From Mycolicibacterium sp. lyk4-40-TYG-92 (lineage in GTDB: Bacteria > Actinomycetota > Actinomycetes > Mycobacteriales > Mycobacteriaceae): a stretch of DNA of 64,000 nt. Made by a program: the position numbers and the translations under genes. Of the stretch, positions 1 through 64,000 are shown one piece after another (the stretch's first letter is position 1; each line of letters starts with the position of its first letter). Under the pieces are notes generated by a model that was given only the letters and a program-made list of their open reading frames with translations, was not told where the DNA came from and did no database searches. Where the stretch lies: assembly GCF_030209435.1 (NCBI RefSeq), contig NZ_JARVRX010000002.1, positions 1 through 64,000 on the forward strand. Reading direction: 5' to 3'.

Positions 1-49
1 CCGATGATACTGCCCTGCACGGGCGGAAAAGTAGGACACCGCCGAACAC
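1..49 (+). rRNA. rrf: 5S rRNA, 3' end only
   Basis: The first ~49 bases match the 3' end of mycobacterial 5S rRNA: the GATGATACTGCC segment, a GGGCGGAAAAGTAGG helix region and the closing ACACCGCCGAAC. The 5' part lies outside the window. Its position before an ogt gene on the opposite strand is the order found downstream of the rrn operon in M. tuberculosis, so this is the end of an rRNA operon. The exact 3' end is uncertain by one or two bases. Confidence 0.9.
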
Positions 50-55
50 AAATTA

Positions 56-89
56 CCTCAGCCCCCCGATGAAAATCGGGGGGCTGAGG
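56..89 (+). terminator. rRNA operon terminator hairpin
   Basis: A perfect 15-bp inverted repeat (56-70 and 75-89) with a GAAA loop sits just after the 5S end and is followed by CATTTTGCGTT. It is the expected intrinsic terminator of the rRNA operon and may also stop ogt transcription arriving from the other strand. Confidence 0.9.
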
Positions 90-157
90 CATTTTGCGTT
101 CCGGACACTTTCGCATTTCGGCGCCGCGGCAATGTGTGGCGCCGAAATGCTATTTCG

Positions 158-667
158 TCAATCGAACAGCGTCGGTTCTTCGGCTCCTGACCGACTTTTC
201 TCCAGATCGAGCAGCAGCCTCTTGCGGTCCAATCCGCCGCCGTACCCGGTCAGGCTGCCATTCGCCCCGATGACTCGGTGGCAGGGCACGATGATGCCGA
301 CCGGATTGTGTCCGTTCGCCAATCCGACCGCACGAGAAGCGCCCGGTGATCCGACCTGCAGGGCGATCTCGCCGTACGAGCGTGTTTCGCCGTAGGGGAT
401 GGTCAACAACGCGCCCCAGACTCGGCGCTGGAACTCGGTGCCGATGAGGTCGAGTTCCAGCTCGAACTCCTGGAGCTCGCCGGCGAAGTAGGCGGTCAGT
501 TGGTCGACGGCCTCCGGAAATGCCGTCTCGTCGGGCTCCCAGCCGTCATGGCTGGGCTCGTATGTCTGATCATCCATCCGCAGGTGCCGAATGCGCCCGT
601 CGCACCCGGCGATCGTGATGGTTCCGACCGGGCTGTGCATGGTCCTGGTCTGCAACGTGGCGGTCAT
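158..667 (-). CDS. ogt: methylated-DNA--protein-cysteine methyltransferase
   Basis: 169-aa O6-alkylguanine-DNA alkyltransferase, which transfers the alkyl group from O6-alkylguanine (or O4-alkylthymine) to its own cysteine in a suicide reaction. The active-site motif IVPCHRVI is present with the acceptor Cys at residue 129, preceded by the DNA-binding region FQRRVWGALLTIPYGETRSY and followed by the conserved GYGGGLDRK loop. The ATG at 667 overlaps the stop of the upstream ada-alkA gene by 4 bp, so the two are translationally coupled. Equivalent to Rv1316c by sequence and position. The longer in-frame opening upstream is only a shadow of alkA. Confidence 0.95.
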   Translation of the reverse strand: MTATLQTRTMHSPVGTITIAGCDGRIRHLRMDDQTYEPSHDGWEPDETAFPEAVDQLTAYFAGELQEFELELDLIGTEFQRRVWGALLTIPYGETRSYGEIALQVGSPGASRAVGLANGHNPVGIIVPCHRVIGANGSLTGYGGGLDRKRLLLDLEKSRSGAEEPTLFD

Positions 668-2184
668 GCCTGCTCCTGTTGTGGTGATAGCGGAGGGTTG
701 GTGCTCAGCGGCGGCCATTGGTTGACCGCATGATCCAGGGAGGTCCACAGGTGTTGGGTGGCGTACGCGCGCCACGGACGCCAGTGCGTGCTGTGCGCGA
801 TCAACTGGCGTGAATTGTCGGGTAACCCAGCTTGTTTGGCCGCGGCCTGCACGCCGAGGTCGCTGGCCGGAAACGCGTCTGGATCGCCGAGTCCCCGCAT
901 CGCGATGACCTCGGCAGTCCACGGCCCGATGCCGGGCAGTTCGGCCAACTGACTTCTGGCCTGCAACCAGTCCGACCCGGCGTCGAGTTCGAGAGTGCCG
1001 GCGGCGAGCGCGTCGATCAGCGCGACAAGCGTGCGTCGGCGGGACTCCGGGAAGGCCAGGTGGCTGGGATCGATCTCGGCCAGTTGTGTGACGGACGGGA
1101 AGACATGGGTCAAGGCCCCCGCCGGGTCGTTGATTGGCGTGCCGTAAGCCAGCGCCAGCCGGCGAGTGTGCGTCGCCGCGGCTTTCATGGATACCTGCTG
1201 GCCGATCACCACCCGCAGTGCCAACTCGTTCTCGTCGACCGTGCGGGGGATGCGTTGCCCGGGCGCCTTGGCGACGATGGGCGCCAGGTGCCGGTCGGTG
1301 TTCAGGACGTCGATGACGGCCTCTGGGTCGGCGTCGAGGTCGAGGAGTCGCCGGCACCGGGCGATGGCGGTGGCCAGGTCCCGGAAGTCGTCGAGGATCA
1401 GCGTGCATTGGACGTGGTCGACGCGCGGTGACAGCCCGACGATGCCGGTGCCGTTGGGCAGCCGCAGGGTACGTCGGAACGCACCGTCGCGGACCTCTTC
1501 GACGCCGGACACCGCGCCGGCCGACAGGTGGCCGAACACGCCCTCGTAGGCAAACGGCGTCCGCACCGGCAACCGGACGGAAAGCGTTCCCGTGCCTGGG
1601 GTTTCGTTGGGCTCGAAGCGCGTCTGCGCCCGGTTCCGGAGCTCGGTCGGCGTCAGTGCGCACACCTCGCGAATGGTGTCGTTGAACTGGCGGATGCTGG
1701 AAAAGCCCGCGGCGAACGCGACGTCACCAAAGGGCAGTTTCGTGGTCTCGATGAGTACCCGTGCGGTCTGGCTCCGCTGAGCTCGGGCGAGCGCCAACGG
1801 GTTCGCACCCACCTCCGCCTGGAGCAGGCGCTCGAGCTGCCGGGTGGTGTAGCCGAGCCTGGCGGCCAGCCCCGTGACGCCCTCTCTGTCGACGGTGCCG
1901 TCGGCGATCAGCCGCATGGCGCGGGCGACGACGTCGGTGCGGATGTTCCACTCCGGGGACCCGGGAGATGCGTCGGGCCGACAGCGTTTGCAGGCCCGGA
2001 AGCCGGCTCGCTGCGCTGCTGCGGCGGTTGGGTAGAAGCGGACGTTGCGTGCGAACGGAGGCCGGACCGGGCAACTGGGACGGCAATAGATGCCTGTGGT
2101 GAGGACGGCCGTGACGAACCAACCGTCGAACCGGGCGTCCTTGGATTGGACTGCCCGATAGCAGCGGTCGAAATCGTCGTACAT
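664..2184 (-). CDS. alkA: Ada-AlkA fusion: alkylation-response regulator and 3-methyladenine DNA glycosylase
   Basis: 506-aa three-part protein of the alkylation response. Residues ~1-75 are an Ada-type zinc/methyl-acceptor domain with cysteines at 34, 38, 65 and 68. Residues ~85-190 are an AraC-type helix-turn-helix (GYTTRQLERLLQAEVGANP). Residues ~210-490 are an AlkA glycosylase with the HhH motif LPGIGPWTAEVIAM and the presumed catalytic Asp in FPASDLGV. It senses methylphosphotriesters, activates transcription and excises alkylated bases. It lies directly upstream of ogt with a 4-bp overlap, the same arrangement as Rv1317c-Rv1316c. An inverted repeat at 2248-2273 lies in its promoter region. 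Confidence 0.95.
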   Translation of the reverse strand: MYDDFDRCYRAVQSKDARFDGWFVTAVLTTGIYCRPSCPVRPPFARNVRFYPTAAAAQRAGFRACKRCRPDASPGSPEWNIRTDVVARAMRLIADGTVDREGVTGLAARLGYTTRQLERLLQAEVGANPLALARAQRSQTARVLIETTKLPFGDVAFAAGFSSIRQFNDTIREVCALTPTELRNRAQTRFEPNETPGTGTLSVRLPVRTPFAYEGVFGHLSAGAVSGVEEVRDGAFRRTLRLPNGTGIVGLSPRVDHVQCTLILDDFRDLATAIARCRRLLDLDADPEAVIDVLNTDRHLAPIVAKAPGQRIPRTVDENELALRVVIGQQVSMKAAATHTRRLALAYGTPINDPAGALTHVFPSVTQLAEIDPSHLAFPESRRRTLVALIDALAAGTLELDAGSDWLQARSQLAELPGIGPWTAEVIAMRGLGDPDAFPASDLGVQAAAKQAGLPDNSRQLIAHSTHWRPWRAYATQHLWTSLDHAVNQWPPLSTNPPLSPQQEQA

Positions 2185-2247
2185 ACCTTCGACAATGGCA
2201 TGCGGCAGACCCGAGTACTAGCGGGAAACCGACATCAACGTGGCTGG

Positions 2248-2273
2248 CGAGACATATTTAATCATTTGTCTCG
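2248..2273. promoter_or_regulatory. inverted repeat CGAGACA-N12-TGTCTCG
   Basis: Perfect 7-bp arms separated by an AT-rich 12-bp spacer, 64 bp upstream of ada-alkA (minus) and 71 bp upstream of the divergent secreted-protein gene (plus). Arm length and placement fit a dimeric repressor or activator site, possibly for Ada autoregulation; the binding protein is not identifiable from sequence. Confidence 0.45.
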
Positions 2274-2280
2274 TAAATGG

Positions 2281-2309
2281 CTGACGGGCGACTGTGGCCC
2301 TGTTATAAC
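2281..2309 (+). promoter_or_regulatory. putative sigma-70-type promoter of the DUF1214 gene
   Basis: CTGACG at 2281-2286 and TATAAC at 2304-2309 are separated by 17 bp, a good SigA-like arrangement. The start codon at 2345 follows at a normal distance, and the KstR-like palindrome abuts the -10 element. Confidence 0.5.
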
Positions 2310-2323
2310 TGGAACGCGTTCTA
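2310..2323. promoter_or_regulatory. KstR-like operator TGGAACGCGTTCTA
   Basis: The 14-mer fits the mycobacterial KstR consensus TnnAACnnGTTnnA at every fixed position. It sits immediately after a -10 hexamer and 22 bp before the start codon at 2345, where a repressor would block transcription start. KstR represses cholesterol-catabolism genes; other TetR regulators of lipid genes bind related palindromes, so the assignment is by motif only. Confidence 0.5.
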
Positions 2324-2344
2324 GTCGGGGTTCAGGGGAGTCAC

Positions 2345-4459
2345 ATGCCAAACAGCAGTCGTGGGCAGTTGTCAACTGGCGCAGCCAGATTCGTCGGACG
2401 GGTTGGTGCGTTGGCTGTTGCCCTGGGGATCGGCGTCGCGGTGGCGAGTAGCCCTGGCATCGCCCTCGCCGCACCGAGCGACGCTACTGGGGCGTCATCG
2501 GGCAACCATGCCAAGAGCGACAGTTCCGCCAAGGGTGACGCCGCCAAGGGTGATGCGGACAACGCCAACGCGGACAACCCGAAGAAGGATAAGGGCGGCA
2601 AGCGCTCTGGCGGCGTGAATCCGGCGAAGAAGTCGTCGAAGCGACCCGCGGGGCAGGCCGACGCGGGGAAGCCGTCGACCGCGAAGGATGCGACCGACGC
2701 CGGCAAGACGTCTGAGCCTGACGCGAAACCCGCGGCCAAGAAGGTCGCCACCACACCGACCGCCCAAACCGCGCAGAAACCCTCGAAGGTGCAGGCGGCG
2801 GCCAAGGAGGACGCACCTGTGAGCACCGCGCCACGGGCGCATGTGGCAGTGCCGGTCGCTTCGATCGGCGCACCGGTTGCGGCCGCGACCGCAGCGGTGT
2901 CGCATGTGCTCTCGGCAGTGGGCCTCAACGGGACGGCGAATGCGTCCGGGAATCCCGTCGCCCCGCTGCAGAACGCCGCGTTGTCCGCGCTGCTCGGCGT
3001 CACTCGCCGGGAGACCGCATCCGCCTCCGCGACAACGTCATTGGCGGCCGCGCCGACGTCGTTGCAGAGCGCCACCACGGTGCTCGGCACGTCGCAGCAG
3101 CTGGCCGGCGAACGGAACGCCAACGCCATCGTGAACACGCTGCCGATGCAGATCATGAAGGCGATCCTCAAATTCGCGTTCCAGCTGAATGCCAAGCAGC
3201 AGTACTCCCAGGTCGGTGGACCCGACCAGGAGAACCTGGATCAGCTGAAGCAGGCCGTGGATGAGTACGCCCAGCAGGCCGCCATGGAGTACCAGCTGCT
3301 CAACCCGATGCGACCGACGGTGCTGGAAATGGTTATGCCGCCGCACGATTGGTTCGGCCAGTCGATCACCGGCACGCGCATCCTGTACGACAACCCGGAC
3401 ACCATCTACCGGATGATGGCGGTCAACTCGACGTCCACGTACGTGATCAGCGGGAAGTTCGGTCCGGGAGAGAGGCCCGCGGAGACGACCTTCAGTGTGC
3501 TGACAGGCCTTGGCGGGAAGACAGCCGCGGTGCTGAATGCCAAGGACATGCAGATCAACCCGGACGGCACCTTCACCGTGACGGTGAGTTCGCGTCCGGC
3601 CGAACCGGGTCAGACCAATCATCTGCAGATCCCGACCGACACCACCTTGATCGTCGCGCGGAACACCCTGTCGGACTGGAACGCTCAGGATCCGATGAGC
3701 TTGTCGATCGAGCGGGTCGGCGGCCCCCGAAACAGCCTGTTCGCACAGATCGGCGGCTTCGACATCCCTGGTCTGGGACCGGCCGTCTCCGGTAATCCGT
3801 TCCTGACCAACCTGGTCTCGCTGGTCCCGCCGCTGCCGGTGATGCCGAGGTTCCTGCAGGGCTTGGAGGCGTCGGTGATTCTCGCCCTCGGGCTGCGGAT
3901 GGAACCGCAGTACATGGATGTGGCGACCAAGGATTCGTCGGGAAAGGCGAAGCCGCCCAACGTCTTCACCGATCCCGAGAGCAACGCGACGTTCCTGTCG
4001 ACCCAGGTGCAGAGCCCGGGGTACTTCCAGCTGGCCGACGACCAGGCGCTGGTGCTGACGATCAAGCCCGGTGACGCCGGCTATTTCGTCGTGCCGGTGA
4101 CCAATGACTGGACCATCACCAAGAACTACTGGGACCAGCAGACCAGCCTGAACATCGCGCAGTCGGTGGCCAATGCGGACGGCAGCTACACCATCGTGGT
4201 GTCGCCGACCGATCCCGGGGTGGCGAACTGGGTGTCTACCGGTGGCCTCAACCAGGGGACCATCTCGATCCGGTTCCAGGACATCGACACGACGGACACC
4301 AATCTGCCGAAGGTGAGTTCACAGGTGGTTGCGCTCAGCGACCTCAGCACGGTGCTGCCGGCCGGGACGACGTATGTCACTGCGGCGCAACGGCAAGCGG
4401 CACTCGACGAACGGAAGGCCGGATTCGACAAGCGTTTTGCGCCCTACCCGCAGGCGTGA
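2345..4459 (+). CDS. secreted DUF1214-domain protein with Ala/Lys-rich linker
   Basis: 704-aa exported protein of unknown function. Residues ~1-43 form a long signal peptide (hydrophobic VGALAVALGIGVAVASSPG, cleavage near ALA-AP). Residues ~45-160 are a low-complexity Ala/Lys/Asp/Thr-rich linker seen in large mycobacterial surface proteins. The globular part contains an N-terminal half with YRMMAVNSTSTYVISG and a C-terminal DUF1214-like half with TKNYWDQQTSLNIAQ and DPGVANWVSTGG. DUF1214 proteins are frequent around mycobacterial steroid and lipid genes but have no firm biochemical role. The ATG is preceded by CAGGGGAG. A KstR-like operator directly upstream suggests lipid- or sterol-linked control. 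Confidence 0.8.
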   Translation: MPNSSRGQLSTGAARFVGRVGALAVALGIGVAVASSPGIALAAPSDATGASSGNHAKSDSSAKGDAAKGDADNANADNPKKDKGGKRSGGVNPAKKSSKRPAGQADAGKPSTAKDATDAGKTSEPDAKPAAKKVATTPTAQTAQKPSKVQAAAKEDAPVSTAPRAHVAVPVASIGAPVAAATAAVSHVLSAVGLNGTANASGNPVAPLQNAALSALLGVTRRETASASATTSLAAAPTSLQSATTVLGTSQQLAGERNANAIVNTLPMQIMKAILKFAFQLNAKQQYSQVGGPDQENLDQLKQAVDEYAQQAAMEYQLLNPMRPTVLEMVMPPHDWFGQSITGTRILYDNPDTIYRMMAVNSTSTYVISGKFGPGERPAETTFSVLTGLGGKTAAVLNAKDMQINPDGTFTVTVSSRPAEPGQTNHLQIPTDTTLIVARNTLSDWNAQDPMSLSIERVGGPRNSLFAQIGGFDIPGLGPAVSGNPFLTNLVSLVPPLPVMPRFLQGLEASVILALGLRMEPQYMDVATKDSSGKAKPPNVFTDPESNATFLSTQVQSPGYFQLADDQALVLTIKPGDAGYFVVPVTNDWTITKNYWDQQTSLNIAQSVANADGSYTIVVSPTDPGVANWVSTGGLNQGTISIRFQDIDTTDTNLPKVSSQVVALSDLSTVLPAGTTYVTAAQRQAALDERKAGFDKRFAPYPQA

Positions 4460-4460
4460 C

Positions 4461-4754
4461 TCAATACTCGTGGTTGGGGCACTGTACGTCGACGTAGACG
4501 GTCGCCGCGACCGGGCCGCCCGGCTTGAAATTGCCGGGGTTGTTCACGCCGGTCACCCAGCAGGTGTCGAGCGGCTTGACGTCGAAACCGTTGGTCCAGT
4601 TGATCTGTACGAGGTAGCCCTCGGCCTGGAGATTGTTGATGACGTCAGCCGCCGAACCGCCGGTGTTGTAGGTGTCGGCCGCGGCCTGAGGAGCGAGCGC
4701 CAGCGACACGGCCAGTGCGCCGGCGGCGGCAGCCATGACGGAATGTCGCTTCAT
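4461..4754 (-). CDS. small secreted hypothetical protein
   Basis: 97-aa protein with a clear signal peptide (KR, hydrophobic AAAAGALAVSLALA, cleavage after AAA-D) and a mature part of about 70 residues beginning DTYNTGGSAADVINNLQAEGY, with two cysteines (CWVTGV and VQCPNHEY) that could form a disulfide. It resembles small conserved secreted mycobacterial proteins of unknown function. GGAGG lies 12 bp before the ATG at 4754; an upstream in-frame ATG at 4763 is only 3 bp from that GGAGG. It ends almost against the convergent DUF1214 gene and begins 44 bp after the adenylate cyclase stop. Confidence 0.75.
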   Translation of the reverse strand: MKRHSVMAAAAGALAVSLALAPQAAADTYNTGGSAADVINNLQAEGYLVQINWTNGFDVKPLDTCWVTGVNNPGNFKPGGPVAATVYVDVQCPNHEY

Positions 4755-4797
4755 AACCACCATGATCCTCCGGATCTGTGTGAAGCAGATGTGAATT

Positions 4798-6399
4798 TCA
4801 GGCCAGGATGGCCAGCTGCGTCGGCTCGGACATCCCACGCAGCGTCACGGTGTCACCCAGGGTCCAGTGCGCGCTTTCGGATTCGCTGACCGCGTCGAGC
4901 ATGCTCGCGGAGGCCGCCAGATGGCCCGGCACAGACTTGGCGAGCTCGCACAGTCGAGCCGCCTCGTTGACCGGCTCGCCGATCACCGTGTACTCGAACC
5001 GCTCCTTGGCTCCGACGTTGCCGGCCACCACGGTGCCGGCCGCGACGCCGAGGCCCGCCTTCAATTCGGGCACTTCGTCACGCAGTCGCGACGCGATGGC
5101 CCGGGCGGCGGCCAGGGCGTCACCTTCGGTGCACTGCAACGACACCGGCGCCCCGAACACCGCCAGCACCGCGTCGCCCTCGAATTTGTTGACGAACCCG
5201 TGGTGCCGGTCCACCTCGTCGACGATGACGGCGAAGAAGCGGTTCAGCAGCTCGACGACCTCGACGGCCGGACGGCTCGTCACCAATTGGGTGGAGCCGA
5301 TGACGTCGACGAAGATCACCGCGGCATGCCGCTCTTCGCCGCCGAGTTGCGGCTTCTCCTGCTCGGCGAGCGCCGCGACCTCACGTCCCACGTGCCGGCC
5401 GAACAGGTCGCGGACCCGTTCGCGTTCCCGCAGTCCGTGCACCATGGAGTTGAATCCGCGTTGCAGCTGGCCGAGCTCGGTGCCATCGAAGACCACGAGA
5501 TCGGTGGTCAGGTCGCCCTGCTCGACGCGGCTGAGTGCCTGTCGCACAATACGGATCGGGCTGGCGGTCAGCCATGCCACGATCCACATCAGCAACGCGC
5601 CGAACACCAACGCGAACACCGCCAGCACCAGCACGGCGAACGCGAATTGGGTTGGGGTGAGGGTGCTTTGGGTGAGCGCGAACACCGCGGCCAACAGCAC
5701 GCCCAGCATCGGCACGCCCGAGCCGAACGCCCACACCACCATGGTTCGGCCCATGATGCCCGGCGCCAGCCGCGATGGCGGCCGTCCGGCCTGAAGGGCG
5801 TCGGCAGCTACCGGGCGCAGCGCGAACTCGGTGTACAGGTTGCAGCTGGTGGATACGACGATGCCGGGGAAGGTGACGCCCAGCAGCAGTTTGGGGATGA
5901 ACTGGGTGTCGTGCAGCGCGTAGAGCGTCGTCAGCAGTACGGCGCCGGAGCCCCACAGGAACAGCAGCACGCGCGTGAGCTGGCCCGGCGCGCGGAAGGT
6001 GTTGCGCTGGTCCTCGACGGTGGGAGTGCGTTCTTCGATGGCCCAGCGCACGCTCTGGATCACCCTGTTGGTCGCCCACACGACGCCGACGAGGAAGGCG
6101 AACACGATGTACGCGGGTGCCACGATCGTGGTGATCCACCAGACGTCGGCCCGGAAGACGTTGGGGGTCGGGAACAGCACCGTCTCGATGAAGATCGAGA
6201 CGCCGACGCCGATCATATTCGCGACGATCACGAACGTGGTCAGGATGAGTTGGATGCGGATACGTCGCCGGCGCTGAGTCTCGGAAACACGGCCCAGAAT
6301 CCACGATCCGTATTCGGGTGTGGACTGCAAGCTCGTACGCGGGGTGATGGCTTCCCGTATCCGCGCCAGGCGCGTCGTCCCGCTCTGGTCCGCAGTCAT
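4798..6399 (-). CDS. membrane-bound class III adenylate cyclase with HAMP domain
   Basis: 533-aa enzyme making cAMP from ATP. About six transmembrane segments cover residues 45-275 and are followed by a HAMP linker (~278-335, [18 protein letters not shown]). The catalytic domain spans ~355-533, with metal-binding Asp365 (FVDVIGST) and Asp409 (FEGDAV), substrate-specifying Lys405, and the [21 protein letters not shown] stretch. This is the Rv1318c/Rv1319c/Rv1320c/Rv3645 architecture. M. tuberculosis has three tandem copies here; this genome has one. The N-terminal membrane half probably senses a lipid or envelope signal (inference). Confidence 0.92.
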
Positions 6400-6463
6400 T
6401 GGCCGTCAGCCTAGTTCGTGGGGCGAGTCCGGAGCGGGATTCAATACCCCTAAGGTGGTTCGG

Positions 6464-7144
6464 GTGCGTCTCGTGATCGCCCAGTGCACCGTTGACTACG
6501 TCGGACGTCTGACCGCACATCTGCCGTCGGCCCGCCGCCTGCTGTTGTTCAAGGCGGATGGATCGGTGAGTGTGCATGCCGATGACCGCGCCTACAAGCC
6601 GCTGAACTGGATGACGCCGCCGTGCTGGACCGTCGAGGAGGCGCCGGTGGACGGCGTTTCGGCTCTGGTCTGGGTCGTCGAGAACAAAGCCGGTGAGCAG
6701 CTGCGGATCACCGTCGAGGACATCGAGCACGACTCCAGTCACGTGCTCGGCGTCGATCCCGGCCTGGTGAAGGACGGCGTGGAGGCGCACCTGCAGGAGC
6801 TGCTCGCCGAGCACGTCGAGCTGCTGGGGGTCGGATACACGTTGGTGCGGCGCGAGTACCCGACGCCGATCGGCCCTGTGGACCTCCTGTGCCGCGACGA
6901 GACCGGCGCGTCGGTCGCGGTGGAGATCAAGCGCCGCGGTGAGATCGACGGGGTTGAGCAGCTGACGCGGTACCTCGACCTGCTCAACCGGGACAGCGTC
7001 CTGGCGCCGGTGGCCGGGGTGTTCGCCGCTCAGCAGATCAAGCCGCAGGCGCGCACGCTCGCCACTGATCGTGGAATCCGTTGCGTGACTTTGGACTACG
7101 ACAAGATGCGCGGCATGGACAACGACGAGTTCCGGTTGTTCTGA
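6464..7144 (+). CDS. nucS: mismatch-specific endonuclease NucS (EndoMS)
   Basis: 226-aa protein of the NucS/EndoMS family, which replaces MutS-MutL in non-canonical mismatch repair of mycobacteria by cutting both strands at mismatches. The N-terminal beta-rich DNA-binding domain begins [16 protein letters not shown]. The C-terminal RecB-like nuclease domain carries [12 protein letters not shown] and [17 protein letters not shown], giving the D...ExK catalytic core. The GTG at 6464 is chosen because it gives the family N-terminus; the frame is open further upstream. The next gene starts within the stop (ATGA overlap at 7144). Confidence 0.95.
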
Positions 7145-7431
7145 TGCCGCGGCGACGTCCGGAGCGGCCCCGGCGGGACCCGCCGCCACTGCTCGGGGTG
7201 TCGTCACGCCGGGTGGAGACCGGACCCGACGGATATGACTACGAGGTGCGGTCGGTGGCCGGATCACGCGCCGTCAAGATGTATCGGTGCCCGGGATGCG
7301 ATCACGAAATCCGCCCGGGCACAGCGCATGTGGTGGTACTGCGGGTCGACGACGCCGAGGACCGCCGGCATTGGCATACGCCGTGCTGGACGAATCGGGG
7401 AAACAGAGGACCGACGCGACGGTGGTCCTAG
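7144..7431 (+). CDS. ATP/GTP-binding-type hypothetical protein with zinc-site cysteines (Rv1322-like)
   Basis: 95-aa conserved mycobacterial protein overlapping the nucS stop by one base, so probably co-translated with it. The N-terminus is Arg/Pro-rich. The C-terminal half has CPGCDHEI and HWHTPCW, a CxxC...HxxxC pattern suggesting a small zinc-binding fold. Function unknown; the constant pairing with nucS hints at a nucleic-acid role (inference only). Confidence 0.8.
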   Translation: MPRRRPERPRRDPPPLLGVSSRRVETGPDGYDYEVRSVAGSRAVKMYRCPGCDHEIRPGTAHVVVLRVDDAEDRRHWHTPCWTNRGNRGPTRRWS

Positions 7432-7450
7432 TCAGCGCGCGAGCAGCGCG

Positions 7451-7924
7451 TCAGTGTCCTTCGGCGGCGGGCTCGACCAGCTCGATCAGCACGCCACCGG
7501 CATCCTTCGGGTGGATGAAGTTGATGCGCGAGTCGGCGGTGCCACGGCGCGGCGCTTCGTACAGCAGGCGGACGCCGTCGGCGCGCAGGCGCTCGGACAG
7601 GGCGTCGATGTCGCTGGTCCGGTAGGCCAGCTGCTGCAGGCCCGGGCCGCGGGTATCGATGAACTTGGCGATGGTCGACTTCTCGTCGAGCGGGGCCAGC
7701 AGCTGAATCTGGGCGCTGCCGACGGGCGCGCCACGGACGGAGAGCATGGCCTCACGGACGCCCTGGTCCTCGTTGACCTCTTCGTGCAGGACGATCATGC
7801 CGAGGTGGTCGTGGTACCACCGGATCGCCGCGTCCAGATCCGGCACGGCGATACCGACGTGATCAACAGCGGTCACGAGGGCGCTGGCCAGCGCCGGACG
7901 GGCATCGACGTGTTCGGTGGTCAT
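7451..7924 (-). CDS. mce: methylmalonyl-CoA epimerase
   Basis: 157-aa vicinal-oxygen-chelate enzyme that interconverts (2S)- and (2R)-methylmalonyl-CoA in propionate metabolism, feeding methylmalonyl-CoA mutase and methyl-branched lipid synthesis. Metal ligands are visible in VDHVGIAVPDLD (His) and in the C-terminal GGVLIELVEP (Glu), with the family motif RGPGLQQLAYRTSDID. The ATG at 7924 is preferred over an upstream in-frame start because it gives the usual short N-terminus. Matches Rv1322A in sequence and place, divergent from the thiolase. Confidence 0.93.
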   Translation of the reverse strand: MTTEHVDARPALASALVTAVDHVGIAVPDLDAAIRWYHDHLGMIVLHEEVNEDQGVREAMLSVRGAPVGSAQIQLLAPLDEKSTIAKFIDTRGPGLQQLAYRTSDIDALSERLRADGVRLLYEAPRRGTADSRINFIHPKDAGGVLIELVEPAAEGH

Positions 7925-8007
7925 AACGTAAAGGTAACCTGATACGACCGAATTTGCGCCTGTGTGATCGGCCACATTAGCCGTTACAGATTTGTTGGAG
8001 GATGGAA

Positions 8008-9189
8008 ATGACGACCTCGGTAATTGTTGCTGGAGCCCGCACGCCGGTAGGTAAGTTGATGGGTTCGCTGAAGGACTTCTCGGGTAGCGACCTGGGCGCC
8101 ATCGCCATCAAGGGCGCCCTGGAGAAGGCCGGCGTCGAGCCCGCTGCGGTCGATTACGTGATCATGGGCCAGGTTCTGACCGCCGGTGCCGGGCAGATGC
8201 CGGCCCGTCAGGCGGCCGTCGCCGCGGGCATCCCGTGGGACGTCGCGTCGCTGACCATCAACAAGATGTGCCTGTCGGGCATCGACGCCATCGCCCTCGC
8301 GGACCAGCTGATTCGCGCCGGTGAGTTCGAGGTCGTCGTGGCCGGTGGCCAGGAGTCCATGAGCCAGGCCCCGCACCTGCTGCCCAAGAGCCGTGAGGGC
8401 TACAAGTACGGCAACGTCACCGCGCTCGATCACCTCGCATACGACGGTCTGCACGACGTGTTCACCGACCAGCCGATGGGCGCTCTGACCGAGCAGCGCA
8501 ACGACCAGGACAAGTTCACCCGCGCCGAGCAGGACGAGTTCGCCGCGCAGTCGCACCAGAAGGCCGCGGCCGCGTGGAAGGACGGTGTCTTTGCCGACGA
8601 GGTCGTCGCGGTGTCCATCCCGCAGCGCAAGGGCGACCCGATCGAGTTCTCCGAGGACGAGGGCATCCGCGGCAACACCACCGCCGAGTCCCTCGGTGGC
8701 CTGAAGCCGGCGTTCCGCAAGGACGGCACCATCACCGCCGGTTCGGCGTCGCAGATCTCCGACGGCGCGTGTGCGGTCGTGGTCATGAGCAAGGACAAGG
8801 CCGAGTCGCTGGGCCTGACCTGGCTGTGCGAGATCGGCGCGCACGGCGTCGTCGCCGGCCCGGACTCGACGCTGCAGAGCCAGCCGGCCAACGCCATCAA
8901 GAAGGCCGTCGAGCGCGAGGGCATCACGGTCGACCATCTGGACGTCATCGAGATCAACGAGGCCTTCGCGGCGGTGTCGCTGGCCTCGACCAAGGAACTG
9001 GGCGTCGACGGCGACAAGGTCAACGTCAACGGTGGCGCCATCGCCATCGGCCACCCGATCGGCATGTCGGGCGCCCGTATCACGCTGCACGCGGCGCTGG
9101 AGCTGGCCCGCAAGGGTTCGGGTTACGCCGTCGCGGCGCTGTGCGGTGCCGGTGGCCAGGGCGACGCCCTGATCCTGCGTCGTCCGTAG
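8008..9189 (+). CDS. fadA4: acetyl-CoA C-acetyltransferase (thiolase)
   Basis: 393-aa thiolase II that condenses two acetyl-CoA to acetoacetyl-CoA or cleaves it. The acylated Cys is residue 88 ([11 protein letters not shown]); the C-terminal [10 protein letters not shown] holds the base His and CGAGGQGDA the second Cys. The start at 8008 follows GGAGG with 6-bp spacing; an in-frame ATG at 8002 is too close to it. Equivalent to Rv1323/fadA4 and divergent from the epimerase. Confidence 0.95.
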
Positions 9190-9251
9190 TTTTCGCGAGG
9201 TGTGAACTACGCCTCGTAGTAGTCAGCCCGTCACTCGGGCACAATGGCGCC

Positions 9252-9611
9252 ATGAGCGCTGTGGTGTCCCGGGTGGCGGGCTGGTTTCGTCTGATCGCGA
9301 TGGCCGAGGCCGTCAGCTGGGTCGGACTGCTGATCGGGATGTACTTCAAGTACCTCGGCACGCCCCGCACCGAGGTCGGCGTGCACATCTTCGGCATGGT
9401 CCACGGCGTGGTGTTCCTGGCTTTCCTGGTCACCGGACTGGTCGTCGGGCGGGCCGCACGCTGGTCGCTGGCCACCTGGGTGTCGGCGGCGCTGGCGAGC
9501 ATCGTGCCGCTGGCCAGCGTGGTCTTCCTGCGGTGGGCCGAACGGAGCGGCGCGCTGGCCGTCGGGGCCCCTACCGCTGAGGGTGAACCGGAACCGTCGG
9601 CCGTCGCGTGA
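9252..9611 (+). CDS. DUF3817 small membrane protein
   Basis: 119-aa integral membrane protein with three to four hydrophobic segments (WFRLIAMAEAVSWVGLLIGMY, HIFGMVHGVVFLAFLVTGLVV, TWVSAALASIVPLASVVFL), matching the DUF3817 fold in length and in the HGVVF motif. A second DUF3817 gene lies at 32906-33244. Function unknown. It ends 13 bp before the thioredoxin-like gene on the same strand, so they may be co-transcribed. Confidence 0.82.
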   Translation: MSAVVSRVAGWFRLIAMAEAVSWVGLLIGMYFKYLGTPRTEVGVHIFGMVHGVVFLAFLVTGLVVGRAARWSLATWVSAALASIVPLASVVFLRWAERSGALAVGAPTAEGEPEPSAVA

Positions 9612-9624
9612 CAGACTGGACAGC

Positions 9625-10512
9625 GTGACTCGTCCGCGTCCTATCGGTCCCGCGCTGGCTGGCGCGGTGGACCTTTCCGCACTCAAGAATCGTCCCGCTG
9701 AAGGTGCTGCCGCTGCCGGTGGCGCGCCCGGTGGCATCGAGATCACCGAGGCCAATCTCGAAGCCGAGGTGCTGATCCGCTCCGGTGAGGTGCCGGTCGT
9801 CGTGCTGCTGTGGTCGCCGCGCAGTGACTCGAGTGTCCAGCTCGGGCAGACGCTGTCCGCGCTGGCCGCCGAGGACGGTGGCAAATGGTCGTTCGGCACG
9901 GTCAACGTCGACACCTCGCCGCGCATTGCCCAGATGTTCGGTATCCAGGGCGTCCCGACGGTCGTCGCGCTCGCCGGCGGGCAGCCGATCACGTCGTTCG
10001 AGGGTGGCCAGCCGGCCGATCAGCTGCGGCGCTGGGTGGACTCGCTGCTGCAGGCGACAGCCGGCAAGCTGGGCGGCGGTGCCGAGGGCGAAGAGGAGCA
10101 GGTCGACCCGGCGCTCGCGCAGGCCCGCGAGTTCCTCGACAACGGCGATTTCGACGGCGCCCTGGCTGCGTACCAGGCGATCCTCGAGGCCGACCCGGCG
10201 CATGTCGAGGCCAAGGGCGCCGTGCAGCAGATCGCGTTCCTGCAGCGGGCGTCCGCACAGCGTCCGGAGGCCGTGCGTCTGGCCGATGCCTCGCCCGACG
10301 ACATCGACCTGGCCTTCGCCGCCGCCGACGTGCAGCTCTTCCAGCGCGACGTCGACGGTGCGTTCAACCGGTTGATCGCGCTCGTCAAGAAGACCTCGGG
10401 CGACGACCGCACCCGTGTGCGTACCCGGCTCATCGAGTTGTTCGACCTGTTCGACCCGGCCGATCCCGAGGTCATCGCCGGCCGCCGCAACCTCGCCAAC
10501 GCCCTGTACTGA
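9625..10512 (+). CDS. thioredoxin-like tetratricopeptide protein (YbbN/CnoX type)
   Basis: 295-aa protein with an N-terminal thioredoxin fold (~40-145) and a C-terminal TPR-like helical half (~160-295, AREFLDNGDFDGALAAYQAILEADP). The active-site position reads WSPRSDSSVQL, so both CxxC cysteines are missing and it cannot act as a classical oxidoreductase. The cis-Pro loop GVPTVVAL is retained. The layout matches E. coli YbbN/CnoX, a chaperone partner, and Rv1324. The GTG at 9625 gives the family-length N-terminus. Confidence 0.88.
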   Translation: MTRPRPIGPALAGAVDLSALKNRPAEGAAAAGGAPGGIEITEANLEAEVLIRSGEVPVVVLLWSPRSDSSVQLGQTLSALAAEDGGKWSFGTVNVDTSPRIAQMFGIQGVPTVVALAGGQPITSFEGGQPADQLRRWVDSLLQATAGKLGGGAEGEEEQVDPALAQAREFLDNGDFDGALAAYQAILEADPAHVEAKGAVQQIAFLQRASAQRPEAVRLADASPDDIDLAFAAADVQLFQRDVDGAFNRLIALVKKTSGDDRTRVRTRLIELFDLFDPADPEVIAGRRNLANALY

Positions 10513-10523
10513 TCTCTCGCGCG

Positions 10524-11342
10524 CTAAGCCCGCACCGAATTCCAGAAGTTGGTGACGGCATCGGCGATCAAGTCGGTATCGACCAACAGCGGGCCGACGT
10601 GTCCGGAGCCGGTGAGCGGGACGACCCGCGCGTCCGGCATGGTTTTGGCCGCGGCGCGGGCGTCGGCGGGACTCCAGTGCTGATCCCCGAGGTCGCCGGT
10701 CATCATCAGCGTCGGGACGGTGACGGCGACGAGCTGGTCGGCCAGCGACTGCCAGCTGTGCATGTATCGGATTGTGCGCCTAGCTGATTCGCGGTCCATT
10801 GCGCGGAACGCGGTTTTGAGTTCGGCGGCCGGTTCGGTATGGGCGATGCGCGCGCCGCCGAGCAGAACGTCGAACAGGATCTCGGTCAGCAGGGGATTGG
10901 GTCCGAGCAGCCGGTATGCCGCGGCGAGCGGGTAGGTCTGGGTCCAGCGCTGCCGCCGGCTCACCGGCAGGACCGGCGCGGCGATGGTGGTCAGGCTGCG
11001 CAGCCGGTGCGGTTCGGTGGCCGCCAGCGTGATGCCGACGTGGCCGCCCCAGGCATTGCCGATCCAGTCGACCGCATCGAGGCCGAGCGCATCGATCACT
11101 TCGCCTGCGGCACTTGCACATTCGTCGAGGGTGAAATCCCGGTCGATGGGGCTGCTCGTGCCGTATCCCGGTCCATCGATGGTCACCACCTGGCGCTGGG
11201 CGGCCAGGGTGTCGACAAGCCGGCCCCAGCTGCGCGAGTCCACCCAGAGGCTGTGCCACAAGACGGCGGGAGGTCCGGTCCCGGTGCGACGTACGTGCAG
11301 ATCGCCGAGGCAGGTGGGGACGTGGGTGTCGAGTATCGTCAT
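10524..11342 (-). CDS. alpha/beta hydrolase-fold protein with Ala at the nucleophile position
   Basis: 272-aa alpha/beta hydrolase. The oxyanion region (LWHSLWVDSRSWGRL), the GPGYGTSSP loop, the acid region (MMTGDLGDQHWSP) and the catalytic His (GSGHVGPLL) are present. The nucleophile elbow reads IGNAWGGH: the codon is GCC, so Ala replaces the Ser of G-x-S-x-G. It is either a non-hydrolytic member or the nucleophile was lost recently. Divergent from a TetR gene with two matching operators between, so probably that regulator's target. The ATG at 11342 is preferred to an upstream in-frame start inside the operator region. Confidence 0.8.
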   Translation of the reverse strand: MTILDTHVPTCLGDLHVRRTGTGPPAVLWHSLWVDSRSWGRLVDTLAAQRQVVTIDGPGYGTSSPIDRDFTLDECASAAGEVIDALGLDAVDWIGNAWGGHVGITLAATEPHRLRSLTTIAAPVLPVSRRQRWTQTYPLAAAYRLLGPNPLLTEILFDVLLGGARIAHTEPAAELKTAFRAMDRESARRTIRYMHSWQSLADQLVAVTVPTLMMTGDLGDQHWSPADARAAAKTMPDARVVPLTGSGHVGPLLVDTDLIADAVTNFWNSVRA

Positions 11343-11353
11343 TGCGACCTCCG

Positions 11354-11386
11354 TACAGTCTGTATGCTGATACCATACAACTTGTA
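11354..11386. promoter_or_regulatory. pair of TetR operators TACA-N3-TGTA
   Basis: Two copies of the palindrome TACAnnnTGTA lie at 11354-11364 and 11376-11386, with centres 22 bp apart (two helical turns). The second is extended to a 17-bp perfect palindrome (11373-11389) and overlaps the TetR start codon. Spacing and symmetry fit two repressor dimers on one DNA face controlling both divergent genes. Confidence 0.7.
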
Positions 11387-11985
11387 TGGTCACGGTCAAG
11401 GGGGATTCACGGGAGCGGCTCGTCGCAGTCGCGACCGAGTTGTTCGGCGAGCAGGGCTATCACCAGACCGGTACCGAGGAGATCGTCCGCCGTAGCGGCG
11501 TGACGCGTGGCTCGCTCTATCACCATTTCGCGGACAAGGAAGCGCTCTTCGAGGAGGTCTTCGACCGCGCCGACCAGGTGGTGAGCGCCCGGGTTCGGTC
11601 CGCTGCCGCGGCGGCCGCCGAACGTGGTGAGGACGCGTGGTCGGTGTTCGTCGCCGGCTGGGATGCCGTACTGGACACTGCGGTTGACGTTCCGCTGCAG
11701 CGCATCCGCGTCGTCGACGCGCCCGCGGTGCTCGGCTGGCGGAAATGGCAGGAGCGCAACGCGCGGTACACCCTGGCCAATATCGAGGCCGGCCTCGTCA
11801 GCCTGCTGGAGCAGGGTGTGATTGCGCCGCAGCCGATTTCACCGCTGGCAGTGCTGCTGATGGGACTCAGCAATCAAGCCGTCGCGGCAATCGCGGGGGC
11901 TTCGGATCCCGTTCGCGCACGCCGCGACATCGGTGCCGCGGTGCGCCGTCTGCTCGACGGACTGCGGGACTCTAGGCAGGCTTGA
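11386..11985 (+). CDS. TetR/AcrR family transcriptional regulator
   Basis: 199-aa repressor. The N-terminal helix-turn-helix is typical ([29 protein letters not shown] followed by [14 protein letters not shown]); residues ~65-195 form the ligand/dimer domain. It lies head-to-head with the alpha/beta hydrolase across a 43-bp gap with two operators. The ATG at 11386 lies inside the operator, so the mRNA may be leaderless. Effector unknown. Its stop lies 14 bp inside the end of convergent glgB. Confidence 0.9.
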
Positions 11986-14146
11986 GCCAGAGCGCCGACA
12001 GCGGCGGGAGGACCAGGACGGCCGAGGCGGGTCGGCCGTGCCACGGCTCGTCGGTGGCCTCGACCGCGCCCATGTTGCCCGCGCCCGCACCGTTGTAGAC
12101 GGTGGCGTCGGTGTTGAGCAGCTCCTGCCACGTCCCGGCGTGCGGCAGACCCAGCCGGTAACGCGAGTGCTCACTGCCCGAGAAGTTGAAGACGCAGGCG
12201 ACGGCCGACCCGTCGTCGCCGAACCGCAGGAAGCTCAGCACGTTGTTGTTGGAGTCGTTGGCGTCGATCCACGAGTAGCCCTCGGGGCTGCTGTCGCGGG
12301 ACCACAGCGCCCGGTTGTCCCGGTAGATGCCATTGATGTCGCGGACGAGCTGCTGCACACCGGTTGAGAAACTGTGTTCGCCGAGCTGGAACCAGTCGAG
12401 CCCGCGTTCCTCGGACCATTCGGCGCGCTGGCCGAATTCCTGTCCCATGAACAGCAATTGCTTGCCGGGGTGCGCCCACTGGTAGGCCAGCAGCTGACGG
12501 AGGCCGGCCGCCTTGGCGTGGTCGTCACCCGGCATCCGGGTCCACAGCGTGCCCTTGCCGTGCACGACTTCGTCGTGGCTGATCGGCAGGACGTAGTGCT
12601 CGCTGTAGGCATACAACATCGAGAACGTCATCTCATGATGGTGGTAGCTGCGGTGCACCGGATCGTGGCTGATGTAGTCCAGGGTGTCGTTCATCCACCC
12701 CATGTTCCATTTCATCGAGAAGCCAAGGCCACCAAGGTTTGTCGGGCGGGTGACGCCGGGCCACGACGTCGATTCCTCGGCGACGGTGACGATGCCGGGG
12801 ACCAGCTTGTGGACGGTGGCGTTCATCTCCTGCAGGAACTGGACCGCCTCCAGGTTCTCCCGGCCGCCGTAGATGTTGGGCGTCCAACCGCCTTCGGGGC
12901 GGGAGTAGTCCAGGTACAGCATGGAGGCGACGGCGTCGACGCGGAGGCCGTCGACGTGGAACTCCTGCAGCCAGTACAGTGCGTTGGCCACCAGGAAGTT
13001 GCGGACCTCGTTGCGGCCGAAGTCGAAAACGTAGGTGCCCCAGTCGAGTTGCTCGCCGCGGCGGGGATCGGCGTGCTCGTACAGCGGCGTGCCGTCGAAG
13101 CGGCCCAGCGCCCACGAGTCCTTCGGGAAGTGTGCGGGCACCCAGTCGACGATCACACCGATGCCGGCCTGGTGCAGTGTGTCGACCAGATACCGGAAGT
13201 CGTCGGGGGTGCCGAGCCGTGACGTCGGCGCGTAGTACGACGTCACCTGATAACCCCAGGACCCGCCGAAGGGGTGCTCGGCGACGGGGAGTAACTCGAC
13301 GTGTGTGAAGCCCTGTGCCACTACGTATTCGGTGAGCTCGACGGCCAGTTCGCGGTAGCTCAGCCCCGGGCGCCAGGACGTGAGGTGCACCTCGTAGGTG
13401 CTCATGGGCTCGAAGATCGGATTGCGCTCGGCGCGGGCAGCCATCCAGGCGTCGTCCTGCCAGACATGTGAACTGACAAAGGTTTTCGACGCGGTCAGCG
13501 GCGGTACCTCGGTGTTGAAGGCCATGGGGTCAGCACGATCGCTGACGGCTCCGTTGCCGCCGTGAATGCGGAACTTGTACAGGCTGCCGACTTCGAATCC
13601 GGGCCAGAACAGTTCCCACACCCCGGACGAACCCAAAGCCCGCATGGGGGCCTCGCTGCCGTCCCAGTGGTTGAAGTCGCCGATCAGGTTGACGCCCTTG
13701 GCGTTGGGGGCCCATACCGCGAACGAGAAGCCCTCGACCACTCCGTCGGGTGTTGTGAACGAACGGGGCTGTGCACCAAGGATTTCCCACAGCCGCTCGT
13801 GGCGGCCCTCGGCCAGCAGGTGCAGGTCCATGTCGCCGAGCGTCGGCAGGAAGCGATAGGGGTCGGCTGTGGTGTGCACGACATCGCCGGGGTACTCGAC
13901 CTCGAAGCGGTAGTCGGCCAGGTTGGTGAACGGCACCTCGACCGCGAACAGGCCGCCCTCGATGGCCTCCATCGAGTAGCGTTTTTTGCCGATCAATGCC
14001 GTGACGCCGGTGGCGTGCGGGCGCAGCGCCCGGATGACCGTGCGCTTGCCGTACTCGTGCGCACCCAGGATGGAATGCGGATCGTGGTGCTCGCCGGCCA
14101 GTAGCCGAGCCTGCTCGGCTGCGGGTGGACGGAGGTGACTGGTCAC
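11972..14146 (-). CDS. glgB: 1,4-alpha-glucan branching enzyme
   Basis: 724-aa GH13 enzyme that introduces alpha-1,6 branches into the glucan built by GlgE. N-terminal CBM48-like domains (~10-220) precede the (beta/alpha)8 catalytic domain, with the nucleophile Asp in [15 protein letters not shown], the acid/base Glu in [10 protein letters not shown] and the transition-state Asp in [10 protein letters not shown], then a C-terminal beta domain. The GTG at 14146 follows a GCGGAGG site and overlaps the glgE stop by 4 bp, so the two are translationally coupled. Same order as Rv1327c-Rv1326c. Confidence 0.96.
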
Positions 14147-16209
14147 GGTTGCCTCCGCAGGAGAGTCAGCCGCTTGTCGTACGGGATTTGCGGCATGTTC
14201 AGTATGTGGGCTACCGCTCTGCCCGGGTCCAGTCGCACGTAATTTGCTGCGCCCCATTGATATTCCTCACCGGTGATCTCGTCTCGTACCCAGAACCGGT
14301 CGTGGTCCTCCATGCCGAGGGCGCCCATATCCAGCCACACTGTTGCCTGCTCGGGGCCGAATGGATTGAGCGTCAACACCACGAGGACGGTGTCGCCGGT
14401 AACGGGGTCGAACTTGCTGTACGCCAACAACGCATCGTTGTCGACGTGATGGAACTTGATGGTCCGTAATTGGCTGAGCGCCGGATGCACGCGCCGAATC
14501 TCGTTGAGCCGGGTCAGCAGCGGTTCCAGGGACCGACCGCCCGCCAGCGCCGCCTCGAAGTCCCGTGGCCGCAACTGGTACTTCTCGGAGTCGAGATACT
14601 CCTCGCTGCCCTCGCGGACGGCCAGGTGCTCGAACAGTTCGTAGCCGGAGTAGACACCCCACGACGAACTCAGCGTGGCAGCCAGCACCGCGCGGATCGC
14701 GAACATTCCCGGACCGCCGTGCTGCAGGCTGCCATGCAGGATGTCGGGGGTGTTGACGAACAGGTTCGGCCGGTAGAAGTCCGCGTATGCGGCGATCTCC
14801 TGGCCGAACTCGGTGATCTCCCACTTCGCGGTGCGCCACGTGAAGTACGTATACGACTGCGTGAAGCCGAGTTTCGCGAGCCCGTACAGCCGCGCCGGGC
14901 GGGTGAACGCCTCGGACAGGAACAGCACGTCGGGGTCGATGTTCTTGGCCTGGGCAATGAGCCAGGCCCAGAAGTTCGCCGGTTTGGTGTGCGGGTTGTC
15001 GACCCGGAAGATCTTGACGCCGTGCGACATCCAGAACTTGACCACGCGCAGCACCTCGTCGTACAGGCCGGCCGGGTCGTTGTCGAAGTTCAGCGGGTAG
15101 ATGTCCTGGTACTTCTTCGGCGGATTCTCCGCGTACGCGATGGTGCCGTCGGGCAGCACCGTGAACCACTCCGGGTGGTCCTTGGCCCACGGGTGATCCG
15201 GCGCGCATTGCAGCGCCAGATCGAGCGCCACCTCCAGCCCGTTTTCGCGGGCGGCGGCGATCATGTCGTCGAACTCGGCAATGGTGCCCAGGTCCGGGTG
15301 CACGGCGTCGTGCCCGCCTTCGTCGCTGCCGATGGCCCAAGGGGAGCCGACGTCGCCGGGTGCCGCGGTGACGTTGTTGTTCGGGCCCTTGCGGTGCACC
15401 TTGCCGATCGGATGCACCGGCGGCAGATAAAGGACGTCGAAACCCATTGCGGCGACACGCGGGATGGCTTTGGCGGTGGTCGAGAACGTGCCGTGCACCG
15501 GCTTCCCGTCGGCATCCCAGCCGCCCGTGGACCGGGGGAACAGTTCGTACCAGGCGCTGAATCGCGCGCGCGGACGGTCGACCCAGATACCGTATTGCTC
15601 TCCGCGAGTGATTAATTCACGCAGGGGGTACTTGCGCAGCAGGTCCGTGACGTCCTGCGCCAACGCTGCTGCGGCCCGGATGTACGGGTCGCCGGCTTCC
15701 CGCAGTCGACGTGCGGCTGTGAGTAGCGGGGCGCGGTCGTCCTGGGGGACCGCGGTGGCGGCGCGCTCCAGGAGGGTTGCACCGACCAGCAGATCGTTGG
15801 TCAGTTCGGCCTCGCTCTGGCCGGCTTCGAGCTTGACGGTGATGGCATGCCGCCACGTCGCGATCGGATCGCCCCAGCCGTCGACACGGTACGTCCACAG
15901 GCCGACCGCGTCAGGGGTGAACTGGCCATGGAACACGTCGGGCGTGAAGCCCGGCGCCATCGGCAGCCGGGTCGGCTTGACCTTGGCCCGCGGCGGGGCC
16001 GGCACCGGGGTTGCCCCCGGCGGAGTTTCGGCAAGCTGCGGGTAGAGCGGGCCGTGATATCGCACCACCAGGCTTGCGGCGACGGCGTCGTGGCCTTCGC
16101 GCCACACGGTCGCGCTGATCGGAACCACTTCGCCGACCACGGCCTTGGCGGGATATCGGCCTGCGGACACCACTGGTGCGACGTCGTCGATCTCGATCCG
16201 ACCGGCCAC
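14143..16209 (-). CDS. glgE: alpha-1,4-glucan:maltose-1-phosphate maltosyltransferase
   Basis: 688-aa GH13_3 enzyme that extends alpha-glucan by transferring maltosyl units from alpha-maltose 1-phosphate. The catalytic domain shows the nucleophile Asp in [11 protein letters not shown], the acid Glu in [18 protein letters not shown], and the substrate loops [14 protein letters not shown] and [18 protein letters not shown] typical of GlgE. The GTG at 16209 has AAGGAG 8 bp upstream; a GTG at 16218 would overlap that site. It faces away from glgP across a region with a palindrome at 16237-16255. Confidence 0.96.
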
Positions 16210-16236
16210 CCAAACCACTCCTTACCCGGGCATACG

Positions 16237-16255
16237 CCACTACGCACCGTAGTGG
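16237..16255. promoter_or_regulatory. palindrome CCACTACG-CAC-CGTAGTGG between glgE and glgP
   Basis: Perfect 8-bp arms with a 3-bp spacer, 28 bp upstream of glgE and 138 bp upstream of glgP. A further CCGTAGTAG half-site occurs near 16289. The symmetric site in a shared promoter region is a candidate operator for the glucan genes; the regulator is unknown. Confidence 0.45.
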
Positions 16256-16392
16256 CCTCGATGGCCCGTCCGTGCTCTGATACCCACCGTAGTAGCCGAT
16301 GACACCACAGGGGCAGTGAGCGACTTGATGTGTTGAGCGCGGCAGCTGAACTGACCCCGCGCGTGAAAAAATTGTCAGTAAGGTTGGCTCGT

Positions 16393-19011
16393 GTGAAAGC
16401 CCTCCGCCGGTTCACCGTCCGTGTCCATCTGCCCGAACGCCTCGCCGCCCTGGAGCGGCTGTCCATCAACCTGCGCTGGTCCTGGCACACGCCGACCCAG
16501 GAGCTGTTCGCGGAGATCGATCCTGTGCTGTGGGAACAGGTCGGTGCCGACCCGGTGGCGTTGCTGGGGGCCGTGAGCCCCGCGCGGCTGGATGAGCTGG
16601 CGGCAGACGACGACTTCGTGGGCCGCGTGCACCACCGGGCCGCTGATCTGGACAGCTATCTGAGCCGGCCGTTGTGGTACCAGGAGCAGGCCGACCTCGT
16701 CGAGGACGGTGGCCCCGCGATGCCGAAGGGCATCGCGTACTTCTCCATGGAGTTCGGTGTCGCCGAGGTGCTGCCGAACTACTCGGGCGGTCTGGGCATC
16801 CTCGCGGGCGATCACCTCAAGTCGGCGTCGGATCTCGGCCTGCCGCTGATCGCGGTGGGGCTGTACTACCGGTCCGGCTACTTCAAGCAGTCGCTGACGG
16901 CCGACGGCTGGCAGAACGAGAACTATCCGTCGCTCGATCCGCAGGGCCTGCCTCTTCGCCTGCTGACCGGTGCCGACGGTCAACCGACGTTGGTGTCGCT
17001 GAACCTGCCGGAATCGCAGGTGCTGCGGGCACGGGTGTGGGTGGCCCAGGTCGGGCGAGTTCCGTTGCTGTTGCTCGACTCTGACATTCCGGAGAACGAT
17101 CACGAGCTGCGTTCGGTGACCGACCGGCTGTACGGCGGCGACCAGGAGCACCGGATCAAGCAGGAGCTGCTCGCCGGCATCGGTGGCATCCGCGCGATCC
17201 GGGCGTTCACCGAGATCGAGGGCATCGACGCGCCCGAGGTCTACCACATGAACGAAGGTCACGCGGGTTTCCTTGGCGTGGAACGCATTCGGGAGTACAT
17301 CAGCGGTTCGGGACTGGACTTCGAGACCGCGTTGGCAGTGGTCCGGTCATCGACGGTGTTCACCACCCACACCCCGGTGCCGGCCGGTATCGACCGGTTC
17401 CCGGTGGAGATGGTCCGCCGCTACTTCGACGACACCGTCGCCTCACCGCTGCTGCCCGAGGTGCCGCTGTACCGGGTGGTCGCGTTCGGTGCAGAGGACG
17501 ACCCGGACAAATTCAACATGGCGCACATGGGCTTACGGCTCGCGCAGCGGGCCAATGGGGTGTCGCTGCTGCACGGCCGGGTCAGTCGCGGCATGTTCAA
17601 CGAACTGTGGCCGGGCTTCGACCGGGCAGAGGTGCCGATCGGGTCCATCACCAACGGCGTGCACGCGCCCACCTGGGCGGCGCCGCAATGGCTGGAGTTG
17701 GGACGCGAGCTGGTCGGTGTCGAGGGGATGACGGCCGTCGATCAGGCCGCAGGGGAACCCCAGCTGTGGCAGCGGCTGCATGACGTCGATCCTGGTCACC
17801 TGTGGTGGATCCGCTCGCAGCTGCGCGAGATGCTCATCGCCGATGTGCGGGCCCGGCTGCGACGTTCGTGGCTCGAGCGCGGTGCCACCGAGGCTGAACT
17901 GGGCTGGATCGCAACGGCTTTCGACCCATCGGTGCTGACGATCGGTTTCGCCCGCCGGGTGCCGACGTACAAGCGCCTGACGCTGATGCTGCGCGACCCG
18001 GAACGTCTGGAACGGCTGCTGCTCGACGAGTCGCGGCCCGTGCAGCTGATCGTCGCCGGCAAGTCGCATCCGGCCGACGACGGCGGCAAGGCACTGATCC
18101 AGCAGGTGGTGAAGTTCGCCGACCGGCCCGACGTGCGGCACCGGATCGCGTTCCTGCCGGACTACGACATGTCGATGGCCCGCTTGCTGTACTGGGGCTG
18201 CGACGTGTGGCTCAACAACCCGCTGCGTCCGCTGGAAGCGTGTGGCACATCGGGCATGAAGAGCGCGCTCAATGGCGGGCTCAACCTGTCGATCCGCGAT
18301 GGCTGGTGGGACGAGTGGTACGACGGTGAAAATGGTTGGGAAATCCCGACCGCCGACGGCGTCACCGACGAGACTCGCCGCGACGACCTGGAGGCCGCGG
18401 CGCTGTACGACCTGATGGAGCACTCGGTGGCGCCGAAGTTCTACGAGCGCAACGAGCACGGCGTGCCGATGCGGTGGGTCGAGATGGTGCGGCACACGCT
18501 GCAGTCGCTGGGGCCCAAGGTGCTGGCCTCGCGCATGGTGCGGGACTACACCGAGAAGTACTACGGCCCTGCGGCACAGTCGTTCCGGCGCACGGTGGAG
18601 CCGATCGACGGCGTGCCGTTCGGTGCGGCCCGCTCGCTCGCGGCGTATCGCGCGCGGGTGACCGAGGCGTGGCCAAAGATCCAGATCACCGACGTGGACA
18701 GCTACGGGCTGCCTGATACGCCGCTGCTGGGTTCGGAGTTGTCGCTGACCGCCACCGTGCAGTTGGCCGGCTTGCGCACCGATGAGGTTGCGGTGCAAGC
18801 AGTTCTGGGTCGGGTCGATGCCGGTGACCAGTTGGTGGACCCAGTGACCGTGCCGATGGCGCACACGGGTTCCGGTGAGGGCGGCGTGGAGGTGTTCTCG
18901 GCGACCACCCCGCTGCCGGTGGCAGGCCCCGTCGGGTACACCGTCCGAGTGTTGCCGCACAACGCATTACTGGCCGCCGACAACGAACTCGGGCTGGTCA
19001 CGCTGGCGTGA
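16393..19011 (+). CDS. glgP: alpha-glucan (glycogen/maltodextrin) phosphorylase
   Basis: 872-aa GT35 phosphorylase releasing glucose 1-phosphate from alpha-glucan ends. The N-terminal DUF3417 region (~1-120, VRVHLPERLAALERLSINLRWSW) is typical of the actinobacterial type. The PLP site EACGTSGMKSALNGGLNLSI contains the Schiff-base Lys; FARRVPTYKRLTLML and the phosphate-binding region are also recognisable. The GTG at 16393 gives VKALRRFTVR, the expected N-terminus; the frame is open further upstream. The stop overlaps the start of the following beta-propeller gene (GTGA). It faces away from glgE-glgB, as Rv1328 does. Confidence 0.95.
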   Translation: MKALRRFTVRVHLPERLAALERLSINLRWSWHTPTQELFAEIDPVLWEQVGADPVALLGAVSPARLDELAADDDFVGRVHHRAADLDSYLSRPLWYQEQADLVEDGGPAMPKGIAYFSMEFGVAEVLPNYSGGLGILAGDHLKSASDLGLPLIAVGLYYRSGYFKQSLTADGWQNENYPSLDPQGLPLRLLTGADGQPTLVSLNLPESQVLRARVWVAQVGRVPLLLLDSDIPENDHELRSVTDRLYGGDQEHRIKQELLAGIGGIRAIRAFTEIEGIDAPEVYHMNEGHAGFLGVERIREYISGSGLDFETALAVVRSSTVFTTHTPVPAGIDRFPVEMVRRYFDDTVASPLLPEVPLYRVVAFGAEDDPDKFNMAHMGLRLAQRANGVSLLHGRVSRGMFNELWPGFDRAEVPIGSITNGVHAPTWAAPQWLELGRELVGVEGMTAVDQAAGEPQLWQRLHDVDPGHLWWIRSQLREMLIADVRARLRRSWLERGATEAELGWIATAFDPSVLTIGFARRVPTYKRLTLMLRDPERLERLLLDESRPVQLIVAGKSHPADDGGKALIQQVVKFADRPDVRHRIAFLPDYDMSMARLLYWGCDVWLNNPLRPLEACGTSGMKSALNGGLNLSIRDGWWDEWYDGENGWEIPTADGVTDETRRDDLEAAALYDLMEHSVAPKFYERNEHGVPMRWVEMVRHTLQSLGPKVLASRMVRDYTEKYYGPAAQSFRRTVEPIDGVPFGAARSLAAYRARVTEAWPKIQITDVDSYGLPDTPLLGSELSLTATVQLAGLRTDEVAVQAVLGRVDAGDQLVDPVTVPMAHTGSGEGGVEVFSATTPLPVAGPVGYTVRVLPHNALLAADNELGLVTLA

Positions 19012-19853
19012 GCGCACTGACTGTTGCGGTCGATGGCGGACCGTATGCGCTGGCGGCCGGCCCGGATGGCGCGATGTGGGTGACGTTGGTGTCGGCAGGG
19101 TCGGTGGCCCGCATCGACGCCCGGGGTGGGGTGCGACGGTTCGACGTCGGTACCGACAGCCGGCCGATGCAGATCTGCGCGGGGCCGGACGGGGCCGTGT
19201 GGTTCACGTGCGCGGGCACTGACCGGCTGGGCCGGATCACCGGTGACGGTGCCCTGACGTTCGTCGAATTGGACGCGGGCAGTGCGCCGTTCGGCATCAC
19301 CGTCGGCCCAGACGATGCGGTGTGGTTCACCGCCATGGACGCGGGGACGGTCGGCCGGGTGGGGGCCGACGGCGCGGTGGAGGTGGTTGCCGTGCCGCGG
19401 GGGATGCCGTCGATGATCACCACCGGTGGTGACGGCGCGCTGTGGTTCACGTTGAACCAGAAGTCCGCGATCGGGCGGCTGACGGTCGCCGGCAAGCTCT
19501 CGACCCGGCCCACGCCGACACCGTCGTCGGGGCCGGTCGGTATCTGCGCGACGCACGATGATGCGGTGTGGTTCACCGCAATCGGCGCGGACAAGCTGGG
19601 CCGCATCCCGCTGAACGACGCCATCCAGGAGCTGGACTTGCCGGGTAAGCCGCACGCGGTGGTCGCCGACGAGGCCGACGGCGTGTGGGTGAGCCTGTGG
19701 GGCGCCGACGCGATCGCGCGGGTCAGCGCCGACGGCGAGGTCTCGACATTCGACCTGCCGCCGGGCAGCGAGCCGCACGGGCTGGCCGTTGATCGTGACG
19801 GCGCGCTGTGGGTGGCGCTGGAGTCCGGGTTCGTGGTGCGGCTGCCGGTGTAG
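19008..19853 (+). CDS. beta-propeller protein of the virginiamycin B lyase (Vgb-like) family
   Basis: 281-aa protein built of about seven ~40-residue repeats of the form GPDGAVWFT...GxIGRI, i.e. a seven-bladed propeller related to streptogramin B lyase Vgb. The GTG start overlaps the glgP stop by 4 bp, so it should be translated with GlgP. Vgb-type active sites carry Glu right after WFT in one blade; here the residues after WFT are Cys, Ala or Leu and the last two blades read WVSL and WVAL, so lyase activity is doubtful. It may be a binding or scaffolding propeller (inference). It ends 3 bp before the convergent FAD gene. Confidence 0.8.
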   Translation: MSALTVAVDGGPYALAAGPDGAMWVTLVSAGSVARIDARGGVRRFDVGTDSRPMQICAGPDGAVWFTCAGTDRLGRITGDGALTFVELDAGSAPFGITVGPDDAVWFTAMDAGTVGRVGADGAVEVVAVPRGMPSMITTGGDGALWFTLNQKSAIGRLTVAGKLSTRPTPTPSSGPVGICATHDDAVWFTAIGADKLGRIPLNDAIQELDLPGKPHAVVADEADGVWVSLWGADAIARVSADGEVSTFDLPPGSEPHGLAVDRDGALWVALESGFVVRLPV

Positions 19854-19856
19854 GGC

Positions 19857-21071
19857 CTAGGCCGACACCGGCTGGATCGCCTTGTCGAAGTCGATGTGGT
19901 GGCCCTGCAGCCACATCATCGAGCGACCACCGTTTTTCGCAGCCTGCCGAAACACCAAGGGCAGGATCAGATCACGCAGCAGCCGCCCCACCGGGCCTGC
20001 GGCCTTGCTGTTGGCCGACCGGTGCCCGTGCCGGACGATCTTCTCGACCCGGCGCCGGCGCAGCGATTCGAAAGTCGTGAATGCCGTTGGGGTGTCCGGG
20101 CAATCGCGCAGACACTGCGCGAGAATCACGGCGTCTTCGACGGACATCGACGCGCCCTGACCGGCCGATGGCGCGGTGGCATGGGCGGCGTCACCGATGA
20201 TGATCTGGTTGCGGTGGTTGTGCCAGCGCTTCACCACCGGCAGGTCGTACGTGGCCCACCCGACCATCGGACCGGGCGCGGCGTCGATGATGTCGTGGGC
20301 CGGCCCGGCATCTCCGGACATCAACTGGTGCAGCCATTTTCGCCATTCGGCATCGGTCATGTCGGACAATGCGCCGCGTTCCGGCTCGTGGGCCATCGGC
20401 GGATTGGCGAACCAGACGGTGCCGCCGTCCGGGGTGGGAAACCAGGCGAAGAAGCAGCGGGTGCCGAACTGCATCCGGAATTCCCGGGGCGGCACGTCGA
20501 CGGTGAAGTCGGGGAGGTAACCGCCGACGTTGAGCACCGGCACGTAGCGGGACGCCCGTGCCGCCGGATCGAGGACGCGGCGCACCGTGGAGTGGATGCC
20601 GTCGCAGCCAATGAGCAGATCCCCGGTAGCGGTGCTGCCGTCGGCGAACTGAGCCTGGACGCGGCCGTCGGAAGCCGTTGTTGCGGAGACGAATTCCTTG
20701 CCGTAGTGGTATCGGGCGCCACGTGCCGCGGCCAGGGTATTGAGTTCGCGGTAGAGGTCGGCGCGACGCATCATGACCGACAGTTGCCCGTCCCGACGTG
20801 GTGCGGCCATGGGGATGCGGCCTAGCTTCTTGCCGTGGCCCGTGATGAAGCTGATCGTGTCGTTCGGGTAACCCAGGTCCTGGAGCGGTCCGGCCGCATC
20901 GACGGCACGCAGCGCGTCCATGCCGTTGGCCTGAAAGTTCAGCCAGGCTCCGCGCAGGTCGGCGCCGGACGGCGAGCGTTCGTAGACGTGGGCGTCGATA
21001 CCCACCCGCTGCAGCGCGATGGCCAGCACCGGGCCGGCGACCCCGGCGCCGATGATGAGTGCTTCGGTCAT
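19857..21071 (-). CDS. FAD-dependent monooxygenase (PHBH/TetX-like)
   Basis: 404-aa flavoprotein. The N-terminal Rossmann dinucleotide motif (IIGAGVAGPVLAIALQRVG, then E in VYERS), the DG motif (LIGCDGIHSTVRR) and the GD motif (IIIGDAAHATAPSAGQGAS) are all present in the order of class A aromatic hydroxylases. Substrate unknown. The ATG at 21071 is preferred over the in-frame start at 21107, which lies among the MarR sites. Divergent from a MarR gene, its likely regulator; equivalent pairs often respond to phenolics or drugs. Confidence 0.88.
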   Translation of the reverse strand: MTEALIIGAGVAGPVLAIALQRVGIDAHVYERSPSGADLRGAWLNFQANGMDALRAVDAAGPLQDLGYPNDTISFITGHGKKLGRIPMAAPRRDGQLSVMMRRADLYRELNTLAAARGARYHYGKEFVSATTASDGRVQAQFADGSTATGDLLIGCDGIHSTVRRVLDPAARASRYVPVLNVGGYLPDFTVDVPPREFRMQFGTRCFFAWFPTPDGGTVWFANPPMAHEPERGALSDMTDAEWRKWLHQLMSGDAGPAHDIIDAAPGPMVGWATYDLPVVKRWHNHRNQIIIGDAAHATAPSAGQGASMSVEDAVILAQCLRDCPDTPTAFTTFESLRRRRVEKIVRHGHRSANSKAAGPVGRLLRDLILPLVFRQAAKNGGRSMMWLQGHHIDFDKAIQPVSA

Positions 21072-21100
21072 GCGTGTTCCTTGGTTCGCGCTCGGATAGC

Positions 21101-21162
21101 TCGACAATCAGATAGCTTGATAGTCAAGCAATAGGATGAAAGGTGGATCGCTCGATTGTCAA
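21101..21162. promoter_or_regulatory. three MarR-type operator half-palindromes (TYGA-N3-TCAR)
   Basis: TCGACAATCAG (21101-21111), TTGATAGTCAA (21117-21127, perfect palindrome) and TCGATTGTCAA (21152-21162) share one pattern between the divergent monooxygenase and MarR genes. The last covers the proposed TTG start at 21156. This fits autoregulation and coordinate control by the adjacent MarR protein. Confidence 0.6.
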
Positions 21163-21620
21163 GCGAAAATCTGATGGCAGATCGTTTGGGTGCGGCGGTG
21201 CAGGCCTACCAAGCCGCAGTCGATGACTTCGACCGCGAGGTCGCGCGCCTGCTTGGCATCAACACGACGGACGCGCGATGCCTGGAGATCCTGATCCAGG
21301 AAGCGACGGGTGTCACTCCACGCGAGTTGGCCGACCGGCTGGGCCTCACCACCGGCAGCGCCACGACGATGCTCGACCGTTTGGAGAAGGTCGGGTACGT
21401 CACGCGCACAGCGCACCCCAGTGACCGGCGCAAGCTCCTGGTCCACGTCACGGATGTCGCCCGAGAGCGGGCCTTTGAGCTGATCGGCCCGTTGGTCGAC
21501 GACGGGGAGCGCACCTTGCTCAGCCGCTACAGCGCCAAGCAACTGGAGTTGATCACCGAATTCCTCACGAACGCAGCCGAATTGCAGCGCGAGCACGTCG
21601 CGCGGTTGCGTGGGATGTGA
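21156..21620 (+). CDS. MarR family transcriptional regulator
   Basis: 154-aa winged-helix repressor. The recognition region (TPRELADRLGLTTGSATTMLDRLEKVGYV) and the wing (RTAHPSDRRKLLVHVT) are canonical. The TTG at 21156 has AAAGGTGG 9 bp upstream; an ATG at 21174 (MADRLGAAVQ) is the alternative and would shorten the protein by six residues. Divergent from the FAD monooxygenase with three shared operator-like sites, so it probably represses it. Confidence 0.88.
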   Translation: MSSENLMADRLGAAVQAYQAAVDDFDREVARLLGINTTDARCLEILIQEATGVTPRELADRLGLTTGSATTMLDRLEKVGYVTRTAHPSDRRKLLVHVTDVARERAFELIGPLVDDGERTLLSRYSAKQLELITEFLTNAAELQREHVARLRGM

Positions 21621-21957
21621 GCGCGGGCGTCGCGGTGTGAGCCCGGCGTCGGGATGTGAGCCCGGCGTCGGGATGTGGGCCCGGCGTCGGGCGACGAGGC
21701 CGGGCGTGTCGGCTCTACCTGCGGCATGTGCGATCTGGACCCGTCAGCTGAAGCTGACATTGTCAACATGTGGTGACGATGTCAGCCTCGGCTGACAGGT
21801 CTCGGCGCGATGTGGTGAGCAGAGAGCTCCGGCGTCGCGTGGAGGGGCGTCGCGGGGAGGGGCGTCGGGTGGATCGGCCGCGCGTGGAGGGGCGTCGGGT
21901 GGATCGGCCGCGCGTGGAGGGGCGTCGGGTGGAGGGGCCGCGGGTGAATCGGCCGCC
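21621..21957. repeat. gene-free convergent gap with tandem repeats and twin palindromes
   Basis: No gene is supportable between the convergent MarR and dinG stops. The gap holds three ~18-bp tandem units of the GAGCCCGGCGTCGGGATGT type (about 21640-21690) and two to three ~30-bp units built from GTGGAGGGGCGTCGGGTGGA and TCGGCCGCGC (about 21838-21945). Between the arrays are two related palindromes: GTCAGCT-GA-AGCTGAC (21743-21758) and TGTCAGCC-TC-GGCTGACA (21780-21797). The palindromes could be bidirectional terminators, though neither has a T tract. Open frames here are low-complexity translations of the repeats. Confidence 0.75.
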
Positions 21958-23949
21958 TCAGCTCGACGCGGCCAACCGCTCCAGTGCGCTGCGCACCCGC
22001 ACCGGGTCGGTGGTCGACCAGTACGGCGGCAGGGACGACTGCAGGAATCCGCCGTAGCGGGCCGTCGCCATCCGCGAATCCAGGATGGCGATGACTCCGC
22101 GGTCGTTGACACTGCGCAGCAGCCGTCCGGCGCCCTGCGCCAACAACAGCGCCGCGTGCGATGCCGCCACCGCCATGAACCCGTTGCCGCCGCGTGCTGC
22201 GATGGCCCGCTGCCGCGCGGTCAACAGCGGATCGTCGGGGCGGGGGAACGGAATTCGGTCGATGATCACCAGCGACAGCGACGGTCCCGGCACGTCGACA
22301 CCCTGCCACAGCGACAGCGTGCCGAACAACGAGGTCTCGGCGTCGTCGGTGAAGTGGCGCACCAGGGTTGACGTCGAGTCGTCGCCCTGACAGAGCACCG
22401 GGGTCTCCAGGCGCTCGCGCATGATCTCGGCGGCGGTCTTCGCGGCCCGCATCGACGAGAACAGCCCGAGGGTGCGTCCGCCGGCGGCGGTGATCAGCTC
22501 GTAGATCTCGTCGAGCTGTTCCGGCGCCGCGGCATCGCGGCCCGGCGGAGGCAGGTGCTTGGCGACGTACAGGATGCCCGACTTGGCATGGGAAAAGGGC
22601 GATCCCACGTCCATGCCCTTCCACTTCGGCGGTGTCGCGGTCGAATCCTCGGGCACCGACAAACCCCACGCCCGGGCCATCGATTCGAAGCGCCCGCCGA
22701 TGGTCAGCGTTGCGGAGGTCAGCACCGCGGTCACCTCGCCGAACAGCCGGCCACGGAGCAGCCCGGCCACCGACAACGGCGCGACGCGCAGGATGTATCG
22801 CACTGAGCCCCTGGACTCTTCGCGATCCAGCCACACCACGTCGTAGCGGTCGGGGATGGCCGGCACGAACGAGTCGATGATGCGCGACGCGGTGTCGCTC
22901 AGATCGGTCAGTGCGGTGACGGCCTCGCTGCGCGCGGCCGCCGCGGTGGGATCCGAGGGCGTGGCATCGATCGCCATCTTGACCTTGTCGGTGGAGTCGC
23001 GGACCACCGTCAGGTAGGTCGCCAGCTCGTCGTCGAGCACGTCGATGCGGCCGGGTTCCATGTCGTGGATCGCTGAACCCAGCGTAGCGATGGCGGCCTC
23101 GAGGCGTTCTGCCAGTTCAGGTTCCACCAACCGGGAGGCCCGCCGGAGCGTCACCGCCATGGACGTGGCGGACAGCTCGCCGGTGGCCACGCTGGTCACG
23201 CGGTCGACGAGCTCGTGGGCCTCGTCGACCACCAGCAGCTGGTGCTCGGGTAGCACGTTGACCTCGGAGATGGCGTCGATGGCCAACAGCGCGTGGTTGG
23301 TGACGATGACGTCGACCGCACCGGCCTTGGCGCGGGCCTTCTCGGCGAAACAGTCTGTGCCGTAAGGGCACCGGGTGGCGCCGATGCATTCGCGCGCGCC
23401 GACGCTGACCTGCGACCAGGCGCGGTCCAGCACGCCGGGCACCACCTCGTCGCGGTCGCCGCTCTCGGTGTCCGACGACCACTCGATGAGCCGTTTGACG
23501 TCGCGGCCCAATGCCGACGCGGCGACGGGGTTGAACAGCTCCTCCTGCGGGAGGTCTTCCTCGACGGAGGCGCCGCTGTGAACCTTGTTCAGGCACAGGT
23601 AGTTTCCGCGGCCTTTGAGCAATGCGAACTCGGGCCGGCGGGGCAGATGCGGGGCCAGTGCGTCGGCCAGGCGGGGCAGGTCGCGGTCGACCAACTGGCG
23701 TTGCAGTGCGATGGTGGCCGTCGACACCACCACCGGCTGATTCGATGCGATGGCGTGCGCGATCGATGGGACCAGGTACGCCAACGACTTTCCAGTGCCG
23801 GTTCCGGCCTGGACGGCCAGGTGCTCACCCTTGTCGAAGGCGTTGCCGACGGCCTCGGCCATCTCGATCTGGCCGCTGCGTTCGGCACCGCCGAGGGCGG
23901 ATACCGCGATGGACAGCAGCCCGGAAACGTTTGTCGCGTCCGTCTTCAC
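21958..23949 (-). CDS. dinG: ATP-dependent DNA helicase, DinG/XPD family
   Basis: 663-aa superfamily 2 helicase. Walker A (QAGTGTGKSLAYLVPS), DEAH box (LLVVDEAHELVDRV) and C-terminal motif VI (QGAGRLLRSVNDRGVIAILD) are present. Cysteines in YLCLNKV, ARECIGATRCPYGTDCF form the expected four-Cys iron-sulfur site. It likely unwinds 5'-tailed DNA and R- or D-loops during repair. The GTG at 23949 overlaps the pncB stop by 4 bp, so they form an operon. Matches Rv1329c. Confidence 0.94.
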   Translation of the reverse strand: MKTDATNVSGLLSIAVSALGGAERSGQIEMAEAVGNAFDKGEHLAVQAGTGTGKSLAYLVPSIAHAIASNQPVVVSTATIALQRQLVDRDLPRLADALAPHLPRRPEFALLKGRGNYLCLNKVHSGASVEEDLPQEELFNPVAASALGRDVKRLIEWSSDTESGDRDEVVPGVLDRAWSQVSVGARECIGATRCPYGTDCFAEKARAKAGAVDVIVTNHALLAIDAISEVNVLPEHQLLVVDEAHELVDRVTSVATGELSATSMAVTLRRASRLVEPELAERLEAAIATLGSAIHDMEPGRIDVLDDELATYLTVVRDSTDKVKMAIDATPSDPTAAAARSEAVTALTDLSDTASRIIDSFVPAIPDRYDVVWLDREESRGSVRYILRVAPLSVAGLLRGRLFGEVTAVLTSATLTIGGRFESMARAWGLSVPEDSTATPPKWKGMDVGSPFSHAKSGILYVAKHLPPPGRDAAAPEQLDEIYELITAAGGRTLGLFSSMRAAKTAAEIMRERLETPVLCQGDDSTSTLVRHFTDDAETSLFGTLSLWQGVDVPGPSLSLVIIDRIPFPRPDDPLLTARQRAIAARGGNGFMAVAASHAALLLAQGAGRLLRSVNDRGVIAILDSRMATARYGGFLQSSLPPYWSTTDPVRVRSALERLAASS

Positions 23950-25223
23950 GCGCCCACCAGTCGGGTCGGGATGGCGGGTTCGCCGGCGGAGAGCTTCAGC
24001 CCGTCCCACGGCAGGCTGTGCAGGCCGGCGGCGACGCGTGCGCGGGCGTCGTCCAGTGACGAGTCGTACACGACGGAACCCGAACGGGCCAGCGGCACCG
24101 TCAACACCCGGCCGTCGTCGTCGGGAACCGAGTCGGCGGGGTGTACCACCTCTTCGACGATGGTTCCCGACTCCTTCGCCAGCCGCCGTGCCGCCTTGCG
24201 GCCGCCGTGAGATTCCTTGTGGCTGCTGCGTTTTGCCACAGGCATGCCGTCGACCTCGACCAGCTTGTAGACCATCGACGCGGTCGGCGCACCGGATCCC
24301 GTGACCACCGACGTACCGACGCCGTAGACGTCGACCGGCGCGGCGGCGAGACCGGCGATCGAGTACTCGTCGAGGTCGCCGGACACCACGATGCGGGTCT
24401 TGTTCGCGCCCAAGCCGTCGAGTTGGTCACGCACCTGGCGGGCCATGACGCCGAGGTCGCCGGAGTCGATGCGCACCGCGCCCAGCTCGGGCCCGGCCAC
24501 GGCGACGGCGTTGGCCACGCCCTGAGTGATGTCGTAGGTGTCTACCAGCAGCGTCGTCCCGACGCCCAGCGCATCGACCTGGGCGCGGAACGCGGCGACC
24601 TCGTCGGGGCCGCTGGTCGCGGTGTGCACCAGGGTGAAGGCGTGCGCGCTGGTGCCCCGTGCGGGGACGCCGTAGGTCCGCTGGGCCTCCAGGTTCGAGG
24701 ACGCGAAGAAACCGGCGATGTACGCCGCGCGCGCGGCCGCGACAGCCGCGTGCTCATGCGTGCGCCGTGAGCCCATCTCGATCAGCGGCCGGCCGCTCGC
24801 GGCGCTGACCATGCGGGCAGCGGCCGAGGCGATCGCGGTGTCGTGATTGAAGATCGACAGCACCAGGGTCTCGAGGATCACGCACTCGGCGAACGTGCCG
24901 TGGATCGACAGCACCGGGGAATCCGGAAAGTACAGCTCACCCTCGGGGTAGCCGTCGATGTCGCCGCGGAACTCGTAGTCGGCCAGCCAGCGCAGCGTCT
25001 CGGCGTCCAAGAAGTCCAGTGAGGCGAGCGCGGCGTCGTCGAACCGGAACTCGGCGAGGGCCGAGAGGAACCGCGCGGTCCCGGCGACCACGCCGTATCG
25101 GCGACCGAAGGGCAGTCTCCTGGCAAACACTTCGAACGACGCGCGACGATGTGCGGTGCCGTCGCGCAGGGCGGCAGCGAGCATCGTGAGCTCGTATTTG
25201 TCGGTCAGCAACGCGGCGGTCAC
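23946..25223 (-). CDS. pncB: nicotinate phosphoribosyltransferase
   Basis: 425-aa enzyme converting nicotinate and PRPP to nicotinate mononucleotide in the Preiss-Handler NAD salvage pathway. It begins [22 protein letters not shown], where TDxYxLTM is the family signature, and includes SRRTHEHAA with the conserved phosphorylated-His region, VRIDSGDL and [11 protein letters not shown] phosphate-binding loops. The GTG at 25223 gives the standard N-terminus. Upstream partner of dinG; Rv1330c-like and divergent from clpS. Confidence 0.94.
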
Positions 25224-25276
25224 AGACCTCACCGTACTGGTTCTGCGACCCGCGACCACCCGGCTATTCTGGGCTC

Positions 25277-25588
25277 ATGGTTCTGGGTGCCAGCTCGTCG
25301 GCGGTAGTCGCGCGGACGAGCCCCGCGACTGATGTCGAAGAGGTGGCCGGCCTGGACAGTCCGTGGGTGACCATCGTCTGGGACGACCCCGTGAATCTGA
25401 TGACCTATGTGACGTATGTCTTCCAGAAGCTCTTCGGTTACAGCGAGGTGCGCGCCACCGAGCTGATGATGCAGGTGCACACCGAGGGCAAGGCCGTCGT
25501 CTCGGCGGGCAGCCGGGAGTCGATGGAGGTCGACGTCACCAAACTGCACGCAGCCGGACTGTGGGCAACCATGCAGCAGGACCGCTGA
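25277..25588 (+). CDS. clpS: ATP-dependent Clp protease adaptor ClpS
   Basis: 103-aa N-end-rule adaptor that delivers substrates to ClpC1/ClpP. After a ~25-residue flexible N-terminus, the core [20 protein letters not shown] contains the binding pocket Asp-Asp-x-x-Asn-like signature, and [12 protein letters not shown] the conserved ClpS helix-turn. Followed after 3 bp by the DUF2017 gene, as in Rv1331-Rv1332. Confidence 0.95.
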
Positions 25589-25591
25589 GCG

Positions 25592-26173
25592 GTGCGCAAG
25601 TGGAAGCGGGTCAACACGTCGTCGGGCGTGCGGATCAAATCCGGCTTGGAATCGCATGAAGTCACGATGCTCAGGAACCTCGTCGGCTCGCTCATCGAGA
25701 TGCTCGACGACCGCGAATCCTCCTCACCGCGTGACGAACTCGCCGAGCTGACCGGCATGAAGGTCGGGCCGGCGCAGGCCCCCGACGACGACACCATGCG
25801 CCGGCTGCTGCCGGACTTCTACCACGATCCGGCCCAGCATCCGGACGGCCGCGCCGCCGGCGAGCGCCTCAACGGTGCCCTGCGCAGCCTGCACGAGCCC
25901 ACCATCGTCGACGCCAAACGCCAAGCCGCCCAGGGGCTTCTGGATTCGCTGCCGGACCCGGCCGGAAAATTCGAGCTGACCGAACAGCAGGCTGAGGCCT
26001 GGGCCACCGCGATCAACGACGTCCGGTTGGCCCTGGGCGCCATGCTGGACATCGGACCCGATGGGCCGCAACGGCTTTCGCCGGACCACCCGATGGCGGG
26101 GCATGTGGAGGTGTACCAGTGGCTGACATATCTGCAGGAGTACCTGGTGCTGAGCCTGCTGGACGAGCGGTGA
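25592..26173 (+). CDS. DUF2017 family protein
   Basis: 193-aa conserved actinobacterial protein of unknown function (Rv1332-like), starting with GTG 3 bp after clpS and ending inside the start of the P1 peptidase gene (GTGA overlap). It is mostly helical, with the conserved LRNLVGSLIEMLDDR segment near residue 35 and a C-terminal WLTYLQEYLVLSLLDER. Its fixed position between clpS and the peptidase suggests a proteolysis-related role (inference). Confidence 0.88.
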   Translation: MRKWKRVNTSSGVRIKSGLESHEVTMLRNLVGSLIEMLDDRESSSPRDELAELTGMKVGPAQAPDDDTMRRLLPDFYHDPAQHPDGRAAGERLNGALRSLHEPTIVDAKRQAAQGLLDSLPDPAGKFELTEQQAEAWATAINDVRLALGAMLDIGPDGPQRLSPDHPMAGHVEVYQWLTYLQEYLVLSLLDER

Positions 26174-27189
26174 CGGGCGCCATCACCGACGTCGCCGGCA
26201 TCCTGGTCGGCAACCACCAGCGCATCGAAGACGCCACCCTGGGCGGCGGCTGGGCCACCGGCACCACCGTCGTCCTTGCGCCGCCGGGAACCATCGGCGC
26301 TGTCGACGTCCGTGGGGGAGCGCCCGGCACCCGCGAGACCGACCTGCTCGACCCGTCCAACAGCGTGCAGCACGTCGACGCGGTCGTGCTCACCGGCGGC
26401 AGCGCCTACGGACTCGCCGCCGCCGACGGCGTCATGACCTGGCTTGAGGAACACGACCGCGGCGTGAAGATGCCAGGCGGGCGGGTGCCGATCGTGCCCG
26501 GCGCGGTGATCTTCGACCTGCCAGTCGGTGCCTGGGCCAACCGGCCGACGGCCGAGTTCGGTTACCAGGCGGCGGACCACGCCGGCACCGAAGTGCCCAC
26601 CGGCAACGTCGGCGCGGGCGCGGGCGCGCGGGCCGGAGCGCTCAAGGGCGGGCTCGGCACGGCGTCGGTGACGCTGGACAGCGGCGTCACCGTCGGCGCG
26701 CTCGTCATCGTCAATGCGGCGGGCCACGTCGTCGACCCGCAGACCGGGCTCCCGTGGTCGGCCGACCAGATCGCCCGTTTCGGGCTGCGGCCTCCGCCGC
26801 CCGACCAGATCGAGGCGTACGCGACCCAGGTGAAGAACCCGAAGCCGCTCAACACGACGATCGCGGTCGTCGCGACCGACGCCGCGCTCAGCCCGGCCGG
26901 CTGCAAGAAGGTGGCGGTCGCCGCGCACAACGGGTTGGCGCACACGATCCGTCCGGCACACACCGCCGTCGACGGTGACACCGTCTTCGCGCTCGCGACC
27001 GGCCGGGTGCACATCGAGCCGGACCCCGCGACGCCGGAGCAGATGAACCCCGAGACCCGACTCATCTCCGAGATCGGGGCGGCCGCCGCCGACGCCCTCG
27101 CGACCGCCGTGATGGTCGGGGTGCTGGCCGCCCAGTCGATCGCCGATATTCCGACCTACCGCGACCTGCTGCCGGGAGCCTTCGCCTGA
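26170..27189 (+). CDS. P1 family peptidase (DmpA/NylC-like N-terminal nucleophile hydrolase)
   Basis: 339-aa self-processing hydrolase related to L-aminopeptidase DmpA and nylon oligomer hydrolase NylC. The likely autocleavage site is Asn-Thr in KPLNTTIAVVATDA, where the new N-terminal Thr would be the nucleophile. GNVGAGAGARAG, TGGSAYGLAAADGVM and the C-terminal DTVFALATG are family motifs. GTG at 26170 overlaps the DUF2017 stop by 4 bp. Rv1333-like. In M. tuberculosis the next genes are mec-cysO-cysM; here the rhomboid gene follows directly. Confidence 0.9.
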   Translation: MTGAITDVAGILVGNHQRIEDATLGGGWATGTTVVLAPPGTIGAVDVRGGAPGTRETDLLDPSNSVQHVDAVVLTGGSAYGLAAADGVMTWLEEHDRGVKMPGGRVPIVPGAVIFDLPVGAWANRPTAEFGYQAADHAGTEVPTGNVGAGAGARAGALKGGLGTASVTLDSGVTVGALVIVNAAGHVVDPQTGLPWSADQIARFGLRPPPPDQIEAYATQVKNPKPLNTTIAVVATDAALSPAGCKKVAVAAHNGLAHTIRPAHTAVDGDTVFALATGRVHIEPDPATPEQMNPETRLISEIGAAAADALATAVMVGVLAAQSIADIPTYRDLLPGAFA

Positions 27190-27214
27190 GGCTCTGCGCC
27201 GGTAACCTGGGCCT

Positions 27215-27874
27215 ATGAGCTACGAACTTTCGACGACCTCGTCGAAACCGAAGCCGCCCGCGCCGTGGAAGGTCGGCGGGGTGACGATCGTCAGCTTCGT
27301 CGCGCTGCTGTGGCTCATCGAAGGCTGGGATGCGCTGCACAATCAGGAGCTGAATCAGGACGGCATCCGCCCGCTGGAGTCCGACGGGCTCTGGGGCATC
27401 TTGTGGGCGCCGCTGCTGCACGCCGACTGGGCGCACCTGATCGCGAACACCGGCCCGGCCCTGGTGCTCGGGTTCCTGGTGACGCTCGCCGGCATGGGCC
27501 GCTTCCTCGGGGCGACGCTGATCATCTGGATTCTCGGCGGCTTCGGCACTTGGCTGATCGGCAACATCGGCGCGCCGCGCGGTGTGGAGTCCGTCCACAT
27601 CGGGGCGTCCGGCCTGATCTTCGGCTGGCTGACGTTCCTCATCGTGTTCGGCTTCTTCACGCGGCACGCGTGGCAGATCGTCGTCGGCATCATCGTGTTG
27701 TTCGTCTACGGGGGTGTGCTGTGGGGCGCGCTGCCGGGGACGTTCGGTGTGTCGTGGCAGGGCCATCTGTGCGGTGGCATCGCGGGCGTCCTCGCCGCGT
27801 ATTTGCTGAGCAGTCCCGAAAGGGAAGCGCGCGAACGGCGTAAGGGTTCGGCCCTGCCGTCGATTCCGACGTAA
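27215..27874 (+). CDS. rhomboid family intramembrane serine protease
   Basis: 219-aa six-helix rhomboid. Catalytic Ser lies in HIGASGLIFGW and His in SWQGHLCGGIAG; the HADWAHLIANT region provides the usual oxyanion and loop residues. It cleaves transmembrane substrates within the inner membrane; mycobacterial substrates are not known. It corresponds to Rv1337, but the upstream mec-cysO-cysM and downstream murI genes of that locus are not here. Confidence 0.92.
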   Translation: MSYELSTTSSKPKPPAPWKVGGVTIVSFVALLWLIEGWDALHNQELNQDGIRPLESDGLWGILWAPLLHADWAHLIANTGPALVLGFLVTLAGMGRFLGATLIIWILGGFGTWLIGNIGAPRGVESVHIGASGLIFGWLTFLIVFGFFTRHAWQIVVGIIVLFVYGGVLWGALPGTFGVSWQGHLCGGIAGVLAAYLLSSPEREARERRKGSALPSIPT

Positions 27875-28012
27875 TTTGCTGAATTTCGAATTCGCCGCAC
27901 GCGCCGTTGCCGGAAGCGTGATCGGTATCGCTTTCAGGACCAATCGAGAAACTGGCCGCCCAATGGTGCCGTCTTTTCGTCGCAGGACGTGTTGACGTGG
28001 CAAGCTAGGGGT

Positions 28013-28780
28013 GTGCGCCTCACCATTCTCGGTTGCTCCGGCAGCGTGGGTGGGCCGGATTCTCCGGCCTCGGGCTATCTGCTGACCGCGCCGGACACCA
28101 CACCGATGGTCATCGACTTCGGTGGTGGCGTGCTCGGCGCACTGCAGCGTCATGCTGATCCGGGCGCCGTAAATATATTGCTGTCACATCTGCATGCCGA
28201 CCATTGTCTGGACTTGCCCGGGCTCTTTGTCTGGCGTCGGTATCACCCCAATCCTCCGGTTGGTCGCGCGCTGATGTTCGGCCCGGCGGCCACCTGGCAC
28301 CGACTCGGTGCGGCGTCGTCGCCCGAGGGCGGCGAGATCGACGACATCACCGACATCTTCGACATCCAGGTCTGGGTTGACGGCCAGGACGTCGAGATCG
28401 GCTCGCTGACCGTGACGCCGCGGCTGGTGTGCCACCCGACCGAGTCCTATGGCATGCGCTTCACCGATCCGTCGGGCGCGACCCTCGTCTATTCCGCGGA
28501 CACCGGCTACTGCGACGCGCTGATCGACCTCGCCCGCGGTGCCGACGTGTTCCTCTGCGAGGCGTCGTGGACCGACTCGCCGGACCGTCCGCCGAAGCTG
28601 CACCTGTCCGGCACCGAGGCTGGACGCGCGGCCCGCGAGGCCGGCGTCAAAGAGTTGCTGCTGACGCACATCCCGCCGTGGACCTCCCGCGAGGACGTCA
28701 TCAGCGAGGCCAAGGCCGAGTTCGACGGACCCGTGCACGGCGTGGTGTGCAACGAGTCGTTCGACATCACCCGCCGGTAA
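28013..28780 (+). CDS. metallo-beta-lactamase-fold hydrolase, atypical class II cAMP phosphodiesterase (Rv1339-like)
   Basis: 255-aa MBL-fold protein with the metal motif SHLHADHCLDL, a later His (LVCHPTESYG), the Asp ligand in YSADTGYCD and C-terminal His (LLTHIPPW). Rv1339 is reported as an atypical class II cAMP phosphodiesterase influencing drug tolerance; close sequence agreement supports the same role. GTG at 28013 gives VRLTILGCSGSVGGPDSPASGY; the frame is open a little upstream. Followed 39 bp later by rph. Confidence 0.9.
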   Translation: MRLTILGCSGSVGGPDSPASGYLLTAPDTTPMVIDFGGGVLGALQRHADPGAVNILLSHLHADHCLDLPGLFVWRRYHPNPPVGRALMFGPAATWHRLGAASSPEGGEIDDITDIFDIQVWVDGQDVEIGSLTVTPRLVCHPTESYGMRFTDPSGATLVYSADTGYCDALIDLARGADVFLCEASWTDSPDRPPKLHLSGTEAGRAAREAGVKELLLTHIPPWTSREDVISEAKAEFDGPVHGVVCNESFDITRR

Positions 28781-28819
28781 CCCGCCGCCCTCGGTTCGGC
28801 GGCCCGCTAGGGTTGTCGG

Positions 28820-29602
28820 GTGTCCAGACGAGAAGACGGTCGCCTTGACGACGAACTCCGCCCGGTAAAGATCACCCGAGGATTCACCAAGCACCCGGCA
28901 GGGTCGGTATTGGTGGAGTTCGGCGAGACGCGGGTCATGTGCACCGCTTCGGTATCCGAAGGGGTGCCGCGCTGGCGAAAGGGTTCCGGTCTGGGCTGGC
29001 TCACCGCCGAATACGCGATGCTGCCGGCCGCCACGCATGACCGCTCCGACCGCGAGTCGGTGAAGGGCCGAGTCGGTGGACGGACCCAGGAGATCAGCCG
29101 GTTGATCGGCCGCTCGCTGCGCGCGTGCATCGACCTCAGTGCCCTCGGCGAGAACACCATCGCCATCGACTGCGACGTGCTGCAGGCCGACGGCGGTACC
29201 CGCACCGCGGCGATCACTGGTGCCTACGTGGCGTTGGCAGACGCGGTGACCTACCTGGCCGCCGCCGGACGCCTGAAGGATCCGCGCCCGCTGTCGTGTG
29301 CGATCGCCGCCGTGTCGGTCGGTGTGGTCGACGGCCGCGTCCGCACGGACCTGCCCTACACCGAGGACTCGCGCGCCGAGGTCGACATGAACGTCGTCGC
29401 CACCGACACCGGGACCCTCGTCGAGGTGCAGGGCACCGGCGAAGGCGCGACGTTCCCGCGCTCGACGCTCGACAAGCTTCTCGATGCCGCGCTGGCCGCG
29501 TGCGACCAGTTGTTCGCGCTGCAGCGTGAAGCCCTGGAGCTGCCGTACCCGGGTGTGCTGCCGGAGCCGTCGGGTCCCGCGAAGAAGGCATTTGGTGCCT
29601 GA
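28820..29602 (+). CDS. rph: ribonuclease PH
   Basis: 260-aa phosphorolytic 3'-5' exoribonuclease that trims tRNA precursors. The family signatures [38 protein letters not shown] and [18 protein letters not shown] (phosphate and metal site) are all present. GTG start. The last 8 bp overlap the start of rdgB, indicating coupling, as in Rv1340-Rv1341. Confidence 0.96.
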
Positions 29603-30200
29603 GCTCCTCGTCGCTTCGCGCAATGCGAAGAAGCTTGTGGAGTTGCGGCGGGTGTTGGACGCCGCCGGTATTACGGGTCTGACGTTGTTGTCGTTGGACG
29701 ATGTGCCGGCGTTCCCCGAGGCGCCCGAGACGGGGGCTACGTTTGAAGAGAACGCGTTGGCCAAGGCGTCGGACGGTTTTCGTGCGACTGGAATTCCTTG
29801 TGTAGCAGATGATTCCGGAGTGTCGGTCGATGCGCTGAACGGCATGCCCGGGGTGCTGTCAGCCCGGTGGGCTGGCCGGCACGGGGATGATGCGGCGAAC
29901 CTTTCGCTGTTGCTGGGCCAGATTCAGGACGTGCCCGACGAGCGGCGTGGTGCCGCCTTCGTATCGTGCTGCGCGTTGGTCTCCTCGTCGGGTTCGGTGG
30001 TGGTGCGAGGTGAGTGGCCGGGCACCATCGCACGGGAGCCGCGCGGCACGGGCGGGTTCGGTTATGACCCGATCTTCGTGCCGACCGGTAGTTCGGTTTC
30101 GGCTGCGGAGCTGACGCCGGCGGAGAAGGACGCGGCGTCGCACCGCGGACGGGCGCTGGCGCAGTTGGTGCCGGCGCTGCGGGAGTTGGCTGCGGGTTAG
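29595..30200 (+). CDS. rdgB: non-canonical purine NTP pyrophosphatase (XTP/dITP diphosphatase)
   Basis: 201-aa Ham1/RdgB enzyme that hydrolyses dITP and XTP to keep deaminated purines out of DNA. It begins [21 protein letters not shown], and shows [28 protein letters not shown] with the catalytic Asp, and [13 protein letters not shown] at 29595 lies 8 bp inside rph. It ends overlapping by 4 bp the stop of the convergent TetR gene. Confidence 0.95.
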
Positions 30201-30808
30201 ACGTCGCGGCCGTCTGGGGCGGCCAAGTACCCGTCGATGAAATCGTGCAACGCGGGGGCGAGGTGCGCGACGCCGGAATCGTTCAGCTTGGCCAGCAGGA
30301 TGATGCCCTGATACTGCGCGAGCAGCGCGTGCGCGAGCAGCTCTGGATCGGTACCCGGACGTAAGGCTCCGGCCGCTGCGGCCTCGGTGGCGATGACCGC
30401 CAGGTGGTGCTCCATCGCATTGAGGGTGCGCGCCAGATGTTCGCGGAGATCGTCGTCGGTCGTCGACAGTTCGGCGGCGAAGTTGCCGAACGGGCAGCCC
30501 ACGGCTCGGCCGAATTGGGCTTCGAGCGCGGACTGGATCGCGCCGATGGCGTCGGGGATGGCATGCAGCTTGTCGGCCGGCGTCGCGGTGGGGGAGCCGG
30601 TCAGCTGGCGTTGAAATGCCTTGGCGTGTAGATCGATAACGGCCTTGGCGAGTTCCGATTTCGACGGGAAGTAGTGATAGAAGCTGCCCTTCTTGATGTC
30701 GGTCGCGCGGCACAGCTCGTCGACGCCGACGGCCTGGTAGCTGCGTTCGAGGAACAGGCGGGCAGCGGTGGCGACCAGGCGGTCGCGGGCGTCGGAACTT
30801 CGGGGCAC
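30197..30808 (-). CDS. TetR family transcriptional regulator
   Basis: 203-aa repressor with the N-terminal HTH (VATAARLFLERSYQAVGVDELCRATDIKKGSFYHYFPSK) and a C-terminal TetR_C-like domain containing GCPFGNFAAELS, typical of the AefR/AcrR-like group. The GTG at 30808 gives VPRSSDARDRL; an ATG at 30847 would place the start inside the operator. Divergent from the haloalkane dehalogenase gene with one perfect palindrome between them. Confidence 0.9.
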   Translation of the reverse strand: MPRSSDARDRLVATAARLFLERSYQAVGVDELCRATDIKKGSFYHYFPSKSELAKAVIDLHAKAFQRQLTGSPTATPADKLHAIPDAIGAIQSALEAQFGRAVGCPFGNFAAELSTTDDDLREHLARTLNAMEHHLAVIATEAAAAGALRPGTDPELLAHALLAQYQGIILLAKLNDSGVAHLAPALHDFIDGYLAAPDGRDV

Positions 30809-30827
30809 GGGTTCAGCGTATTTGGTA

Positions 30828-30845
30828 GTTGACCGGTCGGTCAAC
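30828..30845. promoter_or_regulatory. TetR-type operator GTTGACCG-GT-CGGTCAAC
   Basis: An 18-bp palindrome with 8-bp perfect arms lies 19 bp before each divergent start (TetR 30808, dehalogenase 30864), an ideal position for one repressor to control both genes. Confidence 0.75.
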
Positions 30846-30863
30846 AATGGCTAGCTTGACGAC

Positions 30864-31751
30864 ATGACTACCGCTGAGGTCTTCCGTACGCCTGACGAAC
30901 GCTTCGCGAATCTGCCGGGCTACGACTTCGCCCCGAACTACGTCGACGTCGACGGGCTGCGCATGCACTACCTCGACGAGGGGCCGCGTGACGGCAAGCC
31001 CATCGTCTGTTTCCACGGCGAGCCGACGTGGGCGTACCTGTACCGCAAGATGATCGGCCCGCTCGTCGACTCCGGGCATCGGGTGATCGTCCCCGACTAC
31101 GCGGGCTTCGGTCGTTCGGACAAGCCGACCGACCGCCGGTGGTACAGCTACGACCGGCACGTCTCGTTGGTCACGCGGGTGCTGGGCGGGCTGGGGCTAC
31201 AGGACGCCACTGTGGTTGTGCAGGACTGGGGCGGGCCGATCGGGTTGCGCTGGGCCGTGGAGAACGCGGATCAGGTTGGCGCGCTGGCGATTTTCAACAC
31301 CGGGCTGTTCACCGGCCGGGTGTCCAAGGGCTTCATGGCGTGGCGGGATTTCGCCGAGCGGAACCCCGATCTGCCTGTCGGTTTCGTCATTCAAGGCGCG
31401 ACGACGACCGACCTGTCGCCCGGGATCGTCGCGGCCTACGACGCGCCGTTCCCGACCGCGGAGTCGAAGGCCGGCGCCGCGCAGTTCCCGCTGTTGGTGC
31501 CCATCACAGAGGACGCCGCGGGCGCGACGGAGATGAAGGCCGTCACCGACGCGCTGTCTCGGTGGGAGAAGCCGGCACTGGTGGCGTTCTCCGACCAGGA
31601 TCCGGTGTTCCCGTATCCGCGCGCGGGCGAGGCGTTCGTCGACCTGATCCCGACAGTCGACGAACAGGTGCGGATAGAAGGGGCGTCGCACTTCCTGCAG
31701 GAGGACCGCGGCGAGCAGTTGGCCGTCGAGGTGCTCAAGCGCCTGAGCTAG
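30864..31751 (+). CDS. haloalkane dehalogenase
   Basis: 295-aa alpha/beta hydrolase of the haloalkane dehalogenase group, hydrolysing carbon-halogen bonds to alcohols. HGEPTWAYLYRKM carries the first halide/oxyanion residues, VVQDWGGPIGLR the nucleophile Asp followed by the halide-binding Trp, SDQDPVFPYP the acid, and GASHFLQEDRGE the base His. The pattern is that of the HLD-I/DhmA type known from mycobacteria. It faces a TetR gene with a shared operator, so substrate induction is likely. The natural substrate is unknown. Confidence 0.9.
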   Translation: MTTAEVFRTPDERFANLPGYDFAPNYVDVDGLRMHYLDEGPRDGKPIVCFHGEPTWAYLYRKMIGPLVDSGHRVIVPDYAGFGRSDKPTDRRWYSYDRHVSLVTRVLGGLGLQDATVVVQDWGGPIGLRWAVENADQVGALAIFNTGLFTGRVSKGFMAWRDFAERNPDLPVGFVIQGATTTDLSPGIVAAYDAPFPTAESKAGAAQFPLLVPITEDAAGATEMKAVTDALSRWEKPALVAFSDQDPVFPYPRAGEAFVDLIPTVDEQVRIEGASHFLQEDRGEQLAVEVLKRLS

Positions 31752-31756
31752 GTGTA

Positions 31757-31826
31757 GCCGCCGCGACCGTAACGCCACGGCGGCTTTCGGGCTCGATTTC
31801 CGCCCTGTGGTTACAGTCGCGGCGGC
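31757..31826. repeat. palindromic repeat element, copy 1
   Basis: A ~70-bp element whose arms (GCCGCCGCGACCGTAAC at the left, GTTACAGTCGCGGCGGC at the right) form a long imperfect hairpin around a TTTCGGGCTCGATTT loop. Bases 31761-31815 are identical over 55 bp to 32829-32883. It starts 6 bp after the dehalogenase stop and may serve as its terminator. Confidence 0.85.
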
Positions 31827-31898
31827 GTGGGCCGATCTATCCACAGGGCAATGCCGCCGAGTCTTGGTCATCAGCCCTCGGTTGGGCACACTGCCACC

Positions 31899-32810
31899 AT
31901 GGGGGAGCCATTCATCGGCAGCGAGGCCTTGGCTGCCGGGACGCTGACGCGCCACCAATTGCGAACGAATTTCGTTGCCGTGCATCAAGACGTGTATGTG
32001 CCTCGCGGCACTCGCCCGAACGCGATCATTCGCGCAAAAGCGGCATGGCTGCGTTCCCGGCGCACGGGTGTGCTCGCAGGCTTCTCGGCAGCCGCGCTCC
32101 ATGGAGCTCGGTACATCGATGCGGCCTTGCCCGCCAACATCATTCACAGCAATCGCCGCCCCGCCCGCGGCATCGTGGTGTGGGCGGACACATTGGATGG
32201 TGACGAGGTGTGCGCGATCGGTGAGATGCAGCTGACCACGCCATTGCGCACGGCCGTCGATCTTGCCCGCAGGTGTCGAGAAGACGTCGCGGTCGCCGCC
32301 ATCGACGCGCTGGCACACGCGGCGCGTTTGACTGTCACTGACATGCGGGCCGCGATCGAACGCCATCCTGGGCAGCGAGGACTGAAACAAGCCAGGTTGA
32401 CGATTGGGTTGGTCGATCCCGGCGCCGATTCGCCAGGCGAGACGCGGCTGCGGCTGTTGATCGTGAAAGCGGGCTTCCCTCGGCCGGTCAGCCAGCACCC
32501 CGTCTACAACGAATTCGGGGTGCTGATTGGCGAGGTTGACCTCGCGTGGCCGGGCCTGAAGATCGCAGTCGAGTACGAGGGGCGGCACCACATGGACCCC
32601 GACCAGATTCGCAAGGACATTGCGCGGATCGAGGAGATGATCGAGATGGGTTGGCTCGTCATCCGCGTTACGTCGCGCGATCCCAGTGGCGTCGTGCTGC
32701 GCAGGATCGCGTATGCGAGGTCATCGCGGGGTGCGATCGACGACGTCACGGTCCGACTCTCACGCGACCTGACCGACACAGTATGGCCCGCTGGGCGGCA
32801 GGCGTCGTGA
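31899..32810 (+). CDS. DUF559 endonuclease-like protein with AbiEi-type N-terminal region
   Basis: 303-aa protein of a group common in mycobacteria. The N-terminal ~100 residues (FIGSEALAAGTLTRHQLRTNFVAVHQDVYVP) resemble the wHTH of AbiEi-type proteins. The C-terminal DUF559 domain has GETRLRLLIVKAGFPRP, EVDLAWPGLKIAVEYEGRHH (E...D...ExE pattern of Vsr-like nucleases) and MGWLVIRVTSRD. Cellular role unknown. The ATG at 31899 is preferred to a GTG at 31827 that abuts the repeat. Flanked on both sides by copies of the 55-bp palindromic repeat. Confidence 0.82.
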   Translation: MGEPFIGSEALAAGTLTRHQLRTNFVAVHQDVYVPRGTRPNAIIRAKAAWLRSRRTGVLAGFSAAALHGARYIDAALPANIIHSNRRPARGIVVWADTLDGDEVCAIGEMQLTTPLRTAVDLARRCREDVAVAAIDALAHAARLTVTDMRAAIERHPGQRGLKQARLTIGLVDPGADSPGETRLRLLIVKAGFPRPVSQHPVYNEFGVLIGEVDLAWPGLKIAVEYEGRHHMDPDQIRKDIARIEEMIEMGWLVIRVTSRDPSGVVLRRIAYARSSRGAIDDVTVRLSRDLTDTVWPAGRQAS

Positions 32811-32827
32811 CGGCTGGTTTGGCAGGC

Positions 32828-32890
32828 CCCGCGACCGTAACGCCACGGCGGCTTTCGGGCTCGATTTCCGCCCTGTGGTTACATTCGCGA
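32828..32890. repeat. palindromic repeat element, copy 2
   Basis: Second copy of the 31757 element: 55 bp identical (32829-32883), then divergence (TTCGCGACTCC instead of GTCGCGGCGGC). The arms CGCGACCGTAAC and GTTACATTCGCG still pair. It lies between the convergent DUF559 and DUF3817 stops. Confidence 0.85.
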
Positions 32891-32905
32891 CTCCGTATCG
32901 ACCTG

Positions 32906-33244
32906 TCAGAGGTCGAAGCGCTTCTTCACATCTTCGGTGCGGAAGTGCTCGACGATGATGCCGACCAGCGGGACGGTGCCGGCGAACAGGACGCCGATGG
33001 TCTGGCCGAGCGGCCAACGGACCTTGACCGCCAGATTGAATGTGCAGAGCAGGTAGGCGAAGTAGACCCAGCCGTGGACGATGCCGATCCAATTGAGGCT
33101 GGCGTCGTTGAAGATGTAATGCGCGACCAGCTCGTAGCACAGGGCGATGAGCCAGAGACCGGTCGCCCAGGCCATCACGCGGTAGGCGGTCAGCGCCTTG
33201 CGGATGGTGTCTTTCGACAGGGTGGTCGGCTGCGACTCGGTCAT
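32906..33244 (-). CDS. DUF3817 membrane protein (Rv1342c-like)
   Basis: 112-aa membrane protein with about four hydrophobic helices (TAYRVMAWATGLWLIALCYEL, WIGIVHGWVYFAYLLCTFNLA, LGQTIGVLFAGTVPLVGIIVE) and the HGWVYF motif of DUF3817. Its ATG overlaps the stop of the upstream LprD-like gene by 4 bp. Same order and orientation as Rv1343c-Rv1342c. Confidence 0.9.
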   Translation of the reverse strand: MTESQPTTLSKDTIRKALTAYRVMAWATGLWLIALCYELVAHYIFNDASLNWIGIVHGWVYFAYLLCTFNLAVKVRWPLGQTIGVLFAGTVPLVGIIVEHFRTEDVKKRFDL

Positions 33245-33612
33245 GTGGGCGTCCTGTCCTGTTTGTCGTTCTCGGCCAGTTCGGCGAGGTAGGCGTTGTA
33301 TTCGTTGAGGGTCGGGTCCGCCGTGTCTTTGGCGGCTTTGGGGCGCTCGGGGAGCAGGCCCTCGGGGATTTCGGTGGGCTCGTCGGTTGCCGGTGCTACC
33401 GGGCCTTCGTCTTCGTAGCGGACGAACTTGTAGTACCCGTAGAAGCAGAAGGCGCCGAACATCGGCCACTGCAGGGCGTAGCCCAGGTTCTGGAAAGTCC
33501 CGGCGCTTGACTGGAAGCGCGACCACTGCCACCACGCCAGAGCCATGCAGCCCAGGGCAGCGACGGTCACCAGCACGATGAGCGCCGGCCTCCTACGCCG
33601 TGTAGTGGACAT
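33241..33612 (-). CDS. lprD: LprD-like membrane-anchored protein (Rv1343c-like)
   Basis: 123-aa protein: basic N-terminus, hydrophobic segment with a possible lipobox (VAALGC, not canonical at -3), a second hydrophobic stretch (ALQWPMFGAFCFYGYYKFVRY) and a charged C-terminal tail. Start at the ATG at 33612. Coupled by ATGA overlap to DUF3817. The last conserved Rv13xx-type gene in the window; the M. tuberculosis mycobactin-2 genes that would follow are absent. Confidence 0.82.
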   Translation of the reverse strand: MSTTRRRRPALIVLVTVAALGCMALAWWQWSRFQSSAGTFQNLGYALQWPMFGAFCFYGYYKFVRYEDEGPVAPATDEPTEIPEGLLPERPKAAKDTADPTLNEYNAYLAELAENDKQDRTPT

Positions 33613-33658
33613 AGGGCAACGGTACCGCGCGCGGGTTTGGGTTTGCGATTCGTGCCTG

Positions 33659-34438
33659 CTAGGACGCCGGACGTTCGATGCATGGCCACGGCACCGGGCG
33701 GGACTTGGGGCCGATGAATTCATCGAGGCGAGCGGTGTCGGCCTTGCGATAGATCGAGAGCTGCTTTCTCGATGAGCGGCGCCAGTGGATGCCGAGTTTG
33801 TCCAGCGCGCCAGTGAACAGATTGACGATGTCCTCGGACAAGTTTGTGAAGTGATAACGGACGCTCTTGACGCCGCGATCGTTGGCGACGACGCGGCAGC
33901 CATCGCTGTGGATGAGGCCGAGGACGAATTCTTCGGTGGCTTGGTCGACGAGGGCCTGCTGCCACGGTTGCAGCGCGATTGCGCGGGTGTGCTTCTTGCC
34001 GGGGCCGTGCTGTGGGAACAGGCACGGCCAGTGCTTGGAGCACACGTACACCTCGACGCAGCCCTTGCGCTGCGTCGCGCCAGCCTGTTTACCTGGGATG
34101 ACAGCAGCGATCGCTTCGCAGCAGCGCTCGATGATGGCCGGGTACTTCTCATCGAGGACGATTCGTAACCGCCATACGCCGCGGAGCGCATCCGAGATAC
34201 AGCCATCTCCTAGGTACAACCCGAGCAGATAGCTGTACTCCGCTGGCGGTAGGGCTGTGAAGTCGTGGTCGACGCCGCATACGGAATCGCCGGCTCCTTG
34301 TCGGCGCCAGATGCCGGTCTTTCGCCTCCAGTCACGCACCGTCGTTCGTGGGATTCCCGTCGTCCTCGCGATGGCGCAGTCATTCTCCCCATCGGCGATG
34401 AGTCGTCGGACGGTGTCGAATTCGTCGGCTGATCTCAC
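33659..34438 (-). CDS. HTH protein with two LAGLIDADG-like motifs
   Basis: 259-aa free-standing protein. Residues ~8-42 are a helix-turn-helix (RRLIADGENDCAIARTTGIPRTTVRDWRRK). Two LAGLIDADG-like helices follow: YLLGLYLGDGCI (~70) and FVLGLIHSDGCRV (~170), each with the acidic residue that would bind metal. Such proteins occur free-standing in actinobacteria and may be homing endonucleases or derived regulators. GTG start with AGGGGG upstream. It lies at the point where conserved mycobacterial gene order ends, ~100 bp from a tRNA gene. Confidence 0.72.
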   Translation of the reverse strand: MRSADEFDTVRRLIADGENDCAIARTTGIPRTTVRDWRRKTGIWRRQGAGDSVCGVDHDFTALPPAEYSYLLGLYLGDGCISDALRGVWRLRIVLDEKYPAIIERCCEAIAAVIPGKQAGATQRKGCVEVYVCSKHWPCLFPQHGPGKKHTRAIALQPWQQALVDQATEEFVLGLIHSDGCRVVANDRGVKSVRYHFTNLSEDIVNLFTGALDKLGIHWRRSSRKQLSIYRKADTARLDEFIGPKSRPVPWPCIERPAS

Positions 34439-34533
34439 GCGGTTTCCCCCTTCGGTCGCGTGACGCAGCCAAAGTAAGACGGACCACCGACAGATCTCCT
34501 TCGTCGGCCTGGCGGTAGGCTGACACCGCTTGA

Positions 34534-34616
34534 GCGCGAGTGTCGGAATTGGCAGACGAGATGGGTTTAGGTCCCATTGTCCTTTGGGCGTGGGGGTTCG
34601 AGTCCCCCCTCGCGCA
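34534..34616 (+). tRNA. tRNA-Leu (anticodon UAG)
   Basis: 83-nt class II tRNA. Acceptor arms GCGCGAG/CTCGCGC, D arm with GGAATTGGCAGAC, anticodon stem ATGGG/CCCAT with loop TTTAGGT (anticodon TAG, codon CUA), a long variable arm, and the T arm GGGGG-TTCGAGT-CCCCC. The discriminator base is A and CCA is not encoded. Confidence 0.95.
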
Positions 34617-34676
34617 CTCTTGCGGTGATTCCGCCACGCAGTGGGCAGCGTGAAGTACAGCCGACCGCTGCGCGGT

Positions 34677-34814
34677 TCAGTGCCGCTTGGAGTGCAGTAC
34701 CCCGTCGGTCGGCGATGACGGTTGGTCGGACTTGGCGCGCTTGTCCGCGCGTTTCTCTTTGAGCGACTTGCCGGATTTCTTGGTCATGCTCTGGCGCGGA
34801 GATTTGTCGGACAT
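34677..34814 (-). CDS. small basic conserved protein
   Basis: 45-aa highly charged protein (MSDKSPRQSMTKKSGKSLKE...), rich in Lys, Arg and Ser, with no hydrophobic core, likely disordered. AGGGG lies 6 bp before the ATG. Similar short basic proteins are annotated in other mycobacteria without function; binding to nucleic acid or a basic tail role is speculation. Convergent with tRNA-Leu. Confidence 0.6.
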   Translation of the reverse strand: MSDKSPRQSMTKKSGKSLKEKRADKRAKSDQPSSPTDGVLHSKRH

Positions 34815-35050
34815 GACAGGCCCCTTTGTTCGGGGGCCTGGATGGTCCCAATAACCCGACCCTACGCGCACCGCGAATGGGCGTGCAATGGCGGAGCCTC
34901 GGCGTCGCTGTGCGCTGACTCTGGATTTTTGCGTGGTTGTCGACCGGGTGACATGTGGCACGGACGGGCGCAGCAGCCTAGGCTGGACATGACACCCGCC
35001 CAGGTAGCCGAGAGATCCCGCTGCCGCACGTAGACGGATCCGGAATTCTT

Positions 35051-36139
35051 TTGGCTATCAATGATATTGCCGTGTATGCGCGGCTGAGTTCGGCAGACGT
35101 CGAGGCGTTCGGCGCTGAACTGGACACTATTCGGCTCGACGTGGAGGACTCCCTCGGCGTCAAGGATGCGACGTATATCCGTCGCGTCATCACGTTCCAG
35201 CGGACTCTGGACGCGGTGGCCCGGTTGCACATTGCCGGCAGTCGGTCGAGGGCCGGCTGGTTGGTGGGGGCCGCGGCGTTGGCGTACGCGAAAATCGTTG
35301 AGAATATGGAGATCGGGCACAACGTCAGCCACGGTCAATGGGACTGGATGAACGATCCGGAAATCCACTCGACCACCTGGGAGTGGGACATGGTGGCGTC
35401 CTCGGCGCAGTGGCGGTATTCGCACAACTACCGTCACCATGTGTTCACCAACGTGGTTGGGGTGGACGACGACCTCGGTTTCGGGGTGCTGCGCGTAACC
35501 CGCGATCAACCGTGGAAGCCGGAACATCTGTGGCAGCCACTGCGAAATCTGTTGTTGGCCTTGGTCTTCGAATGGGGAATCGCCCGTCACGGCTATCACG
35601 CCGAAACCGAGAGGGCGGGCTCCGAGGACGGCAGACGGGCTGCGCGCAAGGTGATGCTGGCCAAGATCGGCCGGCAGACGGCCAAGGACTATCTCGTCGT
35701 GCCCGCGCTCAGCCTGCGCCGCTGGCGCCGCACGGTGACCGCCAACGCGACAGCCAACCTGCTGCGAAACCTCTGGTCATACGTGGTGATCTTCTGTGGG
35801 CATTTTCCCGACGGCGTGCAGACGTTCGACCGGGAAGTCCTGCGGTCCGAGACCAGATCGGAATGGTATCTGCGCCAGATGCTCGGTGCGGCGAACTTCA
35901 AAGCCGGTCGTGCGCTGGCGTTTTCGAGCGGCAATCTGTGCTACCAGATCGAGCATCATCTGTTCCCGGATCTGCCGAGCAACCGGTACGCGGAGATCAG
36001 TGTGCGGGTACGTCAGCTGTGCGAGAAGTACGACGTGCCCTACACCACCGGCCCGCTCGCCCGGCAATACCTGCAGACCCTCCGGACCAATTTCCGGCTG
36101 GCGCTGCCCGACGGCGTCAGCGCTCGAAGGCGCGCTTGA
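35051..36139 (+). CDS. membrane fatty acid (stearoyl-CoA) desaturase, DesA3-like
   Basis: 362-aa membrane di-iron desaturase introducing a cis double bond into acyl chains. The three His clusters are GHNVSHGQ, HNYRHH and QIEHHLFPDLP, with hydrophobic spans before and between them. Start: TTG at 35051 giving MAINDIAVYARLSSADVEAF, which matches the N-terminus I recall for M. tuberculosis DesA3 (MAITDVDVFAHL); no ATG is in frame nearby. The oxidoreductase partner (Rv3230c type) is not adjacent, so reductant must come from elsewhere. The end overlaps the convergent small gene by 23 bp. Confidence 0.9.
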   Translation: MAINDIAVYARLSSADVEAFGAELDTIRLDVEDSLGVKDATYIRRVITFQRTLDAVARLHIAGSRSRAGWLVGAAALAYAKIVENMEIGHNVSHGQWDWMNDPEIHSTTWEWDMVASSAQWRYSHNYRHHVFTNVVGVDDDLGFGVLRVTRDQPWKPEHLWQPLRNLLLALVFEWGIARHGYHAETERAGSEDGRRAARKVMLAKIGRQTAKDYLVVPALSLRRWRRTVTANATANLLRNLWSYVVIFCGHFPDGVQTFDREVLRSETRSEWYLRQMLGAANFKAGRALAFSSGNLCYQIEHHLFPDLPSNRYAEISVRVRQLCEKYDVPYTTGPLARQYLQTLRTNFRLALPDGVSARRRA

Positions 36140-36287
36140 TCTTGGCTCGCGCCTGACCGGCGTCGGTGGCCCGTTGCACGGCTCCTTCGTCGTTGAGGTT
36201 GTAGTCGGCGGTAGCGAAGCCGAAATAGCTCTTGGCGGCATTCGACGCGCGTTTGGCCTTGCGTGCCATGGTTTTTCCGATATTCAT
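36117..36287 (-). CDS. small conserved protein, possibly CsbD-like
   Basis: 56-aa basic protein (MNIGKTMARKAKRASNAAKSY, then FGFATADYNLNDEG). Length, Lys/Ala content and Gly/Ala helices recall CsbD-type stress proteins, but the match is not decisive. Overlaps the desaturase end by 23 bp on the opposite strand. ATG at 36287 chosen as it begins the conserved-looking segment. Confidence 0.5.
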   Translation of the reverse strand: MNIGKTMARKAKRASNAAKSYFGFATADYNLNDEGAVQRATDAGQARAKIKRAFER

Positions 36288-36722
36288 CGTAGGTCTCTCT
36301 GTTGTTGGTTCGGGTGCAGTGTGCAACTGCGCGCCGGCATTCGAAGCCGGGCTCCTGGTTCGCCGTCGAACGCGTCGATAACGGTGACGGGCTGGAACAC
36401 GTTATGCGGCTTAGGTTTTGGCGTTCGACCGCCCAGACGGGCACGTCGGCGAGTTGTGGGCCACGGTGATCCGTCGGCGCCGGAGCCGTCGATGATTGGG
36501 CTCGACACAACTGAAATCCTCTGCACCTGCCACTCTACACCCGTTTGGGCTGCATAAACGGCCAAAGCGGGTCAGCGGAGCAGCCGCTGCCCCCGCTGGA
36601 ATGGGCGCGGGGGTGTAGCGTTGAAGAGGTTGGGAACCCAGTCTGCCCAGGCGTAGTCGGCCTTTCGCCGTTGAATTCCCCGAGCAGCCGCTCGCGCCGG
36701 ACACATCGGTGACAACCACGCG
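36288..36722. other. 435-bp intergenic stretch without a supportable gene
   Basis: Divergent promoter space between the small CsbD-like gene (minus) and the glycosyltransferase (plus). Open frames here lack ribosome-binding sites and family resemblance. It contains a near KstR-like palindrome at 36393-36406 (TGGAACACGTTATG, one fixed base off consensus) and GGGAACCCAGTC around 36630 that could belong to an ECF-type promoter, though the spacing to a CGTAG element is short. Confidence 0.6.
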
Positions 36723-37922
36723 ATGGGATCACCCTTGAAATCTCAAACCAGCCTTCAGCTTTCAGATGCACCGCTATTGCCTACCTGGCACTCCGGCGCT
36801 TCGAGCTTTGCGATGCTCAGCACCTATCCGCCGACGCGATGCGGGCTGGCGACGTTCAGCGCGGCCCTGAGCCGGGGGCTGGCCACCAACGGCGCCGACG
36901 TCAGCGTGGTGCGCGTCGGCGACGGACCGTCGATCGGCGACAGCCGCGTCATCGGCGAGTTGACCAACGGGTCGGCCGCATCCGTTGCCGAGGCTGCCGA
37001 CCTGCTCAGCATGAGCGACGTCGCGGTGATCCAGCACGAGTACGGCATCTACGGCGGCCCTGACGGGGACGAAATCGTCAATCTCATCGGTGGGCTGCAG
37101 GTCCCGTCGATCGTGGTGGCGCACACCATCCTCAAACATCCGACCCGGCGCCAGCGGAGCGTGCTGGAGGCGGTGATGACGCTCGCCGACCACGTCGTCG
37201 TGATGTCTGACGCGGCCCGAGCGCAGCTGAATGCCGGCTTCGACTTCGATCGCCGGAAGGTCACCACGATTCCGCATGGCGCGACCGTGCCACCGGCCGG
37301 CTACACGAAGCGCGGTGGCCGGCCGACGTTGTTGACCTGGGGCCTGCTGGGGCCGGGCAAAGGCGTCGAGCGGGTCATCGACGCGATGGGCTCGCTGCAC
37401 CGGCTCAACAGCCGGCCGCGTTATCTGGTCGCCGGTGAGACGCATCCGCAGGTGCTTGCCGCTGATGGTGACGCGTATCGCGAAAGCTCTATCGCGCGGG
37501 CGCAGCGTATCGGGGTGGCGGACGCGGTGCAGTTCGATGCCAGTTTCCGCGACGTGCCGTCGTTGATCGAGCTGATGCTGTCCGCGGCGGTGGTCGTGCT
37601 GCCCTACGACTCCACCGACCAGGCCACCTCCGGTGTCCTGGTGGACACCATCGCCTGCGGTCGGCCGGTCGTCGCGACGGCCTTCCCGCACGCGGTCGAA
37701 ATGCTCTCGACAGGGGCGGGCATCGTGGTGGGCCATGACGACCCCGACGCGCTGAGTTCGGCATTGCGCGCGGTTCTGACCGAGCCCCGGCTGGCCGGTG
37801 CCATGGCCGCAGAAGCCAGGCGGCTGGCCCCGTCGATGTCGTGGCCGATCGTCGCCAGATCGTATCAAGCAGTGGCACAACGAATTCTGGCCAAACGACC
37901 GGAGCGGGCGTGGCTGCGTTAG
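36723..37922 (+). CDS. GT4 family glycosyltransferase
   Basis: 399-aa GT-B glycosyltransferase. The N-terminal domain starts FAMLSTYPPTRCGLATFS, a motif of a mannosyltransferase-like group, and contains VIQHEYGIYGG. The C-terminal donor domain has TWGLLGPGKGVERVIDA and the EX7E-like stretch in STDQATSGVLVDTIACGRPVVAT, typical of nucleotide-sugar retaining transferases. The following two genes overlap and belong to carbohydrate families, so it probably builds an oligo- or polysaccharide. GDP-mannose as donor is inferred from the GH130 neighbour. Confidence 0.85.
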   Translation: MGSPLKSQTSLQLSDAPLLPTWHSGASSFAMLSTYPPTRCGLATFSAALSRGLATNGADVSVVRVGDGPSIGDSRVIGELTNGSAASVAEAADLLSMSDVAVIQHEYGIYGGPDGDEIVNLIGGLQVPSIVVAHTILKHPTRRQRSVLEAVMTLADHVVVMSDAARAQLNAGFDFDRRKVTTIPHGATVPPAGYTKRGGRPTLLTWGLLGPGKGVERVIDAMGSLHRLNSRPRYLVAGETHPQVLAADGDAYRESSIARAQRIGVADAVQFDASFRDVPSLIELMLSAAVVVLPYDSTDQATSGVLVDTIACGRPVVATAFPHAVEMLSTGAGIVVGHDDPDALSSALRAVLTEPRLAGAMAAEARRLAPSMSWPIVARSYQAVAQRILAKRPERAWLR

Positions 37923-38929
37923 CGCCGGAGCCGAAGTTCGACCATCTGCTGGCGATGACCGATCGGCATGGCACCTTCGAGCACGCATGCCTCGCCGAAC
38001 CACGGCTCGAACACGGTTACTGCACCGACGATATGGCCCGGGTCCTGGTCGTCGTCAGTCGCGAACCGGACGCCTCCGACGGTGTGACTGCCTTGGCCAA
38101 GCTGGCGGTGCGGTTTCTGAATGAGGCACAGTCATTTGCCGGTGGATGCCGCAACCGGATGGACCGCCATGGCCGCTGGACCGACGACTTCGCCTTCGAA
38201 GACTGTTGGGGCAGATGCCTGTGGGGCTTGGGCACTGCCGCGGCCCACAGCGGTATCGGGCTGGTCCGCAGCCTCTCGGTCGTGCAGTTCGAGCGCGCCG
38301 CACGAGGTCGATCGGTCTGGCCGAGAGCCATGGCGTTTGCGGCGCTGGGTGCCGCTGAGTTGCTCGGTGTCGACCCCGGCCACCGGGCCGCCCGGCAACT
38401 CATCGCCGATTACGCCGCGGGGGTTGCCGCCGTGGGCACCGACCTCGACTGGCCGTGGCCCGAAGCGCGCCTGACCTACGCCAACGCGTTGCTGCCCGAG
38501 GCGATGATCGCCGCGGGCACCACTCTCGAGGACTCGGCACTCACCCAACGCGGCCTGGACCTCCTGGAATGGTTGATCGATTGCGAGACCCTTGACGGCC
38601 ATTTGTCGGTGAGCCCGGCAGCGGGCTGGACGGCCGGGGAACCTCGGCCCGGCTTCGACCAGCAACCCATCGAGGTGGCTACGTTGGCCGACGCGTGCGC
38701 CCGGGCCGCTGACATCGATGCCAGCGCCATCTGGCCGAACACGGTGCGCGCTGCCGCGGCCTGGTTCGAGGGCGCCAACGACATCGGCGTCCCGATGTGG
38801 AATTCGACCACCGGCGGGGGATTCGACGGGTTGCGGGCCGACTGCGTCAACCTCAACCAGGGGGCTGAGTCGACCCTCGCGGTGCTGTCCACTTTTCAGC
38901 AGGCTCGTCGCCTTGTGGGTGTGTCGTAA
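37910..38929 (+). CDS. glycosidase-like alpha/alpha-barrel protein of the GT4-GH130 cassette
   Basis: 339-aa protein starting at a GTG 13 bp inside the glycosyltransferase gene. The helical repeats (LEHGYCTDDMARVLVV, DDFAFEDCWGRCLWGLG, EARLTYANALLPEAMI, FDQQPIEVATLADACA) look like an (alpha/alpha) toroid, as in families acting on linear glycans. Asp-rich motifs (TDDMAR, EDCWGR) could be catalytic. No biochemical function can be named. It stops by a 1-bp overlap with GH130. Confidence 0.75.
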   Translation: MAALAPEPKFDHLLAMTDRHGTFEHACLAEPRLEHGYCTDDMARVLVVVSREPDASDGVTALAKLAVRFLNEAQSFAGGCRNRMDRHGRWTDDFAFEDCWGRCLWGLGTAAAHSGIGLVRSLSVVQFERAARGRSVWPRAMAFAALGAAELLGVDPGHRAARQLIADYAAGVAAVGTDLDWPWPEARLTYANALLPEAMIAAGTTLEDSALTQRGLDLLEWLIDCETLDGHLSVSPAAGWTAGEPRPGFDQQPIEVATLADACARAADIDASAIWPNTVRAAAAWFEGANDIGVPMWNSTTGGGFDGLRADCVNLNQGAESTLAVLSTFQQARRLVGVS

Positions 38930-40407
38930 TGACTTCTGTGCGGTCGGCGCTGGTCACGCGCCTGCCACTGCGGCTGGCAGCTGACCCGACGCGCGTCATC
39001 ACCCGCCTGTTCGTGCCGGGACAGGAAGGCTTCGAACTCCAGGAGTCCCGCGCCGGCGCGGTGCTGGCCCGGATTCTGACTCTGGATGAAGCCGAGGTGC
39101 GGTCGGCGCTCGACAGTGTCGTCGTGCGGTTCGATCATCGGCACCGCGGATTGGCTGAGACCTTTCGGCGGCACGCGCAGGAGCTGGCCGATCGCTTGGG
39201 GCCCGGTATGAAGGTCTCCGAGGCCCGAATGTTGTTGCTGGGCGCGACGTTCACCAACGAGTTCGCCATCGAGGCGGCCGCGCTCTGCAACCCGAGCATC
39301 GTCGCCCACCCCGATCAGTCCGGCACGCCCGCCGGCAGCCTCCGCTTCGTGCTGAGTGTGCGAGGGATCGGCGAGGGGCACCGGTCCTCGATCGGCTTTC
39401 GTACGGGCATCGTGGACCACGCGGGTCGGGTCACCATCGACGACCCGGCCCCGTTCGCCACTGCCGGAACGGTGGTGCCGACGCTGCTGGACGCGGCCGT
39501 GATCCGTACTGAGCTGGTGCGGCGGGGCGACGCCGGTGAGTCTGCCGACTATGTGCTCGGCGCGCTCGGTGATCAGTTCACCCGCGACGATCTGGACGAG
39601 CAGCTGGACAGGCTGCAACTGCACCGCAGTACCCGCAAACATGCCGCCGGCACCATCGCTCTGATGCGCGCGATCGCAGAGCGGTCCTACGCCGTCGAAT
39701 TCTCTTCTGCCACAGAAATATCCGAGCGGGTCTTGTGGCCGGCGACCGGTGCCGAGGCGGCCGGTATGGAGGACGCGCGGTTTGTCCGCTTCGTCGACGA
39801 CGACGGCGCCGCTACCTACTACGCCACCTACACCGCATACAGCGGATCGGAGATCAGCCAGCAATTGCTGACCACCGACGACTTTCGGTCGTTCACCTCG
39901 GTGCCGATGGTTGGCCCGGCTGCCGCGAACAAGGGTCTGGCGCTCTTTCCTCGCCGGATCCGCGGGCGGTTCGCGGCCATGTCACGGTCGGACCGGGAAT
40001 CGAACACGGTGGCGTTCTCCGACCAGCTGTCGGTGTGGACCGATTCCTCGCCGTGCCAGAACCCGGTAGAGGCTTGGGAGGCAGTGCAATTGGGCAATTG
40101 CGGCGCACCGATCGAGACCGAGGCCGGATGGCTGGTGCTGACCCACGGGGTCGGTCCGATGCGGACCTACTCGATCGGAGCGATCCTGCTCGACCTCGAT
40201 GATCCCACCCGGATCATCGGCCGGTTGTCGGAGCCGCTGCTGAGTCCCGCGCCCGACGAACAGGACGGGTACGTGCCCAACGTGGTGTACTCGTGTGGCG
40301 CGCTGGTCCACGGCGACACCCTGGTGCTGCCGTACGGCATCGGCGACGCCGCGATCGGTTTCGCCACGGTGGCGCTATCGGAGCTGTTGGCGGTACTGCG
40401 CCTCTAG
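38929..40407 (+). CDS. GH130 family beta-mannoside phosphorylase/hydrolase-like protein
   Basis: 492-aa protein with a five-bladed propeller domain in the C-terminal ~330 residues and an N-terminal extension (~1-170). Family-like elements include NPSIVAHPD, RFVLSVRGIGEGHRSSIGFRTG, GMEDARFVRF, GPAAANKGLALFPRRI and DEQDGYVPNVVYSCGALV. GH130 enzymes cleave beta-1,2- or beta-1,4-mannosides by phosphorolysis or hydrolysis; which applies here cannot be read directly. The ATG overlaps the preceding TAA by one base, completing a tight three-gene cassette. Confidence 0.85.
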   Translation: MTSVRSALVTRLPLRLAADPTRVITRLFVPGQEGFELQESRAGAVLARILTLDEAEVRSALDSVVVRFDHRHRGLAETFRRHAQELADRLGPGMKVSEARMLLLGATFTNEFAIEAAALCNPSIVAHPDQSGTPAGSLRFVLSVRGIGEGHRSSIGFRTGIVDHAGRVTIDDPAPFATAGTVVPTLLDAAVIRTELVRRGDAGESADYVLGALGDQFTRDDLDEQLDRLQLHRSTRKHAAGTIALMRAIAERSYAVEFSSATEISERVLWPATGAEAAGMEDARFVRFVDDDGAATYYATYTAYSGSEISQQLLTTDDFRSFTSVPMVGPAAANKGLALFPRRIRGRFAAMSRSDRESNTVAFSDQLSVWTDSSPCQNPVEAWEAVQLGNCGAPIETEAGWLVLTHGVGPMRTYSIGAILLDLDDPTRIIGRLSEPLLSPAPDEQDGYVPNVVYSCGALVHGDTLVLPYGIGDAAIGFATVALSELLAVLRL

Positions 40408-40411
40408 GGTT

Positions 40412-41275
40412 CTATTGGGCATTCTTCAGCCGCACCAAGCGCGTCGTCGAGCTTTCGTCCAATTCGACGACGTCGGTGCGCGATCGCAGGAAGTCGCTGA
40501 AAGACTTGAAACCCAGCGCCTTTTCGCTGAATGACGGATCCATCCGCTTCATCTGTGCCTTGACCGCGGAGTTGTGCAGCCATTCGACGTCGTCCTTTTC
40601 CAGCCCGATCTGCAGGGCACGAGTCAGCAGGGCGGTGGCGGCGGTCTGCGGGTCGGGCAATTCGGGTTCGTCTGGCTCGGTCTTGCGGCGGGAGCGTCGT
40701 GGCGGCGCCGGGTCTGCAGAGGGTTCGAGCGCCGGGACGCCGGGCAGCGAGTCGTAGGTGACGAATTCGTCGCAGGCGGCGGCGAGCGCGCGGCTCGAGG
40801 AGCCCGCCACTCCGATGCCGACCACGTACCGGCCGAGGCGCTTGCAACGCTGAGCCAGCGGAATGTAGTCCGAGTCGCCGGCGGCGATGACGACGTGGGT
40901 GAGGTCGGGCAACCGGAACATGTCTTCGACGGCGTCCACTGCCAATCGGATGTCGGCGCCGTTCTTGCCGTACGCGGCCGCCGGGAAGAGTTGCACGAGG
41001 TCGACGGCCCGGCCGACCAGTTGCTGGCGGTAGCCCGCGTTGACGACGGCCGACCAGTCGGCGTACGCGCGGGTGAGCACCAGCGTCCCGAACGATGACG
41101 CGAAGTCGAGCACTGCGCCGACGTCGACGGTGGCCTGGGTCAGTCTGTCCGGTTCGAGTCCCTTGGCCTTGTCCTTCTGAAATGAATTGCGACCGTGGAC
41201 CTGGTCGTAGCGGGAAATGACTATGTTGTCGAAGTCGAGGTACACCGCGACTCGGGTGGCGGTGGTATCCGTCAT
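40412..41275 (-). CDS. NYN domain ribonuclease-like protein with C-terminal LOTUS/OST-HTH domain
   Basis: 287-aa protein. Residues ~8-170 are a NYN (PIN-like) nuclease domain: YLDFDNIVISRYD, LTRAYADW, GADIRLAVDAVEDMF and VIAAGDSDYIPLAQRCKRLGR supply the acidic metal-binding residues. After a charged linker, residues ~210-285 match the OST-HTH/LOTUS winged-helix (QTAATALLTRALQIG ... FKSFSDFLRSRTDVVEL), a fold that binds RNA. Probably an RNA-processing enzyme of the LabA/MARF1-like type; target unknown. Divergent from the FGE gene. Confidence 0.85.
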   Translation of the reverse strand: MTDTTATRVAVYLDFDNIVISRYDQVHGRNSFQKDKAKGLEPDRLTQATVDVGAVLDFASSFGTLVLTRAYADWSAVVNAGYRQQLVGRAVDLVQLFPAAAYGKNGADIRLAVDAVEDMFRLPDLTHVVIAAGDSDYIPLAQRCKRLGRYVVGIGVAGSSSRALAAACDEFVTYDSLPGVPALEPSADPAPPRRSRRKTEPDEPELPDPQTAATALLTRALQIGLEKDDVEWLHNSAVKAQMKRMDPSFSEKALGFKSFSDFLRSRTDVVELDESSTTRLVRLKNAQ

Positions 41276-41357
41276 GGCCCCAGTCTGGTCTATCGGCGGA
41301 GCGTTGTGGCGCGAAACCTCGCAGGCGCATCATTCGTCGGCTGGTTAACCTGTCGGA

Positions 41358-42233
41358 ATGCTCACGGAACTGGCTGCCCTCCCCGGCGGGTCGTACCGCA
41401 TGGGTTCACAGGATTTCTACCCCGAGGAAGCGCCGGTGCATGAGGTGACCGTCGCGCCGTTCTCGATCGAACGGCACCCGGTCACCAACGGTCAGTTCGC
41501 CGAATTCGTCGCGGAGACGGGATATGTCACCGTCGCCGAGCAACAGCTGGACCCGGCCGCTTTTCCGGGCGTCCCCGCAGAAGAACTCGTTCCCGGCGCG
41601 TTGGTGTTCCAGCCGACCGCGGGCCCGGTCGACCTGCGGAACTGGAGGGCTTGGTGGACGTGGGTCCCCGGCGCGTGCTGGAAGCACCCGAAGGGGCCGG
41701 GCTCGACCACCGAGGACCGGCTCGACCATCCGGTGGTGCAGGTCGCCTACCCGGATGCTGCGGCGTACGCCGCGTGGGCGGGCCGGCGGCTACCCACCGA
41801 AGAGCAGTGGGAGTACGCGGCTCGCGCCGGCGCGACCACGGCCTACGCCTGGGGTGACGAGGTACGGCCGGACGGGCAGTTGATGGCCAACACGTGGCAG
41901 GGCCGATTCCCGTATCACAACACCGGTGCCCTGGGCTGGGTCGGGACGTCACCGGTAGGCACGTTCCCTCCCAACGGTTTTGGCCTGCTCGACATGATCG
42001 GCAACGTGTGGGAATGGACCCGCACCCGGTACACGCCGCGGCATCAAGCGCACGCCGAGGTGTCCGGCTGTTGTCCGCCGCCCGGTGGCGATCCGTCGGT
42101 GATGCAGACCCTCAAGGGTGGCTCGCACCTGTGCGCGCCGGAGTACTGCCATCGCTACCGGCCCGCGGCGCGGTCGTCGCAGTCGCAGGACAGCGCGACA
42201 TCGCACATCGGCTTCCGCTGCATCGCCGACTGA
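41358..42233 (+). CDS. formylglycine-generating enzyme
   Basis: 291-aa FGE-sulfatase fold enzyme that oxidises the sulfatase Cys to C-alpha-formylglycine, using copper and oxygen. Signature stretches include GSYRMGS, PVTNGQFAEFVAETGY, RLPTEEQWEYAARAG and GNVWEW. The C-terminal active site GGSHLCAPEYCHRYRPAARSS contains the paired catalytic cysteines. Its likely client is the CTPTR sulfatase encoded 1 kb downstream, with a GntR regulator in between. Confidence 0.93.
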   Translation: MLTELAALPGGSYRMGSQDFYPEEAPVHEVTVAPFSIERHPVTNGQFAEFVAETGYVTVAEQQLDPAAFPGVPAEELVPGALVFQPTAGPVDLRNWRAWWTWVPGACWKHPKGPGSTTEDRLDHPVVQVAYPDAAAYAAWAGRRLPTEEQWEYAARAGATTAYAWGDEVRPDGQLMANTWQGRFPYHNTGALGWVGTSPVGTFPPNGFGLLDMIGNVWEWTRTRYTPRHQAHAEVSGCCPPPGGDPSVMQTLKGGSHLCAPEYCHRYRPAARSSQSQDSATSHIGFRCIAD

Positions 42234-42297
42234 GGTGGCGAAAGCGGCCGTCAAACGCCGCTACATAGTTCCTGGCCTAGGGCTTTACCTTCGATCA

Positions 42298-42326
42298 GGT
42301 GGCGTAACACGCTACGTATCGCCACC
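42298..42326. promoter_or_regulatory. inverted repeat GGTGGCG-N15-CGCCACC upstream of the GntR gene
   Basis: Perfect 7-bp arms (42298-42304 and 42320-42326), with an inner imperfect GTAACACGCTAC element, 28 bp before the GntR start. A candidate autoregulatory operator. Confidence 0.45.
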
Positions 42327-42353
42327 CGTGCCCATCGGTGGCACAGTGAGTTC

Positions 42354-43157
42354 ATGACCCGCCGCCCGCACATCCCGCCAAAGGACTTTCCCCGTCCTGC
42401 GCCCCGGGAGTACGCGGGCACCCGCGCCGATGCGGCCCGGTGGGCGCGCGACGTGTTGCGCGGCCAAATCCTCGACGGCGTGTACGGCGGCCTGGCCGCG
42501 GCGCGTCCGCTGCTGCCGCCGGAGAACGAACTGGCCGCCGAATTGGGCGTCAGCCGCAACGCGATTCGTGAGGCCCTGGAGCTCCTGCGCGGCGAGGGAT
42601 TGATCACCCGGGTGCAGGGCGCCGGGACGTTTGTCACGGGCGCGAAGCTCAGCCAACGGATCGATCGCCTGGAAGGCCTCGCGGAATCGCTTGCGGGGCA
42701 TCAGCTTCCGGTGGAGAACACCGTGATGTCGGCGCGTGAGTCGGTGGCCTCCCCGTTCGTCGCGGCGAAACTTCAAGTGCCCGAAGGCGCGCCGATCCTC
42801 TTCATCGAGCGCCTGCGGTCGGTGGGTGGGGTGCCGCTGTCGCTGGACACCACGTCGTTGCGGATCGGAGCCATCCCGGTCGACGCCAATCTGGCCGACC
42901 AGGACGTCTTCTCGCTGATCGAGACCGAACTGGGGATGCGCCTGGGCTGGGCCGAGATCACCGTGGAATCGGTCTCGGCCGACGCCGATACCGCCAAGCT
43001 CCTGCAAATACGTGCCGGCGCACCGCTTTTGCTGCTGCACCGGCTGACCCACCTCGAAGACGGCACACCGTTCGACCTCGAGACCGTGCGGTACCGCGGC
43101 GACCGCTGTTCGTTGATCACCACCGCCGCAAGAGATTCCACGCCGCCGCCAGCGTAG
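42354..43157 (+). CDS. GntR/HutC family transcriptional regulator
   Basis: 267-aa regulator with an N-terminal winged helix (LLPPENELAAELGVSRNAIREALELLRGEGLITRVQGAGTFV, ~50-98) and a C-terminal UTRA ligand domain (~115-260, FIERLRSVGGVPLSLDTTSLR). HutC-type UTRA domains bind small sugars or metabolites. Lying between FGE and sulfatase genes on the same strand, it probably controls the sulfatase system; the ligand may be a sulfated compound or its product (inference). Confidence 0.9.
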   Translation: MTRRPHIPPKDFPRPAPREYAGTRADAARWARDVLRGQILDGVYGGLAAARPLLPPENELAAELGVSRNAIREALELLRGEGLITRVQGAGTFVTGAKLSQRIDRLEGLAESLAGHQLPVENTVMSARESVASPFVAAKLQVPEGAPILFIERLRSVGGVPLSLDTTSLRIGAIPVDANLADQDVFSLIETELGMRLGWAEITVESVSADADTAKLLQIRAGAPLLLLHRLTHLEDGTPFDLETVRYRGDRCSLITTAARDSTPPPA

Positions 43158-43227
43158 CCGGCACTTCTGCAGTCAATCACCCGATCCCCTTACCGATTAA
43201 CGCAATCGATAGAGAGGCAGTACAGCC

Positions 43228-46556
<3,329 letters not shown>

Positions 46557-46560
46557 CCGG

Positions 46561-46881
46561 TCAGCCGAGCGGCATGAGATACATCAGTACCAGCACACCC
46601 TCGGCGATCACCGCGAGGCCAACTGCCGGCAGGTGCCGCATCGCGGCATAGTGCCCGCGCGCCAACTGGCGGCGCCGGCTCGCACCGAACCCGCACACCA
46701 CAGCGGCGAGCACCGCGACCGCGGCGACGAGAATGATCCGCGTGGCGCCGTGACCGCCGTGTAACGTATCGGCGTTGCGCAACAGCACCAGAACGCCCGA
46801 CGTGGCGATCGCCAGTGCAGTGCGGTTCCAGGCCAGCGCCGTGCGTTCGGCCTGCAGGCCGCGATCCTGGGTGAGCGTCAT
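46561..46881 (-). CDS. DUF202 family membrane protein
   Basis: 106-aa membrane protein beginning MTLTQDRGLQAERTALAWNRTALAIA, where the ERTxLAWxRT motif defines DUF202, followed by three hydrophobic helices. Its ATG overlaps by 4 bp the stop of a second DUF202 gene upstream. Function unknown. It ends 4 bp after the convergent gyrB-like stop. Confidence 0.88.
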   Translation of the reverse strand: MTLTQDRGLQAERTALAWNRTALAIATSGVLVLLRNADTLHGGHGATRIILVAAVAVLAAVVCGFGASRRRQLARGHYAAMRHLPAVGLAVIAEGVLVLMYLMPLG

Positions 46882-47246
46882 CGCACTGTGGCGCTGATCG
46901 CCAGGACGATGGTGATCAGTCCGATCAGCGCCAGGCCGGTGGTCAGGAACGTGGGGGCGGAGGCCTGCGGCAGGGGCTCGTCGTTGCGGATGGCCCGGTC
47001 CACCTGGCTCCAGCGCCGCAGTCCCGCGACCGCCGTCAACACCGCCATGACGCCGACGCCGACGCCCAGGACGTGCCGCAGGCCCGGTATGGCCAGCTCC
47101 GGCATGAACTGGACGACCGCCACCGCGGCGGCCATCAGCCCCAGCGACGTGCGTTGCCACGCCAAGAACGTGCGCTCATTCGCGAGGGTGAACCGGTAAT
47201 CGGGCTCGATCGGGGTGCGGGTAGCCGTCACGCTCGAAATGTCCAT
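46878..47246 (-). CDS. DUF202 (YidH-type) family membrane protein
   Basis: 122-aa membrane protein with LANERTFLAWQRTSLGLMAAAVAV (DUF202 signature plus first helix) and two more helices. First gene of a coupled DUF202 pair; such pairs are common in actinobacteria and may form a hetero-oligomeric membrane complex (inference). Confidence 0.88.
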   Translation of the reverse strand: MDISSVTATRTPIEPDYRFTLANERTFLAWQRTSLGLMAAAVAVVQFMPELAIPGLRHVLGVGVGVMAVLTAVAGLRRWSQVDRAIRNDEPLPQASAPTFLTTGLALIGLITIVLAISATVR

Positions 47247-47387
47247 GGGTACAAGGGTTTCCGAAAACTCTGTGTCATGCCAGGGCGCCGGTGGTGGCGT
47301 AACAGAGTGTTAATTCACGGTGTCGGCGGCGCGGCGCAATCCGCGCGATTGGGTGCCTGACCTGTGGTTTCTGCTGCCGTAGATGGC

Positions 47388-47403
47388 GTAACTATCGCGC
47401 AAC
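47388..47403 (+). promoter_or_regulatory. GlnR-like box GTAAC-N6-GCAAC
   Basis: GTAACTATCGCGCAAC fits the actinobacterial GlnR consensus (GTnAC-n6-GnAAC, or AC-n9-AC), 45 bp upstream of the transporter lipoprotein start. A weaker GTAAC-N6-TTAAT element lies at 47299-47314. Suggests induction under nitrogen limitation; based on motif only. Confidence 0.45.
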
Positions 47404-47447
47404 CTCAGATGACAGCGAGGTAACAGAAACGGTCGACTCTTGTGGAC

Positions 47448-48899
47448 ATGGACAAGCAACAGCGCACTGGCCGCCCGTGGCAGGCCCGCTCGGTTGCTCT
47501 GCTGGCCGCGCTCACGGTTGGTGGGGCTCCACTGCTGACGGGGTGCGGCCTGCTGTCGGAACCGACCGTCGTCGTCAACGTTGGCTACCAATCCAAGACC
47601 ATCAACACGGTCAACGCCGGCACGCTGCTGCGCGACCGTGGGGACTTCGAGAACCAGCTCAAAGAACTGGGCGCGGCGACCAACACGAAGTACCGGGTGG
47701 TGTGGCAGGACTTCGCGTCCGGTGCCCCGCTGACGGCACAGATGATCGCCACCCACGTCGACATCGGTTCGATGGGCGACTACCCGCTGCTGACCAACGG
47801 CTCCAAGACCCGCAAATACGGCGACGCGGCAACGGAATTGGTCGCAACCACCGGCTACAACTTGCGCGGCTCGCTGAATCAGGTGGTGGTGCGGTCGGAC
47901 TCGCCGGCACGGACCCTCGCCGATCTGAGCGGTAAGAAGGTGTCCACCAGCCTCGGATCGGCCGGCGACGGCATGCTGTCCACCGCGCTGAAAACCGTTG
48001 GCATCAACAAGGACTCGCTACATATTGTCAATCAGGATCCGTCGGTCGGAGCGTCGTCCATCGATGGCGGCCAGGTCGACGCCCTTGCGCAATTCGTGCC
48101 GTGGCCACAACTCGTGATCTACCGAAACCAGGGGCGGCTGCTGTACGACGGCGGCGACAACAACGTGCCCACCTCCCACGGCGTCGTCGCGCGCCGGCAG
48201 TTCGTCGACGGCCATCCTGAAGTCATGGCGGCGTTCCTGCGGGCCATGAAGAGCACCACCGACGAGATCGTGGCGCACCCGCTCCAGTCGGCCCTGCGGG
48301 TCAGTGCGCTGACCGGGATCGAACCTGAAGTGATCTATCTGTACAACGGCCCCAACGGCTTTGTGAGTTTCGACATGACACTCAAGGACCAGGTGCTCGC
48401 GGCGTTCAAGCCCATCAAGGCCTACCTGGTCGGGCGTGGCGCGGTGACAAAGGATTTCGACGTTCCCCAGTTCGTCAACGACGGATACCTGCGGCAGTTG
48501 TTCGGACCCGGCTATACGCAGCGGCAGGCCAGCGTGGCCAATCCCATGACACTCACCGGTTTCGACGAGGTGTGCGGACTGCCGGTCAACGACGCCGCGC
48601 AGGCCTCCGAAGTGTGGGTGTCCGGCACCGATACCGCGGTCTCCGCCACCCCGACCTGTCTGCTCCGCCGACTGGCCGCGACGCCGCACGTCCGGGCGTC
48701 GTACGTTCCCGATGCATCGACCGGACTGCGCATCTTCGCCGATCACGCTGTCTGGCTTGATGATCCGGACGCACCGCCGGCCCAGCGCTACAAGCCTTTC
48801 GCCACGGCCGCCGGTGCGGACACGTACCGGACCAACCACCCGCAAGCAGTCACCGTCGGCTACGCCGCTGCCATCGGGCAGCCCCGCGCCGCCGGCTGA
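47448..48899 (+). CDS. ABC transporter substrate-binding lipoprotein with C-terminal NosL-like domain
   Basis: 483-aa lipoprotein with a signal peptide and lipobox LLTGC. Residues ~40-345 form an NMT1/SsuA-type periplasmic binding fold (VGYQSKTINTVNAGTLLRDRG, VDIGSMGDYPLLTNG, DLSGKKVSTSLGSAGDGM). Residues ~365-475 resemble NosL: FDEVCGLPV, then TPTCLLRRLA, RASYVPDASTGLRIFADHAVWL and KPFATAAGADTYRTNHP follow the order of NosL metal-site and fold segments. This fusion is unusual. The permease and ATPase genes follow. ATG at 47448 (GTG at 47442 possible). Substrate unknown; sulfonate-, nitrate- or thiamine-like compounds are family options. Confidence 0.8.
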   Translation: MDKQQRTGRPWQARSVALLAALTVGGAPLLTGCGLLSEPTVVVNVGYQSKTINTVNAGTLLRDRGDFENQLKELGAATNTKYRVVWQDFASGAPLTAQMIATHVDIGSMGDYPLLTNGSKTRKYGDAATELVATTGYNLRGSLNQVVVRSDSPARTLADLSGKKVSTSLGSAGDGMLSTALKTVGINKDSLHIVNQDPSVGASSIDGGQVDALAQFVPWPQLVIYRNQGRLLYDGGDNNVPTSHGVVARRQFVDGHPEVMAAFLRAMKSTTDEIVAHPLQSALRVSALTGIEPEVIYLYNGPNGFVSFDMTLKDQVLAAFKPIKAYLVGRGAVTKDFDVPQFVNDGYLRQLFGPGYTQRQASVANPMTLTGFDEVCGLPVNDAAQASEVWVSGTDTAVSATPTCLLRRLAATPHVRASYVPDASTGLRIFADHAVWLDDPDAPPAQRYKPFATAAGADTYRTNHPQAVTVGYAAAIGQPRAAG

Positions 48900-48927
48900 T
48901 CACACCACCAGGAGAGAAAGGAACCGC

Positions 48928-49815
48928 ATGACCGAGCTCATGACCAGACCTACGTTGGCCGTCCCTCGACTGTGGTCACCGGCGAACCGGACCGGAAAAC
49001 CGATGCGGCACAAGTTCACCGATCTGCGGTCCAGCGCCATCGCCCGGCGACTGCCGGCGGTGCTGCTGCCCCTGATCCCGATCGCAGTCTTCCTCACGCT
49101 GTGGCATCTGCTGACGGCCCACAACGTCGTGGCCTGGCTGCGGTTCAACCGGATGCCGGCACCGGAGGCCGTGTTCCACACCCTGCTGACGCGGGCCAGC
49201 TCGGGCGGCTTCTACGACGACCTGCTGGCCAGCCTGCAACGCATCCTGCTGGGCTTCGGCCTGGCCGCCGTGGTCGGCATCGGGTTGGGCGTGTTGATCG
49301 GCCGCTCGGAGATCGCCCGAATGACGCTGCGGCCGTTCATCGAACTGATCCGGCCCATCCCGGCGATCGCGCTGGTGCCGCTCACCATCCTGCTGTTCCC
49401 GTCCAGCGAGCAGGGCATCGTGTTCATCACGTTCTTCGCCGCGTTCTTCCCGGTGGTGGTCAGCACCATCCACGCCATGGACTCGATGCCGAAGGTGTGG
49501 GAGGAAGCCGCGCAGACCATGGGCGCCGGGCGAATGTCGTTGCTGCTCCACGTGATCATCCCGGGTGCGCTGCCGGGGATTTTCGCCGGACTCTCGGTCG
49601 CGATGGGCGTGGCGTGGATCTGCGTGGTCAGCGCGGAGATGATCTCCGGCCAGTACGGCATCGGGTACTACACCTGGCAGGCCTACGGGTTGCTCGACTA
49701 CGCCGGTGTGGTGGTCGGCATGATCTCCATCGGCGCGCTGGGGCTCGGTACCGCGTGGCTGGTGGAACGGGTCGGACGGCGGGTCAACCGCTGGCTGCCG
49801 AGGGCCGCCCGATGA
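48928..49815 (+). CDS. ABC transporter permease (SsuC/TauC type)
   Basis: 295-aa permease with about six transmembrane helices from residue ~45 and the EAA coupling loop EEAAQTMGAGRMSLLLHVIIPGALPGIFAGL, as in BPD_transp_1 permeases for sulfonate or nitrate. Good ribosome site (GGAGAGAAAGGA). The stop overlaps the ATPase start (ATGA). The frame is open further upstream inside the lipoprotein gene, but 48928 fits both the RBS and family length. Confidence 0.92.
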   Translation: MTELMTRPTLAVPRLWSPANRTGKPMRHKFTDLRSSAIARRLPAVLLPLIPIAVFLTLWHLLTAHNVVAWLRFNRMPAPEAVFHTLLTRASSGGFYDDLLASLQRILLGFGLAAVVGIGLGVLIGRSEIARMTLRPFIELIRPIPAIALVPLTILLFPSSEQGIVFITFFAAFFPVVVSTIHAMDSMPKVWEEAAQTMGAGRMSLLLHVIIPGALPGIFAGLSVAMGVAWICVVSAEMISGQYGIGYYTWQAYGLLDYAGVVVGMISIGALGLGTAWLVERVGRRVNRWLPRAAR

Positions 49816-50561
49816 GCGCCGGCGCTGTCGATCTGCAGCAGCTGCAACTGGGCTTCAACGGGGTGGTCGCGGCCAATATCAGCCTGGCTATCGAGGGGGG
49901 CGAAGTGGTCGTCTTCCTCGGGCCGTCCGGCTGCGGCAAGTCGACCATCCTGCGGGCGCTGGCCGGGCTGCTCAAGCCCATGGGTGGCACCGCCACGGTG
50001 GACGGTGCGCCGGTCACCGGCAATGCGGCCCAGTGCGCCATGGTGTTTCAGGAAGACGCGCTGTTCCCATGGCGCAGTGCCCTCAAGAACGTCGAGTTCC
50101 CGCTCAAGCTCCGTGGCGTGCGCGGCAAGGAGCTCAAGGAGACAGCAACGGCGCGGCTCGAGCAGGTCGGGCTCGGCGCCTACCTGCACCACCTACCGAG
50201 CCAGCTGTCGGGCGGCATGCGTCAGCGGGTGCAGCTGGCCCGCACCCTGGCGTGCAAGCCGCGGGTGATGCTGATGGACGAGCCGTTCGGCGCCCTGGAT
50301 TCGCAGACCCGGCTGGAGATGCAGCAGCTGCTGATGTCGGTGTGGGCGGACCATAAGATGACGCTGCTGTTCGTCACCCATGATGTCGACGAGGCGCTGC
50401 TGTTGGCCGACCGCGTCGTGCTGCTCAGCCACCGGCCTGCCACTGTCGCCGACGTCATCACCATCGAGCAACCCCGCACCCCCGAGGCGCAATTCGAGGA
50501 GTCCTACCAGCGGCGCCGTCGCGACATCCTGGACTTCCTCGGTCACCGTCCGGCCGCCTGA
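49812..50561 (+). CDS. ABC transporter ATP-binding protein (SsuB/TauB type)
   Basis: 249-aa ATPase with Walker A (FLGPSGCGKSTILRAL), Q loop (CAMVFQEDALFPWRS), signature (QLSGGMRQRVQLARTLA), Walker B (VMLMDEPFGALDSQ) and H loop (LLFVTHDVDEALLLADRV). Its ATG at 49812 overlaps the permease stop by 4 bp. Energises the importer formed by the two upstream genes. Confidence 0.94.
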   Translation: MSAGAVDLQQLQLGFNGVVAANISLAIEGGEVVVFLGPSGCGKSTILRALAGLLKPMGGTATVDGAPVTGNAAQCAMVFQEDALFPWRSALKNVEFPLKLRGVRGKELKETATARLEQVGLGAYLHHLPSQLSGGMRQRVQLARTLACKPRVMLMDEPFGALDSQTRLEMQQLLMSVWADHKMTLLFVTHDVDEALLLADRVVLLSHRPATVADVITIEQPRTPEAQFEESYQRRRRDILDFLGHRPAA

Positions 50562-50590
50562 CCAAACTGGCTTCCCGCCAAGGAGATTCG

Positions 50591-52075
50591 ATGAGCATCA
50601 CCCTGCCTGGGTTCCGCGCGCCCGCGTCCGGTCCCGATCGGCCGTCCCTGCTGTCACCCGCCGTGCTGCGCACCGAGGTGCTGGCCGGGCTGGTCGTCGG
50701 GCTGGCGCTGATCCCGGAGGCCATCGCCTTCTCCGTCATCGCGGGCGTCGATTCCCGCGTCGGGCTGTTCTCGTCGGTGACCATGGCCATCACCATCGCG
50801 TTCGCCGGGGGACGCCCGGCCATGGTGTCGGCCGCGACGGCGGCGGTGGCCCTGGTCGTGGCGCCGGTGGCGCACGAACACGGTGTCGGCTATCTGGTCG
50901 CCACCATCGCGATGGCCGGGGTGATCCAGATGCTGCTGGCGTTCGTCGGGGTGGCCAAGCTGATGCGGTTCATCCCGCGCAGCGTGATGGTCGGCTTTGT
51001 CAACGCCCTCGCGATTCTGGTGTTTGTCGCCCAGCTTCGGCACCTGATCGATGTGCCGTGGCTGGTGTATCCGCTCACCGCCGCGGGCATCGCGTTGATG
51101 GTGCTGCTGCCCAGGCTGACCACCGCCGTGCCGCCGCCGCTGGTCGTGGTTCTGGTGCTGACGGTCGCCGTCGTGGCCTTCGGGTGGCACGTACCTAACG
51201 TGGGAGATCAAGGGGCGCTGCCGGATTCGTTGCCGCTACCCGGCATTCCGGACGTGCCGTTCACCTTGCACACGTTGCAGATCATCGCACCGTACGCGGT
51301 GGGGGCGGCGCTGGTCGGGCTGCTGGAATCGCTGATGACAGCCAAGCTTGTCGACGACATCACCGACACCCCGTCGAACAAGACGCGCGAGGCATGCGGG
51401 CAAGGCATCGCCAATGTGGTGACCGCGCTGTTCGGCGGCATGGGCGGTTGCGCGGTGGTGGGGCAGACCATGATGAACGTCAAGATCGCCGGCGCCCGGA
51501 CCCGGCTCTCGACGCTGCTGACCGGGGTGTTCGTTCTGATCCTGGTGCTGGCACTCGGGGACCTGGTCGGCCGGATTCCGATGGCAGCGCTCGTCGCGGT
51601 GATGATCGTGGTCTCGGTGGCCACCTTCGACTGGCACAGCGTGGCGCCGCGGACGCTGAAAGTGTTGCCGCGCAGCGAAACTCTTGTGATGGGGATCACC
51701 GTCTGTGCAACGGTCGCCACGGGGAACCTGGCGATCGGCGTCGCGCTCGGGGTGCTGGCCGCGATGGTCGCGTTCGCCCGCCGCGTCGCGCACTTCACCT
51801 CGGTGTCCTTGGTGGAACCGGGGACGTATCGGGTGTGCGGCGACCTGTTCTTCGTCTCGAGCAATGACCTGGTGCATCAGTTCGACTACGCGGGCGACCC
51901 CGCCGACGTCGTGGTCGACTTATCGGGCACCGCGGTGTGGGATGCCTCGTCGGTCGCGACGCTGGACGCCATCCGGCTGAAGTACGCGTCACGGGGAAAG
52001 ACGGTGCGGTTCGTCGGGCTTGATGACGCGAGCGCGGACCGACTGAACCGGTTGTCGGGACGCCTCGGGATTTAG
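50591..52075 (+). CDS. SulP family anion transporter with STAS domain
   Basis: 494-aa SLC26/SulP transporter. The N-terminal ~380 residues form the multi-helix core (LVVGLALIPEAIAFSVIAGVDSRVGLFSS, VGFVNALAILVFVAQL, GLLESLMTAKLVDDIT). The STAS domain covers ~395-490 (DVVVDLSGTAVWDASSVATLDAI). AAGGAG precedes the ATG 29 bp after the ABC ATPase, so it is probably co-transcribed. Transported anion unknown; sulfate and bicarbonate are usual for the family. Confidence 0.92.
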   Translation: MSITLPGFRAPASGPDRPSLLSPAVLRTEVLAGLVVGLALIPEAIAFSVIAGVDSRVGLFSSVTMAITIAFAGGRPAMVSAATAAVALVVAPVAHEHGVGYLVATIAMAGVIQMLLAFVGVAKLMRFIPRSVMVGFVNALAILVFVAQLRHLIDVPWLVYPLTAAGIALMVLLPRLTTAVPPPLVVVLVLTVAVVAFGWHVPNVGDQGALPDSLPLPGIPDVPFTLHTLQIIAPYAVGAALVGLLESLMTAKLVDDITDTPSNKTREACGQGIANVVTALFGGMGGCAVVGQTMMNVKIAGARTRLSTLLTGVFVLILVLALGDLVGRIPMAALVAVMIVVSVATFDWHSVAPRTLKVLPRSETLVMGITVCATVATGNLAIGVALGVLAAMVAFARRVAHFTSVSLVEPGTYRVCGDLFFVSSNDLVHQFDYAGDPADVVVDLSGTAVWDASSVATLDAIRLKYASRGKTVRFVGLDDASADRLNRLSGRLGI

Positions 52076-52117
52076 CGGCCGGGTGTTGCCACGTTGCGCC
52101 AGAATGGAGGCGTGAAC

Positions 52118-52765
52118 GTGAACTGGCGTGGTGTACTCGGGGTCGTTGTCGGGCTGCTGATCGGGCTGCTCATGGGCGGACCGATCGCCGGCCAGGCGCA
52201 CGCCGCCGCTGCCGCACCCGCCGGGGACGTCATCTCCATCGGCGACCCGCACGCGCTCGGGCAGATCGACCTCTACCTGGATCCCATCTGCCCGTTCAGT
52301 GGCAAGCTGATCCGGTCCGACGGCGAGGAGCTGGGGCGGCGCATTGACAACGGGGCGCTGCGGGTGAACGTGCGGTTCGTGAACTTCCTCGAAAAGTACT
52401 CGGCCAGTGGCACATACGATCGGCGCGCCATTTACGCGGCATTCGCCGTGGCCGGCGAGTCGAAGTCGAGTGATGTCGCGTGGCGTTTCATTCAGCAGAT
52501 TTTCTCGAAGGAGAACCAGCCGCGTGAAGGCGGCGACAGGGACCTGAGCAACGAGCAGTTGGCCGAGCTGGCAGGCCGGGCGGGTGCGCCGCAGTCGGCG
52601 CAGGACCTGATCCGTCTCGGCCTGCCCGTCGGGTACGACTCCAAAGTCATCGCCGCCAACAACCTCACCCTCCTGCACGAGTTTCCGGAGCCGGGCGTGC
52701 CGCTCGTCGTCATCGATGGACAGGTCATCAACGACGAAGAGTGGCTGAGCCGCCTGCCGAGCTGA
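52118..52765 (+). CDS. secreted DsbA-like thioredoxin-fold protein with a single active-site Cys
   Basis: 215-aa exported protein with an N-terminal membrane or signal segment (VLGVVVGLLIGLLMGGPIAGQAHA) and a DsbA-type thioredoxin fold (LGQIDLYLDPICPFSGKL, then the helical insert, and the cis-Pro GVPLVVI). The CxxC motif is reduced to CPFS, leaving one Cys, so it may act in a monothiol, isomerase or holdase role. GTG at 52118 has GGAGG 7 bp upstream; another GTG at 52112 is too close. Follows SulP by 42 bp. Confidence 0.85.
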   Translation: MNWRGVLGVVVGLLIGLLMGGPIAGQAHAAAAAPAGDVISIGDPHALGQIDLYLDPICPFSGKLIRSDGEELGRRIDNGALRVNVRFVNFLEKYSASGTYDRRAIYAAFAVAGESKSSDVAWRFIQQIFSKENQPREGGDRDLSNEQLAELAGRAGAPQSAQDLIRLGLPVGYDSKVIAANNLTLLHEFPEPGVPLVVIDGQVINDEEWLSRLPS

Positions 52766-53034
52766 CCGCTAACCCACTGGGAGTTGACGCGAGCCCGGCG
52801 CTGGGGCCGAGCTAACCGGCCGACGGCAAGGCCGTGACAAGTACGGAGCGCTGGTCTGGGGCTGGTGGATCCTCGTCGTGGTCCGGTCCTGTCCGCCAAT
52901 CGGGGGACAGGACTTTCACCCGGCGGAGGGGCCGGTCGGCGGATACCGGGCGACGGCTGTGCGCGGCATTCTTAGTTCAACACCGGAACACCCCGGAAAG
53001 AACTTGAAAAGCCTTCTCGCACAAAGGAGTCAAC

Positions 53035-53235
53035 ATGACCATCACCCGCCGCATCGCCGCCGGATTCGCCCTCGCTGCCGCACCCGCCGTTATCTTCCTG
53101 GGGGCCGCCACCGCCCACGCGGACGTCACGACCGCCAGCAGCCCGGTCGGCACGCACCACGCGTTCCCGCACCAGCAGAACGCCCCGCAGCCGGGCAGCC
53201 CGGTGCATCACCACCACCAGCACAACCACCGCTGA
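53035..53235 (+). CDS. small secreted His-rich peptide
   Basis: 66-aa precursor: signal peptide (RRIAAGFALAAAPAVIFLGAATAHA) and a ~36-residue mature peptide DVTTASSPVGTHHAFPHQQ... ending in HHHHQHNHR. The His cluster suggests zinc, nickel or copper binding in the envelope. Strong AAAGGAG site 6 bp before the ATG, and a hairpin terminator directly after, so it is a monocistronic gene. No recognised family. Confidence 0.8.
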   Translation: MTITRRIAAGFALAAAPAVIFLGAATAHADVTTASSPVGTHHAFPHQQNAPQPGSPVHHHHQHNHR

Positions 53236-53253
53236 GACTCTCTGTCCCCGCTG

Positions 53254-53283
53254 AGGCCGCCCCTGTCATCGACGGGGCGGCCT
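53254..53283 (+). terminator. hairpin terminator after the His-rich peptide gene
   Basis: Arms AGGCCGCCCCTGTC (53254-53267) and GACGGGGCGGCCT (53271-53283) pair with one bulged T and an ATC loop, 19 bp after the stop and abutting the convergent gene, so it may act on both strands. Confidence 0.8.
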
Positions 53284-53873
53284 TACGCATCCGGGCTGAC
53301 GGTCCTGCCGAGGAACGCCATCAGTTTGGTGGTGCGCGACGCGCCCGCCGGTGCGGGCTGCTCCGGCCCGAAAGCACCCGGGCGCCGCAGCATCTGTGCC
53401 GGCACCGACTGGACCAGTCCTTCGGCCAGGGTCAGCAGGTCGTCGGAGAGCTCGATCGACTCGCCCAGCGACTGGCGTAGATCCCAGGTGTGCAGAGCAA
53501 GGTCGGCAATCGGGAACATGAGTGCCCGGCGCAGCGGAACCTCGCCTTGCGGGGACTTGCGCGGGGCATCGAAATCAGCGGTGGGCATGGCTTCGCGAAG
53601 GCGAATACCCAACGCGCTCAACTGGTCTGCCGGATTGTCGTACATCCAGTCCGACGGTGCGGAAGGTCCGTCCCAGAGCTCACCGTCTTCGACGAGCACG
53701 ATGATCCGGGTGGCGCTGCCCGTCGCGTGCGCGACCAACTCTCGCACCGTCCAGTCCTGCAAGATCGACGGATCGTCCCACCGTTCGGCTGGCACGTCAC
53801 GGACGGCGGCGGTGAGCAGGTCGAGGGCCTCCGTGGCCAACACGCCAAGGTCGGGAGTCGTGTCTTCGCTCAT
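53283..53873 (-). CDS. DinB-like/maleylpyruvate isomerase family protein (TIGR03086 type)
   Basis: 196-aa protein of the mycothiol-dependent DinB-like superfamily: TEALDLLTAAVRDVPAERWDDPS and LQDWTVRELVAHATG give the first His region, and LALHTWDLRQSLG the second metal-ligand His. Members use a metal and often mycothiol; substrate unknown. The ATG at 53873 gives the usual start; the in-frame 53903 codon adds ten residues without family support. Confidence 0.85.
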   Translation of the reverse strand: MSEDTTPDLGVLATEALDLLTAAVRDVPAERWDDPSILQDWTVRELVAHATGSATRIIVLVEDGELWDGPSAPSDWMYDNPADQLSALGIRLREAMPTADFDAPRKSPQGEVPLRRALMFPIADLALHTWDLRQSLGESIELSDDLLTLAEGLVQSVPAQMLRRPGAFGPEQPAPAGASRTTKLMAFLGRTVSPDA

Positions 53874-53971
53874 GAGGGCCACCGTACGAGCAGGCACTGA
53901 CATTGACCGCAGATTGAGCGAGACGGTTCGCTTGTTGGCCTGCTGCGGCCCCGTCGCCGTACCCTTCCACG

Positions 53972-55390
53972 GTGACCGCGATCGATCCTGACCAGCTCAG
54001 CACCTGCCTGAAGGTGCTGTCCGAGGTGAGCGCGCTGCCGCCCGAGCACCCCGACGCCATTGCTGTACGGCAGGCCACCGCGAAGATGTTCAAGGAGCTG
54101 AAGAAGGAGCGCCGGGCCGCCGCGCGCGACAAGATTGCGGCGGCTGACCGCGCCGTCATCGCCGCGACCGCCACGGGTGCGCCAGGACGGATCGACGACG
54201 AGACGCAGGGTCTGCCCCTGGTGTCCACCGCGGCCGGGGCCACGGCGGGCACGCTGCTGCGTTCACAGCACTGCTACATCTGCAAGAACCACTTCACCGT
54301 GGTCGATGCCTTCTACCACCAGCTCTGCCCCGACTGCGCAGCGTTCAACCGGGCCAAGCGCGACGCCCGCACCGATCTGACGGGGCGCACCGCGCTGCTC
54401 ACGGGTGGACGCGCCAAGATCGGCATGTACATCGCGCTGCGGCTGTTGCGCGACGGCGCGCACACCACGATCACCACCCGGTTCCCCAACGACGCGGTGC
54501 GCCGCTTCGCCGCGATGGACGACAGCGCCGACTGGTTGCACCGACTGCGGGTCGTCGGGATCGACCTGCGGGATCCGGCCCAGGTGGTCGCTCTGGCCGA
54601 CGAGGTGGCCGCGCAGGGGCCGCTGGACATTCTGATCAACAACGCGGCGCAGACGGTGCGCCGCCCGCCCGGCTCGTATGCCGCGCTGGTGGAGGCCGAG
54701 CGCACCCCGCCGCCGGAGTTGGTGGACGTCGTCACCTTCGACCACGTCAGTGACGCGCATCCGCATGCCCTGGCGGGAAGTCTCGGCGAGCATCCGACGG
54801 CGCACGCTCTGACATCGCTTGCGCTGCAAGCCCGTAGCGCGTCTCCGGAGCGGATTGCCGCGGGCCTTGCGATCGATGCGGGTGGGCTGTTGCCGGATAC
54901 CGCGTCGATCAACAGCTGGACCCAACGCGTGCACGAGGTCGACGCGATGGAGCTCCTGGAGGTGCAGCTGTGCAACCAGACGGCGCCGTTCATTCTGGTC
55001 AGCCGGCTGCGTCCCGCGATGGCCGCCTCGCCCGCCCGGCGCAAGTACGTGGTGAACGTGTCGGCCATGGAAGGCCAGTTCAGCCGCGGCTACAAGGGGC
55101 CCGGGCATCCGCACACCAACATGGCCAAGGCCGCGCTGAACATGCTGACCCGCACGAGTGCCGGGGAGATGCTGGAGCAGGACGGCATTCTCATGACCGC
55201 CGTCGACACCGGCTGGATCACCGACGAACGTCCGCATCCCACCAAGCTGCGGCTCGCCGAGGAAGGATTCCACGCACCGCTGGATCTGGTGGATGGTGCT
55301 GCGCGCGTGTATGACCCGATTGTGCGTGGGGAATCGGGCGAGGACCTCTACGGGTGCTTCTTGAAGGACTACGGGAAGAGTCCCTGGTAG
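53972..55390 (+). CDS. SDR family oxidoreductase with N-terminal zinc ribbon
   Basis: 472-aa protein. Residues ~1-90 are helical; ~100-125 hold CYICKNHF...LCPDC, a four-Cys zinc ribbon. The SDR domain starts ~140 with TALLTGGRAKIGMYIALRLL (cofactor loop), ILINNAAQTVRR and VNVSAMEGQF. At the YxxxK position the sequence is HTNMAK, so Thr replaces Tyr; this could be a family trait. A ~110-residue insertion (~225-335) separates the NAA motif from the catalytic Ser region. Substrate unknown. Fragments of a second copy lie at 56783-56866. Confidence 0.85.
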   Translation: MTAIDPDQLSTCLKVLSEVSALPPEHPDAIAVRQATAKMFKELKKERRAAARDKIAAADRAVIAATATGAPGRIDDETQGLPLVSTAAGATAGTLLRSQHCYICKNHFTVVDAFYHQLCPDCAAFNRAKRDARTDLTGRTALLTGGRAKIGMYIALRLLRDGAHTTITTRFPNDAVRRFAAMDDSADWLHRLRVVGIDLRDPAQVVALADEVAAQGPLDILINNAAQTVRRPPGSYAALVEAERTPPPELVDVVTFDHVSDAHPHALAGSLGEHPTAHALTSLALQARSASPERIAAGLAIDAGGLLPDTASINSWTQRVHEVDAMELLEVQLCNQTAPFILVSRLRPAMAASPARRKYVVNVSAMEGQFSRGYKGPGHPHTNMAKAALNMLTRTSAGEMLEQDGILMTAVDTGWITDERPHPTKLRLAEEGFHAPLDLVDGAARVYDPIVRGESGEDLYGCFLKDYGKSPW

Positions 55391-55415
55391 CGCGACCCGT
55401 CGGGCCGAGCACCGC

Positions 55416-56705
55416 TTACCCCGCGATTGGGCGGCGCACATCCAGCTGGGCAAGGTCGGCGGCGATACGCCCGGCTGACCATCCGGCACCGTCGGACGCC
55501 GACATCATGCGAGGGATCGTCGATGGGAAGAGCTTGTCTGTGAGGTCATCGGTTGCCTGGCTGCGCGCTGCCAACACGGGAAGGAGCCTGTCGAAGTCCA
55601 GTTCGGTGGCCGCCGTCGTCGAGGTGGCGGTGAGGCGTTCACCGATGCGTGCGGCGTACGCGAGGAGAAATGACTGTCGAAACGAGCGGGTCCGGGCCTG
55701 CGTGCCGGTGGTCGTGCGGCCCACCGCCAGCATCGCGCGGTTGGCCTGGACCAACAGCGAAGTAGAAAGCAGCTCAACGAATTCCAGATCGCAGTCGGCA
55801 CCGATGACGGCGACGAATCCGACCTTCTCCGCGCACACGATGCGACACCGGTTGGCGGTAGCCACGGCCTGCACCAATGCTGACTTGGCGATGACGTAGG
55901 GATTGTCGATCCAGATTCGTCGAGCGGTGGCCTCGGCTGCGAGGCCGCGTTCGTGGTCTCGGATCGCGTGGTGCAGCGAGTATCTGCTCATCAGTTCTTG
56001 CGCCTTGGCTGACAGGGTTTCGGCTTCTTCAGGAAAGTTGGTGGCCTCAGCCTTGGCCAGCAGCGCGCGCACCCGGCTGAGCGCTTTGGCGTCGGCCGTA
56101 TTCGGCTCGACCGCCGAATGCTGGTTCTCGCCGGGCAACGGCTGCAACGGCTGGAGTTTCGGGAGGGTTCCCAAGAACCGAAGCACCTTGAGTACGACCG
56201 TCAACGCCGCGTGGTGGTCGACGGCATTGCGGTCCGCCCAGTCCCGTAGCTGCCAAGCGCCGGGCACGACTGTCGCGGGCAACGCGGCGAGTTCGGCGCG
56301 CCACCGCGGGTGCAAGGTGGAGACGGGATACTGCCGGGACTCGCGCACGACGGCCTCAGCCACATAGCCAACCGCTGACGTATCGAGGCGGCGGCGAGCG
56401 AACTCGTGCAGATCGTTGGGTGACCAACCCAACCGCCACGCGACGGCGATCGCGTCAGTCAGCGCCGCTTCGGCGGCAATGTCGAGATCATTTGCTCGAC
56501 TAGGGAATTCGTTCAGTAGCTCGACGGCGTGGAAGTCCGCGTCATGGGCGGGGCAGTGTGCGTAGTTGTGCAGCGCAGCGGTGAGGTGGTCGAGGATGGC
56601 GACCCGGTCGTACCCGGGATCGGCGTCTCCGCGTTCTCGCCGGGGCGATGTGCGGCGGCGGTCGTGGTGCTTGGCGGTGCGCTTCTGGCGGTTACGGCGG
56701 CTCAT
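55416..56705 (-). CDS. DUF2786 domain protein
   Basis: 429-aa protein. The DUF2786 segment lies near residues 205-245 (LSRVRALLAKAEATNFPEEAETLSAKAQELMSRYSL), followed by a DUF7168-like C-terminal region (TANRCRIVCAEKVGFVAVIGADCDLEF, QANRAMLAVG, FRQSFLLAYAARIGERL). The N-terminal part is an uncharacterised helical domain after a basic tail (MSRRNRQKRTAKHHDRRRTS). DUF2786 proteins occur in phages and actinobacteria without assigned function. ATG at 56705. Flanked by the SDR gene and by its rearranged relic. Confidence 0.82.
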   Translation of the reverse strand: MSRRNRQKRTAKHHDRRRTSPRRERGDADPGYDRVAILDHLTAALHNYAHCPAHDADFHAVELLNEFPSRANDLDIAAEAALTDAIAVAWRLGWSPNDLHEFARRRLDTSAVGYVAEAVVRESRQYPVSTLHPRWRAELAALPATVVPGAWQLRDWADRNAVDHHAALTVVLKVLRFLGTLPKLQPLQPLPGENQHSAVEPNTADAKALSRVRALLAKAEATNFPEEAETLSAKAQELMSRYSLHHAIRDHERGLAAEATARRIWIDNPYVIAKSALVQAVATANRCRIVCAEKVGFVAVIGADCDLEFVELLSTSLLVQANRAMLAVGRTTTGTQARTRSFRQSFLLAYAARIGERLTATSTTAATELDFDRLLPVLAARSQATDDLTDKLFPSTIPRMMSASDGAGWSAGRIAADLAQLDVRRPIAG

Positions 56706-56782
56706 GCCGGGAGTCTGGCGCATGGGTGTGACAAGTGGCCGTGACTGCCGCGCGTACCGCGGCAGAGTGGTTCAGTGCAACC

Positions 56783-56866
56783 GGGCCGCGTCGCCGGCGC
56801 GGCGCAAGTACGTGGTGAAACGCTGGAGCTGGTGGATGGTGCTGTGCGCGTGTACGGAGGGACGAC
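56783..56866 (+). pseudogene. rearranged relic of the SDR gene
   Basis: Two non-adjacent pieces of the 53972 SDR gene lie fused here. One (about 56788-56818, GCGCAAGTACGTGGTGAA core) matches 55037-55059; the other (about 56823-56860, CTGGTGGATGGTGCTG core) matches 55280-55312. About 220 bp present between them in the intact gene are missing, and the two pieces are in different frames. It cannot encode a working protein. It lies on the other side of the DUF2786 gene from the intact copy. Confidence 0.7.
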
Positions 56867-56915
56867 CGGACCAACGTACCCGCACGCGGCGGCGTGACGC
56901 CCTACGCTGCAAATC

Positions 56916-57305
56916 ATGTCGATCGACCGTGTTGGACTCGTCGTCGGTGGTCTCCGCCTCGCGTCGGGGGTCTCGTTTCTGGTCACCCCGGCCCGCGCGA
57001 ACCGGCTGTGGGGTGACCCCGAGAAGCCGACGGGATCGACGTGGCTGCTGCTGCACTCGATGGGCTACCGCGATGCGTTGATCGGCGGCCTGCTCGCCGC
57101 GGCTGCGCTGCGTGGTCGGGACACTCGAGGGTGGTTCCTGGCCTCGGGTGGTGCCGATGCGGCAGACCTGTTGGGCGGCATGGGTGTTCATCATGAGATG
57201 AGGCCGTCGCAGAAGTACATCGGTCTCGGCGGCGCCGTCGTCGGGATCGGCGTCGGGTTGTGGGGTGCGGCGCGGCGCCGGCCTGTCGGCGAGGGAGCTG
57301 CCTGA
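56916..57305 (+). CDS. small membrane protein (DUF4267-like)
   Basis: 129-aa protein with three hydrophobic segments (GLVVGGLRLASGVSFLVTP, DALIGGLLAAAALRG, YIGLGGAVVGIGVGLWGA) and the conserved-looking GYRDALIGG and SGGADAADLL motifs. Similar to DUF4267-type proteins of actinobacteria. No function known. Confidence 0.68.
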   Translation: MSIDRVGLVVGGLRLASGVSFLVTPARANRLWGDPEKPTGSTWLLLHSMGYRDALIGGLLAAAALRGRDTRGWFLASGGADAADLLGGMGVHHEMRPSQKYIGLGGAVVGIGVGLWGAARRRPVGEGAA

Positions 57306-57320
57306 CTATGTTGTGTGGCG

Positions 57321-58232
57321 CTACGCCGCCATCCGTGCCGCGGTGGCCGCGGCGATCTGGTTGAGGTGGTTGGTGGCGACCTGTACTGAGCTTTGGTGGG
57401 GGAGTGCGTCGACGTATTCGTAGGTGATGTGGGGCAGGGTCGGCGGGTTGGTGGCGTAGAAGGCGACGGCTCGGTCGATGGCTTCGACGAGGGCGGGGCC
57501 GCCGACGATGGGGTCGGTGACGAAGGCCAGCACCTGCTGGGCGAGGCTGCCCTGGCCGGTGAGGCCGGCGATCAGCGCGATGGCCGCGTTGATGCTGATG
57601 CCGAGCTGGACCGCGGCTTTGTAGACGGCGGTGATGTCGGCGCCGGCCTGGTTGGTGGGTGTGGTGGTGTAGAGGTCGCCGGGGTTGGCGAAGTCCCACC
57701 AGGTGTCAATGCCGTTGCTGTCCTTGGGGATCTGCGCAGCGGTGAGGTTGGTCGTGGCGATGCCGCGGCCTCCGGGGTCGGTGCCGCCGGGGAAGGTGTG
57801 GCCGGTCAGGCGCCAGGGGTTGCCGAAGGTGTAGCCGCCGATGAGGTTGGGTTTGGCCCATTGCAGGGTGCCGGTCATGATCTCGGCGAGGACCCGGGAG
57901 GCGGCCTCGGCGCCCTGGCTGTAGCCGCCGAGGGCGAAGGTCTGCTTCGGGTAGTTGTTGATCCAGCCGATGGCGTTGGTGACCGCGATCCGCACTGACT
58001 CGGCGTAGCTGGGGGACAGCGGCGCGCCGGGTGGGATGGGGCCGAAGGTCCACGGGGCTTGGATGGGGACTTCGAAGACGAGGTCGGGGTCGGCGGCGTG
58101 GACGACGTCGGAGGGGTAGCCGGTGCCCGGGGCGGCCCAGGTGCCGGCGAAGGTCAGGACGGCGTGGCGGACCTGGTAGACCCCGGAGATGTTGGCGGCG
58201 ATGTCGCTGAATGTGGTCATCGCTGGGCTCAT
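57321..58232 (-). CDS. LysB/cutinase-like serine esterase, module A
   Basis: 303-aa alpha/beta hydrolase resembling mycobacteriophage lysin B, the esterase that cuts mycolyl-arabinogalactan. Nucleophile motif GGYSQGAEAASRV; GGYTFGNPWRLTGHTFPGG matches the LysB GNP loop; WWDFANPGDLY offers the catalytic Asp and DALPHQSSV the C-terminal His. No signal peptide is evident. The ATG at 58232 overlaps the upstream 111-aa gene's stop (ATGA). A truncated duplicate lies at 62060-62536. Substrate could be a mycolate or other lipid ester (inference). Confidence 0.82.
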   Translation of the reverse strand: MSPAMTTFSDIAANISGVYQVRHAVLTFAGTWAAPGTGYPSDVVHAADPDLVFEVPIQAPWTFGPIPPGAPLSPSYAESVRIAVTNAIGWINNYPKQTFALGGYSQGAEAASRVLAEIMTGTLQWAKPNLIGGYTFGNPWRLTGHTFPGGTDPGGRGIATTNLTAAQIPKDSNGIDTWWDFANPGDLYTTTPTNQAGADITAVYKAAVQLGISINAAIALIAGLTGQGSLAQQVLAFVTDPIVGGPALVEAIDRAVAFYATNPPTLPHITYEYVDALPHQSSVQVATNHLNQIAAATAARMAA

Positions 58233-58564
58233 TTCGCGGTGGTGGGCAGTCCGTTGGCTTTGCGCCACTGGATGGCGAATTCCATGAGTTCGATGAGGAC
58301 GTCGCCACTGTCGCGGGTGATGCCGTCGCTGAAGGTGTGGACCCAGGCGATCTGCTCGGCGACGGTGACCTGCTGTTCGAAGGCGTCGAAGGTGCCCTGG
58401 TACGTCTGGCCGTTGTGGACGGAGTTCCAGGGCCCGCGGTTGGGGTCGTCGACGATGTCGCCGATGTTGCGGGGGTGGCGGGCCAGGACCGCACGCCAGG
58501 GTTCGGGCATGCCGTTGGCGGTGACGCCGGAGATGTCGGTCTGGAGTGATTGTGCATCAGCCAT
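58229..58564 (-). CDS. 111-aa hypothetical protein, module A
   Basis: Acidic-to-neutral protein MADAQSLQTDISGVTANGMP... with helical C-terminus (GDVLIELMEFAIQWRKANGLP). A strong AGGAGG site precedes the ATG at 58564. It is coupled by a 4-bp overlap to the LysB-like esterase. A duplicate at 62533-62799 lacks 23 internal residues (A residues ~27-49). No recognised family; it may be a partner or chaperone of the esterase (inference). Confidence 0.7.
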   Translation of the reverse strand: MADAQSLQTDISGVTANGMPEPWRAVLARHPRNIGDIVDDPNRGPWNSVHNGQTYQGTFDAFEQQVTVAEQIAWVHTFSDGITRDSGDVLIELMEFAIQWRKANGLPTTAK

Positions 58565-58736
58565 GGTGGAACCTCCTGGTTGGTGGGGTGGGACGCGATT
58601 TGGCGGTGCTCGGGTACCGAGGGAAGTCGGCGGTCTGGAATACCTTGTCGGCGAGCGGCTTTTGTCGTGCGAGCGATTCACGGTCCTCGGGTGGGGTTCC
58701 CGGGATCGTCATCGGAGCCGATTCGTCGTTCACCAT
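58557..58736 (-). CDS. possible leader ORF of module A
   Basis: 59-codon frame MVNDESAPMTIPGTPPEDRES... ending 8 bp inside the 111-aa gene. An AAAGGG sequence precedes its ATG at 58736. The segment TIPGxxPxDRES is also encoded at the same place in module B, the main reason to think the frame is translated. Confidence 0.4.
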   Translation of the reverse strand: MVNDESAPMTIPGTPPEDRESLARQKPLADKVFQTADFPRYPSTAKSRPTPPTRRFHHG

Positions 58737-58980
58737 CGTCTGCCCTTTTTGACTGGGACGTCCATTTCCACCATAGGCCCGTATTGGAGTGCGGTCGACT
58801 GCGGCGCGGGCGGCGAGCGGAGCCAGCGCGCACCCTGGCGCGGCGCAGCGTAGGGTTGAGGCATCGGCGGCGTTCAGCCGGGCCTGATGCCCGACGTGAA
58901 CCGATACGCCCCGCGTCTGCCACGAGTCAGATTCACCCGTCCTAGCATCGGGGAATCCACATGTGCGGCAGGCGCTTACC

Positions 58981-59709
58981 GTGACGTATTGCATCGGTGT
59001 GCTGCTCGACGACGGGATCATCTTCGCGGCTGATTCCCGCACCAACGCGGGCGTCGACAACTTCGCCAAGTTCTGCAAGGTGACGGTGTTCGAGACTCCG
59101 GGCGATCGCGTGATCGCCTTGTTGAGTTCGGGAAACCTGGCCGGGACGCAGGCCATCATCAGCGTGCTGCGGCAGCGGTGTGCCGACGGCCCCGCGACGA
59201 CCAACCTGCTCGGAGCGACGACGATGTTCGACGTCGCCCGATTGGTATCGGACGCCATGCGTGAGGTCGACCAGCGCGACGCGGGCTACCTGGACAGCAA
59301 CCCGGCCGGCTTCAACGCCTCATTCATCGTCGGTGGGCAGCTCGCCGGTGAGCCGATGAGGCTCTTCCGCATCTACGCCGAGGGCAATTTCATCGAAGCC
59401 GGCACCGACACGATGTTCCTGCAGACCGGTGAGACGAAGTACGGCAAGCCCATCCTCGACCGCGTCCTCACTCCCCAAACGTCCCTCGCCGACGCCACGA
59501 AATGCGTTCTGGTGTCCTTTGATTCGACCATGCGGAGCAATCTGTCGGTCGGTATGCCCATCGACTTGATCAGCTACGAACGGGACAGCCTCGAGGTGCC
59601 GTGGCGGCGCCGATTCGACGAAGGCGACCCCTACTTCACGGCCGTCCGGGAAGCGTGGAGCGAAGGCACCCGGGCGGTATTCAGCAAGCTACCCGACCTG
59701 CGATGGTGA
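58981..59709 (+). CDS. Anbu-type proteasome-like peptidase
   Basis: 242-aa Ntn-hydrolase of the Anbu (ancestral beta subunit) family, related to HslV and 20S beta subunits. Starting at the GTG 58981 gives V-TYCIGVLLDDGIIFAADSRTNAG, placing Thr at position 2 as the expected nucleophile after Met removal; the Asp and Arg of AADSRT and a Lys in KFCKVTVFE match the Ntn catalytic set. SFDSTMRSNLSVGMPIDL is the Anbu C-terminal motif. Followed 7 bp later by an N-formylglutamate amidohydrolase-like gene, then a transglutaminase-like gene. Mycobacteria also carry a 20S proteasome, so this would be an additional system. Confidence 0.88.
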   Translation: MTYCIGVLLDDGIIFAADSRTNAGVDNFAKFCKVTVFETPGDRVIALLSSGNLAGTQAIISVLRQRCADGPATTNLLGATTMFDVARLVSDAMREVDQRDAGYLDSNPAGFNASFIVGGQLAGEPMRLFRIYAEGNFIEAGTDTMFLQTGETKYGKPILDRVLTPQTSLADATKCVLVSFDSTMRSNLSVGMPIDLISYERDSLEVPWRRRFDEGDPYFTAVREAWSEGTRAVFSKLPDLRW

Positions 59710-59716
59710 TCGCGTC

Positions 59717-60472
59717 GTGCCGGACGTCCAGCTCGTCACGTGCGAACACGGCGGCAACGCCATACCGGCGCCGTTCGGATCGCTCTTTACCGGCCACCGC
59801 GCGCTACTCGACTCCCACCGGGGATGGGACCCTGGTGCCTTGGTAATGGCCGAGGCGCTCGCTACCGCGACCCGGGCACCACTGGTCGCATCGACCACCA
59901 GCCGGCTTCTCGTCGACCTCAACCGGTCGATCGGTCATCCGCAGCTCTTCTCGGAGGTGACGCGTGCCGCGTCGAGGGAGGTCCGAGCGCAGATTGTTGC
60001 GCAGCACTACCGCCCGCATCGCGATGCCGTGGAAGACCTTGTCAGACAGTCGATCTCGTCCGGACATCGGGTGATTCACATCGCCTCCCACAGCTTCACC
60101 CCGGAACTGGACGGGGTCGTGCGCCGAGCCGACGTCGGGCTGCTCTACGACCCCCGGCGGCGCGCAGAGGTGCAGCTGAGCACGCGCTGGCAGGCGTCGC
60201 TCGCGGGACTTCATCCCGAACTCCGGGTGCGCCGCAACTATCCCTACGCGGGCAAGGCGGACGGCCTGACGTCGCACCTGCGCAAGCAGTTCGGGGAGGG
60301 CGAGTATGTCGGAATCGAACTGGAGATCAACCAGCGCATCGTCGTCGCCGCCGGACAGCCCTGGGCAGCGCTACGCGGCGCGCTCATCGATTCCCTGCAC
60401 ACGGCTTGTGCACCCCAGCCCGACCTGCCCCGCGTAAACCAAAGCATCACAGCGAAAACGGAGACACCATGA
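59717..60472 (+). CDS. N-formylglutamate amidohydrolase family protein
   Basis: 251-aa zinc peptidase-like protein of the FGase family (PF05013). CEHGGNAIP supplies first ligands; LLVDLNRS, HSFTPELDG, RNYPYAGKADGLTSHLR and VGIELEINQR follow in family order. In this operon it may remove an acidic N- or C-terminal group, or hydrolyse a gamma-glutamyl-like conjugate, rather than act in histidine breakdown (inference; no hut genes nearby). GTG start 7 bp after the Anbu stop; its TGA overlaps the next ATG. Confidence 0.85.
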   Translation: MPDVQLVTCEHGGNAIPAPFGSLFTGHRALLDSHRGWDPGALVMAEALATATRAPLVASTTSRLLVDLNRSIGHPQLFSEVTRAASREVRAQIVAQHYRPHRDAVEDLVRQSISSGHRVIHIASHSFTPELDGVVRRADVGLLYDPRRRAEVQLSTRWQASLAGLHPELRVRRNYPYAGKADGLTSHLRKQFGEGEYVGIELEINQRIVVAAGQPWAALRGALIDSLHTACAPQPDLPRVNQSITAKTETP

Positions 60473-61275
60473 AAATCAATGTCGGCTACGAGATGGTCTT
60501 CGACTGCCCGAAACCCACCCCGATGATCTTCAACCTCAACGTCCACTACACCCGGGTCTCCGACCTCATCGGGCGCGACGTGTTGGTGGCCGACCCGCCG
60601 GTGCCGATGACGGCCTATCGTGACGACTTCGGCAACTGGTGCACCCGCATCGTCGCGCCGAAGGGGATCACCCGGATCTCGGGAGACGCGATCGTCAGGG
60701 ACAGCGGGCTCCCCGATGTCCTGGTCCCCGGGGCACGCCAAACACCGGTCCCGGAGCTGCCCGACGAAACGCTCATCTTCCTGCTGGGTAGCCGGTACTG
60801 CGATACCGACCGGCTGTCGCAGACGGCGTGGGACCTGTTCGAGCGGACACCGCCCGGCTGGGACCGCGTTCAGGCCATCTGTGACTACGTGCACCGACAC
60901 ATCACCTTCGACTATCTGCAGGCGGACAACACTCGCACCGCATTGGAGGCCTACGAGGGTCGGGTCGGCGTCTGCCGCGATTTCACGCACCTGGCGGTAG
61001 CCTTCTGCCGCTGTATGAACATCCCGACGCGCTATTGCACCGGGTATCTCGGCGATATCGGTATGCCGCCGCCTTATGGGCCAATGGATTTCGCCGCCTG
61101 GTTCGAGGTGTTTCTCGACGGGCACTGGTACACCTTCGACGCGCGCAACAACACGCCGCGCATCGGCCGGGTGCTGATCGCGCGCGGTCGTGACGCCGCC
61201 GACGTCGCCCTGAGCAATGCGTTCGGCCCCAACACGTTGACGAGTTTCCGGGTGCGGACGGACGAGGTGGCGTAG
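60469..61275 (+). CDS. transglutaminase-like protein, Anbu-associated type
   Basis: 268-aa protein: an N-terminal beta domain (~1-130, VGYEMVFDCPKPTPMIFNLNVH) and a transglutaminase-like core with the catalytic Cys in GVCRDFTHLAVAFCRCMNIP and Asp in WYTFDARNNTPRIGR. At the usual catalytic His (HAW) the sequence is DFAAWFEVF; the codon is GCC. Either this subfamily takes its His elsewhere or it is not a standard protease. Starts inside the FGase stop (ATGA), so the three genes form one operon. Confidence 0.85.
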   Translation: MKINVGYEMVFDCPKPTPMIFNLNVHYTRVSDLIGRDVLVADPPVPMTAYRDDFGNWCTRIVAPKGITRISGDAIVRDSGLPDVLVPGARQTPVPELPDETLIFLLGSRYCDTDRLSQTAWDLFERTPPGWDRVQAICDYVHRHITFDYLQADNTRTALEAYEGRVGVCRDFTHLAVAFCRCMNIPTRYCTGYLGDIGMPPPYGPMDFAAWFEVFLDGHWYTFDARNNTPRIGRVLIARGRDAADVALSNAFGPNTLTSFRVRTDEVA

Positions 61276-61297
61276 CGGCCTGGCTTTCACCCTGCGG

Positions 61298-62020
61298 TCA
61301 ATCGGCGCGCTGCTGCAACAACTCTCGTAGTTGGGTGAGCTCTTTGTGCAGCCCGTCGATCTGCGCCGCGGTCACGGCATTCTGGGCCTTGTCCTCGTCC
61401 GAGACGGTATGGATGATCCAGGACGCGATGGTCGCGGTGATGGAACCGACCAGACTGATTCCGCCGATCATCATCAGGACGGCGATGACGCGGCCGGTGG
61501 TCGTGACCGGGTAGATGTCGCCGTATCCGACCGTGGTGATGGTGGTGATCGCCCACCAGACCGCGTCGCCGAAGTTGGTGATGTGGGAGCCGGCCGCGAA
61601 GCGCTCCGTTTCCAGCTCGGCCAGTGCGCCGACGTAAATCAGGAGGACCGCGCCGGAGACGGTGTAGGTCACCACCCGGCCGCGGATCGCATTGCCGATG
61701 GCCTCCTGCAGTGCGCTGACCAGCACCACCAGTCGGAGCAGCCGAAGTGGTCTCAGCAGCGGCAGTAGGACGACGGCGAGGTCAATCAGGTGATGCAGGA
61801 ACCACTTTCGCCGATCGGTCGCCAGATACAGCCGGGCGAAATAGTCGACGGCGAACACGGCCCAGGTCAGGAACGTGACGATGTCGAGGAGGTGCTGGGC
61901 GAACCCGCGGGGTTGCGCGAGCACTTCGATGCTGTACGCGGCCAGGAAAACCAATGCCACGGCAGCCAGCGCCCACTCGGCCCGGTGGTCCCATTTTGCG
62001 AGACGGTCTTGGGTTGTCAC
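61298..62020 (-). CDS. voltage-gated-type potassium channel
   Basis: 240-aa channel with six membrane segments. The S4-like segment LLRPLRLLRLVVLV carries regularly spaced Arg; the pore helix and filter read WWAITTITTVGYGDIYP, the K+-selective TVGYGD motif. A C-terminal coiled coil (AAQIDGLHKELTQLRELLQQRAD) likely holds the tetramer. GTG start at 62020. It converges on the transglutaminase gene and lies just below the truncated module B. Confidence 0.92.
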   Translation of the reverse strand: MTTQDRLAKWDHRAEWALAAVALVFLAAYSIEVLAQPRGFAQHLLDIVTFLTWAVFAVDYFARLYLATDRRKWFLHHLIDLAVVLLPLLRPLRLLRLVVLVSALQEAIGNAIRGRVVTYTVSGAVLLIYVGALAELETERFAAGSHITNFGDAVWWAITTITTVGYGDIYPVTTTGRVIAVLMMIGGISLVGSITATIASWIIHTVSDEDKAQNAVTAAQIDGLHKELTQLRELLQQRAD

Positions 62021-62059
62021 GACTCAAAGTGTGCGGGACGGGTGGGTGGTGTGGGGGAG

Positions 62060-62536
62060 TTATGCACTCGGGCTGGCGATGCCGCGGCCGCCGGGGAAGG
62101 TGTGGCCTTGCATCCGCCAGGGGTTGCCGAAGGTGTAGCCGCCGATGAGGTTGGGTTTGGCCCATTGCAGGGTGCCGGTCATGATCTCGGCGAGGACCCG
62201 GGAGGCGGCCTCGGCGCCCTGGCTGTAGCCGCCGAGGGCGAAGGTCTGTTTCGGGTAGTTGTTGATCCAGCCGATGGCGTTGGTGACCGCGATCCGCACT
62301 GACTCGGCGTAGCTGGGGGACAGCGGCGCGCCGGGTGGGATGGGGCCGAAGGTCCAGGGGGCTTGGATGGGGACTTCGAAGACGAGGTCGGGGTCGGCGG
62401 CGTGGACGACGTCGGAGGGGTAGCCGGTGCCGGGGGCGACCCAGGTGCCGGCAAAGGTAAGGACGGCGTGGCGGACCTGGTAGACCCCGGAGATGTTGGC
62501 GGCGATGTCGCTGAATGTGGTCATCGCTGGGCTCAT
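62060..62536 (-). pseudogene. truncated LysB-like esterase, module B
   Basis: 158-aa frame almost identical to the first ~150 residues of the 57321 esterase, including GGYSQGAEAASRV and GNPWR, but it ends after GHTFPGGRGIASPSA. The catalytic Asp and His regions and the whole C-terminal half are missing, so it should be inactive. The ATG at 62536 keeps the overlap with the upstream gene. The neighbouring potassium channel occupies the space where the rest would lie. Confidence 0.82.
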
Positions 62537-62799
62537 TTCGCGGTGGTGGGGAGCCCGTTTGCTTTGCGCCACTGGATGGCGAACTCCATGAGTTCGATGA
62601 GCACGTCGCCGCTGTCGCGGGTGATGCCGTCGCTGAAGGTGCGGACCCAGGCGATCTGCTCGGCGACGGTCACCTGTTGTTCGAAGGCGTCGAAGGTGCC
62701 TTGGTAGGTCTGCCCGTTGTGGACGGCGCGCCAGGGTTCGGGCATGCCGTTGGCAGTGACGCCGGAGATGTCGGTCTGGAGCGATTGTGCATCAGCCAT
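62533..62799 (-). CDS. 88-aa hypothetical protein, module B (internally deleted copy)
   Basis: Duplicate of the 58229-58564 protein with an in-frame 69-bp deletion removing 23 residues after EPWRAV; GTCC occurs at both deletion edges in the intact copy. DNA is about 93% identical outside the gap by eye. AGGAGG site before the ATG at 62799. Coupled by ATGA to the truncated esterase. Confidence 0.65.
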   Translation of the reverse strand: MADAQSLQTDISGVTANGMPEPWRAVHNGQTYQGTFDAFEQQVTVAEQIAWVRTFSDGITRDSGDVLIELMEFAIQWRKANGLPTTAK

Positions 62800-62876
62800 G
62801 GTGGAACCTCCTGGTTGGTGGGGTGGATGCGGCTTGGCGCTGCTCGGCGGACCGATGGAAGTCGGTGGAGATCGGC

Positions 62877-62978
62877 TCAAATGCTGTGCTGGGAGAGCAG
62901 GAATTGAAATGCGGTCGACTCGCGATCGTCGGGGCTGTATCCCGGGATCGTGCTGAGCGTCGCTTTACCGACTGCCAT
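62877..62978 (-). CDS. possible leader ORF of module B
   Basis: 33-codon frame starting ATG at 62978: MAVGKATLSTIPGYSPDDRE..., sharing TIPGxxPxDRES with the module A leader. The sequence upstream of both leaders also matches (GGAAATGGACGT in A, GGAAATTGGACGTT in B), suggesting a conserved promoter or 5' leader. Confidence 0.4.
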   Translation of the reverse strand: MAVGKATLSTIPGYSPDDRESTAFQFLLSQHSI

Positions 62979-62999
62979 CGTTGTCGTCCGTTCTTACGG

Positions 63000-63471
63000 G
63001 AACGTCCAATTTCCCACACTAGGCTCGGAGGGGCGGCGCGACGACCTGGCTGATGTGATCCTCGGCGGTTCAAGTAGGGCTGCGGCTGACGGTGGCGAAT
63101 ATCTCCGCGTGTTTGATGGCAGCGTTGCGCGGTTTGGGCGACGAACGCCATGTCCTGGAGGTCACGGTCATCGAAATTATCCAGACTCGCGAAAGGCGTG
63201 CCGGCTTGTGTAGGGCGGAAGGGAGTATTTCGGCCCCCGCGACGTCCTCAACTACCGGTCAGCGGTGACACTCGTAGATGAAGTCATTTGATCGGTGCGG
63301 GCCGGTCGCTGGCACGGTCTAGCCCGCGCTTGCTTGCCAGCGGGAATGTCGTTGCCGTTCGTCTATTGTTTGCTTGATGTGTGCCAGATGGCAGCGTATT
63401 CATCGCTCAGCGATGAGTGAAGCTCTCGGCGGATTGTCCTGCCAAAGGTCCCATGGCGTAGCCTGCCCGCC
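63000..63471. other. ~470-bp lower-G+C stretch without a supportable gene
   Basis: Between the module B leader and the restriction gene. Open frames here are short and lack ribosome sites or family resemblance. Base composition falls from the genome norm from about 63200 onward. It presumably holds the restriction gene's promoter; no methyltransferase is encoded here. Confidence 0.6.
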
Positions 63472-64000
63472 ATGCCCCGACCACTAGCCGGCCCTGGCGA
63501 TGAATGCATCAGCGATCTGAGGCAAGTGCCGCACAAGTTGATCGCGCATTCCGACGATACCGACCTTCAAACCGTCTACTCGTGGCTGATGCGTCACAAT
63601 CTCAGGACGTTGTTAACAGGTGCCGTCGATGACGCTGTCCAGTATGTGCTGGATGGTGCCCGAACTGGGCGCTTCGACCTTAACTCGCCGGACGTCGACT
63701 CCGACGAGCGCAGAACAGTCGGAACTAAACTGCAGTACCGCGTGTTGTCCGCTCTAAGTTTGGTCAAGGAGCGTCCTCTCGACACCACGATCGAAGGGGT
63801 ACCAGTAGACATCAAGGGCACGGTGCGATCAAATTGGACAATTCCGCGTGAAGCCCAGTGCGAAATATGTCTGCTTATCCAGGTCGACGCGGCAAATGAT
63901 CGACACCGAGCATTCCTTATGCGGACGCATCGCCGGTGGCTAGGAGAAGGCAACAATCAAGATGGCAAAAAGGGAATCTTGGTGCAGGCGCGACGTGCGT
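63472..64000 (+). CDS. NaeI-family type II restriction endonuclease (5' part; runs off the window)
   Basis: 176 codons are visible from the ATG at 63472. The segment VLDGARTGRFDL...RTVGTKLQYRVL followed by LDTTIEGVPVDIKGT and WTIPREAQCEICLLIQVD resembles NaeI. Asp104, Asp113 and Lys115 reproduce the D-x8-D-x-K spacing of the NaeI catalytic centre; NaeI's upstream Glu appears to be Gln88. GNNQDGKKGIL continues the family pattern. The C-terminal DNA-binding (topoisomerase-like) domain would lie beyond the edge. Hand counts of two 60-base lines here give 34/60 and 31/60 G+C against 43/60 in one glgP line, so the gene was probably acquired by transfer. Confidence 0.82.
   Translation, partial: MPRPLAGPGDECISDLRQVPHKLIAHSDDTDLQTVYSWLMRHNLRTLLTGAVDDAVQYVLDGARTGRFDLNSPDVDSDERRTVGTKLQYRVLSALSLVKERPLDTTIEGVPVDIKGTVRSNWTIPREAQCEICLLIQVDAANDRHRAFLMRTHRRWLGEGNNQDGKKGILVQARRA

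Follow-up and report, generated by a model that had tools for sequence, protein, structure and literature searches.

An Anbu operon with an N-formylglutamate amidohydrolase family partner in Mycolicibacterium, recurrent in distant bacteria and possibly devoted to peptide breakdown

The genome of Mycolicibacterium sp. lyk4-40-TYG-92 carries an intact operon of three genes encoding Anbu, a protein of the N-formylglutamate amidohydrolase (FGase) family (here FG) and a transglutaminase-like protein (here TG). Distant bacteria have the same arrangement, which probably reached mycobacteria from proteobacteria; its products are predicted to cleave peptide or acyl-amino-acid bonds and not to build peptide tags. 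We hold this combined reading with middling confidence. Anbu is a proteasome relative present in many bacteria; the parts of the cited literature drawn on here assign it neither a function nor a substrate. A recurring partnership without adjacent ligases names testable partners for it (a likely zinc amidohydrolase and a TG lacking the catalytic histidine) as well as testable substrates. Direct reading of the window, the 64,000-nt stretch of DNA analyzed here, confirmed the three plus-strand genes and their spacing as given in a first-pass annotation:

58981..59709, + strand: gene 1, Anbu (proteasome-like Ntn hydrolase), GTG start at 58981, TGA stop to 59709
59710..59716, + strand: 7-bp gap between Anbu and FG, by direct sequence reading
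59717..60472, + strand: gene 2, FG (N-formylglutamate amidohydrolase family, PF05013), GTG start, TGA stop
60469..60472, + strand: ATGA overlap of the FG stop with the TG start, by direct sequence reading
60469..61275, + strand: gene 3, TG (transglutaminase-like protein), ATG start, TAG stop

This spacing suggests that the three genes form one transcript. Scans for sigma-70 promoters and for terminators found none. The sequences upstream of the operon, aligned for the window and the 27 other loci in its clade, share a similar leader in many cases; with the GlnR motif given in PMC3662644 as a guide, no regulator site was assigned in this alignment. Nonsynonymous/synonymous ratios against the three nearest relatives (loci L012, L013 and L014) were 0.09-0.10 for Anbu, 0.20-0.23 for FG and 0.12-0.19 for TG, and purifying selection acts on all three alike. 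These low ratios, together with a gene order that recurs across phyla, argue that the operon is more than a chance assembly. In the window, phage-like genes flank the operon. A plasmid search with the operon DNA returned 114 records, and the 20 matches listed cover the TG part only.

The proposal that gene 1 is Anbu held up. A phmmer search of PDB chains matched five distinct sequences at E<=0.01, with 249-333 bits, none of them named 20S or HslV. Three are named Anbu or Designed Anbu, the best being 5loy (333 bits), a designed Anbu-1 consensus protein whose consensus design is described in PMC5666114; the remaining two (5lox and 5nyw) carry only the name 'Peptidase', and 5lox is Anbu according to a figure legend in PMC8665760. 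Judged by these matches, gene 1 is an Anbu, kin to the solved Anbu proteins, and not a 20S beta subunit or HslV. Generic HMMs seem to under-call Anbu, since Pfam Proteasome scored 20.6 bits on gene 1, under its cut-off of 22.4, and NCBIfam had no match over cut-off. The active-site residues Thr1, Asp17 and Lys32 are all kept in 81/81 Anbus of the window's type and in 21/21 others. The Thr directly follows the assumed GTG start at 58981, without a propeptide; another in-frame GTG lies at 58963. The S1 pocket reads T20-F30-S48-L52-T55 from sequence, and Pa-Anbu has T20-F30-T48-L52-S55 (PMC5666114), an alike pocket with conservative changes at 48 and 55. By this residue comparison, the window Anbu has the narrow amphiphilic S1 pocket of Anbu-1 and not the basic one of Anbu-2. 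Eight diagnostic positions (G5, C31, G54, A57, Q64, R129, T148 and M191) are held by at least 95% of the 81 window-type Anbus and at most 20% of the 21 others.

The FGase-family assignment of gene 2 was likewise borne out, with a PF05013 match of 81.6 bits against a cut-off of 28.9 and a predicted zinc-carboxypeptidase-like/FGase fold; a family's absence from the fold-search lists is no evidence against that family. Residues H10, D37, H124 and E200 are invariant in the FG alignment, which took frames of 215-300 residues, and are plausible candidates for the zinc and base residues. Gene 3 scores 69.1 bits against PF01841 (Transglut_core), whose cut-off is 23, and the Pfam search gave no match to PF08379 (Bact_transglu_N). 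It has Cys169 and Asp224 and an alanine at the catalytic His position (209). Among 63 TG copies read, after six truncated copies were left out, Cys and Asp were present in 63/63 and His in 0/63 (Ala in 47, Ser in 16), and the Cys-His-Asp triad of an active transglutaminase or cysteine protease is thus incomplete in every copy. The catalytic His is present in all four canonical-operon TGs read, among them a Paracoccus TG that also has Bact_transglu_N, and in the genome's own TGs on contigs C32 and C8. Gene 3 is therefore not the transglutaminase of the published operon for which it had been taken, and 'transglutaminase next to Anbu' denotes two different proteins, only one of them with a complete triad. 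Nor is TG tied to Anbu, because His-less TGs occur without a nearby Anbu in 3/3 alphaproteobacterial plasmid loci read.

A contig scan of genomes found 276 Anbu relatives, and the closest 80 loci, a set biased to the window's Anbu type, were analyzed. In these best 80 of 276 (tblastn), the neighborhood was Anbu-FG-TG at 33 loci, Anbu-TG at 19, Anbu alone at 12 (flank lengths vary among the 80 loci and some of these may be cut off), TG-Anbu at 9 and FG-TG-Anbu at 4; three further patterns occurred once each, one of them a single run of Anbu, FG, TG, ATP-grasp, alpha-E and a big TG (L037). The Anbu-FG-TG order is also found in beta- and gammaproteobacteria. Among the 33 loci FG is broken in three (L025, L032 and L039), all in the mycobacterial clade, and two (L060 and L068) have an FG frame outside the length range set for the FG alignment. 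Clustering of the ORFs around the 80 loci gave five clusters present in 31 to 80 loci, which presumably represent the three operon genes and overlapping frames; each of the other clusters reached 8 loci at most, several being from Synechococcus. The control set consisted of 8 fetched plasmids of 26 plasmid records with other Anbus. Four, from Paracoccus (L123), Limimaricola (L127), Methylobacterium (L129) and Aeromonas (L130), have the published-type operon, with ATP-grasp, alpha-E, TG and Anbu in a row. One (L126) carries a pair of Anbus, with ATP-grasp and alpha-E at a greater distance, and at three (L124, L125 and L128) no ATP-grasp, alpha-E or TG neighbor was seen; these counts of canonical TGs rest on TG queries other than the genome's own C8 TG. 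None of the eight had an FG match at its other-type Anbu.

Another FGase subfamily adjoins TG-Anbu in cyanobacteria (Vulcanococcus, L058) and in a Binatia genome (L046). With those of L087 and L088, these FGs form their own clade in the FG tree (4 rows, support 100), and the Anbus of the four loci have 65-71% identity to the window Anbu. The Vulcanococcus FG has 30% identity to the window FG (59 bits, BLASTP), and bit scores to the structure 2odf are 84 for the window FG, 128 for the Vulcanococcus FG and 146 for the Binatia FG. It looks from these sequences as if two FGase subfamilies were recruited beside TG-Anbu, with strong divergence as the alternative. The Anbus themselves fall into two types. 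In a 66-row tree, several of whose outgroup rows have long branches, one branch (support 89, not starred) splits 45 window-type rows from 21 others, and the window Anbu has 39-56% identity to these 21.

The Anbu tree groups the mycobacterial copies in a single clade of 28 rows, with support 100/99 under a midpoint root; besides the window, it comprises 27 loci, five of them (L025, L027, L030, L032 and L038) named only as actinobacteria. Under the same root this clade is nested in beta- and gammaproteobacterial rows (39 rows, 95/89; 42 rows, 94/90), and the nesting persists when other Anbus serve as outgroup and the mycobacteria contribute 10 rows, at moderate SH-aLRT support of 84-92. Mycobacterial rows also stay together in the FG and TG trees (support 86 and 86). 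This nesting and the agreement of the FG and TG trees suggest a joint import of the operon into mycobacteria from proteobacteria, a direction read from the tree topology. Twelve of the 27 clade loci have an intact FG. Remnants of FG lie between Anbu and TG, clearly at L019, L025, L031, L032 and L039 and weakly, possibly by chance, at L015, L026 and L027, and intact FG requires at least six changes on a 37-row Anbu tree. From the remnants and the number of changes, FG was likely ancestral to the mycobacterial copies and repeatedly lost. In a survey of 297 genomes of the genus, 26 have Anbu and 14 have FG. In 13 of these 14, a distance of 16-27 nt, counted from the end of one match to the start of the next, separates FG from Anbu; the exception (genome G212, locus L150) has FG-TG without an Anbu match upstream. 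Anbu and FG co-occur with a Fisher p of 8e-15, uncorrected for relatedness. An Anbu-TG pair can nevertheless survive the absence of FG, as 13 of the 26 Anbu genomes are without a PF05013 match; in one of these 13, G024, a contig end truncates Anbu.

No ATP-grasp or alpha-E gene adjoins the operon, as the first-pass annotation had noted, and its statement that a 20S proteasome is also encoded proved correct. The genome (6.17 Mb, 34 contigs, listed as 100% complete) holds one Anbu, one PF05013 gene, two alpha-E and two CP-ATP-grasp genes, the relevant loci being:

C30:91014-92323: 20S proteasome pair
C8: ATP-grasp, alpha-E and a Bact_transglu_N transglutaminase (Pfam)
C32: a fused ATP-grasp/alpha-E gene, a transglutaminase with Bact_transglu_N, and a transglutaminase fused to a DUF2126 putative amidoligase (Pfam)

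By their gene content, the C8 and C32 loci supply the ligase machinery in trans. Both lie on contigs other than the operon's, and with FG as the only PF05013 found neither is a nearby ligase operon with an FGase of its own. The annotation's suggestion of a 'reduced' pathway thus fails, also in view of the CP-ATP-grasp genes in 26/26 Anbu genomes of the genus, and a reduced operon is ruled out by ligase and alpha-E genes in trans. Its idea that the FGase took the place of genes lost in this lineage finds no support either, given the same gene order in proteobacteria, several of which have a separate ATP-grasp/alpha-E/Anbu locus. Of its overall interpretation, Anbu, the FGase, the ligase-free operon and the 20S proteasome stand; the reduced pathway, the published TG identity and replacement by the FGase do not.

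The ligase loci raise the alternative that Anbu and FG act as untagging enzymes in trans, trimming or removing the tags that the separate ligase/alpha-E/TG loci produce, with the DUF2126-transglutaminase fusion counted among them. CP-ATP-grasp is present in 43 of 45 non-mycobacterial genomes with the window's Anbu type (45 of 53 such loci were asked), and this frequency and the joint run at L037 favor a functional link to the ligases. However, one of the two genomes without a CP-ATP-grasp match (those of L055 and L086) carries FG (L055, genome G313, of unstated assembly completeness), and in the genus CP-ATP-grasp is a near-core gene, found in 269/297 genomes and in 26/26 with Anbu vs 243/271 without (Fisher p 0.15). 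Moreover, a ligase locus can have an Anbu of its own: of 19 ATP-grasp loci retrieved from non-mycobacterial genomes with the window's Anbu type, 11 carry a second, different Anbu (on the opposite strand at L138) and 8 carry none. None of the 19, including the 11 second-Anbu loci, has an FG match, and in 6 of the 11 second-Anbu genomes (L034, L035, L043, L051, L060 and L068) FG matches lie beside the first Anbu. We regard untagging in trans as rather unlikely. Genomes with two Anbus would permit a comparison of both types in one cell.

Two other accounts separate FG, or the whole operon, from a dedicated function. FG could be the N-formylglutamate deformylase of histidine breakdown (HutG) and a neighbor of Anbu by chance. 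HutH, HutU, HutI and HutF are encoded in the genome, over NCBIfam cut-offs, the product of HutF is N-formylglutamate, and no second PF05013 gene is at hand. Yet FG adjoins Anbu in all but one of the FG genomes of the genus, and the hut cluster has an amidase, encoded between hutU and hutF and passing the cut-offs of a hydantoinase/carbamoylase subfamily and of the 'allantoate amidohydrolase' model, that could perform the deformylase step. Urocanase occurs in 3/14 FG genomes, that of the window included, vs 33/283 others (Fisher p 0.39); 33 of the 36 urocanase genomes are without FG, and the 11 of 14 FG genomes without a urocanase match rule out HutG as a general account of FG. On the whole we consider it highly improbable that FG is HutG. 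An imported remnant that is drifting functionally, with co-occurrence due to shared transfer only, would fit the patchy distribution (Anbu in 26 of 297 genomes), the broken or lost FG at 15 of the 27 mycobacterial-clade loci and the phage-like flanks, but is hard to reconcile with purifying selection on all three genes, the constancy of the putative active sites in Anbu and FG, an order conserved across phyla and the second FGase subfamily beside TG-Anbu, and we think it improbable.

Under the favored reading of a bond-breaking operon, removal of Met would expose Thr1 of Anbu, and Anbu, a threonine hydrolase acting as an open ring, would cut peptides whose P1 residue is hydrophobic or amphiphilic. 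FG, likely a zinc amidohydrolase, would then take the terminal acyl or (gamma-)glutamyl group off the Anbu products. Because its general base is missing, TG is proposed as a substrate-binding subunit (or one with altered chemistry) that would feed in glutamine- or glutamate-containing substrates. In the experiments cited from PMC6376114 and PMC5666114, published Anbus did not cleave standard substrates; Fuchs et al. argued for protein degradation over peptide synthesis (PMC5666114). The pathway would likely serve nitrogen recovery, a role proposed on the strength of two published responses to nitrogen limitation, one of an Anbu and one of an ATP-grasp/alpha-E cluster: an Anbu other than the window's is up in nitrogen-limited Pseudomonas putida (PMC5666114), and a DUF403/404/407/transglutaminase cluster, a ligase cluster and not of the window's type, is NtrC-dependent in Burkholderia cenocepacia (PMC5491218). 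More broadly, and as a tentative idea, bacteria may have two Anbu systems, one coupled to ligases and one portable and ligase-free (Anbu, FGase and a pseudo-transglutaminase substrate receptor), the latter having recruited FGases at least twice and dismantling glutamyl- or acyl-capped peptides. If so, the orphan Anbu ring would for the first time have a candidate class of substrates, and also an enzyme acting downstream of it.

Among known systems, the nearest to FG are two members of the N-formylglutamate amidohydrolase family, Atu2144 (2odf; 27% identity) and Ralstonia eutropha 2q7s (19% identity); unlike these, the window FG is linked to Anbu and TG and lies outside this genome's hut cluster. 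In pairwise alignment with TG, 3isr from Cytophaga hutchinsonii, a putative cysteine protease/transglutaminase-like protein, keeps the His (DFHACFEA) where the window TG has Ala (DFAAWFEV). Erythrocyte protein 4.2 (7uzs) is a non-catalytic transglutaminase relative, an animal cytoskeletal protein whose likeness to TG is one of analogy only. With the Anbu-1 cluster as described in PMC5666114 the window Anbu shares its best match, 5loy, and an S1 pocket near that of Pa-Anbu, but the window's type is set apart from the 21 others by the eight diagnostic positions. A joining of Anbu with an N-formylglutamate amidohydrolase was not found in searches of the open-access PMC literature, though it may have been mentioned before. 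The published Anbu operon consists of ATP-grasp, alpha-E, transglutaminase and Anbu, for example in Yersinia bercovieri (PMC6376114, in the part cited). It shares with the window the Anbu residues Thr1, Asp17 and Lys32 and a partner of transglutaminase fold transcribed in the same direction. In contrast, the window operon has an FGase instead of adjoining ATP-grasp and alpha-E genes, its TG is without the Bact_transglu_N domain and catalytic His of the canonical one, and its Anbu stands apart in the tree from the 21 other Anbus. The window operon thus most likely belongs to a second type, one that has no ligase genes next to it and is, by its predicted chemistry and substrate, given to hydrolysis only.

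The Anbu-FG-TG operon is enclosed by a duplicated phage-like gene, and the same pair of copies takes in one further gene on the operon's downstream side.

57783-58591 and 62087-62826, direct orientation: near-identical stretches, each with a phage-endolysin-like gene and its small neighbour
58811-58980: upstream leader of the operon, with TAGGGT near 58851 and then a GGGGAAT stretch
61298-62020, minus strand: ion-channel gene (PF07885)

The two endolysin-like stretches are 98% identical over 300 nt and 96% over 106 nt. The gene belongs to PHROG 102 (lysis) and encodes 315 residues in the first copy and 170 in the second; the small neighbour in the first copy belongs to PHROG 2424. Both the operon and the ion-channel gene, which is convergent to it, lie between these direct copies, and the ion-channel gene also adjoins the operon in the nearest relative (L012).

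The leader resembles those of several relatives, and comparison with their upstream regions identified no regulator site within it. At another mycobacterial locus, L150 (G212, contig C29), FG-TG is present with no Anbu match upstream. There, a leader like those of other mycobacterial operons runs into FG, and Anbu may therefore have been deleted, leaving the FG and TG frames behind.

Genes for histidine breakdown are encoded elsewhere in the window's own genome (G000).

Contig C11, 202441-215129 (L155, L157): hut region with HutH, HutU, HutF, HutI and an amidase

ABC-transporter genes separate HutH from HutU in this region. The amidase, named allantoate amidohydrolase by NCBIfam, is placed between hutU and hutF, a position where a deformylase might be expected. 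Across the genus sample, urocanase was commoner in genomes with Anbu (8/26) than in the others (28/271; p 0.007, uncorrected for relatedness).

His-less transglutaminase-like genes were also observed without Anbu nearby at three alphaproteobacterial plasmid loci (L009, L010 and L011). An Acidithiobacillus caldus plasmid (L126) carries two different Anbu genes no more than 14 kb from ATP-grasp/alpha-E genes; ntrC and glnL genes lie alongside, a further hint of nitrogen control.
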